Virus record (IMG/VR): IMGVR_UViG_3300047510_003155
Coordinates: 1-64,000 of that record
Reading direction: 5' to 3' (one strand)
Length of the DNA stretch: 64,000 bases
Source of the DNA: a virus
In this document: positions 1-64,000 of the stretch, piece after piece
How the letters are laid out: every line of letters begins with the position of its first letter
Numbering within the stretch: position 1 is the stretch's first letter
The notes under the pieces: model-generated
The model's database searches: none
Told to the model about the DNA's origin: nothing
What the model saw: only the letters and a program-made list of their open reading frames with translations
Made by a program: the position numbers and the translations under genes

Positions 1-2
1 AA

Positions 3-383
3 CATCCACGAAAAGGTGGAAGAGCAAAACTCTATTGTAATGAAACTTGCCGAATGAAATGGAGATATAGAAATGATCCTTGTGTTATGAACAGAAACAC
101 TTATACTGAACAAAAAGAACGTGCATATTCCAATAAATGGAAAGCACTTCAATATAAAGGTGCTAAGTGTCAAACTTGTGGTGAAGATAGGCCAGCAACT
201 CTATGCTTTCATCATAGAGATCCTTCTCAAAAAGAATTAAAACTTGATGGAAGATCTTTTGCTAATAGGAAATGGGACACTATCAAAGAAGAAGTAGATA
301 AATGTGATCTTCTTTGTCATAACTGCCATCATATATTACATTATGGTGATAGTTGGGGAGAGTTTTTACAAACGCTGGTTTAG
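3..383 (+). CDS. HNH endonuclease, N-terminus outside window
   Basis: The frame is open from the window edge, so the gene starts upstream and the first in-window ATG at 54 is probably internal. Residues before that ATG include a Cys-x4-Cys element (YCNETC) followed by RMKWRY, typical of the N-terminal zinc element of phage HNH proteins. Further on there is CQTCGE, then a CFHHRD core and a C-terminal CDLLCHNCHHILH segment, which together form the metal-bound beta-beta-alpha HNH fold. The family consists of free-standing homing or nicking endonucleases. The stop codon lies 10 nt inside the following tRNA, suggesting insertion beside the tRNA or use of tRNA DNA as the target. Function as a homing enzyme is inferred. 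Confidence 0.82.
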   Translation, partial: HPRKGGRAKLYCNETCRMKWRYRNDPCVMNRNTYTEQKERAYSNKWKALQYKGAKCQTCGEDRPATLCFHHRDPSQKELKLDGRSFANRKWDTIKEEVDKCDLLCHNCHHILHYGDSWGEFLQTLV

Positions 384-446
384 CTCTCTGGCGAAAGCAC
401 TGCCCTCATAAGGCAAGATAGGTCGGTTCGATCCCGACAACCAGCA
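374..446 (+). tRNA. tRNA with CAU anticodon (Met, possibly Ile2)
   Basis: Cloverleaf visible: acceptor GCTGGTT pairs with AACCAGC, anticodon stem TGCC/GGCA encloses loop CTCATAA (anticodon CAU), and the T arm is GTCGG-TTCGATC-CCGAC. The D stem is weak (GCT/AGC). No CCA is encoded; the discriminator base is A at 446. CAU can be Met or, if the C is lysidinylated, Ile(AUA); the sequence alone does not decide. The first 10 nt are shared with the end of the HNH gene. Confidence 0.9.
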
Positions 447-471
447 TCAGACACTTCCCAAAGCGTCCTAC

Positions 472-500
472 TTGACTTTCAAACATCAACACTCTATAAT
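472..500 (+). promoter_or_regulatory. Sigma-70-type promoter
   Basis: TTGACT at 472-477, exactly 17 bp, then perfect TATAAT at 495-500. It lies just after the tRNA and shows that translation of the next gene starts at ATG 523, not at 472. Confidence 0.85.
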
Positions 501-522
501 AACAAGGTCAACAATCAAAACA

Positions 523-738
523 ATGACTCTCACTTCTAAATTCAAGAAAGACGTTCAAACCCTTCGCGGTGCAGCAAATGGTGATTTCTACCTTGATGTA
601 AAGAATCCGAAACTCTACAAAAAGGTTCGCCGTTACTATGAAAACGAAGGTGTAGTGTTCTCGGGTGATCCTCTGGATGATTATGAAATGCTTATGGAAT
701 ATGTTCTTGCCGATCTTGAATCCGTTGAAGTTGCATGA
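523..738 (+). CDS. Small hypothetical protein, 71 aa
   Basis: Unrecognised. The frame is open from 472, but a promoter occupies 472-500, so the ATG at 523 is the credible start. The protein begins MTLTSKFKKD, is mixed charged, has no membrane segment, and ends in an acidic region. Its last bases overlap the next gene by 4 nt (ATGA), indicating a two-gene transcript. Function unknown. Confidence 0.75.
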   Translation: MTLTSKFKKDVQTLRGAANGDFYLDVKNPKLYKKVRRYYENEGVVFSGDPLDDYEMLMEYVLADLESVEVA

Positions 739-968
739 CAAAAGTTCTTCTGGAACGTGAAGGATATCGCTTCGTGGAAGCAGGTATCCTTGAAATCAAC
801 GGTAAACCTGATTATCGTTTACAGAAACAAAATTACTATACCAAACGCTGGAACGACATTTATCTTTTTGATAATGGTCTTCAATGTACTACCGCTATGG
901 AAGACATTGAGTATGCGAAATGGTTAGATCCAGATAGAGTTCCTTGTTATGTAAGGGATGATGATTAA
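735..968 (+). CDS. Small hypothetical protein, 77 aa
   Basis: Starts inside the stop of the preceding gene (ATGA overlap), a sign of translational coupling. Rich in Tyr, Trp and charged residues (for example YYTKRWNDIYLFDNG); soluble, no known motif. Probably an early accessory gene driven by the promoter at 472. Function unknown. Confidence 0.72.
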   Translation: MTKVLLEREGYRFVEAGILEINGKPDYRLQKQNYYTKRWNDIYLFDNGLQCTTAMEDIEYAKWLDPDRVPCYVRDDD

Positions 969-1015
969 ATAGTCACGGATGGACTTTAACAGCACTGGTC
1001 GGGAGCAAACCCCTA

Positions 1016-1243
1016 ATGTCAAAAACAAGTATCTTACGATATCTTGGTAATCTTCTTCTCATTATTGGTTATCAAACTATGTTATGGGGAGATTTTAAAT
1101 ATGGTTTAATGTTAAAAGTTGTTGGGGGATTACTCACAGTACCTTTTGCAATTAAACTTAAACTTTGGGATGTGCTATTCTTATGCGCTTTCTTTGGTAT
1201 CTCCGAAATATCAAAGTTATCCCAACTTTTCTTAGTTTCATAA
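1016..1243 (+). CDS. Small membrane protein, 75 aa
   Basis: Preceded by GGGAG about 9 nt before the ATG. Three hydrophobic stretches are visible: residues about 8-22 (LGNLLLIIGYQ), 30-45, and 50-65. The pattern suggests an inner-membrane protein with two or three helices. No family recognised. Confidence 0.68.
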   Translation: MSKTSILRYLGNLLLIIGYQTMLWGDFKYGLMLKVVGGLLTVPFAIKLKLWDVLFLCAFFGISEISKLSQLFLVS

Positions 1244-1277
1244 AACTAAGTGGTGGAGTCAACACGACCCCTTAAAA

Positions 1278-1284
1278 CTAAATA
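1278..1284 (+). promoter_or_regulatory. Late-promoter-like element CTAAATA
   Basis: CTAAATA begins 32 nt before ATG 1310, the spacing seen at other late-type elements in this window. T4 late promoters use TATAAATA read by gp55/gp33/gp45. Assignment by motif and position only. Confidence 0.5.
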
Positions 1285-1309
1285 AATTGAGAGTTTTTTA
1301 CTAATAAAA

Positions 1310-1507
1310 ATGACAGTTAAAAAATCAACATCTTCGGATAAACCTTATATGTCCGAATACGATAAAAGTGTTGAGACTCGTCTTCAAAATCTTGAAGAAA
1401 AGTTCAGCGATTCTAGTTCAGATAATATTGATGAAGATAGACTTTCTGCTTTAGAAGCAAAGGTTAATAATCTTATTGAGAGACTTTCTAAAAAAATGTC
1501 TTTCTGA
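1310..1507 (+). CDS. Small coiled-coil protein, 65 aa
   Basis: Begins MTVKKSTSSDKPYMSEYDK. Two heptad-like leucine segments follow (ETRLQNLEEKF and DRLSALEAKVNNLIERL), so a short coiled coil that could oligomerise is likely. A late-promoter-like element lies 32 nt upstream, so it may be expressed late. Function unknown. Confidence 0.7.
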   Translation: MTVKKSTSSDKPYMSEYDKSVETRLQNLEEKFSDSSSDNIDEDRLSALEAKVNNLIERLSKKMSF

Positions 1508-1593
1508 GTTTCCAATTTCTCTCAAGAATTGGTGGTGCGGATGGGGAATTCTTTCTCCGCCTGGTTTCCAATTTCCAGTTAAAGAATTGGTGG
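1508..1593 (+). repeat. Paired stem-loop repeats in a non-coding gap
   Basis: Two imperfect direct copies start with GTTTCCAATTTC (1508 and 1564) and end in AAGAATTGGTGG. Each forms CCAATT/AATTGG (1512-1517 with 1527-1532; 1568-1573 with 1585-1590). A third hairpin GCGGA/TCCGC lies between them. There is no ORF here. Could be an RNA-processing or messenger-stability element, or a degenerate tRNA-like remnant; undecided. Confidence 0.6.
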
Positions 1594-1612
1594 CGAGCCT
1601 GAATTAATTATT

Positions 1613-1639
1613 GGAGGTTGACAACAACCTCCTTTTTTT
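1613..1639 (+). terminator. Intrinsic terminator overlapping a promoter
   Basis: Perfect 8-bp stem GGAGGTTG / CAACCTCC with ACAA loop, followed by seven T. It ends the small-gene region before the glycan cassette. Confidence 0.88.
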
Positions 1640-1646
1640 GTATCAT
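1618..1646 (+). promoter_or_regulatory. Promoter nested in terminator
   Basis: TTGACA at 1618-1623 spans the loop of the hairpin at 1613; the 3' arm and T-run make a 17-bp spacer, then TATCAT at 1641-1646. It would start transcription just past the terminator and drive the glycan cassette. Confidence 0.75.
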
Positions 1647-1672
1647 ATATAGATGGCGTTTAGTTATTTTCG

Positions 1673-2578
1673 ATGAATGTAATTGCTGGAAATTGTGCGG
1701 GAGTTTTTAGTGGATTTCTTCTGCAACTTGCATGGATGGAAACCGCAGAAAGATCAGATGGAGAAATAAATCTTTCACTTCACACAAGAAATAAAACTCA
1801 TTACCCCGGTAGCAGCTATTCAAACTATAGGTGGTTGAAGTCTTCTGAAGTAAATAATTTTGATGAGGTTTTGGAAAAAAACGTTCTTTTTGATTTTTTT
1901 GAACCAAATGAGTATATGGTAAAAGAATATCCAAAAGAGTTTACTTATTTTGAAGCTTATCCTGCAGATATAAAATCTGAACTAAAATTTTATCCAGAAG
2001 ATACTCTAAAATATGATGGTAGAGGTAGTAAAAAAGAGCAGTATGTTGACCTGGAAAATATTAGCAAAACAAGAGTAGCTTTAAATCGACAGTGGAATAA
2101 GTTTAAACTTCTGGATCATTTTAATCAAAAAGCAAAAGAAGAAGAAAAACTAATAGAGGGAAAAAAAGTAATGTCTATTATGCTAAGGCATTCGGGGCAT
2201 TATCAAGGAATAACCAACGTTGTAGAACATGCTATCGACTCAGTTAAGAGTAAAATAGATGATTATGATGCTGTTCTCTTAACCACAATGATTCAACCGT
2301 TTGTTGATGAGTTTAAAAGTGTTTTTGGTAATAGGTGCATTTGTGCTGAAAGACCAAGACTTTCTACTGATATTGATTGGAAAGGTGGAAGACCTTCTAA
2401 TCAGGAATCTATGACTGATGATGAGTATGCAATTGAATATCAGAATGCCTTTCTAGATGTAATTTTATCCAGTAAAACCGATCTCATTATTGGTAGTAGT
2501 AGTAATATGTTTCTTTCTGCATTGTCTATGAACCCAGATGTTTCATATGATCTTTTTTATTTTACTGATGGATATTGA
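1673..2578 (+). CDS. Putative GT-B (fucosyltransferase-superfamily) protein
   Basis: 301 aa, first gene of the glycan cassette. The C-terminal half has the sequence signature of GT-B fucosyltransferase-like enzymes: a strand ending in LRHSGHY (compare HxRxGD of GT11/GT23/O-FucT) at about residue 169, and DLIIGSSSNMFLSALSMNP near the end, which resembles the nucleotide-sugar-binding SSNxSxxAxxL segment. The N-terminal GNCAGVFSGFLLQLA resembles the GNxxxQ opening of GT11. Donor and acceptor are unknown; GDP-fucose or GDP-colitose made by this cluster would fit. Stop overlaps an in-frame TTG of the next gene, but the next ATG is at 2581. Confidence 0.55.
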   Translation: MNVIAGNCAGVFSGFLLQLAWMETAERSDGEINLSLHTRNKTHYPGSSYSNYRWLKSSEVNNFDEVLEKNVLFDFFEPNEYMVKEYPKEFTYFEAYPADIKSELKFYPEDTLKYDGRGSKKEQYVDLENISKTRVALNRQWNKFKLLDHFNQKAKEEEKLIEGKKVMSIMLRHSGHYQGITNVVEHAIDSVKSKIDDYDAVLLTTMIQPFVDEFKSVFGNRCICAERPRLSTDIDWKGGRPSNQESMTDDEYAIEYQNAFLDVILSSKTDLIIGSSSNMFLSALSMNPDVSYDLFYFTDGY

Positions 2579-2580
2579 TT

Positions 2581-3381
2581 ATGAAAAAAAAGTTTAACTT
2601 AGTTGGTAATACTTTTACCCATCTTACTAATGGTAACAAGGGATATTCCGTTCATGGAAAAGAATCCAAATATATTGAGTGGGTTCAAGATGGTGGTGAT
2701 GGAACTTTTTACATCGATGATACTATTAATAATGGGATTAATGATAAAATGAAGGGACCAAAATATCTTTGGTTGCTTGAATCTAAATTCATTAAACCTG
2801 GACTTGTAGAAAGTATTATTGAAAATCGTGAGTTAGTTGAGAATACTTATGAGACTATTTTCACTCACGATCAGAGACTTTTAAATCTTGGTGATAAGTT
2901 TAAGTGGGTTCCCGCTCAGGGATTTTGGATTAAAGAACCTAAAATTTATGAGAAATCAAAAATGATTTCAATGATCTCTTCAAACAAAAGAATGTGTGAG
3001 GGGCATATTAAAAGGTTGGAATGGGTAGAGAGGATTGGAGAACAAGTTGACCTTTATGGTCGCGGATTTAAAGAAATTGCTGATAAAGAAGAAGGATTAT
3101 GTGACTATATGTTCTCGGTAGCAATTGAGAACGGTCAGTATGAAACATACTTTACAGAAAAACTTCTTGATTGTTTCGCAACAGGAACAATTCCTGTTTA
3201 TCTTGGAGCACCAGATATTGGTAGTCATTTTAATACTGATGGTATTATTGTATTGAGTGAAGAGTTTGATGTTTCTGAAGAAATCTATTATAGTAAAATG
3301 GATGCAATTCAGGACAATTTGGAGCGTGCTAAAAAGATGGAAATTTTAGAAGATTTTATTTGGGAGAATTATTATGTTTGA
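2581..3381 (+). CDS. GT10-type alpha-1,3-fucosyltransferase-like protein
   Basis: 266 aa. The C-terminal part shows the GT10 signature: SVAIENGQYETYFTEKL followed by LDCFATGTIPVYLGAPDIG, the GDP-fucose-binding region (family pattern FxxxxENS..DYVTEKxxxAxxAGxVPVxxGxP). GT10 enzymes transfer L-fucose, or close relatives such as colitose, to sugar acceptors. ATG 2581 is preferred over TTG 2575. The N-terminal acceptor domain is shorter than in Helicobacter FutA. It overlaps the next gene by 8 nt. Confidence 0.75.
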   Translation: MKKKFNLVGNTFTHLTNGNKGYSVHGKESKYIEWVQDGGDGTFYIDDTINNGINDKMKGPKYLWLLESKFIKPGLVESIIENRELVENTYETIFTHDQRLLNLGDKFKWVPAQGFWIKEPKIYEKSKMISMISSNKRMCEGHIKRLEWVERIGEQVDLYGRGFKEIADKEEGLCDYMFSVAIENGQYETYFTEKLLDCFATGTIPVYLGAPDIGSHFNTDGIIVLSEEFDVSEEIYYSKMDAIQDNLERAKKMEILEDFIWENYYV

Positions 3382-3961
3382 TAAAAACAAATACTTCAAG
3401 AAGGTATATGCAAAAGAGTCTAAAAATATACCAACTTGCGCTTTTCTGTTTAGGGATTTTGGAGTTAAACTTGGATGCAAATATTTTGTTGAAACTGGAA
3501 CACATCTCGGACATGGAGTTCAGTACGCATTGGATCATGGATTTGAGTATGTTCTAAGTTGTGAGTTCATGCAGGATAGATATCAGCATTGTATGGATAG
3601 GTTTGCAAAAAATGATAATGTAAATCTTTATCTTGGAACTTCATTAGAATGTATGCCTAAAATGCTGGAAGCAGTGAATGATAAAGCATGTTTTTGGTTA
3701 GACGCTCATGATGAGGGTGGTGGAGTTCCTACATTTGAAGAACTTCAACTCATTAAAGATCATCCGATAAAAAATCACACAATTGTGATCGATGATATTC
3801 CAGTTTACTTTTCTGATAAGAAGGAAGAATTGGAAAATTTAATTTTTTCTATTAATAAAGATTATAAAATTGAATATGTCCCCGTATATTTTGGAATTGC
3901 TCCAGAATATACTTCTCATCGAGTTGTCGATGATTATCAACTATTTGCATACGTGGAGTGA
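3374..3961 (+). CDS. Rossmann-fold, methyltransferase-like protein
   Basis: 195 aa. Residues 37-60 (FVETGTHLGHGVQYAL) look like motif I of class I SAM-dependent methyltransferases (E-x-G-x-x-x-G), followed by a second strand EYVLSCEF with acidic residue, and WLDAHDEGGGVPTFEEL about mid-protein and TIVIDDI later. This arrangement occurs in putative methyltransferases within sugar clusters. The target might be a sugar hydroxyl. It overlaps the GT10 gene by 8 nt. Catalysis is not proven by any single residue. Confidence 0.5.
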   Translation: MFDKNKYFKKVYAKESKNIPTCAFLFRDFGVKLGCKYFVETGTHLGHGVQYALDHGFEYVLSCEFMQDRYQHCMDRFAKNDNVNLYLGTSLECMPKMLEAVNDKACFWLDAHDEGGGVPTFEELQLIKDHPIKNHTIVIDDIPVYFSDKKEELENLIFSINKDYKIEYVPVYFGIAPEYTSHRVVDDYQLFAYVE

Positions 3962-3965
3962 AACT

Positions 3966-4310
3966 ATGAGTAATTTCGGAGAACTGATTGATAAGTGTAT
4001 TGAAGAAACAATTAATGAAGTTCTTTCTCGCAGAGAACTTCCTGATGTTGAATACATTGAAACTGACAATCTTGGGGAAGTAATTGAAAAACTTTCAATT
4101 CTTCATACTCGTATGTGGATGTTGGAAGATGCAATTCAAGAAGCAAAAACAGATGCAGAAATAGCAGAACTAAAAAAGAAAATTGACATTTGCTTTAAGG
4201 TTAAAAGACCACGTTTGGTTCAAGCTGTGAATCTAATGGTAGATAATGCAATTTCCACGGGAAGAACTTTGAGGGAAGATTCTGTAAAACTTTATAAAGG
4301 TGTTGAATGA
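3966..4310 (+). CDS. DUF4254-like small helical protein
   Basis: 114 aa. Open frame extends upstream, but ATG 3966 directly follows the previous stop and gives MSNFGELIDK. The central segment (LHTRMWMLEDAIQEAKTDAE then LKKKIDICFKVKRPRLV) resembles the DUF4254 pattern of an N-x-x-x-W-x-x-E-D core plus KR-x-I-D helix, found next to heptosyltransferases in lipopolysaccharide clusters; the next gene here is also GT9-like. Role in glycan assembly is inferred from neighbours. 4-nt overlap with the next gene. Confidence 0.55.
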   Translation: MSNFGELIDKCIEETINEVLSRRELPDVEYIETDNLGEVIEKLSILHTRMWMLEDAIQEAKTDAEIAELKKKIDICFKVKRPRLVQAVNLMVDNAISTGRTLREDSVKLYKGVE

Positions 4311-5032
4311 AAATTTGTTTAATTAATCAACCAGCAGGAATTGGTGATGTATTTTTTCTGCAATATGTTGCAAGAAAGTATCTTGAAATGGGATACAAAG
4401 TTATTTGGCCGTTAAGAGAAAGTATTCTTTGGATTAAAGATTATATTACTGATATTGATTTTTGCTCTCAAAATGATAATTTTCCTGGAAAGGAATATTA
4501 TGGACAAATGGGAATTATTCAATCTCCTCAATTTGTTTATCTTGGAATGGATATGATCCATTTTTGGAAAAATGATTTTGGAATTTCTGAGTCTGAAACG
4601 TGTATGTGTATGCACGCAAAGTATCTTCAACTCTTTCTTGATTGGACTAAATGGTCTGAAGGATTTAAATTCACACGAAACATAGAAAGAGAAAATTATC
4701 TTTATTATGATGTATTGGGTCTGAAAGATGATTCTGAATATGTGTACGTTAATCGTTATGCAAACACTGATCTCAAGAAAAACAACATTCTTAAATTTCC
4801 AGAATTTGATCTTCCAGTTGTAGAGAACGATATTAATTATTGTTTATTTGACTATTGCAAAGTACTTGAAAATGCAAAAGAAATTCATACAGTACATACA
4901 TCGGTTCCTTACCTGATTGATGTTCTTGATATTAAAGCTGAGAAATATCTAATGTATCAGGGAATTCATAATGATGATGTGAAGCACATTCCATTTCTAA
5001 ATACAAATCCAATTTACATTCCAAATAATTAA
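4307..5032 (+). CDS. GT9-like glycosyltransferase candidate
   Basis: 241 aa. The N-terminus MKICLINQPAGIGDVFFLQY, followed by YLEMGYKVIWPL, matches the glycine-rich GxGDxxxxxP opening of ADP-heptose:LPS heptosyltransferase-like GT9 proteins. A later segment (KEIHTVHTSVPYLIDVL) could be the second nucleotide-sugar site. It is shorter than typical GT9 enzymes (about 320-350 aa), so may be divergent or reduced. It follows a DUF4254-like gene, a usual pairing. Confidence 0.5.
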   Translation: MKICLINQPAGIGDVFFLQYVARKYLEMGYKVIWPLRESILWIKDYITDIDFCSQNDNFPGKEYYGQMGIIQSPQFVYLGMDMIHFWKNDFGISESETCMCMHAKYLQLFLDWTKWSEGFKFTRNIERENYLYYDVLGLKDDSEYVYVNRYANTDLKKNNILKFPEFDLPVVENDINYCLFDYCKVLENAKEIHTVHTSVPYLIDVLDIKAEKYLMYQGIHNDDVKHIPFLNTNPIYIPNN

Positions 5033-5036
5033 AACT

Positions 5037-5375
5037 ATGTACGTAGAAGAAAGACCTTGGGGGATTTTTGAAAACTTATGTGATGAAGAGACCTATAAGG
5101 TAAAACGAATATATGTAAATCCAAATCAATCATTTTCTCTTCAGTACCATAATAATCGTTGGGAAGATTGGATTGTGGTTCAAGGTAGTGGTATAATTAA
5201 CGATGGTTTTGAAGTTAGAAATTGTATTGTTGGCGATAGGTTTCATATTCCACCAAAAAACATCCATAGAGCAACTGCTGGTCCGGAAGGATTAACTTTT
5301 ATCGAAGTTCAACGTGGTGTTTGTGATGAAAATGATATTGTAAGAATTGAAGATAACTACGGTAGAGTTGCATAA
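5037..5375 (+). CDS. Mannose-6-phosphate isomerase-type cupin
   Basis: 112 aa, one cupin domain of the type II phosphomannose isomerase family (C-terminal part of ManC/AlgA). Visible: ERPWGIFENL opening, then VNPNQSFSLQYHNNRWEDWIVVQGSG where Q and H are metal ligands, and GDRFHIPPKNIHRATAG with further ligands. The enzyme would convert fructose-6-P to mannose-6-P, feeding GDP-mannose for Gmd and the epimerase in the same cassette. No mannose-1-P guanylyltransferase domain is present, so the host must supply GDP-mannose synthesis or another phage gene outside the window does. Confidence 0.72.
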   Translation: MYVEERPWGIFENLCDEETYKVKRIYVNPNQSFSLQYHNNRWEDWIVVQGSGIINDGFEVRNCIVGDRFHIPPKNIHRATAGPEGLTFIEVQRGVCDENDIVRIEDNYGRVA

Positions 5376-5396
5376 CTTATTTTTTCATACTATAAT
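5368..5396 (+). promoter_or_regulatory. Promoter upstream of nadE
   Basis: TTGCAT at 5368-5373, 17-bp spacer, TATAAT at 5391-5396. The -35 lies in the end of the cupin gene. It would give nadE and following genes their own transcript. Confidence 0.72.
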
Positions 5397-5420
5397 TGCA
5401 ATTAAGTATTAAGTAAAAAA

Positions 5421-6161
5421 ATGAATCGAATTACAAATTACTCTGATCTTGAAACTCGCATTGTTTCTTGGTTAAAAGAATATGCCGAAAAATTTAATAT
5501 TAAGGCATTTGTAATTGGTGTTTCTGGTGGGATTGATTCTGCCGTTTCATCCACTCTTGCTGCTAAAACAGGTCTTCCAGTTTATGCTCTTGGAATGCCT
5601 ATCCTTCAAAAGGAAGAACAGGAATCACTCTCTGATACCCATCTTGAATGGTTGCAAGCAAACTTTAGTAATGTCATCGTTCAAAAGTATGATCTCACTA
5701 AAGTGTTTGAGACCTTTAAGTTCACGATGAGAGAATTCGGTACTGATACTCATGCTCTTGCCAATACACGTTCTCGTATTCGTATGGTTACATTGTATCA
5801 AGTTGCCACTTCAGTTGGTGGTATTGTTGTTGGTACAGGAAACAAAGTTGAGGATTATGGTGTAGGATTTTATACTAAATATGGTGACGGTGGAGTTGAT
5901 ATTGCTCCTATCGCAGATCTCTATAAGACTGAGGTTTGGGAACTTGGTAGGCATTTTGGTGTAGATCAACGCATTATTGATGCCTCTCCTACTGATGGTC
6001 TCTGGGATGATGGAAGAACTGATGAAGATCAACTCGGTGCTTCTTATTCTGCTTTAGAGGAAGCAATGGAACTTGGTACAGGTGATGCTGTAGAAGTTCT
6101 TAAAAAATTCAATGCTATAAACAGTCATAAAATGAATCCTATTCCTACTTTTACTCTATGA
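5421..6161 (+). CDS. nadE: Ammonia-type NAD+ synthetase
   Basis: 246 aa, complete. Catalyses nicotinate adenine dinucleotide + ATP + NH3 to NAD+. The ATP pyrophosphatase P-loop SGGIDSA is at residues 35-41; GTGNKVEDYGVGFYTKYGDG and DIAPIADLYKTEVWELGR follow, then ASPTDGLWDDGRTDEDQLG, all hallmark NadE segments. Length fits the NH3-dependent form; no glutamine amidohydrolase domain. It has its own promoter and overlaps the next gene by 4 nt. Possible roles: cofactor for the dehydrogenase and SDR enzymes nearby, or restoring NAD+ during infection; the latter is inference. Confidence 0.93.
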   Translation: MNRITNYSDLETRIVSWLKEYAEKFNIKAFVIGVSGGIDSAVSSTLAAKTGLPVYALGMPILQKEEQESLSDTHLEWLQANFSNVIVQKYDLTKVFETFKFTMREFGTDTHALANTRSRIRMVTLYQVATSVGGIVVGTGNKVEDYGVGFYTKYGDGGVDIAPIADLYKTEVWELGRHFGVDQRIIDASPTDGLWDDGRTDEDQLGASYSALEEAMELGTGDAVEVLKKFNAINSHKMNPIPTFTL

Positions 6162-7081
6162 GTGTTTGTCTTACTTTAAGTAATAAAATTTCCGATGATA
6201 GTTGGAAAAAAACTATTCCATTGATTGACGGATTTGGAACAGAAGGAATAGGTTCCATGATGCAATATCATCTACTCCTGAGGTTTTTTACAGACCTCAT
6301 CGGGGTAGATTTTACTTATCCTGGTTCTGCAAATTTTGCTCATCATTCTTACAGTGGATATTCTGAAAATGAATATATGAATTTGATTGATTCCTTTTTT
6401 AATTTTCCAAATTTAAAGAATAGTTGGGACGAAGTTTATAATATTACAGATATTAATTATGAATTATTTTCTTTGATCGAGAATCACAAAAATAGTGATA
6501 GGAAAATATTAATCAATCTTTCTAATTGTCATAGGCAAATATCAAATATATGTCACCAAAAACTTGACGACATATTTACTAAAGATAGAATTGATCGAAT
6601 TAGAGAAAAACTATCTTTTGATGGAGAAAAGTATTTTGATGATGGTGTAAATATTTGTTTGCATCTTAGAACATCAAATCCAAATGATATTCCTTCAGAG
6701 ATTGCTTCTCCGTTGAGAGAATATTATGTTAGGGAACGTGAATTTTTTAGATATAAAAATCTCATTGATTTTTTAAAGAAAAATACTGAAAATCAAAAAA
6801 CAACTCTTCACATTCATTCTCAAGGATTTACGACAAATTTTGAAGAATTTTTAGAATTTAAAACTCACGATTTTAATATTCAACTTCATATTGACGATCA
6901 TCCCATAAGTGATCTCTATCATATGTCAAATTCTGATTTATTCATAATGTCTAATAGTTCATTTTCTTGGATAGCATCTCTTTTAAATAGCAATCAAAAG
7001 ATAGTTAGAGATAATTTTACAAATGGACCTTTTGTGCCTAATTCATTAAAAGCAAACTACGATTATACTGAAATTATATGA
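6158..7081 (+). CDS. GT11-like (fucosyltransferase superfamily) protein
   Basis: 307 aa. N-terminal GFGTEGIGSMMQYHLLLRFF resembles the GRLGNQMFQY opening of GT11, and NICLHLRTSN is a likely H-x-R donor-phosphate motif at about residue 168. Near the C-terminus, SDLFIMSNSSFSWIASLLNS is nearly the GT11 motif (ADxxIxSNSSFSWWAxxL) but has Ile-Ala where WW is common. Probably adds a deoxyhexose. ATGA overlaps at both ends show it is part of a tightly coupled run. Confidence 0.65.
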   Translation: MSVCLTLSNKISDDSWKKTIPLIDGFGTEGIGSMMQYHLLLRFFTDLIGVDFTYPGSANFAHHSYSGYSENEYMNLIDSFFNFPNLKNSWDEVYNITDINYELFSLIENHKNSDRKILINLSNCHRQISNICHQKLDDIFTKDRIDRIREKLSFDGEKYFDDGVNICLHLRTSNPNDIPSEIASPLREYYVREREFFRYKNLIDFLKKNTENQKTTLHIHSQGFTTNFEEFLEFKTHDFNIQLHIDDHPISDLYHMSNSDLFIMSNSSFSWIASLLNSNQKIVRDNFTNGPFVPNSLKANYDYTEII

Positions 7082-7860
7082 AACCTACAATTAATGAAGT
7101 TAAGTCCTTCTGGGACAATAGACCTTGTAATGTTAGGCATTCTAAAAAAGAAGTTGGAACTAAAGAATATTTTGATGAGGTGGAAAATAAAAAATTTTTT
7201 GTTGAACCTCATATTAAATCTTTTTCCAAGTTTAATGAATGGAATGGTAAGAAGGTTTTGGAAATTGGATGTGGTTTGGCTACCGCAGGAATTAATTTTG
7301 CTAGGTATGGTGCAGATTACACTGGAGTAGAACTTTCCGAAGAAAGTCTTGCATTGGCACAAAGAAGATTTGAAGTTTACAATCAACGTGGTGAGTTCTA
7401 TCAAGGAAATGCAGAAAATCTTTCTGACTTTCTTCCGGAAGAAAAGTATCATTTGGTTTATTCTTGGGGAGTAATCCACCATACTCCACATCCTGAAAAA
7501 GTAATCAAAGAAGTTAGTAAGTATATGAGTAAGGATGGTGTATTTAAGTTGATGATGTATGCATCCGAGTCCTGGAAGAATTATATGATTAGTATTGGAC
7601 TCGATCAACCAGAAGCACAATATGGATGTCCTATTGCTTATACATATACTGAAGAAGAAATTTATGATTTACTTTCAGAAGATTTTGATGTAATTTCTAT
7701 AGAAAGAGATCATATTTTTCCTTATCAAATTGAACCATACAAGGAAGGAAAATATATAAAACAACCTTGGTTTGAAGTTATGCCTGATGAAATGTTTGAA
7801 ATTTTAGAAAAAAAATTGGGGTGGCATTTATTAATTACAGCGAAACTTAAAGGAGAATGA
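7078..7860 (+). CDS. Class I SAM-dependent methyltransferase
   Basis: 260 aa. Motif I is VLEIGCGLATAGINFAR at about residue 61, followed by DYTGVELSEESL (acidic end of beta-2 binds ribose), GNAENLSDF (adenine region) and YHLVYSWGVIHHTPHP (motif IV/post). Pattern of UbiE/Methyltransf_11-type small-molecule methylases. In this context it may O- or N-methylate a sugar. 4-nt overlap with nadE-distal neighbour; ends beside the next gene's AGGAG. Confidence 0.85.
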   Translation: MKPTINEVKSFWDNRPCNVRHSKKEVGTKEYFDEVENKKFFVEPHIKSFSKFNEWNGKKVLEIGCGLATAGINFARYGADYTGVELSEESLALAQRRFEVYNQRGEFYQGNAENLSDFLPEEKYHLVYSWGVIHHTPHPEKVIKEVSKYMSKDGVFKLMMYASESWKNYMISIGLDQPEAQYGCPIAYTYTEEEIYDLLSEDFDVISIERDHIFPYQIEPYKEGKYIKQPWFEVMPDEMFEILEKKLGWHLLITAKLKGE

Positions 7861-7862
7861 GT

Positions 7863-9029
7863 ATGAAGATTGGAGTAATTGGAGCTGGGAGACTTGGAAT
7901 TTGTTTTGCTCTTCTATGTGAAGCAGCAGGATATGATGTTTTAGTTTCTGATATTAGGGAAGATTATGTTAATGGTCTAAATGACCGCAAGATTATTACA
8001 AATGAACCAGAAGTAGAAAACCTTCTTCGTGTTGCTAAAAACTTTAGAGCGACTACAGATAATAAAGAAGTAATTCGTGAGTGTGATTTAATTTACACAC
8101 TTGTCGCAACTCCTTCACTTGAGGATGGTTCTTATGATGTTTCTGCTATTTGGAGTGTAGTAGAAGATATTAAAGAAGAAATCGAAGTAAATCCAAAGAA
8201 AAAATATTTTGTTGTTGGATGTACTACTAATCCTGGTGACTGTGAAAACTTTAAAAAGCAACTTCCTTCCTGTGTAAGTGTCTTCTACAATCCAGAATTT
8301 ATCGCACAAGGATCTATTATTAACGATCTTCGTACCGCTGATATGGTTCTTTTGGGGACAAATCCTTTTGAAGATAATGACAGAATTGTATCTGAAATTA
8401 AAAAGTTATACGATAAAATCCAGACTACTCGTGCAATCGTATGTACGATGTCAACAACCGCAGCAGAAATAACTAAGATTGCAATTAACTGTTTCCTGAC
8501 GACTAAAATTAGTTACGCAAATATGCTTGGTGATGTTCTTCATCATTCTGGTTGTGGGGATGAAGTTTCTGCTGTTCTGAGTGCTGTAGGAACTGATAGT
8601 AGAATTGGCAGAAAGTATCTTGGATATGGATTTGGTTATGGTGGTCCTTGTCTTCCAAGGGATAATAGATCCTTTGCTGCATTTGCTAAAAAGGTTGGAC
8701 TGGAGTATAATTTAGGATCAGTAACTGATGAAATTAATAATCAACACGCAGGATTTATTTGTGATTATTATGAAAAAATGAATTCTGATAGAAAACCTTT
8801 CTATTTTGAATATATCACTTATAAGAAAGGAACTGATATTCTTACCGAAAGTCAGCAATATCGTTTATGTATTGATTTACTAGATCGAGGACATACCGTT
8901 TACATTCTTAATGATAGTAGAGTTACTCCTCAAGTCTGTGATTACTTACTTGATACGTATGGGGAAAAAGTTAAATTTGTTGATGATAAAAAATACGTTA
9001 CCGAATCAATTTTTATTATAAATTTATGA
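7863..9029 (+). CDS. ugd: UDP-glucose/GDP-mannose-type 6-dehydrogenase
   Basis: 388 aa from ATG 7863, which has AGGAG at a 7-nt distance; ATG 7857 lies only 1 nt after it. N-terminal NAD domain IGVIGAGRLGICFALL; central helix AAEITKIAINCFLTTKISYANML carries the family lysine and asparagine; the catalytic cysteine is in GFGYGGPCLPRDNRSF. Oxidises the C6 hydroxyl of a nucleotide sugar to a uronic acid using 2 NAD+. Substrate (UDP-Glc, GDP-Man or UDP-ManNAc) cannot be read from the motif. Adds an acidic sugar to the presumed glycan. Confidence 0.88.
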   Translation: MKIGVIGAGRLGICFALLCEAAGYDVLVSDIREDYVNGLNDRKIITNEPEVENLLRVAKNFRATTDNKEVIRECDLIYTLVATPSLEDGSYDVSAIWSVVEDIKEEIEVNPKKKYFVVGCTTNPGDCENFKKQLPSCVSVFYNPEFIAQGSIINDLRTADMVLLGTNPFEDNDRIVSEIKKLYDKIQTTRAIVCTMSTTAAEITKIAINCFLTTKISYANMLGDVLHHSGCGDEVSAVLSAVGTDSRIGRKYLGYGFGYGGPCLPRDNRSFAAFAKKVGLEYNLGSVTDEINNQHAGFICDYYEKMNSDRKPFYFEYITYKKGTDILTESQQYRLCIDLLDRGHTVYILNDSRVTPQVCDYLLDTYGEKVKFVDDKKYVTESIFIINL

Positions 9030-10120
9030 CTAAGTATATAAAAATTAGTTCTATTGATCAGATAAAACCGATTCTTAATTCGATTAATACTGAAGAATAT
9101 TCATTAGTAAACTACATTTGGACTGAATATGGTTTTCTTGCATTGATGTTCAATGAAATGTTTATTGATTATTTTAAATCTACGGGACCAAAAATCGGAT
9201 TTTGTTTTCCGGGTCATGAAATATTTTATGAAAAACACGTAGATATTTTAGTTACTCTCGATGGTTTTATTGATACTACGAAGGCATATAAAGACAATAA
9301 AGAAACAGAATTACTTTTAAATAATTTTAAAAACATATCTGATAGAGGAATTGCTTTCTGGCATACTATTCGTAATTTTGATGAAGATGCCTATGTTTCT
9401 ATGTTTGATGGGTATGTATTTAAAAATGTTTTGTATCCAATAGGAAAGGAACTGCATTGGAGTTTGGGATGGCCTATTGGTCCTGGATATAAGTATGCTG
9501 AAGGTGAAGATGGTGTTTGGTATACTCCAGACACAGAATGGAACAGAACGGGAACGGCAAATTGGGATTTAGACTTATGGGATTCTGATTTTATAAAGGG
9601 CGAAGAACTTAATATTGAAAATTACAATTGCTTTTTTGTAAAAAATTCTTGGAAAACTAGAAGACATTCTTCAACGAATATTGAAGATCTTTTAGTTGAA
9701 AGTGAAAGTTCTGCTGACTTTGGATTTGTTGGATTTGAACTTTATAGTAAAATTGTCAAGTATCATATTGATAACAAGATAAATTTAGTTGTCATTGATG
9801 ATCTGGTTGAATTTCCTCATGTTGAAAGTGAGTACATTCATTATGTGACAATGACTAATTTTCTTGATGTCAGACTTCTGATGACAGTAGCAAATAAGTC
9901 TAATAACTTTATTAGTAGTGGCACAGGTCCTCAGGATTTGGCATTATATTATTGCGATACTAATCAGATTGTTGTTACCAACAGTGATTTTATATGTCAA
10001 AAAGTGCATTTCTTTGAAAAAATGCAAAAGATAAGAAATAGAAAACAATTTTTCTACGATATGAGATGTGATAAACTTGATGACGTGTTGGAATTTTTAA
10101 GCGAAGAAACTATCTCATAG
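9026..10120 (+). CDS. Unrecognised protein of glycan cassette (GT-like end)
   Basis: 364 aa; ATGA overlap with the dehydrogenase. No firm family. The C-terminal portion LMTVANKSNNFISSGTGPQDLALYYC followed by NQIVVTNSD resembles the nucleotide-sugar site segment of GT-B enzymes lacking classic motifs. Aromatic-rich N-terminal half (YIWTEYGF, WYTPDTEWN). It shares the S-x-GP style site with the gene at 13235, so the two may be relatives. Function is inferred from the position only. Confidence 0.45.
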   Translation: MTKYIKISSIDQIKPILNSINTEEYSLVNYIWTEYGFLALMFNEMFIDYFKSTGPKIGFCFPGHEIFYEKHVDILVTLDGFIDTTKAYKDNKETELLLNNFKNISDRGIAFWHTIRNFDEDAYVSMFDGYVFKNVLYPIGKELHWSLGWPIGPGYKYAEGEDGVWYTPDTEWNRTGTANWDLDLWDSDFIKGEELNIENYNCFFVKNSWKTRRHSSTNIEDLLVESESSADFGFVGFELYSKIVKYHIDNKINLVVIDDLVEFPHVESEYIHYVTMTNFLDVRLLMTVANKSNNFISSGTGPQDLALYYCDTNQIVVTNSDFICQKVHFFEKMQKIRNRKQFFYDMRCDKLDDVLEFLSEETIS

Positions 10121-10129
10121 GTTAAGTTT

Positions 10130-11134
10130 ATGAAAGTTGCACTTATTACAGGAATTACGGGTCAAGATGGTTCATATCTTGCGGAATTTCTTTTATCAAA
10201 TGGATACCAAGTTCATGGTATTATTAGACGTTCATCATCTATTAACACGGATAGAATTGATCATATTTTTAATAAAATTACATTACACTACGGTGATCTA
10301 AATGATTCTACCAATATTATTAGAGTGATTCAGGATGTTCAACCAGATGAGATTTATAATCTTGGCGCTCAGAGTCATGTAAAAGTTTCTTTTGAAACTC
10401 CTGAATATACTGGTATGGTTGATGGTCTTGGAACTCTCCGCATTCTTGAAGCAGTTCGTCTTCTAGGAATGGAAAAGAAAACAAGAATCTATCAAGCATC
10501 TACTTCAGAAATGTTTGGTAAAGTTCAAGAGATTCCTCAGAAAGAGACTACTCCATTTTATCCTCGTTCACCTTATGGTTGTGCCAAACTTTATGCATAT
10601 TGGACTACCAAAAATTATCGAGAAGCATATGGAATATATGCCTGCTCTGGAATTCTCTTCAACCATGAATCTCCAAGAAGAGGAGAGACATTTGTAACAC
10701 GTAAAATTACCCGAGGTCTCAAGGCAATGTCTGAGGGTAGGCAAACCGTTCTTAAACTTGGCAACCTGAACGCAAAACGTGACTGGGGACACGCTAAGGA
10801 CTTTGTAGAAGCAATGTGGTTAATGCTCCAGCAAGATGAACCTGAGGATTATGTGATTGCAACTGGAGAACAATATTCTGTTCGTGAGTTTGTTGAAGAA
10901 GCGGCACCTTATTTTGATATGAATATTGAATGGCAATTTACTGATGTTGGGACAGAAATTGGCGTTGATAAAAATTCTGGACTAGTAAGAGTTATTGTTG
11001 ATGAAAAATATTTTAGACCTGCTGAGGTTGATACTTTGCTAGGCGATGCTTCCAAAGCTAAAGAAAAGTTGGGTTGGAAACCAAGAATTTCTTTCAAAGA
11101 ACTTGTTAAGGATATGTGTCTCAATGAAAAGTGA
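10130..11134 (+). CDS. gmd: GDP-mannose 4,6-dehydratase
   Basis: 334 aa extended SDR. NADP-binding [15 protein letters not shown] at residues 8-22, then [18 protein letters not shown] typical of Gmd, catalytic Thr/Ser-Glu in ASTSEMFGK, and Tyr149/Lys153 in SPYGCAK. Converts GDP-D-mannose to GDP-4-keto-6-deoxy-D-mannose, the branch point for fucose, colitose, rhamnose and perosamine. Slightly shorter than the 345-373 aa of most Gmd. Followed by its usual partner with an 11-nt overlap. Confidence 0.95.
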
Positions 11135-12050
11135 TTCTAGAATCTTAGTTGCTGGTGCCAACGGAATGGTTGGTTCTGCAATTGTTCGAAATCTTGAAAG
11201 TAAAGGTTACACAAATATTATGAAAGGCACCCGTCATCTTGTAGATTTTACAAATCAACAAGCAACTGATGATTTTATTGAATCTGTAAGACCTGAGTAT
11301 GTTTTTTTAACTGCAGCAAAGTGCGGTGGAATACTGGATAATATTAACAATCCGGTGAATTATTTGTTGGATAATCTAAACATTCAAAATAATGTAATTT
11401 CATCTTCTCATAAGTATGATGTTAAGAAGTTAATGTTTTTTGCTTCTTCCTGCGTTTATCCTAAAGAAAGTCCTATGCCCATAAAGGAAGAAAATCTAAT
11501 GATGGGTAACTTTCAAAAAACTCACGAGTTTTATTCAATTGCTAAAGTATCTGGAATTAAACTTTGTGAGGCATATCAAAAACAATATGGATCTGACTTT
11601 ATTTCTGTGAATCCTTGCAACATATATGGAATAGAAAATAAAGTCGATTCTCCAAACGCACACGTAATGTCAAGTTTGGTCTATAGAATTTGGAAAGCAA
11701 AAAAAGATAACGTTCCTCAAGTTGAATGTTTTGGTGACGGATCTCCAAAAAGAGAGTTTTTGTATTCTGATGATCTCGCTGATGCTGCAATATTTTTAAT
11801 GACTCAAAAAACAGATTCGTTTATTAATATTGGAACTGGTATTGAAACTAGTATTGTGGAGTTAGTAGATGAGATTTGCAATATTATTGAATATAGTGGT
11901 AAAATAGTATGGGATACATCAAAACCAAACGGAGCACCAAGAAGAGTTTTGGATGTTAGTAAATTGAACTCTCTAGGGTGGAAACCAAAAACTTCCTTAA
12001 GAGGAGGTATTGTAAAAATTGTTAATCATTTAAATCAGAATTATGTCTAA
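11124..12050 (+). CDS. fcl: GDP-L-fucose synthase or GDP-L-colitose synthase
   Basis: 308 aa from ATG 11124 inside the gmd end (the longer frame from 11046 lies in gmd). SDR with GANGMVG at 11-17, catalytic SSCVYP region, and Tyr137/Lys141 in FYSIAK, close to E. coli Fcl Tyr136/Lys140. Fcl epimerises C3/C5 and reduces C4 of GDP-4-keto-6-deoxymannose. The colitose enzyme ColC (C5 epimerase/C4 reductase) is homologous, and the next gene is ColD-like, so the product may be GDP-colitose rather than GDP-fucose. Sequence reading cannot separate these. Confidence 0.85.
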
Positions 12051-13209
12051 ATCAACTTGGCCACTGATGGAAAACACGATTACGTTTTCTGATCGTTTTA
12101 AGATGGCATTGTTTCTTCTCACTAGTGACAAACTTACTAATGGACCAAAAGTTCGTGAATTTGAAAATAAGTGGTCTGAGTGGTTAGGTGTTAAACATTC
12201 TTTATATGTTTCTAGCGGCAGCACCGCAAATACTTTGCTTGTTTCTGCCGTAAAGGAATATTATGGATTAAAGGATGGGGATAAAGTTCTTGTTCCATCT
12301 TGTACTTGGATGACTAATATTGCTCCTGTAATTCAAGCAAATCTTCAACCTATTTTTTGTGATATTAATCTTAGAAATTTTTCTTTTGATATTGATGAAT
12401 TAAAGTATATTGCATCCGAACATCCGGATATTAAAGCAGTCTTCATCACACATTTGATTGGACTTTCTTCTAATGTGGAAAAGGTTCGTGAAATTTTTCC
12501 AAACGTATTGGTTATGGAAGATATATGCGAATCACATGGTGTACGAGGGCCTGATGGAAATAAACGTGGAATAAATTCTGTAGGATCGACTTTTAGTTTT
12601 TATTTCGGACATCATATTACAACAATCGAAGGTGGTGTTGTTTGTACGAATAATACCGAACTTTATGAGTTGATGAGAATGAAGCGTAGTCATGGTATGG
12701 CAAGGGAAGCATCTCCTCATATGTTTAAAAAGTATTCCGAAGAAAATCCAGATATTGATCCAACCTTTTTGTTTATGACAGAAGGGTTTAATCTTAGAAA
12801 TCATGAGGTTTGTGCTGTTCTTGGATTGTCTCAGTTGAAAAAGTTGGATAAAAACATCCAGATTCGCAAAGAAAATTTTAAGTATTGGTGGGAAAAAATT
12901 TTTAAATCCGAGTCCTATTTTATCCCAGAATACCAAAGGGGAAATAGTAGTTTTTGTTTTCCTATTATCACCAAAGAAAGTTCTTCTATTTCCTTGGTGA
13001 AAGAAAAATTAAAAATGAGTGGCATAGAATATCGCCCTATCATTAGTGGAAATATTCTTCTACATCCTGCATTTAAAAATTATAAACTTTGTACCAAAAA
13101 AGAAACTCCCAATGTCCTTACTCTTCACCAAAACGGTGTGTATGTTGGTAATAGTCAGTTCGTAAACAAAGAAAGAATTGATAAATTAATTTCAATAATG
13201 GATGTATAA
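12043..13209 (+). CDS. ColD/RfbH-type sugar 3-dehydratase (DegT fold)
   Basis: 388 aa PLP-fold type I sugar enzyme. Substrate/PLP elements: SSGSTANTLL at about 54, MEDICESHG (Asp contacts pyridine N), and FSFYFGHHITTIEGG. In sugar aminotransferases the lysine that binds PLP aligns with the first His of this motif (His190). His at that place defines GDP-4-keto-6-deoxymannose 3-dehydratase ColD and CDP-sugar RfbH, which use PLP/glutamate transiently to remove the 3-OH. No [2Fe-2S] cysteine cluster is visible, so ColD-like is favoured over RfbH. Overlaps fcl by 8 nt. Strongly suggests a 3,6-dideoxysugar. Confidence 0.8.
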   Translation: MSKSTWPLMENTITFSDRFKMALFLLTSDKLTNGPKVREFENKWSEWLGVKHSLYVSSGSTANTLLVSAVKEYYGLKDGDKVLVPSCTWMTNIAPVIQANLQPIFCDINLRNFSFDIDELKYIASEHPDIKAVFITHLIGLSSNVEKVREIFPNVLVMEDICESHGVRGPDGNKRGINSVGSTFSFYFGHHITTIEGGVVCTNNTELYELMRMKRSHGMAREASPHMFKKYSEENPDIDPTFLFMTEGFNLRNHEVCAVLGLSQLKKLDKNIQIRKENFKYWWEKIFKSESYFIPEYQRGNSSFCFPIITKESSSISLVKEKLKMSGIEYRPIISGNILLHPAFKNYKLCTKKETPNVLTLHQNGVYVGNSQFVNKERIDKLISIMDV

Positions 13210-13234
13210 TATATAAATCTGAACTAAATTAATC

Positions 13235-14197
13235 ATGAACAAAACTATAAACTTTTTTAATGGATTTCACTGCGGTGATTTATTTTCTAGTAAAGAATTT
13301 GTCAGACAAATAACAACAGAATTAACTGGATTCAATTTTGGATATTATCACGAAAATCATCCAAAGGTTTTATTGGATTTGAATATTCCTTGTTTGGGTC
13401 AATATAAGTTAGAACACAACGTACATAAATTTGTAGAAGAAGAGAATACTCTCAATATTAATACTTGGAGTGGAGCTTATTCTCCAGCTTGTTCTTTTGA
13501 ACCTCCATATTTTCAAGTTGATGGTATTGGAATAAGTTTGGATCTTCTTTGTCTGGAATGGGAGTTTATTTTTCAGAAAATTAATGATACTTTTGGGACT
13601 TCTTTGAAGTTAAAGGAAAAGTCTAATTATGTTCCTGAAATTAACTTTGAATGTTTTAATTTAGAAAATCATAAAAAGTTTTTGGAAGAAAGAGGAAACA
13701 CCAAGAAAATATTATTTTGTAATGGATTTCCAATGTCAGGACAGTCAATTCCTGGTGATATGAAAGATATTATTTTGTATTTTGCCGAAAAGTATCCTGA
13801 GTATGATTTTATTTGTACTAAGAAATTTGATAGTGAAATTAAAAATATATTGTTTACTGACGACATTACCGTCAAATATGATATTCCTATTCGCCTTAAC
13901 ATCCCTTGGAATGATAGAACAAATGGTATTTGTGATTTGAATGAAATTTCTTATTTGAGTAATTTTTGTGATCTTATAATCGGAAAGCAATCTGGTCCTT
14001 TTTGTTTTTGTGCCACAAAGGATAACTTTATGAATAAGAATAAACATATAATTTCATTTAATAATAATCCCACTGATTCTCTTGCACATAATCTGGATGT
14101 TGAATGTGATTATTTTCTTTGCAGTGAATTTGAAAGATTTTGTAATGATACACAATACGTTATGGACATCATTGAGGAAAAAATAAATATAATTTAA
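13235..14197 (+). CDS. Unrecognised glycan-cassette protein, GT-B-like
   Basis: 320 aa. Opens with INFFNGFHCGDLFSSKEF and has ILFCNGFPMSGQSIPGDMKD mid-protein and LCDLIIGKQSGPFCFCATKDN near the C-terminus, an arrangement reminiscent of GT9/GT-B donor sites with an S-GP turn. Related in style to the 9026 gene. No catalytic residue can be assigned. Last gene before the promoter at 14206. Confidence 0.42.
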   Translation: MNKTINFFNGFHCGDLFSSKEFVRQITTELTGFNFGYYHENHPKVLLDLNIPCLGQYKLEHNVHKFVEEENTLNINTWSGAYSPACSFEPPYFQVDGIGISLDLLCLEWEFIFQKINDTFGTSLKLKEKSNYVPEINFECFNLENHKKFLEERGNTKKILFCNGFPMSGQSIPGDMKDIILYFAEKYPEYDFICTKKFDSEIKNILFTDDITVKYDIPIRLNIPWNDRTNGICDLNEISYLSNFCDLIIGKQSGPFCFCATKDNFMNKNKHIISFNNNPTDSLAHNLDVECDYFLCSEFERFCNDTQYVMDIIEEKINII

Positions 14198-14205
14198 ATG
14201 TTTTC

Positions 14206-14234
14206 TTGACATTTTTGCTTTTACATATTACTAT
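14206..14234 (+). promoter_or_regulatory. Internal cassette promoter
   Basis: Consensus TTGACA at 14206-14211, 17-bp spacer, TACTAT at 14229-14234. Separates the second half of the glycan cassette (epimerase and four transferases). AGAGG ribosome site at 14239-14243. Confidence 0.82.
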
Positions 14235-14254
14235 ACATAGAGGTTTTATTTTTT

Positions 14255-15340
14255 ATGAAAATGGGTCAATATAAAAAAACTGCTCTTGTTTGCGGTGCTG
14301 GTGGATTTATTGGAAGTCATATGGTTAAAAGACTTCGTTCGGAAGGATACTGGGTTCGTGGTGTTGATATTAAGTATCCTGAGTATTCTAAAACACAAGC
14401 AAACGAATTTATTGTTGGAGATCTGACTGATTTTGATTTTGTTACCAGAATTATTGAATATAAAGGTGAGTCTGGTAATTTCCACAATTTGGTTCCGGAA
14501 AAATATGTGGATTCTTTTGATGAGATCTATCAGTATGCTGCTGATATGGGTGGAGCTGGATATATTTTCAGTGGAGAAAATGATTCTGAGGTAATGTATA
14601 ATTCTGCTACTATCAACCTCAATATTCTAAAAGCTCAACTGAATCTTAATACTCGAAAGGAAGTTAATAAGACTAAGATTTTCTACAGTAGCAGTGCATG
14701 TATGTATCCAGAGTACGCTCAAATGGATGTAAACAATCCTGGACTAAAAGAATCGGATGCTTATCCTGCTGGACCTGATTCTGAATATGGTTGGGAAAAA
14801 CTATTCTCTGAGCGACTGTACTTGGCATTTAATCGCAATCACGAAATTCCTTGCCGTATTGCACGTTTCCATAACATCTATGGTCCTGAGAGCACTTGGG
14901 AAGGTGGTAAAGAGAAGTCTCCTGCTGCAATGTGTCGTAAAGTGGCATATGCAGAAGATGGCGGTGAAGTTGAGATTTGGGGCGATGGAGAACAAACTCG
15001 TTCATTCTTGTATATTGATGAGTGTCTGGAAGCAACACGTCGTCTAATGGAGTCTGACTTCTTGGGACCTATTAACATTGGTTCTGAGGAAATGGTTACG
15101 ATTAATCAACTAGCAGATATTGCCGCTAAAGTTGCTGGTAAGACAATCACCAAAAAGCACATTGATGGTCCTCTTGGTGTTCGTGGTCGCAATTCAAATA
15201 ATGATCTGATTCGTGAAAAACTTCAATGGGATTATGGAATGTCTCTTGAGGAAGGTATTGCCAAGACTTATGATTGGATTTCATACCAGATTGAAAAAAA
15301 GGAAAGACTTGCTAATTGGGAACCACTTCCTAACTTCTGA
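14255..15340 (+). CDS. GDP-mannose 3,5-epimerase
   Basis: 361 aa, SDR close to plant GME. NAD site LVCGAGGFIGSHM (GAGGFIG at 14-20), YAADMGGAGYIF, catalytic Cys in SSSACMYPEY, and Tyr/Lys in EYGWEKL; ARFHNIYGPESTWEGGKEKSPAAMCRK is the family's phosphate-contacting part. Converts GDP-D-mannose to GDP-L-galactose and GDP-L-gulose. Thus a second product branches from GDP-mannose in the same cassette. Two in-frame starts (14255, 14261) are possible. Confidence 0.9.
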   Translation: MKMGQYKKTALVCGAGGFIGSHMVKRLRSEGYWVRGVDIKYPEYSKTQANEFIVGDLTDFDFVTRIIEYKGESGNFHNLVPEKYVDSFDEIYQYAADMGGAGYIFSGENDSEVMYNSATINLNILKAQLNLNTRKEVNKTKIFYSSSACMYPEYAQMDVNNPGLKESDAYPAGPDSEYGWEKLFSERLYLAFNRNHEIPCRIARFHNIYGPESTWEGGKEKSPAAMCRKVAYAEDGGEVEIWGDGEQTRSFLYIDECLEATRRLMESDFLGPINIGSEEMVTINQLADIAAKVAGKTITKKHIDGPLGVRGRNSNNDLIREKLQWDYGMSLEEGIAKTYDWISYQIEKKERLANWEPLPNF

Positions 15341-15362
15341 TATTAATAGTAGAGAGTAAACT

Positions 15363-16232
15363 GTGATTGGATATAATCGTCTTGGAACAAATGGACGTTT
15401 GGGAAACCAAATGTTTCAATATGCTGCTCTGAGAGGAATTGCATCAAACAATAACTTGGAATGGTGCATTCCTCCAGAGGATACTCCTACATATGCAAAT
15501 TATGGTCTTTTTGAAGCATTTAAACTTACTAATTTAAAACATACAGGTCTAGTTAATGGTCCAACTTATGATGAACCTGGATTTGAATTTGATGAAAAAC
15601 TATTTAACGATTGTCCTGATAATGTAAATATTGATGGATATCGTCAAAGTGAAAAATATTTCAAACATATTGAAGAGTCTATTCGTGAAGACTATCAATT
15701 TAAAGATGATATCTATGAACCTTGTGCTGAGTTTATGAGTCAGTTTAAGGGAGATATTACCTTACTTCACATTCGTAGGGGAGATAATACTGGTCGTCCA
15801 AATTGGTATCCAATGCCAACAATAGAACATTATGAATATCTTTTTGAAAAATATTTCACGGACAATCAACCAGTTTTAATTTGTTCTGATGATCTTGACT
15901 GGGTAAAGGAACAAAAACTATTTCAAAGTGATAGATTTTATCTATCTGAAACGAGGGTTTATTATCCTCATCAAACTTTAAATGGTGCAGGACAAATGGA
16001 AAGATCATTAGTTCCATTTTATGATCTATGTTTAATGTCTATGTGTAGTAATGCCATTATTGCAAATAGCTCTCTATCTTGGTGGGGTGCTTGGTTGCAA
16101 AAAAATTCAAACAAAAAAGTTATTACTCAAACTCCTTGGTTTGGTAAAAATCTTTCATTTAATAATCTTAAAGATTTAATTCCAGAATCTTGGATCATTG
16201 AACCAATTCCAGAGGAGAGAATACAAAAATGA
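15363..16232 (+). CDS. GT11 alpha-1,2-fucosyltransferase, copy A
   Basis: 289 aa beginning with GTG. Clear GT11 motifs: GRLGNQMFQYAALRGIA at 11-27, LHIRRGDN at about 134, and NAIIANSSLSWWGAWL at about 223. The HxRRGD motif binds the GDP pyrophosphate. It transfers L-fucose or a close 6-deoxy-L-sugar. It shares overall layout with the gene at 17032, so the pair arose by duplication. Ends 4 nt inside the next gene. Confidence 0.88.
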   Translation: MIGYNRLGTNGRLGNQMFQYAALRGIASNNNLEWCIPPEDTPTYANYGLFEAFKLTNLKHTGLVNGPTYDEPGFEFDEKLFNDCPDNVNIDGYRQSEKYFKHIEESIREDYQFKDDIYEPCAEFMSQFKGDITLLHIRRGDNTGRPNWYPMPTIEHYEYLFEKYFTDNQPVLICSDDLDWVKEQKLFQSDRFYLSETRVYYPHQTLNGAGQMERSLVPFYDLCLMSMCSNAIIANSSLSWWGAWLQKNSNKKVITQTPWFGKNLSFNNLKDLIPESWIIEPIPEERIQK

Positions 16233-17035
16233 TGGACTTAACTTTTTTAATTCCAACTAGAATTGAGACTGAAGATAGATTGAGAAATATCATTTCTTCA
16301 GTCTCTTATTTGCTTAGACATATTCCTGCAAAGGTAATAGTCAAAGAAGTTTCAAGTCGTCCTACATTTCAGTTTAGAGCAGTTCCTGAAATTAGAAAAT
16401 ATGTGGATACTTCAAATCTTGAGTATTTGTATGAAGAGTCTCAAGAACCCCTTTTTTGTAAAAGTAAAGTTTTAAATGATTTAATTGTTGCATCATCTAC
16501 AAAAGTTGTTGCAAATTATGATGCTGATTGTATTCTTCCAATCGATTCATATTATCAGGCATATACTGCAATTAATGAGGATCGAGTAGATGTAGTCTAT
16601 CCTTATGGATGCGGAATTTATCAATGGAAAGCATCATACGGTCCAGAGATCTATGAGAGATTTGTAAGCACTTTGGATACCTCTATTTTAGATCAGAATA
16701 AATCACTTTCTAACTCCACTATTGGATGGACTCAATTTGTAAACCGAAAGAAGTATATTGAGTCTTATATGATGAATGAAAACTTTATTTCCTGGGGATG
16801 TGAGGATGATGAATTTTATTATCGTATGAGCGTTCTTGGTAATCGTATTGGAAGAATTGATAATTATGTCTACCATTTAGAACACTCAAGAACTCATAAT
16901 TCTTGGTTTAGCAACCCCAACTTTAATAATAACTACCATCTTTGGAATCAAATTAAAACATTTGACAGAAATCAATTGATGGGATATTATGAAAATCAGG
17001 ACTATGTAAAAAATCGCAGAAGTCAAATACGATGA
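16229..17035 (+). CDS. GT-A family glycosyltransferase (galactosyltransferase-like)
   Basis: 268 aa. N-terminal LTFLIPTRIETEDRLRNIISSV is a GT2-type start; VVANYDADCILP holds the DxD metal/UDP motif (about residue 92-97); SWGCEDDEFYYRMSVLG is the C-terminal catalytic ED motif of glycosyltransferase family 2/27 'N-terminal domain of galactosyltransferase' proteins, followed by a conserved His in YHLEHSR. Likely uses UDP-hexose. Located between the two GT11 genes with 4-nt overlaps on both sides. Confidence 0.82.
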   Translation: MMDLTFLIPTRIETEDRLRNIISSVSYLLRHIPAKVIVKEVSSRPTFQFRAVPEIRKYVDTSNLEYLYEESQEPLFCKSKVLNDLIVASSTKVVANYDADCILPIDSYYQAYTAINEDRVDVVYPYGCGIYQWKASYGPEIYERFVSTLDTSILDQNKSLSNSTIGWTQFVNRKKYIESYMMNENFISWGCEDDEFYYRMSVLGNRIGRIDNYVYHLEHSRTHNSWFSNPNFNNNYHLWNQIKTFDRNQLMGYYENQDYVKNRRSQIR

Positions 17036-17856
17036 TTGGTTTTAATGCACTAGGTAGAATGGGACGTTTGGCAAACCAAATGTTTCAGTATGCCTCACTT
17101 AAAGGAATTGCGAGAAATGTAGGAGCAGATATTTGTATTCCAAATCATTCTCAAGCAGTTGATGATGGTATCGGCAACAAACTCAGAACAGAACTTTTTG
17201 ATTCTTTTGATCTGAAAGTTAATGTTGGACTTCTGAATAACGGACATTCCCCTACCGTTCAAGAAAGATATTTTCATTTCGATGAGGAACTTTTTTCAAT
17301 GTGTCCGGATCATGTGAGTCTTCAGGGATATTTTCAGACAGAAAAATACTTTAAACATATTGAGTCGGAGATCCGCGAAGATTTTACTTTTAAGGATGAG
17401 ATTCTTAAACCCTGCCAAGAAATGATTTCTTCTATTGAAAATCCTCTGGCACTTCACGTAAGAAGAACTGACTATATTGTAAATAGCGATAATCATTTTA
17501 ATCTTCCACTTGAATATTATAAAGCAGCATTAAAGCATTTTGATAATGATCGAAGTGTGATTATTTTTTCTGATGATCCTGAATGGTGTAAGTCTCAAGA
17601 GATATTCTCAGATGATCGTTTTATGGTTTCTGAGAATACTGATAATCGAGTGGATCTTTGCTTGATGTCTCTCTGCAATGATTTTATTATTGCAAACTCT
17701 TCTTATTCTTGGTGGGCTGCTTGGTTATCTTCTAATGAGAATAAAAAAGTTATTGCACCCGTCCAGTGGTTTGGTAAAACTGGATATACAAAAGATCACA
17801 ATACTAAAGATTTAATTCCCGATGACTGGACAAGAATTATTGATGGACAAGAATAA
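17032..17856 (+). CDS. GT11 alpha-1,2-fucosyltransferase, copy B
   Basis: 274 aa. Same GT11 signature as copy A: GRMGRLANQMFQYASLKGIA near the N-terminus, LHVRRTDY (HxRRxD) about residue 143, and DFIIANSSYSWWAAWL about 220. The GN of the first motif is AN here. Domain order and spacing match copy A, but identity is moderate, so specificity may differ. Its end overlaps the following GT25 gene. Confidence 0.87.
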   Translation: MIGFNALGRMGRLANQMFQYASLKGIARNVGADICIPNHSQAVDDGIGNKLRTELFDSFDLKVNVGLLNNGHSPTVQERYFHFDEELFSMCPDHVSLQGYFQTEKYFKHIESEIREDFTFKDEILKPCQEMISSIENPLALHVRRTDYIVNSDNHFNLPLEYYKAALKHFDNDRSVIIFSDDPEWCKSQEIFSDDRFMVSENTDNRVDLCLMSLCNDFIIANSSYSWWAAWLSSNENKKVIAPVQWFGKTGYTKDHNTKDLIPDDWTRIIDGQE

Positions 17857-18640
17857 GTCTGCATATAAACTTAAAGGAATTCCGCAAATTTACTGGATCA
17901 ACCTTGATGCAGATACTCACAGGCGTGAGTATATGGAAACCCAATTTAAATATTGGCAAATTGAGAATCATACTCGTATTTCTGGATATGACGGGAGAGA
18001 GGATGATGTATCAAGTCATTTAAAAGGAAGAATTCCTGATAATGTGTCACAAAATGAATTGGGGTGTTGTATGTCACATCTCAAAGCAATTAAACATTTC
18101 TATGAAAATAGTACAGATGATTATTGCTTGATTCTTGAGGATGATGTTAATTTTGACATTGTTAGGTATTGGAATTTTACCTGGACTGATTTTTTTGTTG
18201 AAGTGCCATATGATTGGGATTGTGTTCAGTTAACTACAATTTGTACTGGAGATATCCATGTTAAGTTGCACTTAAAATTCATCAACGATTTTTCTGCTGC
18301 AATTTATTTGATTACTCGTCACCACGCTGCAAAGATGATGAAGCATCATATTCGTGGCGATAAGTACAAATTGGATAATGGTGTAAAACCTAGAGCGGTT
18401 TCTGAAGATACTATTTTAGAGACGGGTAAAACTTATACTATTCCTCTTTTCCTTTATAACCTTGAAATGGGATCTGCAATTCATCCAGAACATCTTGGAA
18501 TTTTCCATAAGGCACCTCACGATGCTCTGTTGAACTATTGGCAGCAAGCAGGATCTGATATTAATATTAAAGACTATATGAATTATGATCCTTACCTTGG
18601 GAGGATAACTGAAAACTCAGCAGCACAACAGACCACTTGA
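17843..18640 (+). CDS. GT25-family LPS glycosyltransferase
   Basis: 265 aa from ATG 17843; an in-frame ATG at 17822 is deeper in the previous gene. GT25 features: IYWINLDADTHRREYMETQF at about 14-33, ISGYDGR, NELGCCMSHLKAIKHF, and YCLILEDDVNF with the acidic metal-binding motif. GT25 enzymes (for example Haemophilus Lex1/Lgt) add galactose or related sugar to lipooligosaccharide. It is the last gene of the cassette; its stop overlaps the -35 of the porin promoter. Confidence 0.83.
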   Translation: MDKNKSAYKLKGIPQIYWINLDADTHRREYMETQFKYWQIENHTRISGYDGREDDVSSHLKGRIPDNVSQNELGCCMSHLKAIKHFYENSTDDYCLILEDDVNFDIVRYWNFTWTDFFVEVPYDWDCVQLTTICTGDIHVKLHLKFINDFSAAIYLITRHHAAKMMKHHIRGDKYKLDNGVKPRAVSEDTILETGKTYTIPLFLYNLEMGSAIHPEHLGIFHKAPHDALLNYWQQAGSDINIKDYMNYDPYLGRITENSAAQQTT

Positions 18641-18670
18641 CACCAGATCAAATCTGGCGTACAATAAATA
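18637..18670 (+). promoter_or_regulatory. Hybrid early/late promoter of porin gene
   Basis: TTGACA 18637-18642, 17-bp spacer that itself forms CCAGAT/ATCTGG, TACAAT 18660-18665, overlapping late-type AATAAATA 18663-18670. The same fused string TACAATAAATA occurs before psbD. A leader of about 110 nt with GGAGTT/AACTCC hairpin (about 18719-18737) precedes the start codon. Confidence 0.78.
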
Positions 18671-18779
18671 CGTTCTGGTGACGATACCTCAAATACTTGT
18701 TGACTCACTGAATAAACGGAGTTATGTCGAAACTCCTTACATCCGCAGGAAAACTCTGCGAGAAAATATAGAGGTACTT

Positions 18780-20252
18780 ATGTTTAAATCCGCTTTCGCA
18801 GCAACCCTTGCTGCAACTCCACTGGTCGCTGGTGCTGCGTTCGCAGAACCCTATGGCACTTATGGACCTTATGTAGAATCTCAAGTTACGAGCATCTCAC
18901 AGTTCTCTGATGTTCGTCCTACCGATTGGGCATATCAAGCACTCAACAACCTTGTAGAGCGTTATGGTTGTGTTGCTGGTTATCCTAACGGCACTTATGG
19001 TGGTGGTCAGTCAATGACCCGTTATGAGGCAGCTGCTCTTCTGAATGCTTGCCTGGATCGTGTGACTGAAGTTACCGATGAACTGAAGCGTCTTCAGGCA
19101 GAGTTCGCTCAAGAACTTGCCGTTATCCGTGGTCGTGTAGATAAACTGGAAGCACAAGTCGGTCAACTGGAAGCAACTCAGTTCTCTACCACTACGAAAC
19201 TTCGTGGTGAGGCTACCTTTGTTCTGGGTGGAGTTCCTGGACTTGAAACTAATGACGGTGGAAACGTTGGCGACACCGCATTTAATTATGATGTCCGTCT
19301 GAACTTCGATACCAGCTTCACTGGTAAGGACCTGCTCCGTACTCGTCTGCGTTCTTCTAACTTCAGCACGGATCCTTTTGCTTCTTCGGGTTCCCTTTTC
19401 AAACTGGATAAAGCAGATAACACTTCTAGCGAAGTTGGCGATAACGTAGTTATTGATCGTCTGTATTATCAGTTCCCTGTGTTTAACGACACTACCACCA
19501 TCACTGCTGGTGCTAAAGTCCGTAACACTGAGATTGCTTGGGTTCCTTCCGCATATAAGTCGGAAATCCTTGACTTCTTTGCTACTGCTGGTACTCCTGG
19601 TGTATATAATAAGGCACTCGGTGCTGGTTTCGGTATTCAGTATGCTGGTAATGGTGGATTTGTTGCTGGTCTGAACTATGTCGCTCAGGACGGTGATAAC
19701 TCTTCTACTGGCGTCTTCAATGAAGATGGTGCTCTGAACCTGCTGGGTCAAGTCGGTTATCGTGGTAAGAACTGGGGTGTTGGTGTTGGATACCGCTATG
19801 GTACTGAAGGCACCCGTCCTCGCTCCTACAACGGTCTCCTGGGTGCTACTGGTACTCTTGTAGACGGTCAGACTTCTAATGGTCTTGCAGTTAACGCTTA
19901 CTGGCAACCCGAACAGTCTGGTTGGATTCCTTCAATCAGTGCTGGTTACGGTTACAACTGGGTTAATGGTACTACTGGTGTTACTGATGCTACTGATAGT
20001 CAGTCCTGGATGGCTGGTCTTCAGTGGAGCGATGTCTTCCTCAAGGGTAACTCTGCTGGAGTTGCTGTGGGTCAAGCACCTACTGCTGATACCAAAGGTG
20101 TAGATGACGCCACTCTTGTTGAAATCTTCTACAAGTTCCAAGTGTCTGATAACATCAGCATCACTCCTGCTCTGTTCTACGTTGATAACAATCAGCGTTA
20201 TCAGGACTCTGCTAAGTGGGGTGGTGTAATCCAGACCAAGTTCACGTTCTGA
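18780..20252 (+). CDS. SLH-domain outer-membrane porin (cyanobacterial Som/iron-uptake porin type)
   Basis: 490 aa from ATG 18780, preceded by GAGGTACTT; the open frame reaches 18678 but a promoter and leader lie there. N-terminal signal peptide (KSAFAATLAATPLVAGAAFA), then an S-layer homology domain (FSDVRPTDWAYQALNNLVERYG to SMTRYEAAALLNACL), a coiled coil (about 85-125), and a beta-barrel with alternating pattern ending in F (GGVIQTKFTF). This is the layout of cyanobacterial major porins. Presumably inserted into the host outer membrane during infection. Codons are richer in CTG, CGT and GGT than in the glycan genes, suggesting host origin and high expression. Confidence 0.88.
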   Translation: MFKSAFAATLAATPLVAGAAFAEPYGTYGPYVESQVTSISQFSDVRPTDWAYQALNNLVERYGCVAGYPNGTYGGGQSMTRYEAAALLNACLDRVTEVTDELKRLQAEFAQELAVIRGRVDKLEAQVGQLEATQFSTTTKLRGEATFVLGGVPGLETNDGGNVGDTAFNYDVRLNFDTSFTGKDLLRTRLRSSNFSTDPFASSGSLFKLDKADNTSSEVGDNVVIDRLYYQFPVFNDTTTITAGAKVRNTEIAWVPSAYKSEILDFFATAGTPGVYNKALGAGFGIQYAGNGGFVAGLNYVAQDGDNSSTGVFNEDGALNLLGQVGYRGKNWGVGVGYRYGTEGTRPRSYNGLLGATGTLVDGQTSNGLAVNAYWQPEQSGWIPSISAGYGYNWVNGTTGVTDATDSQSWMAGLQWSDVFLKGNSAGVAVGQAPTADTKGVDDATLVEIFYKFQVSDNISITPALFYVDNNQRYQDSAKWGGVIQTKFTF

Positions 20253-20276
20253 TAAAACACTCATAGGTTGAGTGGA

Positions 20277-20302
20277 AGCACCCCTTTCTGGGGTGCTTTT
20301 TT
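20277..20302 (+). terminator. Terminator after porin
   Basis: 8-bp stem AGCACCCC / GGGGTGCT with TTTCT loop then six T. Confidence 0.93.
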
Positions 20303-20326
20303 GTGGAAATCCGAACAAATACCTAC

Positions 20327-20355
20327 TTGACTTTTCTTAACAATCCCTATATAAT
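20327..20355 (+). promoter_or_regulatory. hli promoter
   Basis: TTGACT 20327-20332, 17 bp, TATAAT 20350-20355. Strong sigma-70-type promoter for the hli group, isolated from the porin by a terminator. Confidence 0.88.
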
Positions 20356-20381
20356 ATTGTTGTAAATCGTTACAAAAGAAA

Positions 20382-20576
20382 ATGACTGTAACTTCTAATG
20401 AGTACGGCCAACAAAATATGTGGGCGAAAGAACCCGTAATGTACTATCAGAACTACGGAATGCTGACCCCCAATCAAGTCAAGGAGAGAACTAATGGACG
20501 CTGGGCGATGGTCGGTTTTGTTGCTGGTGTTATTTCTTATGCTATCACTGGTAACTTCTTCTTCGGTGTCTTCTGA
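20382..20576 (+). CDS. hli: High-light-inducible protein
   Basis: 64 aa. Single chlorophyll-a/b-binding helix with the motif ERTNGRWAMVGFVAGV (residues about 35-50), where E, N and R bind chlorophyll, followed by the usual YAITGNFFFGVF tail. Hli proteins sit in the thylakoid and protect photosystem assembly under light stress. Common cyanophage auxiliary gene. Its stop shares a base with the ATG of the next short gene. Confidence 0.95.
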   Translation: MTVTSNEYGQQNMWAKEPVMYYQNYGMLTPNQVKERTNGRWAMVGFVAGVISYAITGNFFFGVF

Positions 20577-20662
20577 TGACTGAAACAATCTTCACCTTTA
20601 CAGGGGTTGCTTTTTTAGTCCTCCTGAGTTATGCTGTTGAGAAGGTCGTAGAAACTTACTGA
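20576..20662 (+). CDS. 28-aa single-helix membrane peptide
   Basis: Short gene lodged between hli and the next gene with 1-nt overlaps on both ends. The peptide begins MTETIFTFTGVAFLVLLS and ends EKVVETY, giving one hydrophobic helix of about 16 residues. The size and context resemble small photosystem or cytochrome b6f subunits, but I see no match to PetG, PetN, PsbN or PsbT. Real coding is supported by tight packing. Confidence 0.6.
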   Translation: MTETIFTFTGVAFLVLLSYAVEKVVETY

Positions 20663-20937
20663 TGAGTGCTAATATGTTGGGGCAGTTTGCTCTTGCCCTT
20701 GAAAAACTTGGATGGGATACCGATGATGAACTTTCTGTTGAAATCGGTGGTGTAGCAGTAACTGGAACTGCAACTCATCCAGATGCTAATGCAAAGTGGG
20801 CGAAACCATTTGGGACAGTAACATATCAAAATGATTCTTTCATTGTGATTAAAAATAAAACCAGAAGTCCTATGGTTTTCTCGCAACCTAATCCAGAACT
20901 TAAACAACAACATCCATATCAAGGAGAAAACAAATGA
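20662..20937 (+). CDS. Hypothetical protein in hli operon, 91 aa
   Basis: Unrecognised. MSANMLGQFALALEKLGWDTDDE start, a small acidic-to-neutral domain with VEIGGVAVTGTATHP and NDSFIVIKNK strands, then a PQ-rich tail. Contained in the hli operon by overlaps with both neighbours (ATGA). Possibly beta-rich. No cofactor motif. Confidence 0.7.
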   Translation: MSANMLGQFALALEKLGWDTDDELSVEIGGVAVTGTATHPDANAKWAKPFGTVTYQNDSFIVIKNKTRSPMVFSQPNPELKQQHPYQGENK

Positions 20938-21053
20938 ATAAACTGTTTACTGATGCTGCTGAAAAACTGAATGGTCGTGCTGCGATGATTGGTTTCATTG
21001 CTGCTACCGCTTCTTATCTCACGACAGGTCAAATCATTCCTGGTGTATTCTGA
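20934..21053 (+). CDS. hli: Second high-light-inducible protein, 39 aa
   Basis: Short gene; AAGGAG lies 8 nt before ATG 20934. The peptide is MNKLFTDAAEKLNGRAAMIG continuing FIAATASYLTTGQ and ends PGVF. EKLNGRAAMIGF is the chlorophyll-binding Hli motif. It is a minimal Hli with almost no N-terminal extension. Co-transcribed with the first hli. Likely thylakoid located. Confidence 0.92.
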   Translation: MNKLFTDAAEKLNGRAAMIGFIAATASYLTTGQIIPGVF

Positions 21054-21069
21054 TTACTAGATTTTAATT

Positions 21070-21645
21070 ATGTTTAATTTTTTCAATAAAAAAGAAGAAA
21101 ATACTATGGAGGTTAAAATGCGTAGCGAAGGTTATCAAATTCCTCAAGTAGAATTTGTGTTCCGTGAGGCAGGTGAGTTTGTAACTCGCACTTCTTCCGA
21201 ACTCTTCAACGGAAAGCGTGTTGTGATTTTCTCACTTCCTGGTGCATTCACTCCTACTTGCTCTGCATACCAACTCCCTGGTTTTGAAGAGAAGTTTGAG
21301 GAATTCAAAGCACTTGGTATTGATGAAATCTATTGTATCTCTGTGAATGATGGTTTCGTGATGAACGCTTGGGCTCAAGACCAAAATATTCAAAACGTAA
21401 AACTGATTCCCGATGGAAATGCATACTTCACCCGTTCGATGGGTATGCTCGTCCGTAAGTCAAATCTTGGCTTCGGTGAGCGCAGTTGGCGTTACGCTGC
21501 TGTGGTAGATAATGGTGTGATTGAGAAACTATTTGTTGAAGCAGGTCAGCGTGATAATGCTGATACTGATCCTTATGAGGAAACAACTCCAACAGCAGTT
21601 CTGGATTATGTGAAATCTACAATTCTAGAAAAAGAACTTGTGTGA
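21070..21645 (+). CDS. Peroxiredoxin (Prx5/PrxII type)
   Basis: 191 aa from 21070; ATG 21118, preceded by GGAGG at 5 nt, would give a 175-aa protein and is a good alternative start. Peroxidatic site SLPGAFTPTCSAYQLPGFEE with the PGAFTPxC signature, SVNDGFVMNAWAQDQ, and a conserved Arg in GERSWRYAAVVDNG. Reduces H2O2 or alkyl hydroperoxides using thioredoxin/glutaredoxin thiols, which fits the redoxins at 26707 and 37495. Placed beside hli, consistent with photo-oxidative protection. Confidence 0.88.
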   Translation: MFNFFNKKEENTMEVKMRSEGYQIPQVEFVFREAGEFVTRTSSELFNGKRVVIFSLPGAFTPTCSAYQLPGFEEKFEEFKALGIDEIYCISVNDGFVMNAWAQDQNIQNVKLIPDGNAYFTRSMGMLVRKSNLGFGERSWRYAAVVDNGVIEKLFVEAGQRDNADTDPYEETTPTAVLDYVKSTILEKELV

Positions 21646-21650
21646 TTTAG

Positions 21651-21676
21651 AAGGAGGGTTAAAACCCTCCTTTTTT
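21651..21676 (+). terminator. Terminator after hli-peroxiredoxin operon
   Basis: GGAGGGTT / AACCCTCC stem with a 2-nt AA loop (or a 6-nt loop if the inner two pairs stay open) and six T. The T-run continues directly into a late-promoter element. Confidence 0.9.
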
Positions 21677-21684
21677 AATAAATA
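21677..21684 (+). promoter_or_regulatory. Late-promoter-like AATAAATA
   Basis: Octamer immediately after the terminator T-run and 30 nt before ATG 21707; expected to drive the lysis genes late. Confidence 0.65.
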
Positions 21685-21706
21685 AATTTACTGAATAGGT
21701 AAAGAT

Positions 21707-22408
21707 ATGAAAATAGATCTCCATAATTTCTTTTTACACTACGATCCTAAAAATCCAAAGCACGTTGCAGCAGTAGAGCAGTTTGAAAAGGATTTGGAAT
21801 CTAAAAATCCAGACTTGCTTGATGATGAAACGAGTTGGATAAAAATTTATAGATCAAAAGTAGAACCAGTAGTTCCAGGAGTTCTTAATGTTCCTTGGTT
21901 CCCACAAACAGATAATTACAGAGATGCACAAAGAACCTGTAATTCATCTTCTTGTGCGATGTGTCTAGAGTATTTCAAACCAGGCACACTTCAAGGAGCA
22001 ACAGGCGATGATGCCTATATTCAAAAGGTATTCGCAATTGGTGATACGACTGATCACACCGTCCAAACAAAAGTTTTGGAAGGTTATGGTATTAAGTCAC
22101 GATTTGTTTACAATCTTTCTTTTGCTGATCTTGATCGTGAGCTTGCCGCTGGGAGACCTGTCGTTATCGGGATTCTTCATCGCGGTTCTTTATCTGCACC
22201 TACTGGCGGGCACTTACTTGTAGTGATCGGTAAGAAAGGTGATGATTATGTTGTAAATGATCCTTATGGTTCTCTCAACGATGGATATACGGGACCAGTT
22301 ACAAATGGTAAAGGTGCTGTATATAAGAGATCAGATCTAATGCAACGATGGTTGGATAAAGGAAAAGATAGAACTGGATGGGGTCGTATTTTTGATGCAA
22401 AAAAGTAA
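21707..22408 (+). CDS. C39-like cysteine peptidase (endolysin part)
   Basis: 233 aa. Peptidase_C39-like core: NVPWFPQTDN (Gln67 oxyanion), RTCNSSSCAMCLEYF with candidate nucleophile Cys78 or Cys83, His169 in GGHLLVVIGKKGDDYVV and Asp185 in VNDPYGS. Such domains cleave peptides, including cell-wall cross-bridges. The end reads GCA-AAA-AAG-TAA, where A-AAA-AAG is a -1 slippery heptamer next to the stop, and the next frame encodes a lysozyme without its own start codon. So a 390-aa peptidase-muramidase fusion is predicted besides the 233-aa form. Late promoter upstream. Confidence 0.82.
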   Translation: MKIDLHNFFLHYDPKNPKHVAAVEQFEKDLESKNPDLLDDETSWIKIYRSKVEPVVPGVLNVPWFPQTDNYRDAQRTCNSSSCAMCLEYFKPGTLQGATGDDAYIQKVFAIGDTTDHTVQTKVLEGYGIKSRFVYNLSFADLDRELAAGRPVVIGILHRGSLSAPTGGHLLVVIGKKGDDYVVNDPYGSLNDGYTGPVTNGKGAVYKRSDLMQRWLDKGKDRTGWGRIFDAKK

Positions 22409-22441
22409 TTAGTTCTATTCCAGTTAAAGGGGTAGAACTGA
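22399..22441 (+). promoter_or_regulatory. Predicted -1 programmed frameshift signal
   Basis: Slippery A-AAA-AAG at 22399-22405 in the zero frame, stop TAA at 22406-22408, then after 5 nt an 11-bp stem: 22411-22421 (AGTTCTATTCC) with 22429-22439 (GGGGTAGAACT), two G-U pairs, 7-nt loop; two more pairs extend it to 22409/22441. Heptamer type equals that of E. coli dnaX. Slippage places ribosomes in the lysozyme frame. Confidence 0.72.
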
Positions 22442-22878
22442 TAAAAGTATTTGAAGGTTGTAAATTAAGAGCATATCCAGATCCTTTGACTGGAGGTGCT
22501 CCAATCACAATAGGTTGGGGTTCTACTAGCAGAAAAGATGGAACTGGATTTATAATGGGTAATACCATTACACAACAGGAAGCAGATGATCTGTTAATGT
22601 TTGATATTGAAACAAAATTTATTCCTGCACTACAAAAAATCCCTTATTGGAATGAGATGAATGAAAATCAACAAGGAGCACTTCTTTCTTTTGCTTATAA
22701 TCTTGGTGCTAATTTCTACGGGGGTCCCAATTTTAATACCATAACTAGAGTATTAAAGAATAAGGAATGGGATAAAGTTCCTGATGCTTTATATCTTTAC
22801 CGAAATCCTGGAAGTAATGTAGAGGCAGGATTAGCAAGAAGAAGAAAAGCAGAGGGTGATCTTTGGAAAAGAACTTAA
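22405..22878 (+). CDS. GH24 lysozyme domain, read by -1 frameshift
   Basis: 157 residues in the -1 frame. The family pattern is clear: GVELIKVFEGCKLRAYPDP with the catalytic Glu in FEG, ITIGWGSTSR, NQQGALLSFAYNLGA and GLARRRKAEGDLW. It is a muramidase like T4 e/lambdoid phage lysozymes. No ATG or GTG precedes the catalytic Glu in this frame (it opens at 22396 after a TGA); a TTG at 22486 would be too late. Weak alternatives are ATT 22408 or CTG 22438, the latter after GGGG. Frameshift from the C39 gene is the best explanation; a lost A in the A6 run is the competing one. Confidence 0.8.
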   Translation, partial: VISSIPVKGVELIKVFEGCKLRAYPDPLTGGAPITIGWGSTSRKDGTGFIMGNTITQQEADDLLMFDIETKFIPALQKIPYWNEMNENQQGALLSFAYNLGANFYGGPNFNTITRVLKNKEWDKVPDALYLYRNPGSNVEAGLARRRKAEGDLWKRT

Positions 22879-22886
22879 AATAAATA
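22879..22886 (+). promoter_or_regulatory. Late-promoter-like AATAAATA
   Basis: Directly after the lysozyme stop and 37 nt before ATG 22916. Confidence 0.6.
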
Positions 22887-22915
22887 ACAATAGACTTTAT
22901 TGAGGTGTTATTATT

Positions 22916-24160
22916 ATGGATGAATTTCAACTTGAAGAACTGCAAAAGTCAAATCAGCAAATACAGGATACTATCCCTTATGATCCTAATGCTGCATCTA
23001 GGTATCCTAATGGATATACACCTGTAGGAATTGGTGAAGATAATACTCCAGTCGAACAGGTTGATCCTGTAAACGTTCCTGAAGTAGAAGTAACATCTCC
23101 AATATTAAACGACATTATTCCTCAGGACGTTTATGGGTCTTCTGGGGACAATATTTCCTTTGCGAATAGAAATATTCCAGAGATTGAAAATACAAGAATA
23201 GATTCAACAACTCCTATAAGAAACGCAAATGTCGTTATTAGCAGTTTACCTGGGAATAATATTGTTCCTGATAGTTCTAGCAATAGTGATGGACCACCTA
23301 TCGAAGAAGATGTGGTAGATCCTCCAGTTGATCCAGAGCCTCCTGTAGACCCCCCAGTTGATCCTGAAGATCCACCACCACCTCCACCACCTGAAGAACC
23401 TGAAGATCCAGAGGAACCTGAAGAACCTGAAGAACCTGAAGATCCAGAGGAACCTGAAGAACCTGAAGAACCTGAAGATCCAGAGGAACCAGAGGAACCA
23501 GAAGATCCTGAAGATCCTGAAGATCCAGAGGAACCTGAAGAACCTGAAGATCCAGAGGAACCTGAAGATCCAGAGGAACCTGAAGAACCTGAAGATCCAG
23601 AGGAACCTGAAGAACCTGAAGATCCAGAGGAACCTGGTGGGGGTAATCCTGGTAATGATAAAGATGTAGGCAATTCCCCTTGGGATGGTGAGACAGGAGC
23701 ATCAGACAATCCAGGCAAAGGTAATCACCAAGATGGACAAGATCCCGAACCAAACCAACCTCCAGGCGATTCAAAGAATGATGGAGGACAAAATAATGAT
23801 CCAAAAGATCCTCCTGGTAATGGAGGAAATGCTGGAAATGGTGGAGGAAAACCTGATGAACAGCAAAATAATGGATGGGGGAACGGAGATGATGATGCTC
23901 CAGGTAATTCCCTCAATCACAATAACGCTGAAAATGATCAGTCTCCAAGTGAACATTATGATGATTTTGTTGGAAGATTCTTAGAAGAAAATCCAGTAGA
24001 TCTAAATGTTATTAATACTCACGAAATTCCTAACGAGCATCCTCTTGATAATTTTGATACTCATATTCCTGATGTTGTATTAGATAATCTCCCAGAGGTT
24101 CACTTCGATCACTTTGATCTTCCTACAGATCATTTCGATCACGGACCTCATAGTATGTAA
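22916..24160 (+). CDS. Low-complexity Glu-Pro-Asp repeat protein
   Basis: 414 aa. Ordered-looking N-terminus (about 1-120), a Pro-rich linker, then about 80 residues of EEPEDPEEPEEP-type repeats, then a Gly/Asn/Asp-rich stretch and a C-terminus rich in His and Asp (about 345-414; HFDHFDLPTDHFDH). Extremely acidic; may bind divalent cations or form an extended stalk. A late promoter suggests a virion or lysis role. Its 3' end overlaps the convergent SNase gene by 13 nt. Family unknown. Confidence 0.75.
   Translation: MDEFQLEELQKSNQQIQDTIPYDPNAASRYPNGYTPVGIGEDNTPVEQVDPVNVPEVEVTSPILNDIIPQDVYGSSGDNISFANRNIPEIENTRIDSTTPIRNANVVISSLPGNNIVPDSSSNSDGPPIEEDVVDPPVDPEPPVDPPVDPEDPPPPPPPEEPEDPEEPEEPEEPEDPEEPEEPEEPEDPEEPEEPEDPEDPEDPEEPEEPEDPEEPEDPEEPEEPEDPEEPEEPEDPEEPGGGNPGNDKDVGNSPWDGETGASDNPGKGNHQDGQDPEPNQPPGDSKNDGGQNNDPKDPPGNGGNAGNGGGKPDEQQNNGWGNGDDDAPGNSLNHNNAENDQSPSEHYDDFVGRFLEENPVDLNVINTHEIPNEHPLDNFDTHIPDVVLDNLPEVHFDHFDLPTDHFDHGPHSM
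23391..23636 (+). repeat. In-frame EPE/EPD coding repeat tract
   Basis: Tandem units of GAACCTGAAGATCCAGAG and the variant GAACCTGAAGAACCTGAA. Unit order varies, as expected from slippage or recombination. It keeps the reading frame, so length can vary between relatives. Confidence 0.9.
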
Positions 24161-24489
24161 GGATACGCAATACCTTCATTTAACATTCTTTCATTTACAG
24201 TGACTGGATCTCCAACACAATAAAGAACTCCAAGTATTCTTCCGTACTTGTCTTCTTTATGTGTTTCGATAATCCAGTCACCTTCTCTTGCAAGTTCTTT
24301 TTCTAACCAAAGTCTTGCATCAATACCTTTTTTCTTTTCTTCTAAGTCTTTAGTTCTTGTCTCTGCTGCATCAATATCTTTGAGACGAACTCTTTGTCTG
24401 AGTGTAATGCTAAATCCTAAATCAATATCAACGTCAACAGTGTCTCCATCAATGACCCTGTGAATCTTCTTTATTTTGTACTGATACAT
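24148..24489 (-). CDS. Staphylococcal nuclease-like (SNase) protein
   Basis: 113 aa from ATG 24489 (AGGA close upstream). SNase domain: VIDGDTVDVDIDLGF (Asp ligands), QRVRLKDIDAAETRT with catalytic Arg and Glu, WLEKEL, and KEDKYGRILGVLYC with second catalytic Arg. Ca-dependent degradation of DNA/RNA. The longer frame to 24582 adds a false membrane-like N-terminus because another gene overlaps there. Could help degrade host DNA or repair. Convergent with the repeat-protein gene. Confidence 0.85.
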   Translation of the reverse strand: MYQYKIKKIHRVIDGDTVDVDIDLGFSITLRQRVRLKDIDAAETRTKDLEEKKKGIDARLWLEKELAREGDWIIETHKEDKYGRILGVLYCVGDPVTVNERMLNEGIAYPYIL

Positions 24490-24589
24490 TTTCCTGATTT
24501 GCGATGAGTAGGATTTTGTAGATAGCCCAAGCAACACCAACCAAACAAATACCAAGAAGAATATTAACAGACCAAACGACATCTTTCAT
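24449..24589 (-). CDS. 46-aa membrane protein overlapping SNase start
   Basis: Read from ATG 24589 with a GAGGG box 3 nt before. MKDVVWSVNILLGICLVGVA begins a protein with one long hydrophobic helix (about residues 8-29) and a polar tail ending DSQGH. It overlaps SNase by 41 nt in another frame and the upstream gene by 4 nt (ATGA). The hydrophobic N-terminus seen if SNase is extended is explained by this gene. Confidence 0.65.
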   Translation of the reverse strand: MKDVVWSVNILLGICLVGVAWAIYKILLIANQENVSVQNKEDSQGH

Positions 24590-24777
24590 TTTCCCTCTTG
24601 CTTATGAATCCAAGTTTTAAGTTCGTGTAAGTATTGTCTCAGCATATCTGCTTTATGTAGATGCCAAACATCACCACTCTTAAAGTATTCTTGAGTGTGA
24701 TTATCTATTGCTTTTAGAATGTTATGTATCGGTGCGTTCCAAGGCTCACGCTTGGGAGTATTCCATTCTCGCGGCAA
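24586..24777 (-). CDS. Conserved small hypothetical, 63 aa
   Basis: Starts MPREWNTPKREPWNAP; helical, His/Lys-rich middle (DVWHLHKADMLRQYLHELKTWIH). Soluble; looks like a small binding protein. 4-nt overlap with the membrane peptide indicates a leftward operon with SNase. Function unknown. Confidence 0.68.
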   Translation of the reverse strand: MPREWNTPKREPWNAPIHNILKAIDNHTQEYFKSGDVWHLHKADMLRQYLHELKTWIHKQEGK

Positions 24778-24786
24778 GGTGACACC

Positions 24787-24888
24787 TCACTTTTTCTTAC
24801 CACCATTTTTTGCTTTTTTCGCAGTCGCATTACCTTGATTTTGTTTTGAAGGTCCTTTCTTGGACTTCTTGTTAGGCGACTTAGACAT
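24787..24888 (-). CDS. Lys-rich 33-aa basic peptide
   Basis: MSKSPNKKSKKGPSKQNQGN start and a KKAKNGGKKK end; about 40 percent Lys. AAGGA lies 8 nt before ATG 24888. Too basic for a membrane; nucleic-acid or ribosome binding possible. First gene of the leftward group, divergent from psbA. Confidence 0.6.
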   Translation of the reverse strand: MSKSPNKKSKKGPSKQNQGNATAKKAKNGGKKK

Positions 24889-24923
24889 TAGTAGTCCTTA
24901 TGATGCAAGAGTATTTAGGGGGG

Positions 24924-24957
24924 TTGACAGGTTCTTCACGAACTGTTATGATAAATA
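24924..24957 (+). promoter_or_regulatory. Hybrid early/late psbA promoter
   Basis: TTGACA 24924-24929, 17 bp, TATGAT 24947-24952 fused with ATAAATA (24951-24957). A leader of about 165 nt follows before psbA. Confidence 0.83.
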
Positions 24958-24958
24958 C

Positions 24959-25121
24959 ATCAACGGGTTAAGAAATGTAACAGGTTCTTAATCTTTGTGC
25001 TCCCGTTAACCGAGACCTATGGGAGGGTAAATCACGTCTCTCATACCCACACTGGAGGGTGGTGTGGGGAATATTGTAACATCCAGAACCCCCTGGACTT
25101 TTACTTACCCTTTAACGAAAA
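24959..25121 (+). promoter_or_regulatory. psbA 5' leader with stem-loops
   Basis: No credible gene. A stem CCCACAC (25046-25052) / GTGTGGG (25062-25068) encloses TGGAGGGTG, and other GC-rich segments nearby are unlike the AT-rich surroundings. May set mRNA stability or translation, as host psbA leaders do. No antisense promoter was identified. Confidence 0.45.
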
Positions 25122-26201
25122 ATGACTGCTACAATTTCACAACAACGTTCTACTTCCACTTGGGATCAATTCTGCGAGTGGGTTACTTCAACGAACAACC
25201 GCCTCTATGTTGGTTGGTTCGGTACTCTGATGATTCCAACGCTGCTTGCCGCAACGATTTGTTTCATCGTCGCCTTCATTGCTGCACCTCCTGTAGACAT
25301 TGACGGCATCCGTGAACCAGTTGCTGGTTCGCTAATGTACGGAAACAACATCATTTCAGGTGCTGTTATTCCTTCAAGCAACGCCATTGGCTTGCACTTT
25401 TATCCCATCTGGGAAGCTGCCTCTCTTGATGAGTGGCTTTACAACGGTGGTCCTTACCAACTGGTAGTCTTCCACTTCCTCATCGGTATTTTCTCTTATA
25501 TGGGACGTGAGTGGGAACTCTCCTATCGTCTTGGTATGCGTCCTTGGATTTGCGTAGCATATTCTGCACCTGTTGCTGCTGCTACTGCTGTTTTCCTGGT
25601 TTATCCTTTCGGTCAAGGTTCTTTCTCTGATGGTATGCCTCTGGGTATCTCTGGTACTTTCAACTATATGCTTGTGTTCCAGGCAGAGCATAACATTCTG
25701 ATGCACCCCTTCCATATGCTTGGAGTTGCTGGTGTCTTCGGTGGTTCTCTGTTCTCTGCGATGCACGGTTCACTGGTGACTTCCTCGCTGGTTCGTGAAA
25801 CCACTGAGAATGAGTCGCAGAACTATGGTTACAAGTTCGGTCAAGAAGAAGAGACTTATAACATCGTTGCCGCACACGGTTACTTTGGTCGTCTGATCTT
25901 CCAATATGCTTCGTTCAACAACTCTCGTTCGCTGCACTTCTTCCTCGCTGCCTGGCCCGTTGTAGGCATCTGGTTCACTGCTCTTGGTGTTTCTACGATG
26001 GCTTTCAATTTGAATGGTTTCAACTTTAATCAAAGTATTGTTGATAGTCAGGGTAAGGTAATCAATACCTGGGCTGATGTACTCAACCGTGCCAATCTCG
26101 GGATGGAGGTGTCCCATGAGAGAAACGCACATAACTTTCCATTGGATCTTGCAAGCGTAGAAGCAACTCCTGTTGCTCTTACCGCTCCTACAATCGGTTG
26201 A
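25122..26201 (+). CDS. psbA: Photosystem II D1 protein
   Basis: 359 aa, full length, uninterrupted (no intron). Carries pheophytin/quinone-binding segments, the Tyr161 region (FPIG...), and C-terminal manganese ligands in [17 protein letters not shown] with the CtpA cleavage after Ala; the tail [14 protein letters not shown] is removed. Replaces host D1 lost to photodamage. Codons are host-like and GC richer. Followed by a terminator then an endonuclease gene. Confidence 0.99.
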
Positions 26202-26222
26202 TAAAAACTTCATAAGTTTTTT

Positions 26223-26248
26223 AGAGACCCGAAAGGGTCTCTTTTTTT
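26223..26248 (+). terminator. psbA terminator
   Basis: AGAGACCC / GGGTCTCT stem with GAAA tetraloop and seven T; last T begins TATAAATA. Confidence 0.93.
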
Positions 26249-26255
26249 ATAAATA
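26248..26255 (+). promoter_or_regulatory. Late promoter TATAAATA
   Basis: Exact T4 late -10 element, contiguous with the psbA terminator, 34 nt before ATG 26282. Confidence 0.75.
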
Positions 26256-26281
26256 AGTATAGAAAATAAGCATTACAAAAA

Positions 26282-26653
26282 ATGAAAGTTTGTTCTAAGT
26301 GTAATCAATCTCTACCAGAAAGTTCTTTTCATAAACGAACTTATTCTTCTGGTAGTGTTGGGTTGCAACCAAAATGTAAAAAGTGTTCTACTGAAAATCG
26401 TAGGCAATACTATAAACCTCACGAATTTATGCGTAGGAAGTTCAAACTTACCGAACAGCAATACGCAGAACTTATGAAAAATGAGAACTGTCAGATATGT
26501 AATGTGGAACTAACAAAGAAATGTATAGACCACTGCCACTCTACAAATAAGGTTCGCGGTGTCCTCTGCAATAACTGCAATACTGCACTGGGTCTTGTTG
26601 GAGATAATATTCAAACACTTCAAAAAATGATTGAATATCTAAATGCTTATTGA
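26282..26653 (+). CDS. Endonuclease VII-like HNH/His-Me nuclease
   Basis: 123 aa. N-terminal zinc finger CSKCNQSLPESSF and CKKCSTENRRQYY, then the endonuclease VII core: CQICNVELTKKCIDHCHSTNKVRGVLCNNCNTALG, followed by GDNIQTLQKMIEYLN. Members act as free-standing homing nucleases or resolve branched DNA. Position right after psbA recalls the F-CphI-type gene beside psbA in cyanophage S-PM2, so homing into psbA is plausible. Codon pattern differs from psbA. Confidence 0.85.
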   Translation: MKVCSKCNQSLPESSFHKRTYSSGSVGLQPKCKKCSTENRRQYYKPHEFMRRKFKLTEQQYAELMKNENCQICNVELTKKCIDHCHSTNKVRGVLCNNCNTALGLVGDNIQTLQKMIEYLNAY

Positions 26654-26677
26654 TATAAAACTTAATAACTGATATAA
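26649..26677 (+). promoter_or_regulatory. Promoter for thioredoxin gene
   Basis: TTGATA 26649-26654, 17 bp, TATAAT 26672-26677. Expected start near 26684 falls inside the 5' arm of the next hairpin, so its own RNA lacks a complete terminator. Confidence 0.72.
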
Positions 26678-26678
26678 T

Positions 26679-26706
26679 TAAGAGGGTATAACAACCCTCT
26701 TTTTTT
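26679..26706 (+). terminator. Terminator of endonuclease gene
   Basis: AAGAGGGT / ACCCTCTT stem with ATAACA loop followed by a T-run that ends at the ATG of the thioredoxin gene. Confidence 0.88.
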
Positions 26707-26979
26707 ATGCTTTATCTTTTCTCAAAAACGGAATGCGGTCCTTGTATTCTAGTCAAAAAGTATTTCAAAACGATGAATGACCCAAGGACAGAACAAATTA
26801 AAGAAATTCTTCTTGATGATGGATGTGCCGAAGAAGATCTTCAATTTGCTAAAAAATATGGAGTTACCGCAACTCCTACTCTTCTAGTCATTAAAGATGA
26901 TGAAGTAATCGAAGAGTATATTGGTGGAGTTCCTATTACACAGAACATTACCAAGATTTTAGGTAACTATACTGATTGA
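26707..26979 (+). CDS. Thioredoxin-like protein
   Basis: 90 aa. CGPC active site at residues 10-13 after the strand LYLFSKTE, cis-Pro in VTATPTLLVI, and GGVP loop near the end. Comparable with T4 NrdC-like glutaredoxin/thioredoxins; may reduce ribonucleotide reductase or the peroxiredoxin at 21070. Virtually no leader: the terminator T-run abuts the start codon. Confidence 0.85.
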   Translation: MLYLFSKTECGPCILVKKYFKTMNDPRTEQIKEILLDDGCAEEDLQFAKKYGVTATPTLLVIKDDEVIEEYIGGVPITQNITKILGNYTD

Positions 26980-27009
26980 CTTCCTGATTAAGAAACATTA
27001 CAATAAATA
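26976..27009 (+). promoter_or_regulatory. Hybrid early/late psbD promoter
   Basis: TTGACT 26976-26981, 17 bp, TACAAT 26999-27004, overlapping AATAAATA 27002-27009. Same fused string as at the porin gene; 31 nt from octamer to ATG. Confidence 0.8.
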
Positions 27010-27032
27010 TTACAAATCATTACGGAGGATTG

Positions 27033-28094
27033 ATGGTTTCGTCAACACTTTCACAACCAATTTCACAAAGGGGGTGGTTCGATGTCTTGGATGACTGGCT
27101 TAAACGAGATCGCTTTGTATTTGTGGGCTGGTCTGGACTACTTCTTTTTCCCACTGCTTATTTGGCCCTTGGTGGCTGGCTTACTGGCACAACGTTTGTT
27201 ACAAGCTGGTACACCCACGGGTTGGCGTCTAGTTACCTTGAGGGTGCTAATTTCCTCACAGCAGCTGTTTCGACGCCTGCAGATGCTATGGGTCATTCTC
27301 TTCTTCTACTTTGGGGTCCTGAGTCTCAAGGGGATTTCGTCAGGTGGTGCCAACTTGGGGGACTCTGGACTTTTGTGGCGCTCCACGGAGCCTTCGCTCT
27401 TATAGGTTTTATGCTTCGACAGTTTGAGATTGCTCGTCTTGTAGGCATCCGTCCTTACAATGCAATCGCATTCTCTGGTCCTATCGCTGTATTTGTTTCT
27501 GTATTCCTGATGTATCCACTGGGTCAATCCAGTTGGTTCTTTGCTCCATCCTTTGGTGTTGCTGCTATCTTTAGGTTCCTTCTGTTTCTTCAGGGTTTCC
27601 ACAACTGGACCCTCAACCCCTTCCATATGATGGGAGTTGCTGGTATACTGGGTGGAGCACTGCTCTGTGCGATTCATGGAGCAACTGTAGAAAATACATT
27701 ATTTGAAGATGGCGAACAAGCAAACACTTTCAAGGCATTTGAACCGACTCAAGAGGAAGAGACTTATTCGATGGTTACTGCAAACCGATTCTGGTCGCAG
27801 ATTTTTGGAATTGCTTTTTCCAATAAGCGTTGGTTACATTTTTTCATGCTTTTTGTTCCCGTTATGGGTCTCTGGACTAGTTCTATTGGCATTATTGGTT
27901 TGGCTCTCAATCTTAGGGCCTATGATTTTGTAAGTCAGGAAATTCGTGCTGCGGAAGACCCGGAATTTGAGACATTTTACACAAAAAATATATTATTAAA
28001 CGAAGGCCTCCGTGCTTGGATGGCTCCTACAGATCAACCTCACGAAAACTTCCAGTTTCCTGATGAAATATTGCCGCGAGGAAATGCTTTATGA
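27033..28094 (+). CDS. psbD: Photosystem II D2 protein
   Basis: 353 aa from ATG 27033 (GGAGGA 4 nt upstream; TTG at 27030 is adjacent). D2 hallmarks: [22 protein letters not shown] start, [17 protein letters not shown], chlorophyll/quinone-binding [27 protein letters not shown], and [12 protein letters not shown] end. Pairs with D1 in the photosystem II core. Full length and intact. Own promoter, no terminator seen before the HNH gene. Confidence 0.99.
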
Positions 28095-28117
28095 TATAAT
28101 TAGTATTACTTGCGGTA

Positions 28118-28702
28118 ATGCTAATGGTTTGGAATAAAGGATTAAAAAATGACCCCCGATTAAAAGGGGGTCGCCCTAAATCAAGTCTCTCATATGTCGG
28201 TCAGACTTGTGGGAGACTTACTATTTTAGAACAGTATAGTGATAAGAAAAGCATTTATTTTAAATGTGAGTGTGAATGTGGTAATATAAAGGACAAAATT
28301 CGTAAGGATTATATAATAGGATCTAAAGCAGAAATAAAATCTTGTGGATGTAGATTAAAAGAACTTCATCAAGAAAGGAGGGAGAAAGGTATTGATGAAG
28401 TATCTGCCATGTGGTCTAGAGCAAAATATAGAGCAAAGCAGAAAGGATTAGACTTCGCAATAGAACAAAAAGATATTATTATTCCAGATAAGTGTCCTCT
28501 TCTTGGAATACCATTAGAATGTCATCGTGGTAAGGGAAGTCAGCAAGGAAATTCTCCATCTTTAGATCGTATTGACCCCTCAAAGGGATACATAAAAGGT
28601 AATGTGTGGGTCATAAGTAATAGAGCAAACACTCTCAAAAATGACGCCACCCTACAAGAACTTCAAACACTTTTAGAAAACCTCAAATTTTATGTCTCAT
28701 AA
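28118..28702 (+). CDS. HNH homing endonuclease
   Basis: 194 aa. N-terminal DNA-binding part with Cys pairs (FKCECECGN ... SCGC), then an HNH-like C-terminal region CPLLGIPLECHRGKGSQQGNS followed by SLDRIDPSKGYIKGNVWVISNRANTLKND, as in many T4-like phage free-standing endonucleases. Located directly after psbD. Start at 28118 or 28124. Its last 11 nt overlap the next small gene. Confidence 0.85.
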   Translation: MLMVWNKGLKNDPRLKGGRPKSSLSYVGQTCGRLTILEQYSDKKSIYFKCECECGNIKDKIRKDYIIGSKAEIKSCGCRLKELHQERREKGIDEVSAMWSRAKYRAKQKGLDFAIEQKDIIIPDKCPLLGIPLECHRGKGSQQGNSPSLDRIDPSKGYIKGNVWVISNRANTLKNDATLQELQTLLENLKFYVS

Positions 28703-28811
28703 CCGCGATTACGAACCTATGGAGCCCTGGGTGGTTTGGGCTGGTGTAGGAATTATGATATTTACAGTTATTGTGTTTGTTGTATTCACTCTTTCGATGA
28801 TGTACTTTTAA
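28692..28811 (+). CDS. 39-aa single-span membrane protein
   Basis: MSHNRDYEPMEPWVVWAGVG then a hydrophobic helix rich in Ile, Phe and Val to the end (SMMYF). The start lies within the HNH gene, showing it was there before the endonuclease arrived or was re-fused after. Near psbD, so a thylakoid role is possible but unsupported. Confidence 0.62.
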   Translation: MSHNRDYEPMEPWVVWAGVGIMIFTVIVFVVFTLSMMYF

Positions 28812-28815
28812 GCAT

Positions 28816-28881
28816 ATGTTCTTCATCCTTACAGTCTTCATACTCTTTGGTATCTTTATGTTTGTAATTTCATTCATATGA
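28816..28881 (+). CDS. Possible 21-aa hydrophobic peptide
   Basis: ATG 28816 opens MFFILTVFILFGIFMFVISF, one all-hydrophobic helix, then stop. No clear ribosome site, so coding is uncertain. It immediately precedes a promoter. Confidence 0.3.
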   Translation: MFFILTVFILFGIFMFVISFI

Positions 28882-28883
28882 TA

Positions 28884-28912
28884 TTGACAACTATGCAAAA
28901 ATCGCATAGAAT
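28884..28912 (+). promoter_or_regulatory. Promoter 1 of 29-kb gene group
   Basis: TTGACA 28884-28889, 17 bp, TAGAAT 28907-28912. Confidence 0.78.
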
Positions 28913-28936
28913 ATCAACACTTCCCACAAATGGGAC

Positions 28937-28965
28937 TTGCGCTATATCTAAAGGTTTGTTATACT
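28937..28965 (+). promoter_or_regulatory. Promoter 2 of 29-kb gene group
   Basis: TTGCGC 28937-28942, 17 bp, TATACT 28960-28965. Tandem with promoter 1, 53 bp apart. Confidence 0.55.
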
Positions 28966-29022
28966 ATGGTCAAGAAAGGGCACCAAGTGTAGTGTCTTTT
29001 TTATGTCCTTTACGATAAAAAA

Positions 29023-29448
29023 ATGAAACCTTTTTCATATTATCAAGAGACTTCGGTATCAATACCAAAGAAAGACGATTATATGACCATCTATTATTAC
29101 CGAAAGGGAGTAATGGTAGGAATGAAAAGACAGTTTGAAGATGATTTTGAACCTCCAAAGGGATGTGTAGAAGAGAAGGTTCTTGATGAGGTTTCATTTA
29201 ATGCTCATATGAAACATTATCATGAAGAAAACAAAAGATTGCAGGATGAGTTTCGTAGAGATCTCATTGAAGAATATGGAATGACAGGGCATCCAAAAGC
29301 AGATAAGATTTTTAATAAGGCTTGGGATATGGGATGCTCTTTGGGTTATCAAGCAATTCAAGATTACTTTGAAGATCTTGTAGAACTATTTGATAAAGAA
29401 CTGGTGATTGACGAAAGCACAAATCTTTTTGAAGTAATGGTCAATTGA
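29023..29448 (+). CDS. Hypothetical protein, 141 aa
   Basis: Unrecognised. Begins MKPFSYYQETSVSIPKKDD with a beta-like N-terminus (TIYYYRKGVMVGMKRQFE), then a helical half (EENKRLQDEFRRDLIEEYG ... DYFEDLVELFDKEL). No catalytic motif. Driven by the tandem promoters upstream; 4-nt overlap with the next gene. Confidence 0.72.
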   Translation: MKPFSYYQETSVSIPKKDDYMTIYYYRKGVMVGMKRQFEDDFEPPKGCVEEKVLDEVSFNAHMKHYHEENKRLQDEFRRDLIEEYGMTGHPKADKIFNKAWDMGCSLGYQAIQDYFEDLVELFDKELVIDESTNLFEVMVN

Positions 29449-29648
29449 TATGGAAAAAAAAACAAAAAGAAATTGTTAGAACCCTTCAAGTTCTATTATG
29501 GTTATGGTTTGGTGTTATGACTTCATTTGTTTCAACTAATGTTGTAAATATTGCAAGACTTGAAACTGAAGTAAAAGTCCTTCACAAGGACATAGAAGAT
29601 TTACAAAATCGCATTATATCCTTAAAGCAACATACTACATCAAAATAA
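29445..29648 (+). CDS. Membrane-anchored coiled-coil protein, 67 aa
   Basis: Basic N-terminus, a membrane helix (LLWLWFGVMTSFVSTNVV at about 18-35), then a coiled coil (LETEVKVLHKDIEDLQNRI). The topology resembles phage spanin or Rz-like or holin-accessory anchors, though no lysis gene is adjacent. Function unknown. Confidence 0.65.
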   Translation: MIWKKKQKEIVRTLQVLLWLWFGVMTSFVSTNVVNIARLETEVKVLHKDIEDLQNRIISLKQHTTSK

Positions 29649-29652
29649 AATT

Positions 29653-29964
29653 ATGTCTCTTACTATTGAACAAATCGAACAACAGATTTCGGATCTCCAA
29701 AAAACTTTGGATGAACTGAAAAACCAAAAACTCAAAGTATCCCGACACTTCTCTGGGCAATACTTTGAACCTTATCAAGGTAGACTGTATAGGCGAATGG
29801 AATCTGACGGAGTACCTCTTTGGGAAACCTATCTTGATATTAAAAAAGAATGGGTTATTCTTGATGCAAAAGAAATGATGGAACTTGAAAAGACTTATTT
29901 AAATGATTGTGTTTCCTTGAATAAGGAACCTTCTTCAGAAAGTCTTGAAGAATTTATGAAATAA
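29653..29964 (+). CDS. Hypothetical protein, 103 aa
   Basis: N-terminal coiled coil (IEQIEQQISDLQKTLDELKNQ) and a short domain with YFEPYQGRLYRRMESDGVP. Soluble. Last gene before the bidirectional terminator at 29970. Not recognised. Confidence 0.7.
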   Translation: MSLTIEQIEQQISDLQKTLDELKNQKLKVSRHFSGQYFEPYQGRLYRRMESDGVPLWETYLDIKKEWVILDAKEMMELEKTYLNDCVSLNKEPSSESLEEFMK

Positions 29965-29969
29965 AAAAT

Positions 29970-29998
29970 AAAGAGTGGTGCTGTAGCATCACTCTTTT
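29970..29998. terminator. Bidirectional terminator
   Basis: AAAGAGTGGTGC / GCATCACTCTTT stem (one G-U) with a TGTA loop, A-rich on the left and T-rich on the right. Separates rightward 29-kb genes from leftward 30-kb genes. Confidence 0.88.
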
Positions 29999-30004
29999 AA
30001 AGTA

Positions 30005-30283
30005 TTAAGATACTGGAGGAATTGGTTCTATTATCGGAACAACATCTGGTGGATTCTTAGAAGATTCTGGAGCAGGATGCATTGATTGATTAATCACAGA
30101 ATCCTGAATTACATCAGTCATATCTCCAAAGTTATTAATACTTTGATCTACATCTGCAATCTGACTATCAATTATATTTTTTTGATAGTTGTAGTATGGA
30201 TTGTAATAATATCTTCTATAATAATAAGGATCAATATTATAATATCTCATATAATAAGGATATGGTTGATAGTGGTATTGCAT
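30005..30283 (-). CDS. Tyrosine-rich protein A, 92 aa
   Basis: Start at ATG 30283 with AGGAG 7 nt upstream. N-terminal about 35 residues are packed with Tyr, Arg, Asn and Pro (MQYHYQPYPYYMRYY), then an acidic linker and a Pro-rich end (PESSKNPPDVVPIIEPIPP). Low-complexity; may be cross-linked, adhesive or aromatic-stacking. Next to a second Tyr-rich gene with almost the same ribosome-binding leader. Confidence 0.7.
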   Translation of the reverse strand: MQYHYQPYPYYMRYYNIDPYYYRRYYYNPYYNYQKNIIDSQIADVDQSINNFGDMTDVIQDSVINQSMHPAPESSKNPPDVVPIIEPIPPVS

Positions 30284-30297
30284 TTTGAATCTCCTAC

Positions 30298-30435
30298 TTA
30301 GTAAGGATAGTACGGATAATAAGGATAATAAGGGCAATATCTATCGTAGTAAGGATAACGCCCATAATAATAAGGATCATAGTAGTCATAGTATCTTCTA
30401 TGGCAATATGGGTAGTAAGGTCTCGGATAGTACAT
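30298..30435 (-). CDS. Tyrosine-rich protein B, 45 aa
   Basis: 23 of 45 residues are Tyr (MYYPRPYYPYCHRRYYDYYD and further PYY repeats). Leader CAGGAGACTCAA-ATG mirrors TAGGAGATTCAAA-ATG of protein A, pointing to duplication. Starts inside the end of the peptidase gene (38-nt overlap), supporting a true gene with coupling. No known family. Confidence 0.65.
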   Translation of the reverse strand: MYYPRPYYPYCHRRYYDYYDPYYYGRYPYYDRYCPYYPYYPYYPY

Positions 30436-31180
30436 TTGAGTCTCCTGTTTGGTTGGATATGTCAAAAGTCCAAATGTCGTATCCTTCTTGTTTGAGGTAT
30501 TCAAAAGGAATCCAACAGTATCCCTTATCCCCCCAGCTAGTTCCAAAACTATTCTTTGCTAAGAATAATCTCTTTTCTAAATCATAACCAACCATACACA
30601 TTGCGTGTCCACCAAGACTTTTTTCTTTTCTGGAAGGAAAATGTATAGTAGAAATACGTTCATTTAGATCCATAAAACTATCATAAATTTGCATTCCAAA
30701 TACAACAGGTTTGTTGTTATTCAGCACTTCAGTAATATAATAAGCACTGATAAGTTTTTGATACTTTAGAACTGTTCTTTTCTTTGCGTCCTCATAGCAT
30801 TCATCTGTTGGACGATCATCAAACTTGTCTAAATCATAAGGCCACAAAGATTCAGAACAAACTCCAAACTTTGCTAACGATTTCAAACCATCTCTGAGAT
30901 AGATTCCATTATCTTCCTGAATATTTCCATACTCAGCACGGGTGTTATAGTAAATAAACAACCGACTGAGATGTGTGAAATACTCTGGATATAATTGGTT
31001 TACTGATAGTTCATATGCATTAGTGAGTGCATTGGAAGAACAACTGCTTAATGAATCTTGCGATTCAACAATCGTATCCCACTCACGAAGATCTACATAT
31101 TCCCGAAAGGAACTTGTACTATCACTTCTATAAATGTAATCTCTTTCATCTGGTTTAGATGGTTTGATGTTGAAGTTCAT
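30398..31180 (-). CDS. Papain-like (C1A) cysteine peptidase
   Basis: 260 aa from ATG 31180, two bases after the previous stop. Complete catalytic set: Gln41-Cys47 in QDSLSSCSSNALTNA, His192 in GGHAMCMVGYD, Asn210 in AKNSFGTSWGDKGYCW. Ends by a short coil. Such peptidases are rare in phages; may process virion proteins of this cluster or host envelope. No signal peptide. Confidence 0.88.
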   Translation of the reverse strand: MNFNIKPSKPDERDYIYRSDSTSSFREYVDLREWDTIVESQDSLSSCSSNALTNAYELSVNQLYPEYFTHLSRLFIYYNTRAEYGNIQEDNGIYLRDGLKSLAKFGVCSESLWPYDLDKFDDRPTDECYEDAKKRTVLKYQKLISAYYITEVLNNNKPVVFGMQIYDSFMDLNERISTIHFPSRKEKSLGGHAMCMVGYDLEKRLFLAKNSFGTSWGDKGYCWIPFEYLKQEGYDIWTFDISNQTGDSNVLSETLLPILP

Positions 31181-31182
31181 TG

Positions 31183-31827
31183 TTATAATTTTGCTGAGAT
31201 AATATACCAATCCCCTTCACGACAAAAAACAGTGATAACGCCATAAGGTGTAGTGATGATGTAATCATCAGCACCATCAATCAATGCTCCATCGGAAGTT
31301 GTGACGGTAACTTTACGATTTCCTAGTGGTGGTCCCATTTCTGCTTTTACAATGATCTCACAACAATCGGTACAGTTTTCAGGTAATGTAATAGTAACAG
31401 GTTCGTTGCTGTTGACGCCGATATAGTAATCATCGCAAGTAGCAGCATAATCATCTGAAACCAAGATGCTTTTGCATTTGCAGGTACACACTCCTGGTTC
31501 CCCTGGGGGCCCCTGTGGTCCTGGTGGTCCTTGCTCCCCTGGAGGACCTTGTTCTCCTGCTTCTCCTGGTTCTCCTTGGGGTCCTGGAGGTCCTGGTGGT
31601 CCCTGCTCTCCTGGAGGTCCTGGTGGACCTGGAGGGCACTCATCGGGGCAGTTATCACCATCTATGACAATATTAATGTTGTCATTTCCACCACCACGAC
31701 TATTCAGCATCTCCGTGATTTCTGCACGAATAGACTGAATGTTTCCAAACAGATTTGGATCATTACTTCTCTGGTATTGTGCCAGAAGATTGTAAAGATC
31801 AATAAGTCTTCTTTCTGCTGAGTCCAT
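31183..31827 (-). CDS. Collagen-like repeat structural protein
   Basis: 214 aa. Helical N-terminus ([16 protein letters not shown]), about 18 Gly-X-Y triplets from residue about 66 ([16 protein letters not shown]), a Cys-rich hinge (CTCKCK), and a beta-rich C-terminal domain. This is a trimeric fibre-type layout. Strong ribosome site GGAGAG before ATG. Likely a virion fibre or decoration protein. Confidence 0.85.
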
Positions 31828-31844
31828 AGTTACTCTCCTTTAAA

Positions 31845-31874
31845 AGAAGGGGGAGGAAGGTAAAAACCTCCCCC
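31845..31874 (-). terminator. Leftward terminator after helical protein
   Basis: On the minus strand, GGGGGAGG / CCTCCCCC stem with a 10-nt loop followed by CTTCTTTT. Ends the transcript of the gene at 31894. Confidence 0.8.
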
Positions 31875-31893
31875 TGATAACTACTGAACTAAA

Positions 31894-32721
31894 TCAGCGT
31901 ACAGCATTGCTGGTTGATGACTGACCAACACCAGCCATGGTTCCGAAGTTAACCATACCCTGACGGGTCTCAGCAATCTGACTGTTTAAAGCATTTAACT
32001 GAGAGTTAACTTGTGAAGACAGTGCTGCGAACTGGCTATTGAAGAGACCATCTCTGGCACCCCAATAGTCGTGGCGGCAGTGGTTGAGGTCAGTGTTACG
32101 CTCAATCAGCATACGATTGAGTTCATCATTCTTGAGAGAATTGATGAGGTCACGGGTCTTCTCATTTTCATAAGAAACCTGCTTGCTGAGATCATACTTG
32201 CTCTCAGCAATCTCTTTGCTGAGTTGTGACTGTCCAAGTGCTACAGCAGCAGCAACCTTAGCGGACTCAAGTGCAGCAGCAGTAGCAGTCTTCTCAGTGG
32301 CAAGAAGAATTTCACTGCTGAGTTTCTGAGCAGCAAGGTCTTGAGTTGCTCTTAAAGCAGCAAGATCACGGGATTGATCAAAATCTCTTGCCTGACCAGA
32401 AATATAGAAATCAGTAGCTCTTTGCTGAATTTTATCAGCAGCTTCGTCTACTTTAACTGCTGTGTTATGTCCTACGTTCAGAACATCACGGTTGGTTGCT
32501 TCTGAATGCTCAGCAATAGCGTATCTGGTATCACCAAAACCATTTGCTAATTCTCTACGAATATCGCCTTGACCGATAGCATTAGCATAACGGTTGTCAG
32601 CGGAACGAGTAGCAACATCGTAACGGATCTCACCACGCTCTACAGAACCTTCTCTACGGATGTCTGAGTGCTGTGCTGAGAGTGCTGCCCAAGGATCGGG
32701 CATATAAACTGGATCTGCCAT
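31894..32721 (-). CDS. Long alpha-helical structural protein
   Basis: 275 aa, almost all helix: repeated heptads from about residue 70 to 250, rich in Ala, Gln, Glu, Ser (for example TAAALESAKVAAAVALGQSQ). Short N-terminal patch MADPVYMPDPWAAL. TAGGAG ribosome site. It has an exceptionally long, foldable leader. Likely a virion or scaffold-like component; not recognised. Confidence 0.75.
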   Translation of the reverse strand: MADPVYMPDPWAALSAQHSDIRREGSVERGEIRYDVATRSADNRYANAIGQGDIRRELANGFGDTRYAIAEHSEATNRDVLNVGHNTAVKVDEAADKIQQRATDFYISGQARDFDQSRDLAALRATQDLAAQKLSSEILLATEKTATAAALESAKVAAAVALGQSQLSKEIAESKYDLSKQVSYENEKTRDLINSLKNDELNRMLIERNTDLNHCRHDYWGARDGLFNSQFAALSSQVNSQLNALNSQIAETRQGMVNFGTMAGVGQSSTSNAVR

Positions 32722-32737
32722 TTTTTTCTCCTAAAGG

Positions 32738-32926
32738 TTAATCGGAGAGCAATACAATCCAATTCCTCCCTGACATAATGCCAGACGAATCGAGCCCACA
32801 GACGACCATAGGTGAATCGTCTGGGATTATTTCTCTTTGAAATCGGACTGTATTACCCGATTAGAGATGAAGCATTAATGAAAGAACCATTTTTGGAATC
32901 TTTTAGTAATACATCTTATCTCTAAT
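32738..32926 (-). ncRNA. Structured leader RNA candidate
   Basis: No gene. Nested helices (plus-strand coordinates): 32739-32745 with 32857-32863; 32751-32760 with 32845-32854 (one mismatch); 32775-32788 with 32817-32830 (one G-G mismatch). An upstream alternative helix, 32860-32868 with 32918-32926 (9 perfect bp), shares TAAT with the outer helix, so the two exclude each other. It sits 6-7 nt from the Shine-Dalgarno of the 31894 gene. Resembles a switch; ligand unknown. Confidence 0.55.
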
Positions 32927-32966
32927 GAGAGGATTGCTCCTCGCAAGATTATTTATGTAAATAAGA

Positions 32967-33110
32967 TTATAACCAAGAAATTTCTACTTCACGAGGAACT
33001 ACTACAATTGATACTTCTGGAAGTTGAGATTTAGTATTTGCAAGTAAAGTTGCAATTTGTTCTGCAGTGTAAGTGTCTGGTACTTTAAGTACTAATGTTT
33101 TTGAATTCAT
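32967..33110 (-). CDS. 47-aa hypothetical protein
   Basis: ATG 33110. MNSKTLVLKVPDTYTAEQIA then LLANTKSQLPEVSIVVVPRE and ISWL end: beta-alpha-beta-like. Real coding is likely because the codon pattern is clean and nothing else fills the space. Function unknown. Confidence 0.6.
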   Translation of the reverse strand: MNSKTLVLKVPDTYTAEQIATLLANTKSQLPEVSIVVVPREVEISWL

Positions 33111-33139
33111 AATTTTCAATAGAGTGTACAGATTATATA

Positions 33140-33430
33140 TTAAGTTGAACGGTTTTTACGCTCACTTTGCCACTTTAAAAAACCTTCCATATTATTGGGA
33201 TATTTTGGTTTCCCTCTACCTCTTGGTTTCTTCTGATTTTTCATTGCAATTTCATAGTTACTCCAACATAATTCAAGTTCTTCTGGACCATTATCGAAGT
33301 TATAAAAACCATCTATCCAAAAGTCAAACTGAGATTCGTTTTTCATATAATTGCACCACAATTTAAATGATGCAAATACGTATAACCATCCAAGTCTGAG
33401 TTTTGAAAAGAAGTCTTTGAGTGTAATCAT
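33140..33430 (-). CDS. Conserved hypothetical, 96 aa
   Basis: MITLKDFFSKLRLGWLYVFA start, aromatic-rich middle (FDFWIDGFYNFDNGPEELELCW), basic end (KKPRGRGKPKYPNNMEGFLKW). Divergent from talC; start region shares an 80-bp gap with it. No family recognised. Confidence 0.7.
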   Translation of the reverse strand: MITLKDFFSKLRLGWLYVFASFKLWCNYMKNESQFDFWIDGFYNFDNGPEELELCWSNYEIAMKNQKKPRGRGKPKYPNNMEGFLKWQSERKNRST

Positions 33431-33531
33431 AGATACTCCTTTAAACTCAGTATTATATATTTGCAGATCAAAACATAACAGTGCATTATAGGTATAACTT
33501 CTTATAATTACTTATGAGTTCTTTTTCTTTT

Positions 33532-34194
33532 ATGAAGATCTTTTTAGACACAGCAGATGTTTCGTTAATTGGTTCAGCATATGATACTGGACTATTGGAT
33601 GGAGTCACCACAAATCCCACTTTGATTCTTAAAAGTGGAAGACAATTAAAAGAAGTTATCGAAAATATATCACAAGCATTTCCAGAGTTAGAAAGCATTT
33701 CCGCAGAAGTTGTCGCAGATGAAGCAGAGGAAATGCTTTCACAAGCACAAAAGTATTACTCAATTGCACCAGCAGTTACAATCAAAGTTCCTTGTACTGT
33801 AGAAGGACTGAAAGCGTGTAACTTCTTATCAAAGCAAGGTATCAAAACAAATGTAACTCTGGTGTTCTCTGTAGCACAAGCAATACTTGCTTCAAAGGCA
33901 GGAGCAACGTATATCTCACCATTCGTTGGTCGTTGGATGGATAATTCGATTGATGGTATTGAACTCATCAAGAATATTCGTAAAGCATTTGATTACTCAG
34001 GGACTAGCACACAGATTCTTGCAGCATCTCTTCGTGATGTGAGGCAGGTAGAACAATCCGCTCTTGCTGGTGCTGATGTAGTTACGATTCCTCCGACAGT
34101 ATTTTGGGGAATGTATAAGAACATTATGACTGAAAAAGGTCTTGAATTGTTTCAAAAAGATTGGAATGAGGTACTAAAAAATGAAGAAGTTTAA
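33532..34194 (+). CDS. talC: Transaldolase
   Basis: 220 aa from ATG 33532 (MKIFLDTADV, the usual TalC start; ATG 33514 also in frame). Visible: GLLDGVTTNPTLILK, catalytic Lys in VTIKVPCT, SPFVGRWMD, and ILAASLRDVRQVEQSALAGADVVTIPP. Short MipB/TalC class that cyanophages use in place of host TalB. Links glycolysis and the pentose phosphate pathway. TATAAT at 33503-33508 lacks a clear -35. Overlaps PTOX by 14 nt. Confidence 0.96.
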   Translation: MKIFLDTADVSLIGSAYDTGLLDGVTTNPTLILKSGRQLKEVIENISQAFPELESISAEVVADEAEEMLSQAQKYYSIAPAVTIKVPCTVEGLKACNFLSKQGIKTNVTLVFSVAQAILASKAGATYISPFVGRWMDNSIDGIELIKNIRKAFDYSGTSTQILAASLRDVRQVEQSALAGADVVTIPPTVFWGMYKNIMTEKGLELFQKDWNEVLKNEEV

Positions 34195-34681
34195 TAATTT
34201 TATTCTTAACATTACAATAGGAATTATTGATTTTCTTTATTATGGATTACCAATTGAAAGGTTTTGGGTTCTTGAAACGATTGCAAGAGCGCCTTATTTT
34301 TCTTTTCTAAGTGTTCTTCATCTAAAAGAATCACTGGGACTTAGAACAGAAGAGCATTATGATCTAATGAGAGAACACTTTGAGCAGACAGTCAATGAAA
34401 CGGAACACCTCAGGGAAATGGAGTTACGTGGTGGAGCAGATCGCTGGTTTGATCGCTTTTTCGCTTATCATTTGGTTCTCATCTACTATTGGGTTATGGT
34501 TGTCTATTATCTTCTTGATCCTGTTTCTGCTTATCACCTGAATGCTGGTGTTGAACTTCATGCAACAGAAACATATCTAAACTATCTTTGGTTCCACCCA
34601 AAGGATGAAAAGATTTCTCAAATTGCTGTAGATGAAATGAACCACTATATTGAACTTAAAAAAGCAATGGAGTTGGTATGA
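34181..34681 (+). CDS. PTOX: Plastoquinol terminal oxidase
   Basis: 166 aa. All six diiron ligands are visible: Glu32 (LETIARAP), Glu73 and His76 (NETEH), Glu125 (VELHATETY), Glu152 and His155 (DEMNH). A membrane-interacting helix is present at about 95-113. Oxidises plastoquinol and reduces O2 to water, relieving photosystem II pressure when CO2 fixation is shut down. Shorter than plant enzymes, as expected for phage forms. 4-nt overlap with zwf. Confidence 0.92.
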   Translation: MKKFNNFILNITIGIIDFLYYGLPIERFWVLETIARAPYFSFLSVLHLKESLGLRTEEHYDLMREHFEQTVNETEHLREMELRGGADRWFDRFFAYHLVLIYYWVMVVYYLLDPVSAYHLNAGVELHATETYLNYLWFHPKDEKISQIAVDEMNHYIELKKAMELV

Positions 34682-36003
34682 AGGGGTTAGTTATATTCGG
34701 AGCAACTGGAGATCTTTGTAAAAAGAAATTGATTCCAGCATTGTATTCTTTACATAAGAAAAGTCTTTTGCCAAAAGGACTAAAGATCATCGGTGCCTCC
34801 AGAACCCAACACACCAAAGAAAGTTGGGTAGAAGTATTGGGAAGCTATTCTCAAGAGTTTATCAAAAGACTTGAATATGTTCCCTGTGATTTAAGTGATG
34901 CCGAATCTCTTAAGTCATTACACGATTATGGGGATATGACATACTTTCTGTCAGTTCCTCCAGAACGATATGCTGATGCTATTACAAACCTAAAAGAAGC
35001 AGGTAAGTTAGATGACGCAGAAAAATCTAGAGTTATTATTGAGAAACCTTTTGGCACCGATCTTCAATCTGCTAATTATTTACAATCTGTGGTTTCTGGA
35101 TATCTACGCGAAAAACAAGTTTATCGCATTGACCATTATCTTGGTAAAGATACTGTTAATAACATTCTTGCCACTCGTTTTAGCAATATTCTTTTGGAAC
35201 CACTATGGAATCGAAATTTTATAGAGGAAGTCCAAATCTTCGCAACTGAAACAATTGGATGTGAAGGTCGAGCACAGTATTACGATACTGCTGGTGCCGT
35301 AAGAGATATGCTCCAGAACCATATGCTTCAGGTTCTGGCACTGATTGCTATGGAACCACCTTGTAGAAATGATGCAAGGGAAATCCGTAGAGAGAAAGTT
35401 AAGGTTCTAGCAGCCACCAGATTAGGTGATAATGTGGTCCTAGGACAATATGATGGATACAAGAGTGAGGAAGGTGTGAAGTATGACTCACAAACACCAA
35501 CCTTTGTTGCTGGTGAGTTGTATATCGATAACTGGAGATGGAAAGGAGTTCCTTTTCACTTTATGACTGGTAAGAAAATGCCAGTTGGATGTGTGGAAGT
35601 TGTGATTAAATTTAAAGCACCTCCACAACAATTGTTTGAGGGTCACGAATGTAATGATCGAATTGTAATGAGATTACAACCAGATCCACACCTAGATATG
35701 CGTATTGATATTAAATCTCCAGGACTAAATGATATGGTAGAACCAGCACTTCTTCAGTATCATTATCCTGTAGAGAAAGCAATTGATGGTTATGTGAAAC
35801 TGTTTTATGATGCGATTAATGAAGATCAATCACACTTTGTTCATGCGGATGAAGTGCTGGAGTCTTGGCGAATTGTTGATGATCTTCTTTGTACGGGAGA
35901 TTATTGCCCTATTAATACAAGACCTTATTCTTATAAGGAAGGTGTTTGGGGACCAGAAGAAAAAGCAATTACAAAGTGGGATTATCCACTCAAATTAAAA
36001 TAG
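34678..36003 (+). CDS. zwf: Glucose-6-phosphate dehydrogenase
   Basis: 441 aa. NADP motif GATGDLCKKKLIPALY at 8-23, EKPFGTDL, active-site RIDHYLGKD at 150-158 (family usually RIDHYLGKE), and DIKSPG/NDRIVMRLQP in the beta-domain. Shorter than the 480-510 aa of host enzymes. First step of the oxidative pentose phosphate pathway, producing NADPH. Operon with talC, PTOX and gnd. Confidence 0.95.
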   Translation: MKGLVIFGATGDLCKKKLIPALYSLHKKSLLPKGLKIIGASRTQHTKESWVEVLGSYSQEFIKRLEYVPCDLSDAESLKSLHDYGDMTYFLSVPPERYADAITNLKEAGKLDDAEKSRVIIEKPFGTDLQSANYLQSVVSGYLREKQVYRIDHYLGKDTVNNILATRFSNILLEPLWNRNFIEEVQIFATETIGCEGRAQYYDTAGAVRDMLQNHMLQVLALIAMEPPCRNDAREIRREKVKVLAATRLGDNVVLGQYDGYKSEEGVKYDSQTPTFVAGELYIDNWRWKGVPFHFMTGKKMPVGCVEVVIKFKAPPQQLFEGHECNDRIVMRLQPDPHLDMRIDIKSPGLNDMVEPALLQYHYPVEKAIDGYVKLFYDAINEDQSHFVHADEVLESWRIVDDLLCTGDYCPINTRPYSYKEGVWGPEEKAITKWDYPLKLK

Positions 36004-36013
36004 GAGAAAGACT

Positions 36014-37036
36014 ATGAAAGTAGGAATGATCGGACTGGGACGGATGGGAGAAGGAATGTCTCGTCGTATGATGAAGGCAGGTATTGAAGTTTGGGGATAC
36101 CGCAGGAACTATGGGAAAGCAAAAGAAGCATTTGAGAAAGGATATGTAAATGGGGTTACGACAACGATTGAAACTTTAGTTAGAGTTGTTAAAACAGAGA
36201 ATAAACCAGGAATTTTCCAGATGGTAGTTCCTGCCGAAACAGTAGAGGAAACAATCAATGAGTTACTACGATTTTGTGGTGAAGGAGATATTATTATTGA
36301 TCATGGCAATAGCAATTTTAAAGACAGTCGGAAGAGAGCAGAACGTTTGGCAAAGTTGGGTATCCAATATATTGATTGTGGCACTAGCGGGGGTGTTTAT
36401 GGTCTGGATCGTGGATACTGTCTTATGGTTGGCGGTGGAGATACTGCAGTCGCCACTTGTAAAAGCATTTTTAATGCCCTCGCTCCAGGAGTACACGCTG
36501 CCGAGAGGACTGAGTTTGACTCACCTGTAACCTCAGCAGAGCACGGTTGGTTGCACTGTGGTGGTCCAGGAGCAGGGCATTTTGTAAAGATGGTGCATAA
36601 TGGCATTGAGTATGGTATTATGCAAGCATATGCAGAAGGATTTAACATTATCAAGAATGCTAATAATGGAGCACAGTATGTTAGAGAAGGAGACGCTGAA
36701 GTTGCCCCTATGGCGGATCCAGAAAGTTACTGCTATGATATTGATGTTGCTGAGGTTGCTGAGTTATGGCGTCGTGGTAGCGTTGTTGGTTCTTGGTTAC
36801 TTGACCTTACTGCTTCTGTGTTGCGCCACAGCCCACAGCTTTCTAACTTCTCTGGAGGGGTATCCGACAGCGGTGAAGGTCGCTGGACGGTTAATGCTGC
36901 TGTGGATCTGGGGGTTCCCGCTCCTGTTATCACCACTGCTCTTTATGAAAGATTTAATTCACGCAATCTGGGTACTTTCGCAGCCAAGATTCTAAATGGT
37001 ATGAGGTATATGTTTGGAGGACATCACGTTAGATGA
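36014..37036 (+). CDS. gnd: 6-phosphogluconate dehydrogenase (short type)
   Basis: 340 aa. GLGRMGEG at 7-14, then VWGYRRNYGKA where two Arg after beta-2 suggest NADP+ use; DHGNSNFKDS and DCGTSGGVYGLDRGYCLMVGGGD, HCGGPGAGHFVKMVHNGIEYG with catalytic Lys/Asn. Belongs to the shorter bacterial GndA/YqeC type rather than the 470-aa class. Decarboxylates 6-phosphogluconate to ribulose-5-P. AGGAG ribosome site 6 nt before ATG. Confidence 0.95.
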   Translation: MKVGMIGLGRMGEGMSRRMMKAGIEVWGYRRNYGKAKEAFEKGYVNGVTTTIETLVRVVKTENKPGIFQMVVPAETVEETINELLRFCGEGDIIIDHGNSNFKDSRKRAERLAKLGIQYIDCGTSGGVYGLDRGYCLMVGGGDTAVATCKSIFNALAPGVHAAERTEFDSPVTSAEHGWLHCGGPGAGHFVKMVHNGIEYGIMQAYAEGFNIIKNANNGAQYVREGDAEVAPMADPESYCYDIDVAEVAELWRRGSVVGSWLLDLTASVLRHSPQLSNFSGGVSDSGEGRWTVNAAVDLGVPAPVITTALYERFNSRNLGTFAAKILNGMRYMFGGHHVR

Positions 37037-37158
37037 TTACATCAACAACACCATATAAACTTGCTGAGATTATTCGGGATACTTGGCCTGGTCTTTACAG
37101 GAAACCTCAAGCGTCCTATAATACCCAAAAGACTTCTAAAAATGAAAAAATACAATGA
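37033..37158 (+). CDS. 41-aa small hypothetical protein
   Basis: Begins at ATG overlapping the gnd stop (ATGA). MITSTTPYKLAEIIRDTWPG then LYRKPQASYN and a Lys-rich end. It overlaps the next gene start (37142) out of frame, and the next gene's promoter lies inside it. Coupling with gnd supports translation; function unknown. Confidence 0.45.
   Translation: MITSTTPYKLAEIIRDTWPGLYRKPQASYNTQKTSKNEKIQ
37094..37122 (+). promoter_or_regulatory. Promoter for 37-kb genes
   Basis: TTTACA 37094-37099, 17 bp, TATAAT 37117-37122. Confidence 0.72.
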
Positions 37159-37474
37159 AGAATATTTTTCTGTAATTGAAACCAAAACTGGCAGAAAGAT
37201 TGTTGATTGTGGATTAGAGGAAGATGCACTCGCAATGGTTGCTCTTGATCCACAAAACAGAACTTATACTAGAAATAAGTTTTTGATGGGACCCGTGGTA
37301 GACATTGAAATACCAAAAGCATTACCAACAAATGAAATTGTTGACTTAGGTGGTAAATGGGATGATCCAATCCCAGAGGGTATTGATCCTTATAATTTAA
37401 GGGGGAGACAACCTTTGCAACCAGTTAAAAAACAATTACCAGAAGATCAACGAATTCCAGTAAATCCTAAATAA
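37142..37474 (+). CDS. Conserved hypothetical, 110 aa
   Basis: Start at ATG 37142 (MKKYNEEYFS), 20 nt after the -10; the longer open frame from 37061 lies in promoter sequence. Contains ETKTGRKIVDCGLEEDALAMVALDPQ and a Pro-rich C-terminus (PEGIDPYNLRGRQPLQPVKK). Soluble, unrecognised. Confidence 0.72.
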   Translation: MKKYNEEYFSVIETKTGRKIVDCGLEEDALAMVALDPQNRTYTRNKFLMGPVVDIEIPKALPTNEIVDLGGKWDDPIPEGIDPYNLRGRQPLQPVKKQLPEDQRIPVNPK

Positions 37475-37494
37475 TTTTCAGATTAATAAGAAAT

Positions 37495-37731
37495 ATGAAG
37501 TTCACAGTTTATTCCAAAGAAGGTTGTCCTTATTGCACTAAAGTACAACAAGTATTGCAATTAGCAAGTCTTGATCATGTTGTTTATAAACTTAATAAAG
37601 ATTTTACAAGAGATCAATTTTATGCAGAATTTGGTCATGGATCTACTTTCCCTCAAGTAATTGTAAACGATCAACATATTGGCGGATGCACTGACACGGT
37701 TCAATATCTAAAGGAACAAAATTTGGTTTAA
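37495..37731 (+). CDS. Glutaredoxin
   Basis: 78 aa. CPYC at residues 11-14, FPQVIVNDQHIGGCTDT with the cis-Pro and GG glutathione-binding motif. Typical phage glutaredoxin, likely reductant for ribonucleotide reductase. TAATG junction with the next gene. Confidence 0.93.
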   Translation: MKFTVYSKEGCPYCTKVQQVLQLASLDHVVYKLNKDFTRDQFYAEFGHGSTFPQVIVNDQHIGGCTDTVQYLKEQNLV

Positions 37732-38090
37732 TGGAAAGCACTCTTAATGAAATTTATAATGACGTAGAAAAGGCAATCGACTATGCCTTTCAAGGACATT
37801 TTGTATTGAAGTTTTATGATTATCTAAAAATTCGCGGAACAAAAAGAATAGAAGTAAAGGAGTTTATTGAAAGCTCAACCGCAAGTGAAATAAGTAGTCT
37901 TGTAATGGACTTAGATGATTACTTAGAGGGAGGATCTGACGAGATCCATAAACAACTTCGTGAAGGTTACGGACATATTCCAAAGCCAGAAGCAAGAAAA
38001 ATAAGAAATTATCTTTATAATATACTTGAAGATGCGTGGAAATATGACCATGACAAAAAACCAGGGCGGCGGAAAAAGAAAACTAAATAA
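37731..38090 (+). CDS. Conserved hypothetical, 119 aa
   Basis: Helical, charged protein with DLDDYLEGGSDEIHKQLREG and a Lys/Arg-rich end (KKPGRRKKKTK). Could bind nucleic acid. The basic end overlaps the next gene by 47 nt. Confidence 0.72.
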   Translation: MESTLNEIYNDVEKAIDYAFQGHFVLKFYDYLKIRGTKRIEVKEFIESSTASEISSLVMDLDDYLEGGSDEIHKQLREGYGHIPKPEARKIRNYLYNILEDAWKYDHDKKPGRRKKKTK

Positions 38091-38256
38091 CTCAGAACCT
38101 CAAATTAATAGAGGTGTTGAGTTATTACTTAGGAATAGGAGAAGAAAATCAGAAAAACCAAAGACTTTTCAAGTGAAATTTGGTAAAATGATTTCTCTTT
38201 TCCGTAGAGAGTTTCATTTTTTTATAGAATTTCACTTTGATGTTAGGAAAAAATAA
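38044..38256 (+). CDS. Basic hypothetical, 70 aa
   Basis: ATG 38044 gives MTMTKNQGGGKRKLNNSEPQ; another ATG at 38050. Arg/Lys-rich centre (ELLLRNRRRKSEKPKTF) and Phe-rich end. Overlaps the preceding gene but is the only frame covering 38091-38256. Unknown. Confidence 0.58.
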   Translation: MTMTKNQGGGKRKLNNSEPQINRGVELLLRNRRRKSEKPKTFQVKFGKMISLFRREFHFFIEFHFDVRKK

Positions 38257-38274
38257 ACTCTCTGGAGAAAACAA

Positions 38275-38505
38275 ATGGAAACAGCATATGTAATTACATT
38301 CACCGTAATGTTTACCTTGCTCTTTTTTATGGTAGGTAGTATAATAGGTTGGTTAACATATAGGCATTTACTTGAATCAAGACCTCCATATTTACATCCA
38401 GAGTTTTTTGATGAAAACGGACAAGTAATACCGGACGAAATTGTATCAGTGAGATTTGAAAACGATTATGACTACACCGACGAAGACGAGGAAGAAGACA
38501 ACTGA
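38275..38505 (+). CDS. Single-span membrane protein, 76 aa
   Basis: One helix (residues about 7-28, FTVMFTLLFFMVGSIIGWL), then a tail ending in acidic DYTDEDEEEDN. GGAG about 10 nt before ATG. Overlaps the next gene by 38 nt. Unknown. Confidence 0.7.
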   Translation: METAYVITFTVMFTLLFFMVGSIIGWLTYRHLLESRPPYLHPEFFDENGQVIPDEIVSVRFENDYDYTDEDEEEDN

Positions 38506-39040
38506 AAACTCAGTTAATACTCTTCCAGTAAATCCATTTGCATTTGAGGTTCTAGAATTTGCCTCAAAGCAAAGAAGTAATGCAAAAAAAGTAGAAGTCC
38601 TTAAGACATACGAACATGATTCTCTTAAGGCTATTTTTATTTGGAATTTTGATGATAGTGTTATTTCTCTACTTCCTGAAGGAGAAGTTCCTTATGCAAA
38701 CGTAGATGAACAGTCTGTATATTCAGGAACTCTTTCTGAAAATCTTAGGATGGAAGCATCTGGAGGTGAGTTAGCCACAGGTCAAGATCTTGATGGCAGA
38801 GGAAAAACATCTCTTCGTAAAGAATGGCAAAATCTTTATCATTATGTGAAAGGTGGAAATAATAGTCTTACTTCTATCCGTAGAGAAATGATGTTTATTA
38901 ATCTTCTTAGAGGTCTTCATCCCAGAGAAGCTGATTTGTTGGTTCTTGTTAAGGATAAGAAGTTGACTGATAAATATAAGATCACTAAAGAAATCGTGAG
39001 CGAAGCATACCCAGACATTCAATGGGGAGGACGTTCATGA
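38468..39040 (+). CDS. DUF6433-like conserved cyanophage protein
   Basis: 190 aa from ATG 38468. NTLPVNPFAFEVLEFASKQRS opening, LKAIFIWNFDDSVISLLPEG, LRKEWQNLYHYVKGG, RREMMFINLLRGLHPREADLLVLVKDKKL and a PDIQWGGRS end; this is a widely shared T4-like phage family of unknown role, near DNA-metabolism genes. Similarity recalled, not searched. Confidence 0.72.
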   Translation: MTTPTKTRKKTTENSVNTLPVNPFAFEVLEFASKQRSNAKKVEVLKTYEHDSLKAIFIWNFDDSVISLLPEGEVPYANVDEQSVYSGTLSENLRMEASGGELATGQDLDGRGKTSLRKEWQNLYHYVKGGNNSLTSIRREMMFINLLRGLHPREADLLVLVKDKKLTDKYKITKEIVSEAYPDIQWGGRS

Positions 39041-39375
39041 CAGTAGTTGTGGGGGAAAGAAAAAAAATGGCAGGATCATCAAAAAAAGAAAATCAAGTTC
39101 TGCCACATGAGTATGGATGTGAAGTTTTACTTGAAAAAACAACTATTGATAAAGTCAAGGATCCATCTTTTCCAAATGATGCATATTTAATTTGGTATAC
39201 TTCTGATGGAGAAACTCATATAGATCTTGTCAGATGCCCCAAAAGAGTAAATTTATTTGATATGTACTATGACAAATATGGTCCAGGTGCAGTTCAAAAA
39301 ATTGATTTTGGATATGGCAGAATAAATCCCAAACTTTGGGGATATAAACAACCTGAGAAAAAGAAAAGAAAATGA
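39037..39375 (+). CDS. Conserved hypothetical, 112 aa
   Basis: ATGA overlap with the previous gene at 39037; an internal ATG at 39067 (MAGSSKKENQ) is a possible shorter start. LPHEYGCEVLLEK, LIWYTSDGETHIDLVRCPKR and DMYYDKYGPGAVQKIDFGYGRINPKLWGY. Beta-rich. Function unknown. Confidence 0.7.
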   Translation: MTVVVGERKKMAGSSKKENQVLPHEYGCEVLLEKTTIDKVKDPSFPNDAYLIWYTSDGETHIDLVRCPKRVNLFDMYYDKYGPGAVQKIDFGYGRINPKLWGYKQPEKKKRK

Positions 39376-39584
39376 GTGCTGGATTTGGTGGAGATCCTAA
39401 TCAAGGTAGACTTGGAAAGGATGCAAAAATTACTATTGATTTAGATAACATTGATCATGTTCTAAAAAAATATAAAAAGATTAAAAAATATATGAAGTCT
39501 CCTTTATATGCTGTTAAAACAATGGACGGCACAGAAGAGATTGTGAGTTCATTGATTAAGGAAGCGGAGGAGAATCCACTGTAA
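39372..39584 (+). CDS. Hypothetical, 70 aa
   Basis: MSAGFGGDPNQGRLGKDAKI start, Lys-rich helix (VLKKYKKIKKYMKSPLYAV), acidic end. 4-nt overlap with the previous gene, 1 nt before speD. Unknown. Confidence 0.68.
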   Translation: MSAGFGGDPNQGRLGKDAKITIDLDNIDHVLKKYKKIKKYMKSPLYAVKTMDGTEEIVSSLIKEAEENPL

Positions 39585-39585
39585 A

Positions 39586-39912
39586 ATGGGGAAGCATTAC
39601 TTACTTAACTTGTATGGATGCTCGTTTGTCCTTTTGGACGACGAGCGTTGTCTTATAGACTTATTAGAAAACGCAGCAGCTGCAAGTGGTGCTACTGTAG
39701 TTCAGACCATTTCAAAGAAGTTTCATCCACAGGGAGTCACTGTGATTTGCTTGTTGTCTGAAAGTCATATCAGTATCCATACATGGCCTGAGGAAGGTAA
39801 AGCAGCAGTGGATGTTTATACTTGTGGTGATTGTAATCCAAAGATTGGTTGTGATATTATCATTCAGCAACTTTATGCATCTAATCATACATTGAGTTAC
39901 ATAGAACGGTAA
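39586..39912 (+). CDS. speD: S-adenosylmethionine decarboxylase
   Basis: 108 aa. Self-cleavage site LSESHISIHTWPE with pyruvoyl-forming Ser60; DVYTCGDCNPKIG with catalytic Cys. Makes decarboxylated SAM for spermidine. A frequent cyanophage auxiliary gene; polyamines could aid DNA packaging or host translation. Ends 18 nt before the riboswitch promoter. Confidence 0.94.
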   Translation: MGKHYLLNLYGCSFVLLDDERCLIDLLENAAAASGATVVQTISKKFHPQGVTVICLLSESHISIHTWPEEGKAAVDVYTCGDCNPKIGCDIIIQQLYASNHTLSYIER

Positions 39913-39930
39913 CAAATGTTACAAAGTTAG

Positions 39931-39959
39931 TTGCATATATAAACCAACGGGTCTATAAT
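39931..39959 (+). promoter_or_regulatory. Promoter of glutamine-riboswitch transcript
   Basis: TTGCAT 39931-39936, 17 bp, TATAAT 39954-39959; predicted start about 39966, so the RNA begins with the aptamer. Confidence 0.78.
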
Positions 39960-39963
39960 GATC

Positions 39964-40053
39964 CTACGTTCATCCCTATGGGACGGAAGTAAGCCGACGC
40001 GGAACGGAACGTTCATCGGGAAACCGACGCAAACGCCGACTGAAGGAACGCTC
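39964..40053 (+). promoter_or_regulatory. Glutamine riboswitch (glnA / Downstream-peptide type)
   Basis: P1: CGTTC 39967-39971 with GAACG 40046-40050. P2: CCC/GGG (39974-39976, 39980-39982) with TAT loop. Conserved strings CGTTCATCC, GGGACGGAAGTA and CTGAAGGAACGC match the glutamine aptamer core. The P3 region is long, with an extra hairpin TCGG-GAAA-CCGA at 40016-40027 and an outer CGTT/AACG pair. Gln binding would report host nitrogen state. Gene expression output (start-site access or terminator) is not clear; the SD AAGGAG at 40069-40074 lies 9 nt before ATG. Confidence 0.85.
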
Positions 40054-40083
40054 TTTAACCTAAAAAACTAAGGAGAAAACCTA

Positions 40084-40221
40084 ATGTCTAAAGTAGTATA
40101 TCGTGGCGTTGAATATGATACGCAAAAGCGTATTGCATATCAACAGCAAATGATGCAACAACCCCAACAATACAACGAAACCTATCGTGGTGTTAAGTTT
40201 GTAAAGGAGGGACACAAATGA
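40084..40221 (+). CDS. DUF4278 / PirA-like small peptide
   Basis: 45 aa, too short for usual finders. Twin YRG motifs: VVYRGVEYDT at 4-13 and ETYRGVKFVK at 32-41, with a Gln/Met-rich linker. That is the DUF4278 layout. In Synechocystis the DUF4278 protein PirA (ssr0692) binds PII and changes arginine synthesis (established knowledge). Adjacent glutamine aptamer is the same pairing as host Downstream-peptide genes. Here it probably tunes host N metabolism, by inference. Confidence 0.8.
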   Translation: MSKVVYRGVEYDTQKRIAYQQQMMQQPQQYNETYRGVKFVKEGHK

Positions 40222-40319
40222 ACACTTACTTCGTTCGTTACCTTAAGAAAAAAGCAAAGAAGGAACAACTCCTTCATAACGCACAATTGAATATGGCTAA
40301 GCAACCACAAGTTGCTTAA
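40218..40319 (+). CDS. 33-aa basic peptide
   Basis: ATGA overlap with the PirA-like gene; GGAGG 8 nt before ATG (AAAGGAGGGACACAA). MNTYFVRYLKKKAKKEQLLH then NAQLNMAKQPQVA: an amphipathic basic helix. Co-regulated by the riboswitch. Unknown function. Confidence 0.68.
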   Translation: MNTYFVRYLKKKAKKEQLLHNAQLNMAKQPQVA

Positions 40320-40325
40320 TAAATC

Positions 40326-40355
40326 AGAGAGGGACTTGACTCCCTCTCTTTTTTT
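40326..40355 (+). terminator. Terminator overlapping a promoter
   Basis: AGAGAGGGA / TCCCTCTCT stem, CTTGAC loop, seven T. Ends the riboswitch operon. Confidence 0.92.
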
Positions 40356-40364
40356 ATGTATAAT
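40336..40364 (+). promoter_or_regulatory. Promoter nested in terminator
   Basis: TTGACT 40336-40341 begins in the hairpin loop, 17-bp spacer is the 3' arm plus T-run, TATAAT 40359-40364. Same design as at 1613-1646. Confidence 0.85.
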
Positions 40365-40384
40365 TACCTTTGTGAGGGTTAATC

Positions 40385-40624
40385 ATGATGGATAAAGAAA
40401 ATCTTAAGTTAATCATCAGAAACCTAGAGTCTCTTGTAGACTGTTTGAAGTCAGAAGTCTATTCTGATGTTAATTCATATAAACCTCAGTATGAGGAGAT
40501 TGCTCCTTATATTGATGATTATGATGAAGTCTTTTATGATGAAGAGGAAGATGATGTATTTGGATCAGTAAGGGTCAACAAAAAATACAAACTAACAAAC
40601 GACGATGATGGAGATGGACTGTGA
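40385..40624 (+). CDS. Acidic hypothetical, 79 aa
   Basis: MMDKENLKLIIRNLESLVDCLKSEVYSD helix followed by a long acidic region (DDYDEVFYDEEEDDVFGS). Two adjacent ATGs. Possibly a small inhibitor or DNA mimic because of charge; speculative. Overlaps thyX by 4 nt. Confidence 0.68.
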   Translation: MMDKENLKLIIRNLESLVDCLKSEVYSDVNSYKPQYEEIAPYIDDYDEVFYDEEEDDVFGSVRVNKKYKLTNDDDGDGL

Positions 40625-41343
40625 AGGACATGTTTGAAGAATTCGAATTTATGAAACCAGAGGTAAAACTGGTGTCTGTTACCCCAGATGCAGAGAAACA
40701 CATGGCGTATTGTGCCCGCGTTTCTAACCCAAAGAATCAGGACAATGAAAGTTTTGATGGATTGCTTAAGTATTGTATTAAACATCAGCACTGGAGTATC
40801 TTCGAGCAAGCATCTATGACTGTAGAAATCAATACTACAAGAGGTATTGCAGCTCAGATTTTGCGTCATAGGTCATTCACTTTTCAGGAGTTTTCTCAAC
40901 GCTACGCTGATACCAATCTTCTAAACGAATCTATCCCTCTTCCTGAACTTCGTCGTCAAGATACGAAGAACCGTCAGAACTCAATTGACGACCTTCCAGA
41001 CTACATGAAGCTTACTCTACTGGAAGATATCCGCGTTCTATTCGAACAGTCTCAGAGGGTCTACAACCGCCTTCTGGAGAAGGGAGTAGCAAAGGAGTGT
41101 GCTAGGTTCGTACTACCCTTAGCGACCCCTACACGCCTCTATATGACGGGTTCTGTGAGGTCTTGGATTCACTACATTGATTTGAGAGCAGGTCATGGTA
41201 CACAGAAGGAACATATGGATATTGCTGAGGCAATTCGTTGTATTTTTACTTGTCAATTCCCAGCAGTTTCTGCTGCTCTTAATTGGAATCGTGATAACTG
41301 TGCTGATTGTGAAAGTATTCAACCATCAGTTCGTATAGACTAA
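40621..41343 (+). CDS. thyX: Flavin-dependent thymidylate synthase
   Basis: 240 aa from GTG 40621 (ATG 40630 possible). ThyX signature RHRSFTFQEFSQRY at 82-95, QHWSIFEQASMTVEI before it, and RSWIHYIDLRAGHGTQKEHMDIA near the C-terminus. Makes dTMP from dUMP using FAD, NADPH (from Zwf/Gnd) and methylene-THF. Confidence 0.96.
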   Translation: MKDMFEEFEFMKPEVKLVSVTPDAEKHMAYCARVSNPKNQDNESFDGLLKYCIKHQHWSIFEQASMTVEINTTRGIAAQILRHRSFTFQEFSQRYADTNLLNESIPLPELRRQDTKNRQNSIDDLPDYMKLTLLEDIRVLFEQSQRVYNRLLEKGVAKECARFVLPLATPTRLYMTGSVRSWIHYIDLRAGHGTQKEHMDIAEAIRCIFTCQFPAVSAALNWNRDNCADCESIQPSVRID

Positions 41344-41346
41344 ATA
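41340..41346 (+). promoter_or_regulatory. Late-promoter-like CTAAATA
   Basis: CTAAATA overlaps the thyX stop, 33 nt before TTG 41373. Confidence 0.45.
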
Positions 41347-41372
41347 CTGACATATAAAATGGAGGAATAGAG

Positions 41373-41615
41373 TTGGCAATTTATCCAATCATTCATAAAG
41401 AAACGGGTGAAAAGAAAGTAATTGAAATGAGCGTTCATGAAATTACTCAATGGTATAAAGACAATCCAGAGTGGCAACGGGATTGGTCTGAAGGATGTGC
41501 GAGTCCAGGAGAAGTTGGAGATTGGCAAAATAAGCTAATCTCCAAAAATCCTGGATGGAATGAAGTTCTTGGTCGTGCTGCCAAGATGCCTGGTTCAAAA
41601 GTCAAAAAAATCTAA
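41373..41615 (+). CDS. Conserved cyanophage protein, 80 aa, TTG start
   Basis: Begins TTG with GGAGGA 7 nt upstream; no ATG earlier. MAIYPIIHKETGEKKVIEMS, then WYKDNPEWQRDWSEGCASPGEVGDWQ, GWNEVLGRAAKMPGSKVKKI end. Common small cyanophage family of unknown role, usually near phoH. Confidence 0.75.
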   Translation: MAIYPIIHKETGEKKVIEMSVHEITQWYKDNPEWQRDWSEGCASPGEVGDWQNKLISKNPGWNEVLGRAAKMPGSKVKKI

Positions 41616-41621
41616 TTACAT

Positions 41622-42377
41622 ATGGCAAGAAGAAAAAGAGTAGAAGACCAACCAATTGGTGTTGGACTTACCGCAAAACAAATGAAGCGTAAGAAACCAA
41701 TCAATGCTGATTTGATACGAGAGATTGAACCTCTTACGGATAATCAAAAACTTCTCTACAAAGCATATGAAGCAAATCAAAATATCGTTGCTTATGGATG
41801 TGCTGGAACAGGTAAAACTTTCATCACACTCTATAATGCTCTCTGTGATGTATTGGACGAAAGAAGTCCTTATGAAAAAATTTATATCGTAAGGTCTCTT
41901 GTTGCCACCCGTGAGATTGGATTTCTTCCTGGAGATCATGAAGACAAGTCCTCTCTTTACCAAATTCCTTATAAGAATATGGTGAAGTATATGTTCCAAC
42001 TCCCCACAGACGCAGATTTTGAGATGCTCTATGGAAACCTCAAAACTCAAGGAACGATTAGTTTTTGGAGTACTTCTTTTATTCGCGGAACTACTCTGGA
42101 TAATGCAATTATAATCGTAGATGAATTCCAAAATCTTAACTTCCATGAACTTGACTCTATCATCACTCGTGTTGGAGAAAACTCCAAGATTATGTTCTGC
42201 GGTGATGCAACTCAATCAGACTTGATTAAGTCAAATGAGAAGAATGGCATCGTTGACTTTATGAAGATTCTTCGGGTGATGCCCTCGATTGATATTATTG
42301 AATTTGGTGTTGAAGATATTGTTCGCTCTGGATTCGTGAAGGAATATATTCTTGCAAAAATGGAAATGAATCTATGA
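41622..42377 (+). CDS. phoH: PhoH-like ATPase
   Basis: 251 aa. Walker A GCAGTGKT at 59-66, Walker B IIIVDEFQNL, sensor MFCGDATQSDL. PhoH family; in cyanophages often under phosphate control, though no Pho box was identified. May act as RNA helicase-like ATPase. 4-nt overlap with the next gene. Confidence 0.95.
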   Translation: MARRKRVEDQPIGVGLTAKQMKRKKPINADLIREIEPLTDNQKLLYKAYEANQNIVAYGCAGTGKTFITLYNALCDVLDERSPYEKIYIVRSLVATREIGFLPGDHEDKSSLYQIPYKNMVKYMFQLPTDADFEMLYGNLKTQGTISFWSTSFIRGTTLDNAIIIVDEFQNLNFHELDSIITRVGENSKIMFCGDATQSDLIKSNEKNGIVDFMKILRVMPSIDIIEFGVEDIVRSGFVKEYILAKMEMNL

Positions 42378-43054
42378 CATTTATTCATCATAATTTTCTA
42401 GGTGATATTGAATTAGAAAAGAAAGAACAGAATGGCATCCGCCTCTACCATCTTCCTGACGGGCAGTGGGTGCCTTCTATCACTTCGGTCACTTCATTTT
42501 ATAATCGTCAGATCTTTATTAACTGGCGAAAGAGAGTTGGACTAGAAGAAGCAAATCGTATTACGAAGAGAGCAACAACAAGAGGAACTGATTTTCACCA
42601 AGTCTGTCAAGACTATCTTGAAAACAAAGAACTGAACTGGGATGATTATCAACCTCTGACAAAGTTTATGTTTCATCATTTGAAACCTGAACTTGATAAG
42701 ATAAATAATATTCACGCAATTGAAAGAACTTTATACTCTCAGTATTTTGGACTTGCTGGACGAGTTGATTGTATCGCTGAGTATGAAGGTGAACTTGCGG
42801 TTATAGACTTTAAAACTTCAGAAAAAATTAAACCAGAAGAATGGATTGAGAACTATTTCGTCCAAGAGATGTTTTATGCATCTGCTTATTATGAAATGAC
42901 TGGTAAACCAATTAAAAAGTTAATCACATTAATGGTGACTCCTGGTGGAGAAGTGAAAGTATTTGACAAAAGAAACAAAGGCGAGTATATTAAACTACTA
43001 GTTCGCTATATTAAAGAATTTGTATCTCACAGTACTAGGCCAGATGGAGAATGA
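42374..43054 (+). CDS. RecB-like PD-(D/E)XK exonuclease
   Basis: 226 aa. YLPSITSV-like opening (VPSITSVTSFYN), RGTDFHQVCQ, GLAGRVDCIAEYEGELAVIDFKTS with catalytic D-x(n)-DxK, and FVQEMFYASAYYEM. Family of single-strand exonucleases (MGME1/RecB). Likely recombination or degradation of host DNA. Confidence 0.85.
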   Translation: MTFIHHNFLGDIELEKKEQNGIRLYHLPDGQWVPSITSVTSFYNRQIFINWRKRVGLEEANRITKRATTRGTDFHQVCQDYLENKELNWDDYQPLTKFMFHHLKPELDKINNIHAIERTLYSQYFGLAGRVDCIAEYEGELAVIDFKTSEKIKPEEWIENYFVQEMFYASAYYEMTGKPIKKLITLMVTPGGEVKVFDKRNKGEYIKLLVRYIKEFVSHSTRPDGE

Positions 43055-43301
43055 GTTAGAGAAAGTACTAGAAAGTAAATTTTTCTGTCCTTCGCGGTTC
43101 GCTCAGGAGATTGAGAATCTCGTTCAGGTGAATATCGAAATGAATTATATTGACGCGATTATTCATTTTTGCGAACATAATAATATCGATTTGGAATCAG
43201 TTCCTAAACTCATTTCAAAACCCCTGAAAGAAAAAATTAAGTATGAAGCAATGGAACTCAACTTCTTAAAAAAGAGTTCCCGTGCAAAACTACCTCTTTG
43301 A
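43044..43301 (+). CDS. 33: Late transcription coactivator gp33
   Basis: 85 aa from ATG 43044. MENELEKVLESKFFCPSRFA, then NYIDAIIHFCEHNNIDLESVPKLIS and LKEKIKYEAMELNFLKKSSRAKLPL, as in T4-like cyanophage gp33, which bridges RNA polymerase beta-flap and the sliding clamp at late promoters. The late octamers in this window are its presumed targets. Confidence 0.85.
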   Translation: MENELEKVLESKFFCPSRFAQEIENLVQVNIEMNYIDAIIHFCEHNNIDLESVPKLISKPLKEKIKYEAMELNFLKKSSRAKLPL

Positions 43302-43304
43302 TGA

Positions 43305-43901
43305 ATGATGCCATTCGATTCTTATAAAACTTATCTGTCCTTGAAGAATCATTTCACCAAGGACAGTTATGATTACTTTAAATATTGTGGTAAAAGTCGT
43401 GCCACTCTTCAATCTTTTTACAAACGAAAAGACCGAATGTGGTTTGAGAAAGTTGCAAGACAAAAAACAGATCAGGAAGTTGTAGATTTTTTTGTTGCTA
43501 ATTTCGTCTCCTGTAATGATCCAGAAACTCTCTGGATTGGTGAGATGATTAAAGAAGGAGAAGATAGATATCAAAATTGGCAAAAGAAAATTCAATCTCT
43601 TTCTTATCTCTTTAAAGAAGAAAGTGAATCTTTATTTGAAGAAAATAAATTTCAAGAAGTTTTTAGTTGTTCCAAAGGACATCCTCCTCTTCTTAAAAAG
43701 TTTCTAACTGGTAAAGTAAGTTTGGAAACACTTGTCATCTACGATAAAATCTTTTCTTACTCAAAGAATTTTGATAAGAAACTTAAGGATCCAGTGTGGG
43801 AAACCGTCAGTCGTAGGGTTAAAAAATATAATCCATTTCTAAATATTGATGTATTTCGGTTTCGTAAAATTTTAAAAGAAATCGTTTTGGAGGGTTCATG
43901 A
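43305..43901 (+). CDS. 59: gp41 helicase loader gp59
   Basis: 198 aa. Helical T4 gp59-type protein: MMPFDSYKTYLSLKNHFTKD, DYFKYCGK, FYKRKDRMWFEKVAR, FVSCNDPETLWIGEMI. Loads the replicative helicase onto gp32-coated DNA. In T4-like phages it is next to genes 33 and 32, as here. 4-nt overlap follows. Confidence 0.88.
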   Translation: MMPFDSYKTYLSLKNHFTKDSYDYFKYCGKSRATLQSFYKRKDRMWFEKVARQKTDQEVVDFFVANFVSCNDPETLWIGEMIKEGEDRYQNWQKKIQSLSYLFKEESESLFEENKFQEVFSCSKGHPPLLKKFLTGKVSLETLVIYDKIFSYSKNFDKKLKDPVWETVSRRVKKYNPFLNIDVFRFRKILKEIVLEGS

Positions 43902-44239
43902 GTTTCTTTAGTTCAGAAGTTGTCCGTGCTGAGATGACTGAAATATCAGAGATGCAAGAAGAAATTTATTCGAACATCTTCAAGTTTCCTACAATGACTA
44001 AGGAAGAACGACTGGATCATGTTGAACTTCTTGAACGTCTTTTAGAAAAACAAAAAGTTCTCTATACGAGAATGAGTTTGTCTGATGACCCCGAAGCACA
44101 GCAGATGAAAGATCGTATTGTTGAATCTGCAATGATGATGGGTATGCCTCCGGGTACTGATATGAATATCATTCTTAACAATATGTCTAGGATGCTTGAG
44201 ATGATGAAGGAACAGATTGACAAGCACGACCCAGACTGA
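43898..44239 (+). CDS. DUF1825-like protein
   Basis: 113 aa. MSFFSSEVVRAEMTEISEMQ, LDHVELLERLLEKQKVLYTRMSLSDDPEAQQMK: matches the cyanobacterial/cyanophage DUF1825 pattern. Helical hairpin; function not known. gp32 promoter begins in its last codons. Confidence 0.8.
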   Translation: MSFFSSEVVRAEMTEISEMQEEIYSNIFKFPTMTKEERLDHVELLERLLEKQKVLYTRMSLSDDPEAQQMKDRIVESAMMMGMPPGTDMNIILNNMSRMLEMMKEQIDKHDPD

Positions 44240-44245
44240 TAGAAT
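44217..44245 (+). promoter_or_regulatory. gp32 promoter
   Basis: TTGACA 44217-44222, 17 bp, TAGAAT 44240-44245. About 60-nt leader before gp32. Confidence 0.82.
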
Positions 44246-44309
44246 ATGGGCTGGACGATCCCTTAAGCAAAGTCCCAAAAGCCAAATCCAATTAATACGG
44301 AGAAATCTA

Positions 44310-45254
44310 ATGTCTTTTTCAGATCTAAAAAAGCAATCCAAACTTGGTTCTTTGACTGCTAAACTAGTCAAAGAAGTTGAAAAAATGAGTGCCACCAGCG
44401 GTGGTGAAGATGATCGTCTCTGGAAACCCGAACTTGATAAAACTGGAAACGGTTTTGCAGTGATTCGTTTCCTTCCTGCTCCTGAGGGTGAAGATGTTCC
44501 CTGGGCAAAGATTTATTCTCATGGTTTTCAAGGTCCTGGTGGTTGGTACATTGAAAACTCTCTGACTACTCTAGGTCAGAAAGATCCTGTTTCCGAATAC
44601 AATCGCAAACTGTGGAACAGTGGTAGCGATAAAGATAAAGAAACTGTTCGTAAGCAGAAGCGTAAACTGTCTTATTACAGCAACATTTATGTTGTAAAAG
44701 ACCCTACCAATCCTCAAAACGAAGGTAAAGTCTTCCTGTTTAAATACGGCAAGAAGATCTTTGACAAGATTATGGAAGCAATGCAACCTGAGTTTGAGGA
44801 TGAAACTCCTATCAATCCTTTTGACTTCTGGCAGGGTGCGAATTTCAAACTCAAAATCGTTAAGAAAGATGGGTACTGGAATTACGACAAGTCAGAATTT
44901 GGTTCTGTTGAACCACTACTGGATGATGACGATGCTCTGGAAGCCATCTGGAAGAAAGAGTATTCTCTGGCAGCAGTAACTGCTCCCGATCAGTTTAAGT
45001 CCTATGAAGAACTGGAAGCACGTATGAACGTTGTTCTGGGTCTTCAAACTTCTTCTCCTGCACGTTCCCGTGCTGTAATGGAGGAGGAAGATGAGTATGA
45101 ATCTTATGCAGAAAAACCGACTGCTGAGAGTCGTGTCGTAGAGGAACTGGAGCAATCTTATGCTCGTTCTAAGTCTCCTTCACTTCCTAAGATCGCTCAG
45201 GATGATGATGAGGATGATGCTCTCTCTTACTTCCAGCGTCTTGCTGAAGAGTGA
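44310..45254 (+). CDS. 32: Single-stranded DNA-binding protein gp32
   Basis: 314 aa from ATG 44310 (AGAAA/CGGAG upstream). LAST-like N-terminus (MSFSDLKKQSKLGSLTAKL), core FAVIRFLPAPEGEDVPWAKIYSHGF, NIYVVKDPTNPQNEGKVFLFKYG, FDFWQGANFKLKI; acidic C-terminal tail DDDEDDALSYFQRLAEE for protein contacts. No Cys at all, so the T4 zinc site is absent. Abuts the convergent gp53 gene with no gap. Confidence 0.96.
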   Translation: MSFSDLKKQSKLGSLTAKLVKEVEKMSATSGGEDDRLWKPELDKTGNGFAVIRFLPAPEGEDVPWAKIYSHGFQGPGGWYIENSLTTLGQKDPVSEYNRKLWNSGSDKDKETVRKQKRKLSYYSNIYVVKDPTNPQNEGKVFLFKYGKKIFDKIMEAMQPEFEDETPINPFDFWQGANFKLKIVKKDGYWNYDKSEFGSVEPLLDDDDALEAIWKKEYSLAAVTAPDQFKSYEELEARMNVVLGLQTSSPARSRAVMEEEDEYESYAEKPTAESRVVEELEQSYARSKSPSLPKIAQDDDEDDALSYFQRLAEE

Positions 45255-45920
45255 TTATTCAAAGAGTCTAATATTATCTCCTTTCTTAAGGTTCTCAGCA
45301 ACATACTGCTGAGAACCTTTTTTGTATGGCATAATCTCTGCAATATCATCAAATACAATACTTAAGTATCTTGATTTGAGAACGTAGATATTTCTTTTCT
45401 TTTCTTCCAACTCAACTTCATACTCGTAATTTGTGACTGGAATCGCAAAATCTTTTGCATCCTTATATTCACCGTTATCATAGTATTGAAGACTGAATTT
45501 TTCATCAACAATTAGACCTTCTGGAATAATTATAGTTCCATTGGAGTCTATAATTTCTGTAGTCTTATAATATTTAATTCCATTATAAAGAGTATTATAG
45601 TCATTGTATTTGTCTAGGACATACTTATCAAATGTTCTTTGAGTCATGGGCCATTCTGTTTTTACGTCAAGTATGTTATTGGAAAGAAGAACTATCCAAT
45701 CTAGGGTTTCATCATCATAAATTTTGAATGCAACATTATCGGGTCTTTCATCTCCAATAATTTGATATTTTTCAAAGTATGCTAGATTTTGAAAAATATC
45801 ATCACGAAGTTTTGCTCTTTTGAAAAGATTTTTTACAACAGTGTAATCTGAAAGATTTTTTTCATCTTTTACTCGATTAATATAAGCGAAGTTTGGAACT
45901 GATCTGAAGTAGAATGCCAT
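45255..45920 (-). CDS. 53: Baseplate wedge protein gp53
   Basis: 221 aa. YIDNVxx-type opening (FYFRSVPNFAYINR), FKRAKLRDDIFQNLAYFEKYQIIGDERPDNVAFKIYDDETLDWIVLLSNNI, and WPMTQRTFDKYV, characteristic of gp53, the wedge initiator that links wedges to the hub. Its 3' end contains the gp32 terminator in antisense. Confidence 0.92.
   Translation of the reverse strand: MAFYFRSVPNFAYINRVKDEKNLSDYTVVKNLFKRAKLRDDIFQNLAYFEKYQIIGDERPDNVAFKIYDDETLDWIVLLSNNILDVKTEWPMTQRTFDKYVLDKYNDYNTLYNGIKYYKTTEIIDSNGTIIIPEGLIVDEKFSLQYYDNGEYKDAKDFAIPVTNYEYEVELEEKKRNIYVLKSRYLSIVFDDIAEIMPYKKGSQQYVAENLKKGDNIRLFE
45288..45323 (+). terminator. gp32 terminator inside gp53 coding sequence
   Basis: Perfect 13-bp stem AAGGTTCTCAGCA / TGCTGAGAACCTT, 6-nt loop, six T on the + strand. 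The minus strand reads it as codons for KKGSQQYVAENLK of gp53. No T-run on the minus side, so it acts only on rightward RNA. Confidence 0.88.
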
Positions 45921-45922
45921 TT

Positions 45923-47296
45923 TTAGTAACCTATTTCTGATTCAAATGTTGTTGATCCCTTACCATAGTCATCATCATAAACCGGTTCAAGTTCTGAGAA
46001 TTGCATTGATATATCGTATTGCGTCATTGCACCATCATAAAAAGTTGCATAGTTTCCTGCAGGAGTATAATTGACATTGAATGAAGTGAGAGCACATTCT
46101 TTGATTTTGTTAATCCAAGGATGTTCTTTTGTTCCTATCATATATTTAATCTCAAATGTGTTAGGTGATTTCAAGAATAGTCCAGTGCTTGCTCTTTTTA
46201 CTGACATTCCTTGTTTAAAAAATCTAATAATATTTCTAATTCTTTTTGCTTCATCTGGTTCTCTAGCAGATAAACTGAATGTAAAGTTAAACCCTCTTAA
46301 ATTTGGACCTTGGAATAAAAGTTCCATATTTGGATTTATAATTCCACCAGTGGTTCTTGTTAGAAGACCTTTTGTTCCTGCTGCTTTATCTGCAAAACCT
46401 GCAGCAAATGCAGTTTTTATATCTTGAGATGCTCCAGTTAAAAGATCTGCAGATGCTTGAATTGCTTGACCAGCTCCTTCTGCTCCTCCCGTAATTGTTC
46501 CTAAAGCACCTGCTGCAGCGATTGCCTGTGCGGCGTTCATTTCATCAGATCCCCATTGAACTGTATTTGAATCTGAAATACTTGGTTGAATTGGGAGAAT
46601 TACTGAACTTCCTCTTCTTTTTCCTTCAGTTGATCTTTCTCCGAAAGGGTCTCCTTTTGCAATTCCAGTTAAATTTATATTTTTTGGAGCATATTCCAAC
46701 ATTGTAAATCTTATATAATCTTGTTTATTTGTATCTAAACCTATTGGGTACTTTAAGTATAGACCTGCTGGATATTCAGAAACTTTTCTTGTTTCACTGC
46801 TGTCTCCAATTGTTAATTTTTTCAAATTATCTTGAGCCTGATTTAAATCTACTGTTTGTTGAGGTTCATTCGTTGCTCCAGTACCTTCTGCAGTTGCTGC
46901 TGCATTCCCATTACTTAGTTGATTTAACTGTTGGGGAGAAGCACCATTTGCCTTTGCATCTATCTGAGCGGTGCTTTTTACTGCATTATTTAAAGCACCT
47001 CCTGGTTGAAGTGATTTTAATTGATCTTGTGTTAAAATATTATTTCCACTTGCGTCTTTTGTGGGAGACCATGATTTTCCTCCATCAGTAGAAGTAGCTA
47101 ATGCTCTATCAGTCTTTCCGCTTCTTGCAGTAACACTGTCCTGAAGAGTTAATTTTGACGCTCCTACTTGACTGTTTGTTATATTGGTTTCTGTCTTTAC
47201 TGTATAAATTGTTGTAGAGTTTCCTATTTTTAACGGAAATGGTTTGCTAGTACTTGTTTTAGAACCTTCAGAATTCCATTGTTGGCTACTAGGCAT
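45923..47296 (-). CDS. 48: Baseplate tail-tube cap gp48
   Basis: 457 aa from ATG 47296 (GGAGGAGAGG upstream). C-terminal tube-like domain: IINPNMELLFQGPNLRGFNFTFSLSARE, AKRIRNIIRFFKQGM, and ALTSFNVNYTPAGNYATFYDGAMTQYDISMQFSE, typical of gp48/gp54 tube-family proteins. A Gln/Ala/Asn-rich N-terminal half is variable. The start overlaps the stop of a 20-codon ORF by TGATG. Confidence 0.88.
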   Translation of the reverse strand: MPSSQQWNSEGSKTSTSKPFPLKIGNSTTIYTVKTETNITNSQVGASKLTLQDSVTARSGKTDRALATSTDGGKSWSPTKDASGNNILTQDQLKSLQPGGALNNAVKSTAQIDAKANGASPQQLNQLSNGNAAATAEGTGATNEPQQTVDLNQAQDNLKKLTIGDSSETRKVSEYPAGLYLKYPIGLDTNKQDYIRFTMLEYAPKNINLTGIAKGDPFGERSTEGKRRGSSVILPIQPSISDSNTVQWGSDEMNAAQAIAAAGALGTITGGAEGAGQAIQASADLLTGASQDIKTAFAAGFADKAAGTKGLLTRTTGGIINPNMELLFQGPNLRGFNFTFSLSAREPDEAKRIRNIIRFFKQGMSVKRASTGLFLKSPNTFEIKYMIGTKEHPWINKIKECALTSFNVNYTPAGNYATFYDGAMTQYDISMQFSELEPVYDDDYGKGSTTFESEIGY

Positions 47297-47358
47297 CAAC
47301 CTCTCCTCCAAATTTCTGAAGGATTAAAGATCTCAATTTTTTGTAGAGTATGAGACAT
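47296..47358 (-). CDS. Possible 20-aa leader peptide before gp48
   Basis: ATG 47358: MSHTLQKIEIFNPSEIWRRG then TGA overlapping the gp48 ATG (TGATG). ATAAATG sits at the start codon. Could couple translation into gp48, or be chance. Confidence 0.32.
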   Translation of the reverse strand: MSHTLQKIEIFNPSEIWRRG

Positions 47359-47375
47359 TTATATGGAGAGGACTT

Positions 47376-47765
47376 TTATTTATTTAGACGGAATTTTCCA
47401 TATTGCAATGAGACTAATTCGTCCAACTCGTTATACTTAACGACGTGAAGTTTTCCGATAACTTCCTCCCAAGTATATTGTCTTGCCTGTCTCCAGTGAA
47501 AATTAAATCCTTTAAATCCCCATCCATAAAGTTCAGTGCAAGCAATTAATGGATGTTGATCGTATTCAATATCTGGTGTTTTTGGGTTATAGATGAAAGT
47601 ATAAAACTTTCCTGGTTCTGGATATAGAACTTCTTCTTTGAAGATATCCATAATAATTAACATGATATCTTCTGGATCTCCACTTCCCAATTGCTCTACT
47701 TTTTTTAAGAGTTCTTTTGTTCTTACTGTTCCAGTTCCTACGTACTTTCCAAAACCTTCTGCCAT
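47376..47765 (-). CDS. Conserved virion-region protein, 129 aa
   Basis: Lies between gp4 and gp48 on one leftward transcript. MAEGFGKYVGTGTVRTKELL; KFYTFIYNPKTPDIEYDQHPLIACTELYGWGFKGFNFHWRQARQYTWEEV. Beta-rich, aromatic. Conserved cyanophage protein in this location as far as I recall; role in tail assembly inferred. 1-nt TAATG overlap with gp4. Confidence 0.75.
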   Translation of the reverse strand: MAEGFGKYVGTGTVRTKELLKKVEQLGSGDPEDIMLIIMDIFKEEVLYPEPGKFYTFIYNPKTPDIEYDQHPLIACTELYGWGFKGFNFHWRQARQYTWEEVIGKLHVVKYNELDELVSLQYGKFRLNK

Positions 47766-48208
47766 TACTTAATACCTAAGTCTTCTTCGGTGATTACTTT
47801 GAATTCTAACATTCTATCCGCACACCACTCTTGTGCCGCTTTCCACTTTGCTTGATTTACCGCATAAGTTTTACATTCGTGCAGATAAGATTTAGTTACT
47901 CTTGACTTTTGTTTTGGTGGGACGGTTTGTTTTTTCGGTTTTACCTCAATCACGTAAGTTTTAATTTTTCCAGACGCTTCTTTAACTTTGATTAAGTAAT
48001 CTGGAAAATATCTATGCACTCTATTATCAACCGGAGACACATACCCTATACAAAACTCTTCAGAAGCCCAAGAAATTATGCTTGGATTGTGGTCGCACCA
48101 ATAACAGAACCTACGTTCCCAACTGCTTCTGCAGATAATATTGTTTGCGTCACCTTGATATTTTTCTGGATACGATGGTTTGTAGATACTTTTAATACTT
48201 TCTGCCAT
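47765..48208 (-). CDS. 4: Head completion protein gp4
   Basis: 147 aa from ATG 48208 (ATG 48217 in frame). YKPSYPEKYQGDANNIICRSSWERRFCYWCDHNPSIISWASEEFCIGY, YFPDYLIKVKEASGKIKTYVIEVKPKKQT: the PD-D/E-x-K-like nuclease fold of gp4 (T4 gp50/gp4) with D and ExK visible. Completes capsid before tail joining. Late promoter at 48238. Confidence 0.88.
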   Translation of the reverse strand: MAESIKSIYKPSYPEKYQGDANNIICRSSWERRFCYWCDHNPSIISWASEEFCIGYVSPVDNRVHRYFPDYLIKVKEASGKIKTYVIEVKPKKQTVPPKQKSRVTKSYLHECKTYAVNQAKWKAAQEWCADRMLEFKVITEEDLGIK

Positions 48209-48237
48209 TTCCAGCATACATAATATAACAGTAAAAA

Positions 48238-48245
48238 TATTTATA
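48238..48245 (-). promoter_or_regulatory. Minus-strand late promoter TATAAATA
   Basis: Reverse complement of TATTTATA; exact T4 late element, 37 nt before ATG 48208, serving gp4-gp48-gp53. Divergent from gp54. Confidence 0.75.
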
Positions 48246-48246
48246 A

Positions 48247-49152
48247 ATGCCAGCTCCAACTCCAAGAGTAAGGGACGTATCGTTTTTAAAAACGAAGATA
48301 ATGCAACCTGCATTAACTTCGAATTTTGAATGTCATTTTGTCATACCACCAGAAGTAAACAAGCAGCTTGGATATAATGGAATATCTGGATCATCTCCTT
48401 TTACTACAGAGACATTAACAATTTCTTGTTCTGATGCGTCTCTTCCAGGTTCATCTCTTACAACTCATGAATTAAATAATGATTTTACTGGTGTTACACA
48501 AAGACATGCATATAGAAGATTATATGATGATAGGGCAGATTTTACTTTTTATGTAAATAGAGATTACCTTCAGATAAGATTATTTGAAATTTGGATGAGG
48601 TATATTGCCGGAGAACAAGCATCATTTGGGGAAAGTAATACCGTATCATATAGAGTAAATTACCCAAAAAATTATAAAGCAAGTGCAATCTATATTACTA
48701 AATTTGAAAGAGATCTTGGATCAAAAAGTTCTCCTAATAATAAAACCTTAGTTTATACATTTGTAAATGCATTTCCAATTTCTATAACTTCAATCCCCGT
48801 TTCTTATGATAGTTCTCAACTTTTAAAGTGTACTGTTTCCTTTACTTATGATAGGTATTTTGTGGGTAATGTGAAGGATAAATCGCCTACAGGAGACCCA
48901 TCACAATCACTAGCAACTGGTGTTCCTAATCCAAATGATGTTACTTATTCCAGTGGTGTGGATCAAAATGCATTTACTGGAGATGCATCACTTACTAAAG
49001 ATGTTACAAATACTTTAAATAATGTTTCTCCAAATCAATTAAATAGGCAACCAGCATTTACTCAATCCGAGATTACTAGTGCAATAGATGCTGAGAGACA
49101 ACTTCAGTTAAATGGAGTTCCTGCAGATAGCGGTGCTTTAAACCTCTTTTGA
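48247..49152 (+). CDS. 54: Baseplate tail-tube initiator gp54
   Basis: 301 aa. MPAPTPRVRDVSFLKTKIMQ, tube-family core CSDASLPGSSLTTHELNNDFTGVTQRHAYRRLYDDRADFTFYVNRDYLQIRLFEIWM, SYDSSQLLKCTVSFTYDRYFVG. Disordered C-terminus. Almost no leader: ATG lies inside TTTATAAATGCC. Starts tube polymerisation with gp48. Confidence 0.9.
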   Translation: MPAPTPRVRDVSFLKTKIMQPALTSNFECHFVIPPEVNKQLGYNGISGSSPFTTETLTISCSDASLPGSSLTTHELNNDFTGVTQRHAYRRLYDDRADFTFYVNRDYLQIRLFEIWMRYIAGEQASFGESNTVSYRVNYPKNYKASAIYITKFERDLGSKSSPNNKTLVYTFVNAFPISITSIPVSYDSSQLLKCTVSFTYDRYFVGNVKDKSPTGDPSQSLATGVPNPNDVTYSSGVDQNAFTGDASLTKDVTNTLNNVSPNQLNRQPAFTQSEITSAIDAERQLQLNGVPADSGALNLF

Positions 49153-49158
49153 TCTTTT

Positions 49159-49166
49159 AATAAATA
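49159..49166 (+). promoter_or_regulatory. Late-promoter-like AATAAATA
   Basis: 35 nt before the gp26 ATG. Confidence 0.65.
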
Positions 49167-49193
49167 GTCACACCTGAATTGTTTTAGGAGATT

Positions 49194-49913
49194 ATGCCTT
49201 TACCAAAAATTGCAACTCCAACATATGAGTTGGAATTACCTTCGACTGGGGAAACAATTAAGTATCGTCCATTCTTAGTTAAAGAAGAAAAACTTTTAGT
49301 CATTGCCCTAGAATCTGAAGATACGAAACAGATTACTACAGCAATAAAGACGGTTATTAAAAACTGTATTGAGACGAAGGGAATTAAAGTAGAAACTCTT
49401 CCAACATTTGATATTGAATATTTGTTTTTAAATATTCGTGGTAAGTCCGTTGGAGAAGAGATAGAAGTTAATATTATCTGTCCTGATGATGGGGAGACTA
49501 CAGTTCCTATTAAAATTAATGTTGATGATATCAAAGTTCAAAAGAATGAAGATCATAATAATAAAATTAAATTAGATTCTCATTTGATGATGGAAATGAA
49601 GTATCCTTCATTGGATCAATTCATTAAAAATAATTTTGATTTATCCAACAATAATGCATTGGAACAATCTTTTGAACTTGTTGCATCATGTGTAGATAAA
49701 ATTTATAATGAAGAAGATGTTTGGTCTGCTGCAGATGTAACGAAGAAAGAACTTATGGAGTTTTTGGATCAAATGAATACGACTCAATTTAAACAGATTG
49801 AAAAGTTCTTTGAGACAATGCCTAAACTTTCTCATAAAGTTATGGTGAAAAATCCAAAGACAGAAGTTGAAAGTGAAGTCGTATTAGAGGGTCTCTCAAG
49901 TTTTTTCGCATAG
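49194..49913 (+). CDS. 26: Baseplate hub protein gp26
   Basis: 239 aa. YELELPSTGETIKYRPFLVKEEKLLVIALESED, VKNCIETKGIKVETLPTFDIEYLFLNIRGKSVGEEI, IICPDDGETTVPI: the T4 gp26 pattern. Hub assembly; part of the late tail operon with gp51 and hub genes. Confidence 0.88.
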   Translation: MPLPKIATPTYELELPSTGETIKYRPFLVKEEKLLVIALESEDTKQITTAIKTVIKNCIETKGIKVETLPTFDIEYLFLNIRGKSVGEEIEVNIICPDDGETTVPIKINVDDIKVQKNEDHNNKIKLDSHLMMEMKYPSLDQFIKNNFDLSNNNALEQSFELVASCVDKIYNEEDVWSAADVTKKELMEFLDQMNTTQFKQIEKFFETMPKLSHKVMVKNPKTEVESEVVLEGLSSFFA

Positions 49914-49924
49914 CACTGATCCAT

Positions 49925-50098
49925 ATGGATCTTGAAAACTATTTTCGTCTTAATTTTTCGTTGATGCAGTATCATAAATACTCATTGACGGAAATTGAAA
50001 ATATGATTCCTTGGGAAAGAGACATTTATGTTGAACTTCTCAAGCAACATATAGAAGAAGAAGAGTTTAAACAAAAGCAACAAAGTAATGGCTGGTAA
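49925..50098 (+). CDS. 51: gp51-like hub assembly protein, 57 aa
   Basis: Short gene from ATG 49925. MDLENYFRLNFSLMQYHKYS, then LTEIENMIPWERDIYVELLK, matching the IPWERDIYxxLL segment of small gp51-type proteins that follow gp26 in T4-like phages. Overlaps the next gene by 11 nt. Confidence 0.62.
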   Translation: MDLENYFRLNFSLMQYHKYSLTEIENMIPWERDIYVELLKQHIEEEEFKQKQQSNGW

Positions 50099-52526
50099 TC
50101 CTACTTTACCTACAGAGAATATAGATGAGGTAATTTTAAGATTACTGGCCTTAGAACCTAATGAAGTTGATGAACTTGACTATGATACTTATAAATCACT
50201 CCTAAGAGAACTTTTAGTAGAAGTCACTGCATCAAAAAGAAAAATCGGTGATACTGAGTTCTCTTTTGTGAAGGATGAATTCAAAAGAGTGAGAGGAAAA
50301 AAAGGAAGATTTCGAATTAAAAAAACTAAGATAACTGCAAGTGGTCTTGGTCTTGGTGGAATACGAAAACAAGTAAAAGGCACTCAGCAACGATTGATGT
50401 TGGTTCCTGTTGGAGGAATTCCAAAACAAACTGAAGTTGTATCTAAAGGAAAAGGATCCGATACTGATGTTTTGTCGCGCATCAGTCAAACTCTTGATTC
50501 AATATTATCAACTTTAGTTTCTATTAATAGAGAAAATAGAAATAGAATTGAAAGAGAAAGAAAAGATGCTGAGAGTAGAAAAAGATCATCAAGAGAAAAG
50601 GAATTAGAATCGAAACCAATTGAAGGTCTCAAGAAGGCAATATCTGCAATTACAAAACCATTTCAATCTATCTGGGATAGAATAGTACAATTTATTACTA
50701 ATATTATTCTTGGGAGAATTGTATTAAAATTAATTGATTGGTTTGCTAATCCAGAAAATCAAAAGAAAATCAGAAGTCTAGTTAGATTTTTTAAGGATCA
50801 TTGGCCTACTTTACTGGCATTGTATTTGAGATTTGGAACTGGTATAGGTAGATTTGTTGGTAAGTTAAGTAGTATATTAATTAAAGGTGCAATAAAGTTA
50901 GGAGCAATCACTGCAAATCTTGCTGCCCGAGCAGGTCTTAAAGGTGCAGGAAGACTTGGTAGATTTCTTGGTGGTCGTGGTGGAAAACTTTTGGGTGCAG
51001 GATTAGCAATCGGCACTGATGTTGCATTGACGATGGGCGCTTCAAAAACAATTGAAGGACTTTCTAATGGTGATGTAAAAGTTCCTGGGTTTTCTGGTGG
51101 TGGGTGGAATAAAGGATTTGGTAATTTCTTTGGAAAGATGTTTAGTGGTCTTGTAAAGGGACCAAAGGGAAGAGATAAAGTTCCTGCGATGCTTACTGAT
51201 GGTGAGTTTGTTGTGTCTGCTGGCGCAGTTAAAAAGTATGGTGTTGATACTTTCGAAGCAATGAATGCTGCTGGGGGAGGAACTAATGTTCCCCAAATAA
51301 CAAATGGAATGACTTATGCTGAGGGTGGTGGATGGATTGGAAGAGGTGAACCTGGAGCAAGATACGATGCAAGATATGGTTCTGGTGCATATGCTAGAGA
51401 ATCTGCAAGAAGAGCGGCAGCAGCAAATGCAGCACCTTTAGTTCCAAATATGCTACCACCAATAAAAACTGGTAGCAGATATCATCAGGAAAGTAAATCA
51501 AGAGTAGGTCAAGGAACAAAAACAACATCCATAAATGGATTGAGTGTTCCAATTGGAATAAATGCATCAGGCATAACTTCTCCATTTAAACCTTCTTCTG
51601 CAAGTAGAAAAGCACAATTTACGCCAGAGCAGCAGAGAAGAATAGCACAAGATAATGCTGAACGAAATAGAATTATGCAAAGAGGTCAGCAGAGAAGATC
51701 TTCTGATGATGCAATAAGAAGAGAATGGAGCAAAGCATTCAGTGATCCTACCAATCCACTCTATCAAAAAGCAGCATTTGATGAGAATTATAATTACCAA
51801 AAGTTTAAAAAAGATTATCTTGCAAGACAATCGAAAGCATCGGGAACAGGATACACTCCGTATCAATCAAGATTTTCTGGTTCCCGTGATTCTGCTTTTA
51901 GAAGAGCTCAAGGAATAACAGGTGCTTCAGTAAGTTCTGGAAGAACTAAATCTCAACTTATGGGTGGTGGTGGAGGATTATCAAAACCAAGTGGAATTTA
52001 TAGAGGTGCTGGCGCAAAAATGGTCGGTGGATATGGTTTGAAGCAGCAATCTTTTGGTGATGCACCTTCATCTCAAATCATAAAGAATGATAAGGGGCAG
52101 AATGTAGTTGGTTATAAGGCAATGAAAGGTGGTAAATTAACTTACGTTCAGGGTCCAAAACCTGGAACTGGAACTACAAATATTTTTGAAAGGATTGGAA
52201 GAACAATAAATCCAAATGCATATAAAGCAAGTGATGCTGCAGCAGCACAAAGAAAATATCAGCAAGCATCTGCTGGTTCAATTGCTTCTTTAAAAGCAAG
52301 AGGTGCAAGTCAAGCAACAATTGCAAGAAGACAAGCAGAATTAAAGAAAGGAGTAAAACCGTTACCAAAGCCAAGAACAAAGGCAGATGTTATTGGACGT
52401 GGTGGAGGTGGAGGAAGAAGTAGTGGAGCAAGACCTACATCTCCTTCCAAACCACCAAGTTTCTCACCCACTCATAAGAAGGGGACAAGAACCGCACAAG
52501 CAGCACTGGGGGTTAAGAAGAAATAA
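50088..52526 (+). CDS. Large tail protein, tape-measure-like
   Basis: 812 aa. Helical N-terminus, membrane-like helices at about 210-230 and 240-330 (IVQFITNIILGRIVLKLIDWF; Gly/Ala/Leu-rich), then PGRDKVPAMLTDGEFVVSAGAVKKYG, a segment common near C-termini of tail tape-measure proteins, and a long Ser/Gln/Arg-rich low-complexity end. Corresponds in position to gp29/hub region. Could set tail length or be ejected. Confidence 0.62.
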   Translation: MAGNPTLPTENIDEVILRLLALEPNEVDELDYDTYKSLLRELLVEVTASKRKIGDTEFSFVKDEFKRVRGKKGRFRIKKTKITASGLGLGGIRKQVKGTQQRLMLVPVGGIPKQTEVVSKGKGSDTDVLSRISQTLDSILSTLVSINRENRNRIERERKDAESRKRSSREKELESKPIEGLKKAISAITKPFQSIWDRIVQFITNIILGRIVLKLIDWFANPENQKKIRSLVRFFKDHWPTLLALYLRFGTGIGRFVGKLSSILIKGAIKLGAITANLAARAGLKGAGRLGRFLGGRGGKLLGAGLAIGTDVALTMGASKTIEGLSNGDVKVPGFSGGGWNKGFGNFFGKMFSGLVKGPKGRDKVPAMLTDGEFVVSAGAVKKYGVDTFEAMNAAGGGTNVPQITNGMTYAEGGGWIGRGEPGARYDARYGSGAYARESARRAAAANAAPLVPNMLPPIKTGSRYHQESKSRVGQGTKTTSINGLSVPIGINASGITSPFKPSSASRKAQFTPEQQRRIAQDNAERNRIMQRGQQRRSSDDAIRREWSKAFSDPTNPLYQKAAFDENYNYQKFKKDYLARQSKASGTGYTPYQSRFSGSRDSAFRRAQGITGASVSSGRTKSQLMGGGGGLSKPSGIYRGAGAKMVGGYGLKQQSFGDAPSSQIIKNDKGQNVVGYKAMKGGKLTYVQGPKPGTGTTNIFERIGRTINPNAYKASDAAAAQRKYQQASAGSIASLKARGASQATIARRQAELKKGVKPLPKPRTKADVIGRGGGGGRSSGARPTSPSKPPSFSPTHKKGTRTAQAALGVKKK

Positions 52527-55474
52527 TGGCTAACCTAGTTCCCTATAAAAAAACAAATAATGCTATTATTAAAGCAGACAAATTTTTACCAAGGATAAAG
52601 ACTTCTTTTATTTCTTCTGGAAAAGATTTCACTAAACTTTCTGAAAGTCCTTTATTAAAAATTGAAAGAAAGTTTATTAAGATTGATAGTCTTTTGAAGG
52701 ATTCTTTATTACTTTCTAAAAAGGAAAATGAAAAAGGTAGAGTAAAAAAAGAAGAGAAGAAATTCGAACAAAGAGAAAAGGAATTAGAAAATAAAAAAGC
52801 AAAATTACCAAGTGGTGTTAAAGTTCCTTCTTTACCTGGAGTTGGTATTTTAGGGTGGATTAGAAACTTCATCGTTCAGACTGTTTTAGGATTTCTTGCG
52901 GTAAGATTAATCGATCATCTTCCAAAACTTTTAAAAGTCTTACCTGTAATTGTTAAAGTTAGTGATTTCTTCATTGATATGGGAGGAAAACTTTTAGATG
53001 GATTAGTGACTTTTGTTGATAAGGCATATGATGTAGTAGATAATACTCGCAAGTTTACTAAGCAACTTGGTGGTGAAGGTCTCGCACAGAACTTTGATAA
53101 GTTTGCTGGTGCATTAAGCACGATGCTAGATGTTGCTGTTATTGCAGCATTGTCTGCTGCAAGTATGGGTGATGATTTTGGAGGTTCTGGTGGTCCTACT
53201 TCAAAAACAAAACCTGCGTTGGGATCAAAACCGAAGGTAACAACGGGGTCTGGTGGAAAATTTAAATTCAGAATACCTGGAACTGGTCCTAAAATTACAG
53301 GTACTAAAGGTATTCTTTCCTTTGTAAGACCATTCTTAAAAAGAATACCCATACCTGTTATTGGTGCATTAATTGACTTTGGATTATCTTGGGCTCTTGG
53401 AGAAGATCCAGGTAGAGCAGCATTTAGGGCAATTGGTGCTGGTATATTAGGTTCTATTGGTACTGGATTAGCAGGAGCATTGGGTCTTGCTGGTGGTCCT
53501 TTAGCAATTGCTACTGCTGCTCTCGGGGGTCTTGCTGGTGGTGCTTTAGGCGATATGGCTGGTGGTGCTTTATATGACTTGTTCTTTGGTGGTAAGAAGA
53601 CACAGAAAGGTAAAGTTGCAAAGGCAGCAGGTGGAGGGCAACCAACAACTCGCGGAGGAAAATTAGTTGGTGGTCCTGCAAAGAGATCTGTTAAGAAAAA
53701 GAAAACTCCTAGAACACTTACTGTTACTCCTAAAAAATTAAAACCAGGATCTGCTGTTGGTGGAGAGAATAAAGTAAAACAACTTTTCCCAGAAACAAAA
53801 GATAAAACAAAGATGAGTCCTTTTGATGTTTTAAAAAATGCTTATGATGGTTTTTCTAAATCTTCTGGTCTTGGTTCTCTTATTGCTCTTGCAATTAAAC
53901 CATTGATGGGAGATAGACCATCATATGCAGACTATAAGAATGCTGGAATTGGTGTGAATAACTGGATGAATCAATCAGTTGCAACCGGAACTTATGGATA
54001 TGCTGGTGGTGGTGAAGTTAAAATTGAGAGCATTGTATCTGGGGAAGATTATAGCGATGTGATTGCAAAGTCATTGCAAGATTCTGTAACTCCACAGGTT
54101 GATAAAACCATTCAAGATTTGATGAGGCAATTAAATTTAAAACAACCTACGAAAAAAGAACCAGATAAAACAGATCCAACACTAAAAGAAGAGGGTGGTG
54201 GTGGAGTTGATGGGGGAGGAATGACTGGCGGGCAGTGGGGTCCACTATTAGATCTGATTGCTGGAAAGGAATCCGGTGGAAATTATGAGGCAATGTATCC
54301 AAGCACAACTTTACCCGGAGCAACAAAAATGACAATCTCTGAAGTTGCACGGAGAGCTACTGGAGCAGTTGGAAAATATCAACAATTACCTCAATATCTT
54401 GTTAATAGAGCAAGAGCTGCGGGTCTTAATCCAGATAAAGATCTTTATAGTCCAGAAAATCAAGAAAAAATTATTATTAATGTTAATATTAAAGGAAGGG
54501 GTGGGGAAAAGTGGTTGAAGGGAGAAATAAGTGACGAACAATTTATGCAAGGTTTATCTCAAGAATTTGCTTCTCTTCCAAATGCAGATGGTAAATTTTA
54601 TTATCCAGGTCAAAGAAGCGCAATGACTCCGGAAAAAGTTAAATCAGCACTTTCTAAAGTTAAGCGTGGTGGATATTCTCAACAAGAACTCGCAGCAGGT
54701 ATGGGGCGTGGACCATCTGGTGCAACAAGAGGTAGTATTGGTGGATCAGTTGTAGAGTACATTACTGGAGATCCAAATACTCCATTTGGGAGATTCGATA
54801 GAGCGGGTCATGGAACTACAGATAATTATCATGACCACATTGCGTTTAAAGATAGAAGCACTGCTGTCAGAGCTTACAATTTCTTTAAATCTAAGGGCAT
54901 TCAAGTTACAGAATTTAAGGGTTATGGTCCTGTTGGAGGTCATGCTTCTGGATCATATCACTATTCCGGACTTGCTTTTGATATTCCCGGAGCACAATGG
55001 GGTGGATCTGGAGCAATTGGCGCAAGAGATTATGCTGGATCGGCAAAGGTTAGAAGACTTCTAAAAGAATTTATGGGTGGAGGATCAACTCAAATTGCAT
55101 CGAAGTTTCATGGTGGAATTGGATATGCGAATAAAGATGGAATGACTTTAAAACTTCATAAAGGTGAGATGTATAAAGTAGTTGATAAAGACTCTGTAGA
55201 TTTATTTGGAAGAGACTTTATTGAAGATATTATTAATGTAGAAAATAAAGCACAACTAGTTGCAAAAGCACCATCAATTATTGAAAAACTTAAATTAATT
55301 TCTGGATATACTGATTATGAAAGACCAGAACCAGAGGTTGTTTATGTTCCTAGTCCAGTTGAATATCTACCACTTCCTATGGGTAGTGGAGGTTCTACCA
55401 TAATTGCTGGTGGAGGTGGTGGAGATGATTATGTAAATAGTAGTATGGAACAAACACTTGCTCAAATAGGATAA
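52526..55474 (+). CDS. Large hub/tape-measure protein with lysin domains
   Basis: 982 aa. Hydrophobic Gly/Ala-rich part about 110-360 (GILGSIGTGLAGALGLAGGP). Middle: LLDLIAGKESGGNYEAMYP with a catalytic-type Glu, then TGAVGKYQQLPQYLVNRA, a lysozyme/SLT-like muramidase domain. Next: HGTTDNYHDHIAFKDRSTA and HASGSYHYSGLAFDIPG, an M15/peptidase-like metal-binding pattern. Late segment KLHKGEMYKVVDKDSVDLFG resembles tape-measure 'GE' loops. Likely the tail-borne wall-degrading component. Confidence 0.7.
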   Translation: MANLVPYKKTNNAIIKADKFLPRIKTSFISSGKDFTKLSESPLLKIERKFIKIDSLLKDSLLLSKKENEKGRVKKEEKKFEQREKELENKKAKLPSGVKVPSLPGVGILGWIRNFIVQTVLGFLAVRLIDHLPKLLKVLPVIVKVSDFFIDMGGKLLDGLVTFVDKAYDVVDNTRKFTKQLGGEGLAQNFDKFAGALSTMLDVAVIAALSAASMGDDFGGSGGPTSKTKPALGSKPKVTTGSGGKFKFRIPGTGPKITGTKGILSFVRPFLKRIPIPVIGALIDFGLSWALGEDPGRAAFRAIGAGILGSIGTGLAGALGLAGGPLAIATAALGGLAGGALGDMAGGALYDLFFGGKKTQKGKVAKAAGGGQPTTRGGKLVGGPAKRSVKKKKTPRTLTVTPKKLKPGSAVGGENKVKQLFPETKDKTKMSPFDVLKNAYDGFSKSSGLGSLIALAIKPLMGDRPSYADYKNAGIGVNNWMNQSVATGTYGYAGGGEVKIESIVSGEDYSDVIAKSLQDSVTPQVDKTIQDLMRQLNLKQPTKKEPDKTDPTLKEEGGGGVDGGGMTGGQWGPLLDLIAGKESGGNYEAMYPSTTLPGATKMTISEVARRATGAVGKYQQLPQYLVNRARAAGLNPDKDLYSPENQEKIIINVNIKGRGGEKWLKGEISDEQFMQGLSQEFASLPNADGKFYYPGQRSAMTPEKVKSALSKVKRGGYSQQELAAGMGRGPSGATRGSIGGSVVEYITGDPNTPFGRFDRAGHGTTDNYHDHIAFKDRSTAVRAYNFFKSKGIQVTEFKGYGPVGGHASGSYHYSGLAFDIPGAQWGGSGAIGARDYAGSAKVRRLLKEFMGGGSTQIASKFHGGIGYANKDGMTLKLHKGEMYKVVDKDSVDLFGRDFIEDIINVENKAQLVAKAPSIIEKLKLISGYTDYERPEPEVVYVPSPVEYLPLPMGSGGSTIIAGGGGGDDYVNSSMEQTLAQIG

Positions 55475-55475
55475 T

Positions 55476-57002
55476 ATGTCTGTAAACGAAAGTAATATAC
55501 CTATTTTTAAAGTATATTCAAATGCAACTGGAAAAGAACTTCCATTCAATGGTGGAGTTGCTGAGTTGCATTATTATGAAAATATATTATCTGAGACTGT
55601 AAGAATGTCGATAAGTGTTGTTGATACCGGTCAAGGAGATCAAGGAACAACAGGATCGGAGAGTGTAAAACTCACCGGAACTGAAAAGGTTCATATTGAA
55701 TTGGAAGATACTCAAAAACAAAAGATTTCTTTCACTACGAGTACAAATGAACTTCATATTACTGGAAGAGAAAGAATTACTGAAAAATTAAAAGATATTG
55801 AATTCTTAGAGTTGGTATCGAAAGAGTACCTGAAAAATGAAAGTGTGAGAGTTGATAAGAGATATGATGGAAAAATATCGGATTCTCTAACTAAAATTCT
55901 TAAAGAAGTTCTAAGCACGCAAAAGAAATTAGATATAGAATCTACAAAAAATTCACGTTCATTTATTGGAACTTTAAAGAAACCTTTTTGGTTTATTATG
56001 TGGTTAGCAGGACAATCCATTCGTGAGGATACAAGTGCTCTTGGATTGAGTGCCGGATATTTCTTCTTTGAAACTAAATCTGGGTATAAGTTTAAATCTA
56101 TTGATACTTTATTTGGACAAACACCAGTTAAAAAATATATCTATAATAATACAGTATCTACTAAAATACCCACTGGATATGATGGAAAAATTTTAGAATA
56201 TAATTTTGTTGATAGTGCTGATATGAAAGATCAGATGATGATGGGTACATTCAATACCTCCGTAAATCTTTTTAACTCTTTTGAGAGTGCTTTTGGTTGT
56301 AATCCTTTAGATATTTCCACTCAGGAATCTGCAATTACTGCAGCTGGAACTGAGTATGGTAAGAATTTATTTAAAGATTTTATAACAAAACCTTCAAGAT
56401 TTTTTACTGGTAATCAATCAATAGGTGGATATACTCCTGTAGATCAGTCTCACGAATTGGATACTGATAAAGCAAAGTATCTTTCATCTTCTACAGCAAG
56501 ATACAATCAAGCGTATACTGTTAAAGTAAATATCACTATTTTTGGTGACTTTAGTTTAGAAGCGGGTCAATTAATTTATTGCGATTTTCCCGAACAATCC
56601 ACTAAATCAACTAAGGAGGCAAATCCTAGGATGAGCGGTGTCTATATGATTTCTGCACTATGTCATCGTATTGATCCTATTAAACAGTGCTATACATCGT
56701 TGGAATTGATTCGTGATTCTTATGGTAGAAAACCAATGGCAGCTTCTGCCACTGCAGCAGGAAATCAAAAATCATCAGTACAAAAAGCGTCTGATGGAGC
56801 ATCTGCAAATAATAAGGGTGTTACTGATGAAGATATTGCAAGCGAATTAAACAACGAAAATCAACTTATGTCTCAGCAAGAACAGGCAATAGCAGAAACT
56901 CCTCCAGATGGAACTAAATATGATGATGAAGGATATCCTGCAGATGCTGGTAGTGAATTTGAATATAATCCAGTTACAGGAAGACTTGATCCTAAAGATT
57001 AG
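55476..57002 (+). CDS. 27: Baseplate hub protein gp27-like
   Basis: 508 aa. IPIFKVYSNATGKELPFNGGVAELHYYENILSETVRMSISVVDTG, LIYCDFP, SIREDTSALGLSAGYFFFETKSGYKFKSIDTLF; arrangement fits the trimeric hub (gpD/gp27 superfamily), which joins gp5 to the tube. Disordered C-terminus of about 100 aa. Assignment by position and fold clues. Confidence 0.68.
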   Translation: MSVNESNIPIFKVYSNATGKELPFNGGVAELHYYENILSETVRMSISVVDTGQGDQGTTGSESVKLTGTEKVHIELEDTQKQKISFTTSTNELHITGRERITEKLKDIEFLELVSKEYLKNESVRVDKRYDGKISDSLTKILKEVLSTQKKLDIESTKNSRSFIGTLKKPFWFIMWLAGQSIREDTSALGLSAGYFFFETKSGYKFKSIDTLFGQTPVKKYIYNNTVSTKIPTGYDGKILEYNFVDSADMKDQMMMGTFNTSVNLFNSFESAFGCNPLDISTQESAITAAGTEYGKNLFKDFITKPSRFFTGNQSIGGYTPVDQSHELDTDKAKYLSSSTARYNQAYTVKVNITIFGDFSLEAGQLIYCDFPEQSTKSTKEANPRMSGVYMISALCHRIDPIKQCYTSLELIRDSYGRKPMAASATAAGNQKSSVQKASDGASANNKGVTDEDIASELNNENQLMSQQEQAIAETPPDGTKYDDEGYPADAGSEFEYNPVTGRLDPKD

Positions 57003-57003
57003 T

Positions 57004-57011
57004 AATAAATA
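57004..57011 (+). promoter_or_regulatory. Late-promoter-like AATAAATA
   Basis: Two nt after the hub stop and 33 nt before ATG 57037. Confidence 0.62.
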
Positions 57012-57036
57012 ATAAAAACTATTTTAGTGTGTTCAT

Positions 57037-57252
57037 ATGGACAGAACACTTCAACAACATATTAACGATGATAGAGATGAACTGGATAACCCAAATACCA
57101 GTGGTCAACGTCGTCGTCACTTAGAAGATGAACTTGATGCTTTAGAACAGTATCAAGTTAATCATCCAGACGAAAATCACGATCCAACTTCTTTGGAATT
57201 ATATTGTGACACTCATCCCGATGCTCTTGAATGTAGAGTTTATGAAGATTAA
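57037..57252 (+). CDS. Small acidic protein, 71 aa
   Basis: MDRTLQQHINDDRDELDNPN; helices with QRRRHLEDELDALEQYQ and a tail HPDALECRVYED. Late-type promoter; lies between hub genes, so maybe a baseplate cofactor. Unknown. Confidence 0.7.
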   Translation: MDRTLQQHINDDRDELDNPNTSGQRRRHLEDELDALEQYQVNHPDENHDPTSLELYCDTHPDALECRVYED

Positions 57253-57254
57253 TT

Positions 57255-59126
57255 ATGTCTGATGTAACTACAGGATCTGCTTTTAATCCTCAATTCTTTA
57301 TGAATCCTCCTTGGTGGATTGGAAGAGTTGAGGATAAAGAAGTATGGAAAGATAATATTAAAGGTGAAACTTTTAATAGTGTAGCAGAAATAAAGGGTTG
57401 GGGTCAAAGATATAAAGTAAGAGTTTTTAATTGGCACACTGGGGATGTAAATAAACTTCAACCAGATCAAGTTGCATTTTGTCAGGTTTTGATGCCGGTA
57501 ACTGCTGGTTCCGGGCATGGTGGAGCATCAATTACTCCTGCTATCGAATCTGGATCCGTGGTATTCGGGTTCTTTATGGATGGAATGGCAGGACAGGAAG
57601 GATATATTGTAGGACTTCTTGGAAACTCTAACAATAATGTCCCCAAAGAAAGAGCAGAACCTGCACCAAATCAACCAACAACAACTGTTCCTCCAACATC
57701 AACAACCGGAGGAAAACCAACACCAACTGTAGTCAATCCACCTACACCACCAACAGGTCCTGGTAGTTTAGCAACTAAACCAGTACCCGACAATGTAGAC
57801 CAACTGAGTACAGACCAATTAAAAAAACTTTTAGATCCATCTAAGACTCCATCTTCTGCAGTTTTTAAAGCAGCATCGGAGGCAAGGCAAAAAGCAAAAG
57901 CAGCAGGACTCCCTACAAATGAAGTTGAAAGACTGGTTCTTGCAGCAACAGTAAAAGCATCAAGACAACCAGGTGCTGATGCTGGTGGAAGTGCAAATTG
58001 CAATAAAGGATATCAACAGTTTAATAATACCTATACTGATGGGAGTCCTCAAACTGCAGCAAAAGTTCCTGACGATAGAATCATTGGAGGAACTCCTTTA
58101 TCAACTATCGAAGCACTTCATATTGGGGTTAAGTCACAAGACCAGCACGATAAGTCCAGTAAAATAAAAATTCCTTTACTTGATGTCACTAAAAAGAATA
58201 ATAGTGATATGAAAGGAATTCAACGTACTATGAAAAATTTAATTAATAGTGTAGAAGAACTTAAAAAGACTTACAATCAAGTCTCTGCTTTTGCATCTGA
58301 TGTAACTGAATTTTCTAGTCAAATTCAAAATGAAATTAGTGGAGCTGTTACAGAACTTTCTGGATTTACTAAAAATATAATGGGAGGTATTCGTGCCTAT
58401 ACACTAACCAAACTTTCTGATGCTACTAAAAAAGTAACACCCAATCTTTTCCCATCAGAAATACCTAGGTTCTATAGAAAAGTGGAAAAAGGGATAAAAT
58501 CTTTAAATTGTGCTTTTAATAAAATTACTTCTAATATGCCTAATTTATTGAATTCTATTATTAAAGATACTTTAGATAATATGATTAATACTCCTTTGTG
58601 TGCTATTGAAAGTATGGTTTCTAATATTTTAGATAATGTTCTGAATGAAGTTACTGGAATTATGGATGATGTTTTTTCAACATTTAATTCTACACTTGGA
58701 TCTATTGCTGGTACTTTAGGCGCGGCAGGTGGCGCAATCAATCAAGCAGGGGGTGTTCTGGGTTCTGTCAGTGGGGCTTTAGATTCTATTGGTGGTATTG
58801 GTGGAAATATGTTTAATTCTCTGGAATATGTAAATGGAATTAAGCAATTCTTTGCTTGCGATGATATAGAAAGTCCAGTAAAATATAATGAATTGGCTTA
58901 CGGATATCCTGCTCTTCCTGGTGGAGATGCTTCACCAGTTCCAGGTGCCGCAAATGAATCTCCTACAGGTAAGGGTGCAGTTGCTTCTCAAGCACCTTCT
59001 GGAAATATTGTAAATAGTAGAAGCACCACTGTTACTCCAACTGCTCCAACTGCCCCAAAGATAAGAGAACAGATACAAAGTCCGGAGGATGATAACAGTG
59101 GAACATCGACATTTACTTTATTCTAA
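57255..59126 (+). CDS. 5: Baseplate hub gp5-like protein (OB-fold, no lysozyme)
   Basis: 623 aa. N-terminal gp5-type OB fold: WWIGRVEDKEVWKDN, GWGQRYKVRVFNWHTGDVNKLQPDQVAFCQVLMPVTAGSGHGG, GSVVFGFFMDGMAGQEGYIVGLLG. T4 gp5 continues with lysozyme and a beta-helix; here residues 130-620 are a Pro/Thr linker, then helices, and a Gly-rich segment. Lysozyme and needle parts are in other genes. Confidence 0.8.
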   Translation: MSDVTTGSAFNPQFFMNPPWWIGRVEDKEVWKDNIKGETFNSVAEIKGWGQRYKVRVFNWHTGDVNKLQPDQVAFCQVLMPVTAGSGHGGASITPAIESGSVVFGFFMDGMAGQEGYIVGLLGNSNNNVPKERAEPAPNQPTTTVPPTSTTGGKPTPTVVNPPTPPTGPGSLATKPVPDNVDQLSTDQLKKLLDPSKTPSSAVFKAASEARQKAKAAGLPTNEVERLVLAATVKASRQPGADAGGSANCNKGYQQFNNTYTDGSPQTAAKVPDDRIIGGTPLSTIEALHIGVKSQDQHDKSSKIKIPLLDVTKKNNSDMKGIQRTMKNLINSVEELKKTYNQVSAFASDVTEFSSQIQNEISGAVTELSGFTKNIMGGIRAYTLTKLSDATKKVTPNLFPSEIPRFYRKVEKGIKSLNCAFNKITSNMPNLLNSIIKDTLDNMINTPLCAIESMVSNILDNVLNEVTGIMDDVFSTFNSTLGSIAGTLGAAGGAINQAGGVLGSVSGALDSIGGIGGNMFNSLEYVNGIKQFFACDDIESPVKYNELAYGYPALPGGDASPVPGAANESPTGKGAVASQAPSGNIVNSRSTTVTPTAPTAPKIREQIQSPEDDNSGTSTFTLF

Positions 59127-59128
59127 TT

Positions 59129-60283
59129 ATGTTTTCTAGAAATATTCCTCAAGATACTGCTATTAAGGTTGCTTTCTTTGATGATGATGGGAAGAAAGTA
59201 GGTGGATTAACTGTCGAAGAAGCTAATAGAGTTCATCAGATAGATCCTACAAAACTATTTTACTTTCAAAATGGTGATGGAACTGAAGAAGAACTTACAA
59301 TAGTAGAAGTCAATCAATTAACTCCAGAAAAAGATTTACTTCCAACAACTTCTGATTGTCCTACACAACCTCAAGTTTGTGGGCCACCATTGGTTAAGTT
59401 TTTTGGGGGTGGGGCTGGATTTGGTGCTGCTGCGAATGCTGTGATTAGTCCAATCTCATCTTCTGTAATTGGATTTGATATTGTAAATCCGGGAAAGGGA
59501 TTTGAATCACCTCCAAATGCAGAGTTAATTGATAACTGTGGTAAAGGTGCTGGAGGAAATCTTACTGTAAATATGAATTCCGATGGTAAGTCGGTTAAAA
59601 ATATAACTATCAATGCACCTGGTGATGGATATCTTGCTGCTCCTGATGGCAGTCTAGGTGGAAATGAGAGAGTATGGAAAGAACCTGATGAGGGTTATGT
59701 CAGAACTCCAATTAGTGGATATCACGTCGTTCAACCTTTAAGGCCTATAGGAGTAAAATCGGGAAGTACTTATTATCCACCAAATGGTTCACCGAGAGTT
59801 CTGGAACGAGATGAGGTCATTACCTTACCATTAGTTCCAGTAAAACCAAAAGATCCTACATCATTTGGAACACCATATTCGGTTATTCTTTGCATTGAAG
59901 AGATAAAGGTTTTAGATCAAGGATTTGGTTATAGACCTGGAGATGAACTAATTATCACTCCTGATAATGGAACTAAAACCGAATTAGTAATCAATGAGTT
60001 TGGGAGTATTACCTCAGTAAAAATTATTCAAGGTGGATGTGGATATGATGATTTGCCTGAAATTAGAACAAATTCTCCTACAGGATTTAATGCTACATTT
60101 AGTCCAATCTTTAAGGTTACACGAATTGATCCAACTAAGCCAATAGAATCTCAGGTTTCTCCCGTTACACCTTCTACAACAGTGGAACAAATAAGTGTTG
60201 TTCCTCAAGAAGTTCGTTTAGTGACAGTTATTGATTGTGTAGGTAAAATTCCACAAACAAGTACTTTTAATGTGCCGAGGTAA
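59129..60283 (+). CDS. Virion structural protein, 384 aa
   Basis: Beta-rich, with repeats of the form Y/V-N-P-G-x-G-F/Y (VNPGKGFESPP, INAPGDGYLAAP, LDQGFGYRPGDE, IIQGGCGYDDLPEI) spaced about 60-100 aa, as in needle or fibre domains. Sits after gp5. No family name. Confidence 0.7.
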   Translation: MFSRNIPQDTAIKVAFFDDDGKKVGGLTVEEANRVHQIDPTKLFYFQNGDGTEEELTIVEVNQLTPEKDLLPTTSDCPTQPQVCGPPLVKFFGGGAGFGAAANAVISPISSSVIGFDIVNPGKGFESPPNAELIDNCGKGAGGNLTVNMNSDGKSVKNITINAPGDGYLAAPDGSLGGNERVWKEPDEGYVRTPISGYHVVQPLRPIGVKSGSTYYPPNGSPRVLERDEVITLPLVPVKPKDPTSFGTPYSVILCIEEIKVLDQGFGYRPGDELIITPDNGTKTELVINEFGSITSVKIIQGGCGYDDLPEIRTNSPTGFNATFSPIFKVTRIDPTKPIESQVSPVTPSTTVEQISVVPQEVRLVTVIDCVGKIPQTSTFNVPR

Positions 60284-60288
60284 TTAAA

Positions 60289-60885
60289 ATGGGAAAATCT
60301 TTAAATTTAGAAACAAAAGATATAAGAACTAAAGATGGAAATTTGAGGTTAGGTCATATTCACCTGGACCAAGTAAAGTCATCGATTATGATGCAGGGTC
60401 AGGGTGGATTGGAGTATATTACCATAGACCAAACTGCACCTAGAAATGGATGGATTACGTCGAGGTGCAGGGGAAGATATCAAGTTATTTGCGGAGATAA
60501 TATTCCTGATGGTGATGTAGCAATGTATCTTAATTCTTGCGGTGACAAAGGATTAAGTAGAGGAAATATTGAGATCATTACAAAGGGAGTATTTAAAGTT
60601 AATGCAAGAGATATTCAATTGATTGCCACTGGAACTGATAATAGTACTGGAAGAATAACATTACAATCAAATGAAGAAATTAAGTTAAAGTCAAAACAAA
60701 TTAATCTCAATGCTGAAGAAGCAATGAGTTTGTTTTCTGATGGGGAACTAAATACTACAGCAAAAAATATTATGAAAATGACTGCAGGAGCATTTCAAAA
60801 ATTGAGTACATCAAGTTCATTAAAACCTCCTGTACTTTCTATCAATCCAAGAGCACTTGGATCTGTAAAACCTGGATCAATTTAA
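60289..60885 (+). CDS. gp5-C-like beta-helix needle protein
   Basis: 198 aa. NIEIITKGVFKVNARDIQLIATGTDN and RITLQSNEEIKLKSKQINLNAEE are the alternating strands of a triple beta-helix (VgrG/gp5 C-terminal type). Likely the spike tip fused to gp5 in T4 but separate here. Confidence 0.65.
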   Translation: MGKSLNLETKDIRTKDGNLRLGHIHLDQVKSSIMMQGQGGLEYITIDQTAPRNGWITSRCRGRYQVICGDNIPDGDVAMYLNSCGDKGLSRGNIEIITKGVFKVNARDIQLIATGTDNSTGRITLQSNEEIKLKSKQINLNAEEAMSLFSDGELNTTAKNIMKMTAGAFQKLSTSSSLKPPVLSINPRALGSVKPGSI

Positions 60886-60900
60886 TAAGGAGATATACTT

Positions 60901-61602
60901 ATGTCGTCATTCAGTGATTCTGAATATATTCAAAGATGTTTTATTGCAAAGGATGAAGTAAAACCAGAATCTTTAGGTAGAGGTGCAGCTGCAATTCGTG
61001 GTTCTTCATATCTCCAAGGACCAGTTCATGGAGGAGATGATGAAGAATACAATGATATAAAAGCAACTATGATGCTTGCTCCTCTTGAAAATAGTGATAC
61101 TGTCAAACCTTTATATTCTTTATGGCTTCGTTTTTATGCTAGAATACAAAGTTATTTGAGAGTCGATATTTTAATTAAAACTAAGTTTCTTCGTGCCTTT
61201 AGAATTCGTACTACTAAACTTCGTGCAGTTGAGATTAAAACTGTAATTCTGAGAGCAAGTATCAAAAACTTTCAGATACCTCATCCCCTCAAAAAGGATA
61301 AAGATCTGGTTCACTCTTGTTTAGAAGGACCAGAAAACGGGGTTTATTTCAGGGGTAGATTGAGAAATAAAAATGTAATTGACCTTCCCGACTATTGGAC
61401 TGAACTAGTACATGAAAATAGTATCACAGTTCAATTACAACCAATCGGAGCACATCAAGATATAATTATAAAAAGAATAGGAGAAAATCAAATACATTTA
61501 CAATCTAGAGGTGGAATGCCTATAGATTGCTTTTATCATGTTTATGGTGAAAGAAAAGATGTTGAAAAATTAAAAATTGAGGTAGATAAGGAAAATGGAT
61601 AA
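60901..61602 (+). CDS. Virion structural protein, 233 aa
   Basis: GGAG ribosome site. Repeated L-R-A-F/V-x-I-R/K-T strands at about 95-120, then DLVHSCLEGPENGVYFRGRLRNKNVIDLPDYWTELVHENSITVQLQPIGAHQDIIIKRIGENQIHLQSRGG, a domain recurrent at the end of cyanophage tail fibres. Overlaps the next gene by 8 nt. Confidence 0.72.
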   Translation: MSSFSDSEYIQRCFIAKDEVKPESLGRGAAAIRGSSYLQGPVHGGDDEEYNDIKATMMLAPLENSDTVKPLYSLWLRFYARIQSYLRVDILIKTKFLRAFRIRTTKLRAVEIKTVILRASIKNFQIPHPLKKDKDLVHSCLEGPENGVYFRGRLRNKNVIDLPDYWTELVHENSITVQLQPIGAHQDIIIKRIGENQIHLQSRGGMPIDCFYHVYGERKDVEKLKIEVDKENG

Positions 61603-62665
61603 GGATAATCAATTTGAAGATAAGTTTGATGAGAGTACTTATTATAAGGTTTCTGAAGACACTGTACTATTAAATAATCTTTGGACCAATGCTGTAAAGA
61701 CAAGTGGATCTTTCGTAGGAATTCCTAACTCTGGATTGAATTCTTTTGATGATAATGATTATCTGAGTCAAGATTACCTTGATAATAATAATTTTAGTCC
61801 AGAATTATACAATCGAGATGATCTTGCGAACATGAATTTCTTTAGGGATGATAATGTATCAATGGTTCTATATAATAATCCATTTGATTACATAAATTTA
61901 CGTCTTGAAAAATCAGATACAAATTATGTAAAACTGGAAAAAATCCAAACAAGTATTGTTTCTCCTGGAATTACAAGCAGTAATATAGCAATAGCTTCTT
62001 CTGATATAAAAAGTATACTTTCATATTCTATTCTTCCTGTCGATGTTTTTACTTTTAATGTAAATACTCTTAATGTTGGGTATACTACTGCTTATAATAC
62101 TATAGTTGGATATGGAACAACGAGTGTTGTTGGGTATAGTAGTATTACTTTTGGTAGAGGAGATACAAATGTTTTTGGTGATTTTACTGTCAATGTAAAT
62201 CAATTTACCGTAGATTCTTCAACTGGAGATACTTATGTTAATGGAGATTTAGTAGTAAATGCAAATAAATTTGGAGTAGATTCTGTTACCGGAGATGCAT
62301 ATATTGATGGAAATCTTGAGATAAATGGATGCTTGAATGTCACTGAATTTTGTGACTATACTTGGTTAAATACGTATCTAAGTTCTTCTCCAGTTGGTGT
62401 TAGTACTCTACTGGTTGGAGTTGCTGGAACTACAATTATTACGACTGCTGATGGTCTTGTCGGCATCGGAACAACAGTTCCTCAAGCAAAACTTCATGTT
62501 GTTGGCAATACTCTAATCACTGGTATTGCTACTGTTGGATTGGGAACCACTTCCTCACCAGCAAATTCTCAACTTTCTTTTGATCTTACAAGTAACACTA
62601 ACTTGAGGATAAGAGTAAGAGGAACTGATGGTGTTATGAGGACTGCAAATATTACTCTGACATAA
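61595..62665 (+). CDS. Tail fibre-like structural protein, 356 aa
   Basis: Acidic, Asn/Asp-rich first half; then repeats of NVNQFTVDSSTGDTYVNGDL and NANKFGVDSVTGDAYIDGNL followed by NGCLNVTEF, and GLVGIGTTVPQAKLHVVGN before the end: the pattern of phage fibre chaperone-type beta repeats. Host-recognition or neck whisker role is likely. Confidence 0.72.
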   Translation: MDKDNQFEDKFDESTYYKVSEDTVLLNNLWTNAVKTSGSFVGIPNSGLNSFDDNDYLSQDYLDNNNFSPELYNRDDLANMNFFRDDNVSMVLYNNPFDYINLRLEKSDTNYVKLEKIQTSIVSPGITSSNIAIASSDIKSILSYSILPVDVFTFNVNTLNVGYTTAYNTIVGYGTTSVVGYSSITFGRGDTNVFGDFTVNVNQFTVDSSTGDTYVNGDLVVNANKFGVDSVTGDAYIDGNLEINGCLNVTEFCDYTWLNTYLSSSPVGVSTLLVGVAGTTIITTADGLVGIGTTVPQAKLHVVGNTLITGIATVGLGTTSSPANSQLSFDLTSNTNLRIRVRGTDGVMRTANITLT

Positions 62666-62668
62666 CCC

Positions 62669-62697
62669 TTGACGCCAGCCCCCTACCGTGCTATGAT
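62669..62697 (+). promoter_or_regulatory. Promoter after tail module
   Basis: TTGACG 62669-62674, 17 bp, TATGAT 62692-62697; starts 3 nt after the fibre stop. Confidence 0.8.
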
Positions 62698-62723
62698 ACT
62701 TGGGTAATCACGGAACGAACCGA

Positions 62724-62906
62724 ATGCAAGATGAGTACCTGACGCGATGTGTCGTTGATCCAATTAAACGAACCGTGTATCTTTACTCCAGTGAGGGGTC
62801 AGAACGTGAAGTGGTCTGTGATACGGTTGATGAGTTTATGAACGTGCTAGAATTCGTACGTTCGACGGTGGATGAGAAAACACTTTCATACGCAAATCCA
62901 CTTTAA
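62724..62906 (+). CDS. Conserved small cyanophage protein, 60 aa
   Basis: ATG 62724 (MQDEYLTRCVVDPIKRTVYL); the frame upstream includes the promoter. YLYSSEGSEREVVCDTVDEFMNVLEFVRSTVDE: a beta-hairpin then a helix. Frequent in T4-like cyanophages, unknown role. Confidence 0.75.
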   Translation: MQDEYLTRCVVDPIKRTVYLYSSEGSEREVVCDTVDEFMNVLEFVRSTVDEKTLSYANPL

Positions 62907-62964
62907 GTTTCATTTAGGGTGGAAAAATTTTCCCGGTAAAAATTGCCCTTATTACTTTTTTCAA

Positions 62965-63144
62965 ATGCGTCCAGAAACAAGAGAATCAATGGAAATGCTG
63001 TTCTCAGCAAAATGGAATGTTCCAAAAGCAGCAGCAAACTGTAATCTTACAAACAAAGAAATGAAGATTACGTTTAATGAATACTGCACTTTACATCCTC
63101 CGACTTATACGGTAGAATCTGATAGTCAACTCAGTCTTCTCTGA
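62965..63144 (+). CDS. Conserved small cyanophage protein, 59 aa
   Basis: ATG 62965: MRPETRESMEMLFSAKWNVP, then KAAANCNLTNKEMKITFNEYC. Helix-turn-helix-like: could be a small DNA-binding protein. The longer frame from 62872 lacks support. Confidence 0.75.
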   Translation: MRPETRESMEMLFSAKWNVPKAAANCNLTNKEMKITFNEYCTLHPPTYTVESDSQLSLL

Positions 63145-63153
63145 GTTTTTTAT

Positions 63154-63237
63154 GGGCGTGTGACGTAATTGGTAGCCGTACCGAACTTAAAATTCGTTGG
63201 GAGTAATCCCGTGGGGGTTCGAGTCCCCCCATGCCCA
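63154..63237 (+). tRNA. tRNA-Leu (UAA)
   Basis: 84 nt. Acceptor GGGCGTG / CATGCCC (one G-U), anticodon stem CGAA/TTCG with loop CTTAAAA (anticodon UAA), long variable arm GGGA-GTAA-TCCC, T arm GGGGG/CCCCC. Discriminator A; no CCA. Reads UUA, a common codon in the AT-rich phage. Confidence 0.95.
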
Positions 63238-63257
63238 TTAGAGGTTATAAACGACTT

Positions 63258-63264
63258 CTAAATA
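63258..63264 (+). promoter_or_regulatory. Late-promoter-like CTAAATA
   Basis: 32 nt before ATG 63290. Confidence 0.45.
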
Positions 63265-63289
63265 AAACAAAAGTATAAGGAACTATTCT

Positions 63290-63559
63290 ATGAAATACAG
63301 AATAGATGCCAGATATGTTTGGTACAACAGAGGAACACAACTTGTTCTGATGTATTTCATACAAAGTTTACCTTTTACTTTTGACGATGTTCCTGATAGT
63401 TACATTTACGATCCGGAAGTCCTTGAATGTGCAGACAACGAAAGACGATTTGAACCAGAGGATTTATATCAAGCATCTTACTATCTTATGATGGAAGAAT
63501 GTCATCCTCTGATGTTTGAAGTCGATCTGGAAAATCCAGAAATGATGCCTGCAGATTAA
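63290..63559 (+). CDS. Hypothetical, 89 aa
   Basis: MKYRIDARYVWYNRGTQLVL, PFTFDDVPDSYIYDPEVLECADNERRFEPEDLYQASYYLMMEE. Acidic, aromatic. Between two tRNAs. Unknown. Confidence 0.7.
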   Translation: MKYRIDARYVWYNRGTQLVLMYFIQSLPFTFDDVPDSYIYDPEVLECADNERRFEPEDLYQASYYLMMEECHPLMFEVDLENPEMMPAD

Positions 63560-63560
63560 T

Positions 63561-63632
63561 GCCCTTGTAGCTCAGTGGTAGAGCAATGGTTTTGTAAACC
63601 ATTTGTCGCAAGTTCGACTCTTGTCGGGGGCT
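63561..63632 (+). tRNA. tRNA-Thr (UGU)
   Basis: 72 nt. Acceptor GCCCTTG / CGGGGGC with two G-U pairs, D arm GCTC/GAGC, anticodon stem ATGGT/ACCAT with loop TTTGTAA (UGU), T arm GCAAG/CTTGT. No encoded CCA. One base after the previous stop. Confidence 0.94.
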
Positions 63633-63652
63633 CTTAAAACCTAAGTTTTAAA

Positions 63653-63823
63653 ATGAAGATAAATCTCTGGTACTGCAAAGATATGCAACAATGGCGTTGG
63701 ACTCTTACCGACGACTCAAGACCTATTCTTAAGCAAGAATCAGGTCAGCAACCAGATCTTCGTACAGCAATGAATGACGTTGCAAATACCGTAGAATATA
63801 TGATGAAATCCTCACAAGAATGA
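63653..63823 (+). CDS. Small hypothetical, 56 aa
   Basis: MKINLWYCKDMQQWRWTLTD, then helix LRTAMNDVANTVEYMMKSS. Resembles small phage proteins next to tRNA clusters. ATGA overlap with the next gene. Confidence 0.68.
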   Translation: MKINLWYCKDMQQWRWTLTDDSRPILKQESGQQPDLRTAMNDVANTVEYMMKSSQE

Positions 63824-64000
63824 GTAAAAATACTCAGTACTTTATAGATAGAGTAGGTAAAGAAGAAATCAAAAATCTTCTTTATACCTATCATTATCTT
63901 AAAGACGAATCAAAAGATTTTAAAAGTGGGAATAATTACGGTCTTTTCCGATCATCTGTTACTGATGTCCTTCATATTGATAAGTGCTTGGGTTGTTGTG
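63820..64000 (+). CDS. Truncated gene, possible GNAT/Mom-like protein
   Basis: Open to the window end (60 codons). IKNLLYTYHYLKDESKDFKS then GNNYGLFRSSVTDVLHI. The YHY...NYGLF arrangement recalls Mom/GNAT-type DNA-modification proteins of phages, but without the rest this is a weak guess. ATGA start overlap with the previous gene. Confidence 0.4.
   Translation, partial: MSKNTQYFIDRVGKEEIKNLLYTYHYLKDESKDFKSGNNYGLFRSSVTDVLHIDKCLGCC

Follow-up and report, generated by a model that had tools for sequence, protein, structure and literature searches.

A predicted dnaX-type −1 ribosomal frameshifting cassette in a family of phage endolysin genes

The stretch of DNA analysed here (the window) comprises 64,000 nucleotides and is part of a virus record of 95,912 bases. 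At 25122–26201 it contains a gene that we recognised by eye and take to be psbA-like, and 80 cyanobacterial genome loci match this gene at 87–94% identity. Upstream of it, a C39-like peptidase and a GH24 lysozyme are encoded in overlapping frames, and the features of this locus are as follows.

21707–22408, plus strand: open reading frame of the C39-like peptidase in the zero frame, 233 aa, the short product (Pfam Peptidase_C39_2)
22399–22405, plus strand: slip heptamer A_AAA_AAG, in phase with the peptidase reading frame (the same heptamer in 99 of the 132 sampled −1-overlap junctions)
22406–22408, plus strand: TAA, the zero-frame stop codon of the peptidase (from the sequence)
22408–22421, plus strand: 5′ arm of a putative stimulatory hairpin (folding; p ≤ 0.01 under a synonymous-codon null)
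22429–22442, plus strand: 3′ arm of the putative stimulatory hairpin (folding; covariation in relatives)
22405–22878, plus strand: GH24 lysozyme as it would be read in −1 past the slip site, 157 aa and stop (Pfam Phage_lysozyme)

The peptidase reading frame ends in GAT GCA AAA AAG TAA, and the heptamer thus stands in the zero frame directly before the stop codon, as the earlier note had described. The peptidase was matched by Pfam PF13529 (Peptidase_C39_2) with an E-value of 4.4e-13, and a search of PDB sequences returned no match at E 0.01. Its predicted model, of moderate confidence (pLDDT 68, lowest near the cysteines), found the C39-like peptidase 3erv as the best PDB fold match (E 1.9e-4), with a TM score of only 0.35–0.40. 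The residues C78, C83, H169 and D185 were invariant among 24 chosen sequences, and the conserved Cys, His and Asp presumably constitute a papain-like site. The open lysozyme frame spans 22396–22878 and hence reaches upstream into the slip site, again in agreement with the earlier note, and Pfam PF00959 (Phage_lysozyme) matched residues 18–153 of this −1 frame ORF (E 1.2e-22). The earlier claim that this frame has no ATG or GTG before its FEG codons was borne out and extends to TTG, which is also missing between the slip site and FEG; the first TTG is found at 22486, inside the domain. A −1 slip at the heptamer would join 233 residues to 157 and yield a product of 390 aa, the lengths computed here being those given before. 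The match of the family phrog_10457 (95-aa “endolysin”) to the lysozyme at 22405–22878 is confined to its C-terminal half, and this family may represent truncated annotations arising from an unrecognised frameshift. Directly 3′ of the lysin lies an ORF of 414 aa (22916–24160) with long acidic repeats of the PEDPEEPE type.

As a bare string the heptamer occurs 47 times in the window against 42.5 expected, and the heptamer alone was therefore rejected as evidence, its frequency being at the level of chance. The combination of the heptamer with its phase, the stop codon, a hairpin and the missing start, recurring across relatives, amounts to more than chance. The window hairpin has 14 bp, including three G-U pairs, and a loop of 7 nt. 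The earlier note had placed it at 22409–22441; the loop was as described, but the stem is one base pair longer (22408–22442), and the spacer of 5 nt given for it holds for the inner 11 bp of the stem and not for the full 14-bp helix. The region 22397–22470 folds at −18.0 kcal/mol (z −4.65), and none of 200 dinucleotide shuffles was as good. When the lysozyme amino acids were kept and synonymous codons redrawn, the window hairpin had p ≤ 0.01, as the window was absent from the rows listed above 0.01. E. coli dnaX has, in addition, a Shine-Dalgarno-like stimulator upstream of its slip site, an element that is not mandatory for the class, whereas no GGAG or AGGA was read in the 15 bases upstream of the window heptamer (22384–22398), and such a stimulator was rejected for this locus. 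The G-rich codons further upstream encode a conserved GWGR motif, which is present in loci with coupled starts too.

The relatives were collected in four IMG/VR scans, each of which contributed its 80 best loci, out of 569, 466, 354 and 423 relatives, and the sample consequently leans towards the queries. To these were added the window itself and ten loci taken from records of named phages, and the window's own copy (L011) was removed. Of 324 loci classified, 3 were truncated and 1 was without a peptidase match; removal of 136 loci, nearly all duplicates, left 188 distinct junctions. These comprised 132 with a lysozyme in −1 overlap, 26 fused, 6 with separate genes and 24 without an adjacent lysozyme. 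A canonical slip heptamer was found in 103 of the 132 overlap junctions, as A_AAA_AAG in 99, T_TTT_TTT in 3 and A_AAA_AAA in 1. In each of the remaining 29, the stop codon of the peptidase is overlapped by an ordinary start, and no sampled −1-overlap junction lacked both the heptamer and the overlapping start (0/132; Fisher p 2e-19). The lysozyme start overlaps the stop in 13 of the 103 heptamer junctions as well; 90 are without such a start and 51 are without any ATG, GTG or TTG. Among the 99 A_AAA_AAG junctions, 49 are startless, 38 have a start elsewhere and 12 have a start overlapping the stop. Together with one T_TTT_TTT junction, 39 heptamer loci have a start elsewhere, and in 6 of these it falls within 20 nt after the stop. 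The lysine pair at the slip site is AAA-AAG in 99 cases and AAA-AAA in 1, against a background AAA:AAG ratio of 61:39. In the comparison that the earlier note had proposed, heptamer, stem and missing start are thus on the whole kept in relatives, but the 29 junctions with an ordinary start and no heptamer indicate that the design is common in the family and not universal.

A blind scan of IMG/VR was made with a DNA pattern consisting of the peptidase tail and the heptamer only, and at least 119 stretches matched. Among the matches listed (80 loci), 78 with new identifiers were examined; the peptidase was found upstream in 76 of the 78, and all 76 of these peptidase-linked loci carried a lysozyme in the −1 frame, the other 2 having neither. 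These contigs largely overlap the earlier set, and the independent part of the scan is the selection made without the lysozyme. Conversely, the heptamer was present in only 1 of the 30 junctions with a separate or no adjacent lysozyme, L164, which is taken up below. On a FastTree phylogeny of the 188 peptidases, made with their tails trimmed, 24 undirected changes are required between the frameshift loci, whether or not a start overlaps the stop, and all other loci, and coupled loci are interspersed among frameshift loci; many forks of this tree have low support, 74 of its 180 inner branches being open.

The hairpin was evaluated with the synonymous-codon null in 95 distinct downstream regions from the 103 heptamer junctions. 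Among the 83 regions without an overlapping start, 72 had p ≤ 0.05 and 45 had p ≤ 0.01, with a median folding energy of −15.8 compared with −8.6 for the nulls. The downstream structure of a frameshift cassette was thus found save in 11 of these 83 regions, where the hairpin was not significant (e.g. L303, p 0.91). The 12 regions that have both the heptamer and an overlapping start gave 3 at p ≤ 0.05, of which 2 at 0.01, and the 28 coupled-start controls gave 2 at p ≤ 0.05 and none at p ≤ 0.01. A tally over 42 clusters, biased upward because the best-scoring member represents each cluster, gave 28 at p ≤ 0.05 and 15 at p ≤ 0.01 among 36 clusters without an overlapping start, and 3 at p ≤ 0.05 among the 6 with one. 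When the helix was extended as far as possible, the spacer between heptamer and helix was 2–8 nt in 91 of the 95 regions; stimulatory RNA structures generally begin 5–8 nt 3′ of the slip site (PMC4066793). Using the heptamer end and the LIK codons as anchors that are independent of pairing (L149 has no anchor), the best helix fell into one of three registers one codon apart in 82 of 94 regions (41, 22 and 19) and elsewhere in 12. Permutation of the 3′ arms within a register, restricted to loci at least 80% paired (37, 21 and 19 of the 83), a selection that favours the observed value, matched the observed pairing in 0 of 2000 trials in registers 3 and 6 and in 21 of 2000 in register 0. An arm swap over all 83 loci, made without selection for pairing, brought the helix score down from a mean of 24.0 to one of 13.4. 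The predicted hairpin pairing therefore covaries in the relatives, in three registers, and still other hairpins were found in L046 and L304 and, by eye, in L544.

These observations also bear on the alternative that the lysozyme is a separate protein made from a weak or non-standard start in or near the overlap, with the hairpin aiding re-initiation after the peptidase stop; the candidates would be ATT at 22408 or CTG at 22438 in the window and TTG or GTG in other loci. Starts coupled to the stop do exist in 29 of the 132 junctions and in 13 heptamer junctions too, and a Shine-Dalgarno-like stretch of 6 nt precedes some near-start codon in 9 of the 51 startless junctions. In 36 of those 51, the match before any near-start codon is 3 nt or less, whereas the peptidase starts show a match of at least 4 nt in 64 of 132. 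The missing match is nevertheless weak evidence, because the coupled ATGs mostly lack one as well (at least 4 nt in 3 of 29), and a weak site would accordingly be inconspicuous. Speaking against an internal start are the in-phase heptamer in every startless junction, the choice of AAA-AAG by 99 to 1, and the strong hairpins, which accompany the heptamer where no start overlaps the stop (72 of 83) and not the coupled starts (2 of 28). Furthermore, the linkers between heptamer and FEG vary in length only in threes, in a class that the reading frame helped to define and in which the shortest values stem from a default anchor. On balance we consider an internal start improbable.

The same arrangement was found in named phages. 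The isolate S-PM2 has the layout of the window, GCA AAA AAG TAA followed by a startless lysozyme in the −1 frame, and the isolate S-CAM7 has GTT TTT TTT CCA CAG TAG, that is T_TTT_TTT, with a startless −1 lysozyme and a hairpin at p 0.013. Their existing lysin annotations are fragments of 72 aa (S-PM2) and 90 aa (S-CAM7), and the conserved frame begins earlier. Taken together, the conserved heptamer, a hairpin whose sequence changes but mostly keeps its pairing, the missing start and the shared layout of S-PM2 support the frameshift interpretation first put forward in the earlier note. Other phages are wired differently: S-SRM01 keeps A_AAA_AAG and has an ATG overlapping the stop, and DSL-LC02 and DSL-LC03 have peptidase and lysozyme as separate genes. 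In ACG-2014f, one fused ORF still contains A_AAA_AAG, followed by TCTGA, and translation shifted to −1 would terminate one codon further on; this junction is matched by 43 phage records, near-copies of each other, of which 42 share at least 99% identity with it and one 97.8%. Judged from these sequences, the roles are reversed in the ACG-2014f group and in contig L193, with the fusion in frame and slippage predicted to truncate it, and this reversed form occurs in two places on the peptidase tree. Helices of the reversed loci had p-values of 0.010 (L007), 0.013 (L109), 0.003 (L116), 0.13 (L112, not significant) and 0.013 (L193); L193 is a single contig, and a single-base error is possible there.

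Two further loci, L131 and L188, have seven As, the peptidase and lysozyme being fused in frame with the hairpin kept, and these may be real in-frame alleles or errors. They could be read, like the run of eight Ts in S-CAM7, as favouring transcriptional slippage, in which a seventh A would be added to the run in some mRNA and the fusion made by normal translation. The run is, however, A6 closed by G in 99 of 100 lysine pairs, the transcriptional slippage described in bacteria takes place on runs of 9 As or Ts (PMC5009743), and the position of the hairpin, a few bases 3′ of the heptamer, suits a stimulator acting on the ribosome; we thus regard slippage of the polymerase as very unlikely. That the split arose through faulty sequencing or assembly of what is really one continuous ORF, or that the gene is broken, can be practically discounted, since, error-prone as homopolymers are and with seven-A alleles at hand in L131 and L188, the same site is found in the isolate S-PM2 and in 99 distinct sampled junctions, the hairpins covary and the lysozyme is conserved (60–72% identity among seven relatives).

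In one lineage the signal is followed by a different enzyme. The −1 frame of L164 encodes a GH19-like endolysin (PHROGs phrog_181, 2e-39), a naming that relies on PHROGs endolysin/chitinase families and on likeness by eye to the C-terminal part of MA01, the Pfam GH19 match being weak (E 0.015, below the cut-off). Near the junction this frame contains neither ATG nor GTG, with one TTG at 30 nt, and the slip site is followed by a 10-bp hairpin with further outer pairs (z −4.44). The junction is common to four contigs of one lineage, its own included (L452–L455). In the nearest glycosidase relatives (L456–L459), the open frames are long and have ATG codons well upstream, and their fetched loci contained no peptidase of this kind; the hydrolase behind the slip site has thus apparently been exchanged. 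It appears from these sequences that a GH19-like endolysin replaced the lysozyme behind the same signal in this lineage.

We conclude with high confidence that the locus is a dnaX-type programmed −1 ribosomal frameshifting cassette in a phage endolysin gene, as far as comparison of sequences can tell. In the proposed mechanism, ribosomes translating the peptidase would reach A_AAA_AAG beside the stop codon, where the hairpin a few bases 3′ would hold them. Some would terminate and release the peptidase of 233 aa, and others would slip back by one base, the tRNA-Lys re-pairing from AAA/AAG to AAA/AAA, and continue into the lysozyme to give a peptidase-muramidase of 390 aa. Both the slipping of the ribosome itself and the importance of the two products at a set ratio are what we infer from these patterns. 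According to PMC5009743, A_AAA_AAG is slippery in E. coli on the condition that there is a sole tRNA-Lys. One tRNA-Lys, with anticodon UUU, was found in Synechococcus WH 5701, a single proxy host that may differ from the host of the window phage, by an Rfam tRNA search (47 places) and ARAGORN, which read no tRNA at 1 of the 47 places. A tRNA-Lys pattern search of six cyanobacterial genomes, that of WH 5701 included, had returned nothing for either anticodon, and its result was discarded because every genome needs a tRNA-Lys and the search pattern was judged unfit.

The cassette resembles E. coli dnaX (gamma/tau) in the A_AAA_AAG heptamer, the hairpin 3′ of it, a stop codon at the site or one codon further on, and short and long products that share their N-terminal part, although dnaX is the gene of a polymerase subunit and the cassette a phage lysis gene. 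In the ACG-2014f group and L193 the likeness to E. coli dnaX extends to the fusion being in frame and slippage truncating, whereas in most members slippage would make the long product, as in a rarer form of dnaX. This role reversal of dnaX has been described, and proposed for a few bacteria, and goes with slippage near 50% (PMC5009743); a high efficiency would thus be a natural guess here too, the role reversal being the best indication of efficiency available. We further considered that what selection maintains is the peptidase to peptidase-muramidase ratio and not a particular wiring, the frameshift being a standing control of endolysin composition in cyanophages, a reading to which we give an even chance of being right. 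It would have the two products reached via two slip sequences, several unrelated hairpins, two unrelated hydrolases and both slip directions. Coupled start, frameshift, in-frame fusion and reversed frameshift within one gene family make it testable why phages retain two forms of lysin.

Among known phage systems, the tail assembly chaperone genes G/GT of lambda are also a gene pair with a −1 overlap and a slip heptamer, and AAAAAAG was predicted as the slip site in the tail chaperone of the Burkholderia phage AH2 (PMC3483164). G/GT encodes a tail assembly chaperone, whereas the window products match C39_2 and GH24, and no relation between the proteins was seen. The earlier note knew of no phage endolysin made by frameshifting, which was too strong. 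One paper counts lysins among genes “known to contain a frameshift” (PMC10885494, refs 35–42), a statement that apparently rests on ref 35 (Shearman et al. 1994). For Gp1-LysA of mycobacteriophage Ms6, frameshifting at the GTGA where gp1 and lysA overlap has been suggested as a possible means by which the larger endolysin is expressed (PMC3111421). There a chaperone gene precedes one endolysin, and the passages seen mention neither a slip heptamer nor a hairpin, both of which the present cassette has. These two statements mean that the general idea is not new; no endolysin made by the present design was found in the literature, in a search mostly outside subscription journals. The mechanism is known, and its use by a conserved endolysin family seems to be new; it is a new setting, with unusual evolutionary plasticity, for a known mechanism. 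Multi-part endolysins are known to arise via separate genes, internal starts or processing. If the reading is true, a conserved frameshift would be a further route to them, able to fix stoichiometry at the ribosome, and the lysin annotations of S-PM2 and S-CAM7 would need correcting.

The domains are also joined in continuous ORFs, in contrast to the split frames of the window. Among cyanophages, ACG-2014f relatives and S-CREM1 have C39 and lysozyme in one ORF, and MA01 has C39 with a different C-terminal part, GH19-like by eye, in which Pfam finds no GH19 domain. In S-CREM1 (L003, 2959–4140) the order of lysozyme and C39 peptidase is opposite to that of other lysozyme fusions. Plain fusions without the heptamer have helices at p ~0.01 in 6 of 18 cases (L094, L096, L098, L100, L108 and L115), which fall into two groups of relatives, and the plain fusion L105 has the heptamer but neither a helix (p 0.19) nor a −1 stop close by; heptamer and helix are thus not strictly tied. 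L098, L100, L108 and L115 contain GAA AAG AAG (the tetramer A_AAG) with an 11-bp helix downstream at p ~0.01, and this tetramer is possibly a weaker slip site or a remnant. In S-CRM01 (L009, 2827–4136), the lysozyme domain is split over two ORFs that meet at TAATG, the second with extra sequence, which may reflect re-initiation or a sequencing error; no slip heptamer could be seen at its junction, and it was set aside as a frameshift case. The 24 of 188 junctions without a downstream lysozyme (e.g. L044, L253 and L286) include L003 and L010, which are fused otherwise, L164 with its GH19-like −1 frame, and a few other coupled ORFs (e.g. L084 and L137). In the rest, the peptidase stands without an adjacent lysozyme and without the heptamer, a hint that the peptidase can suffice on its own.
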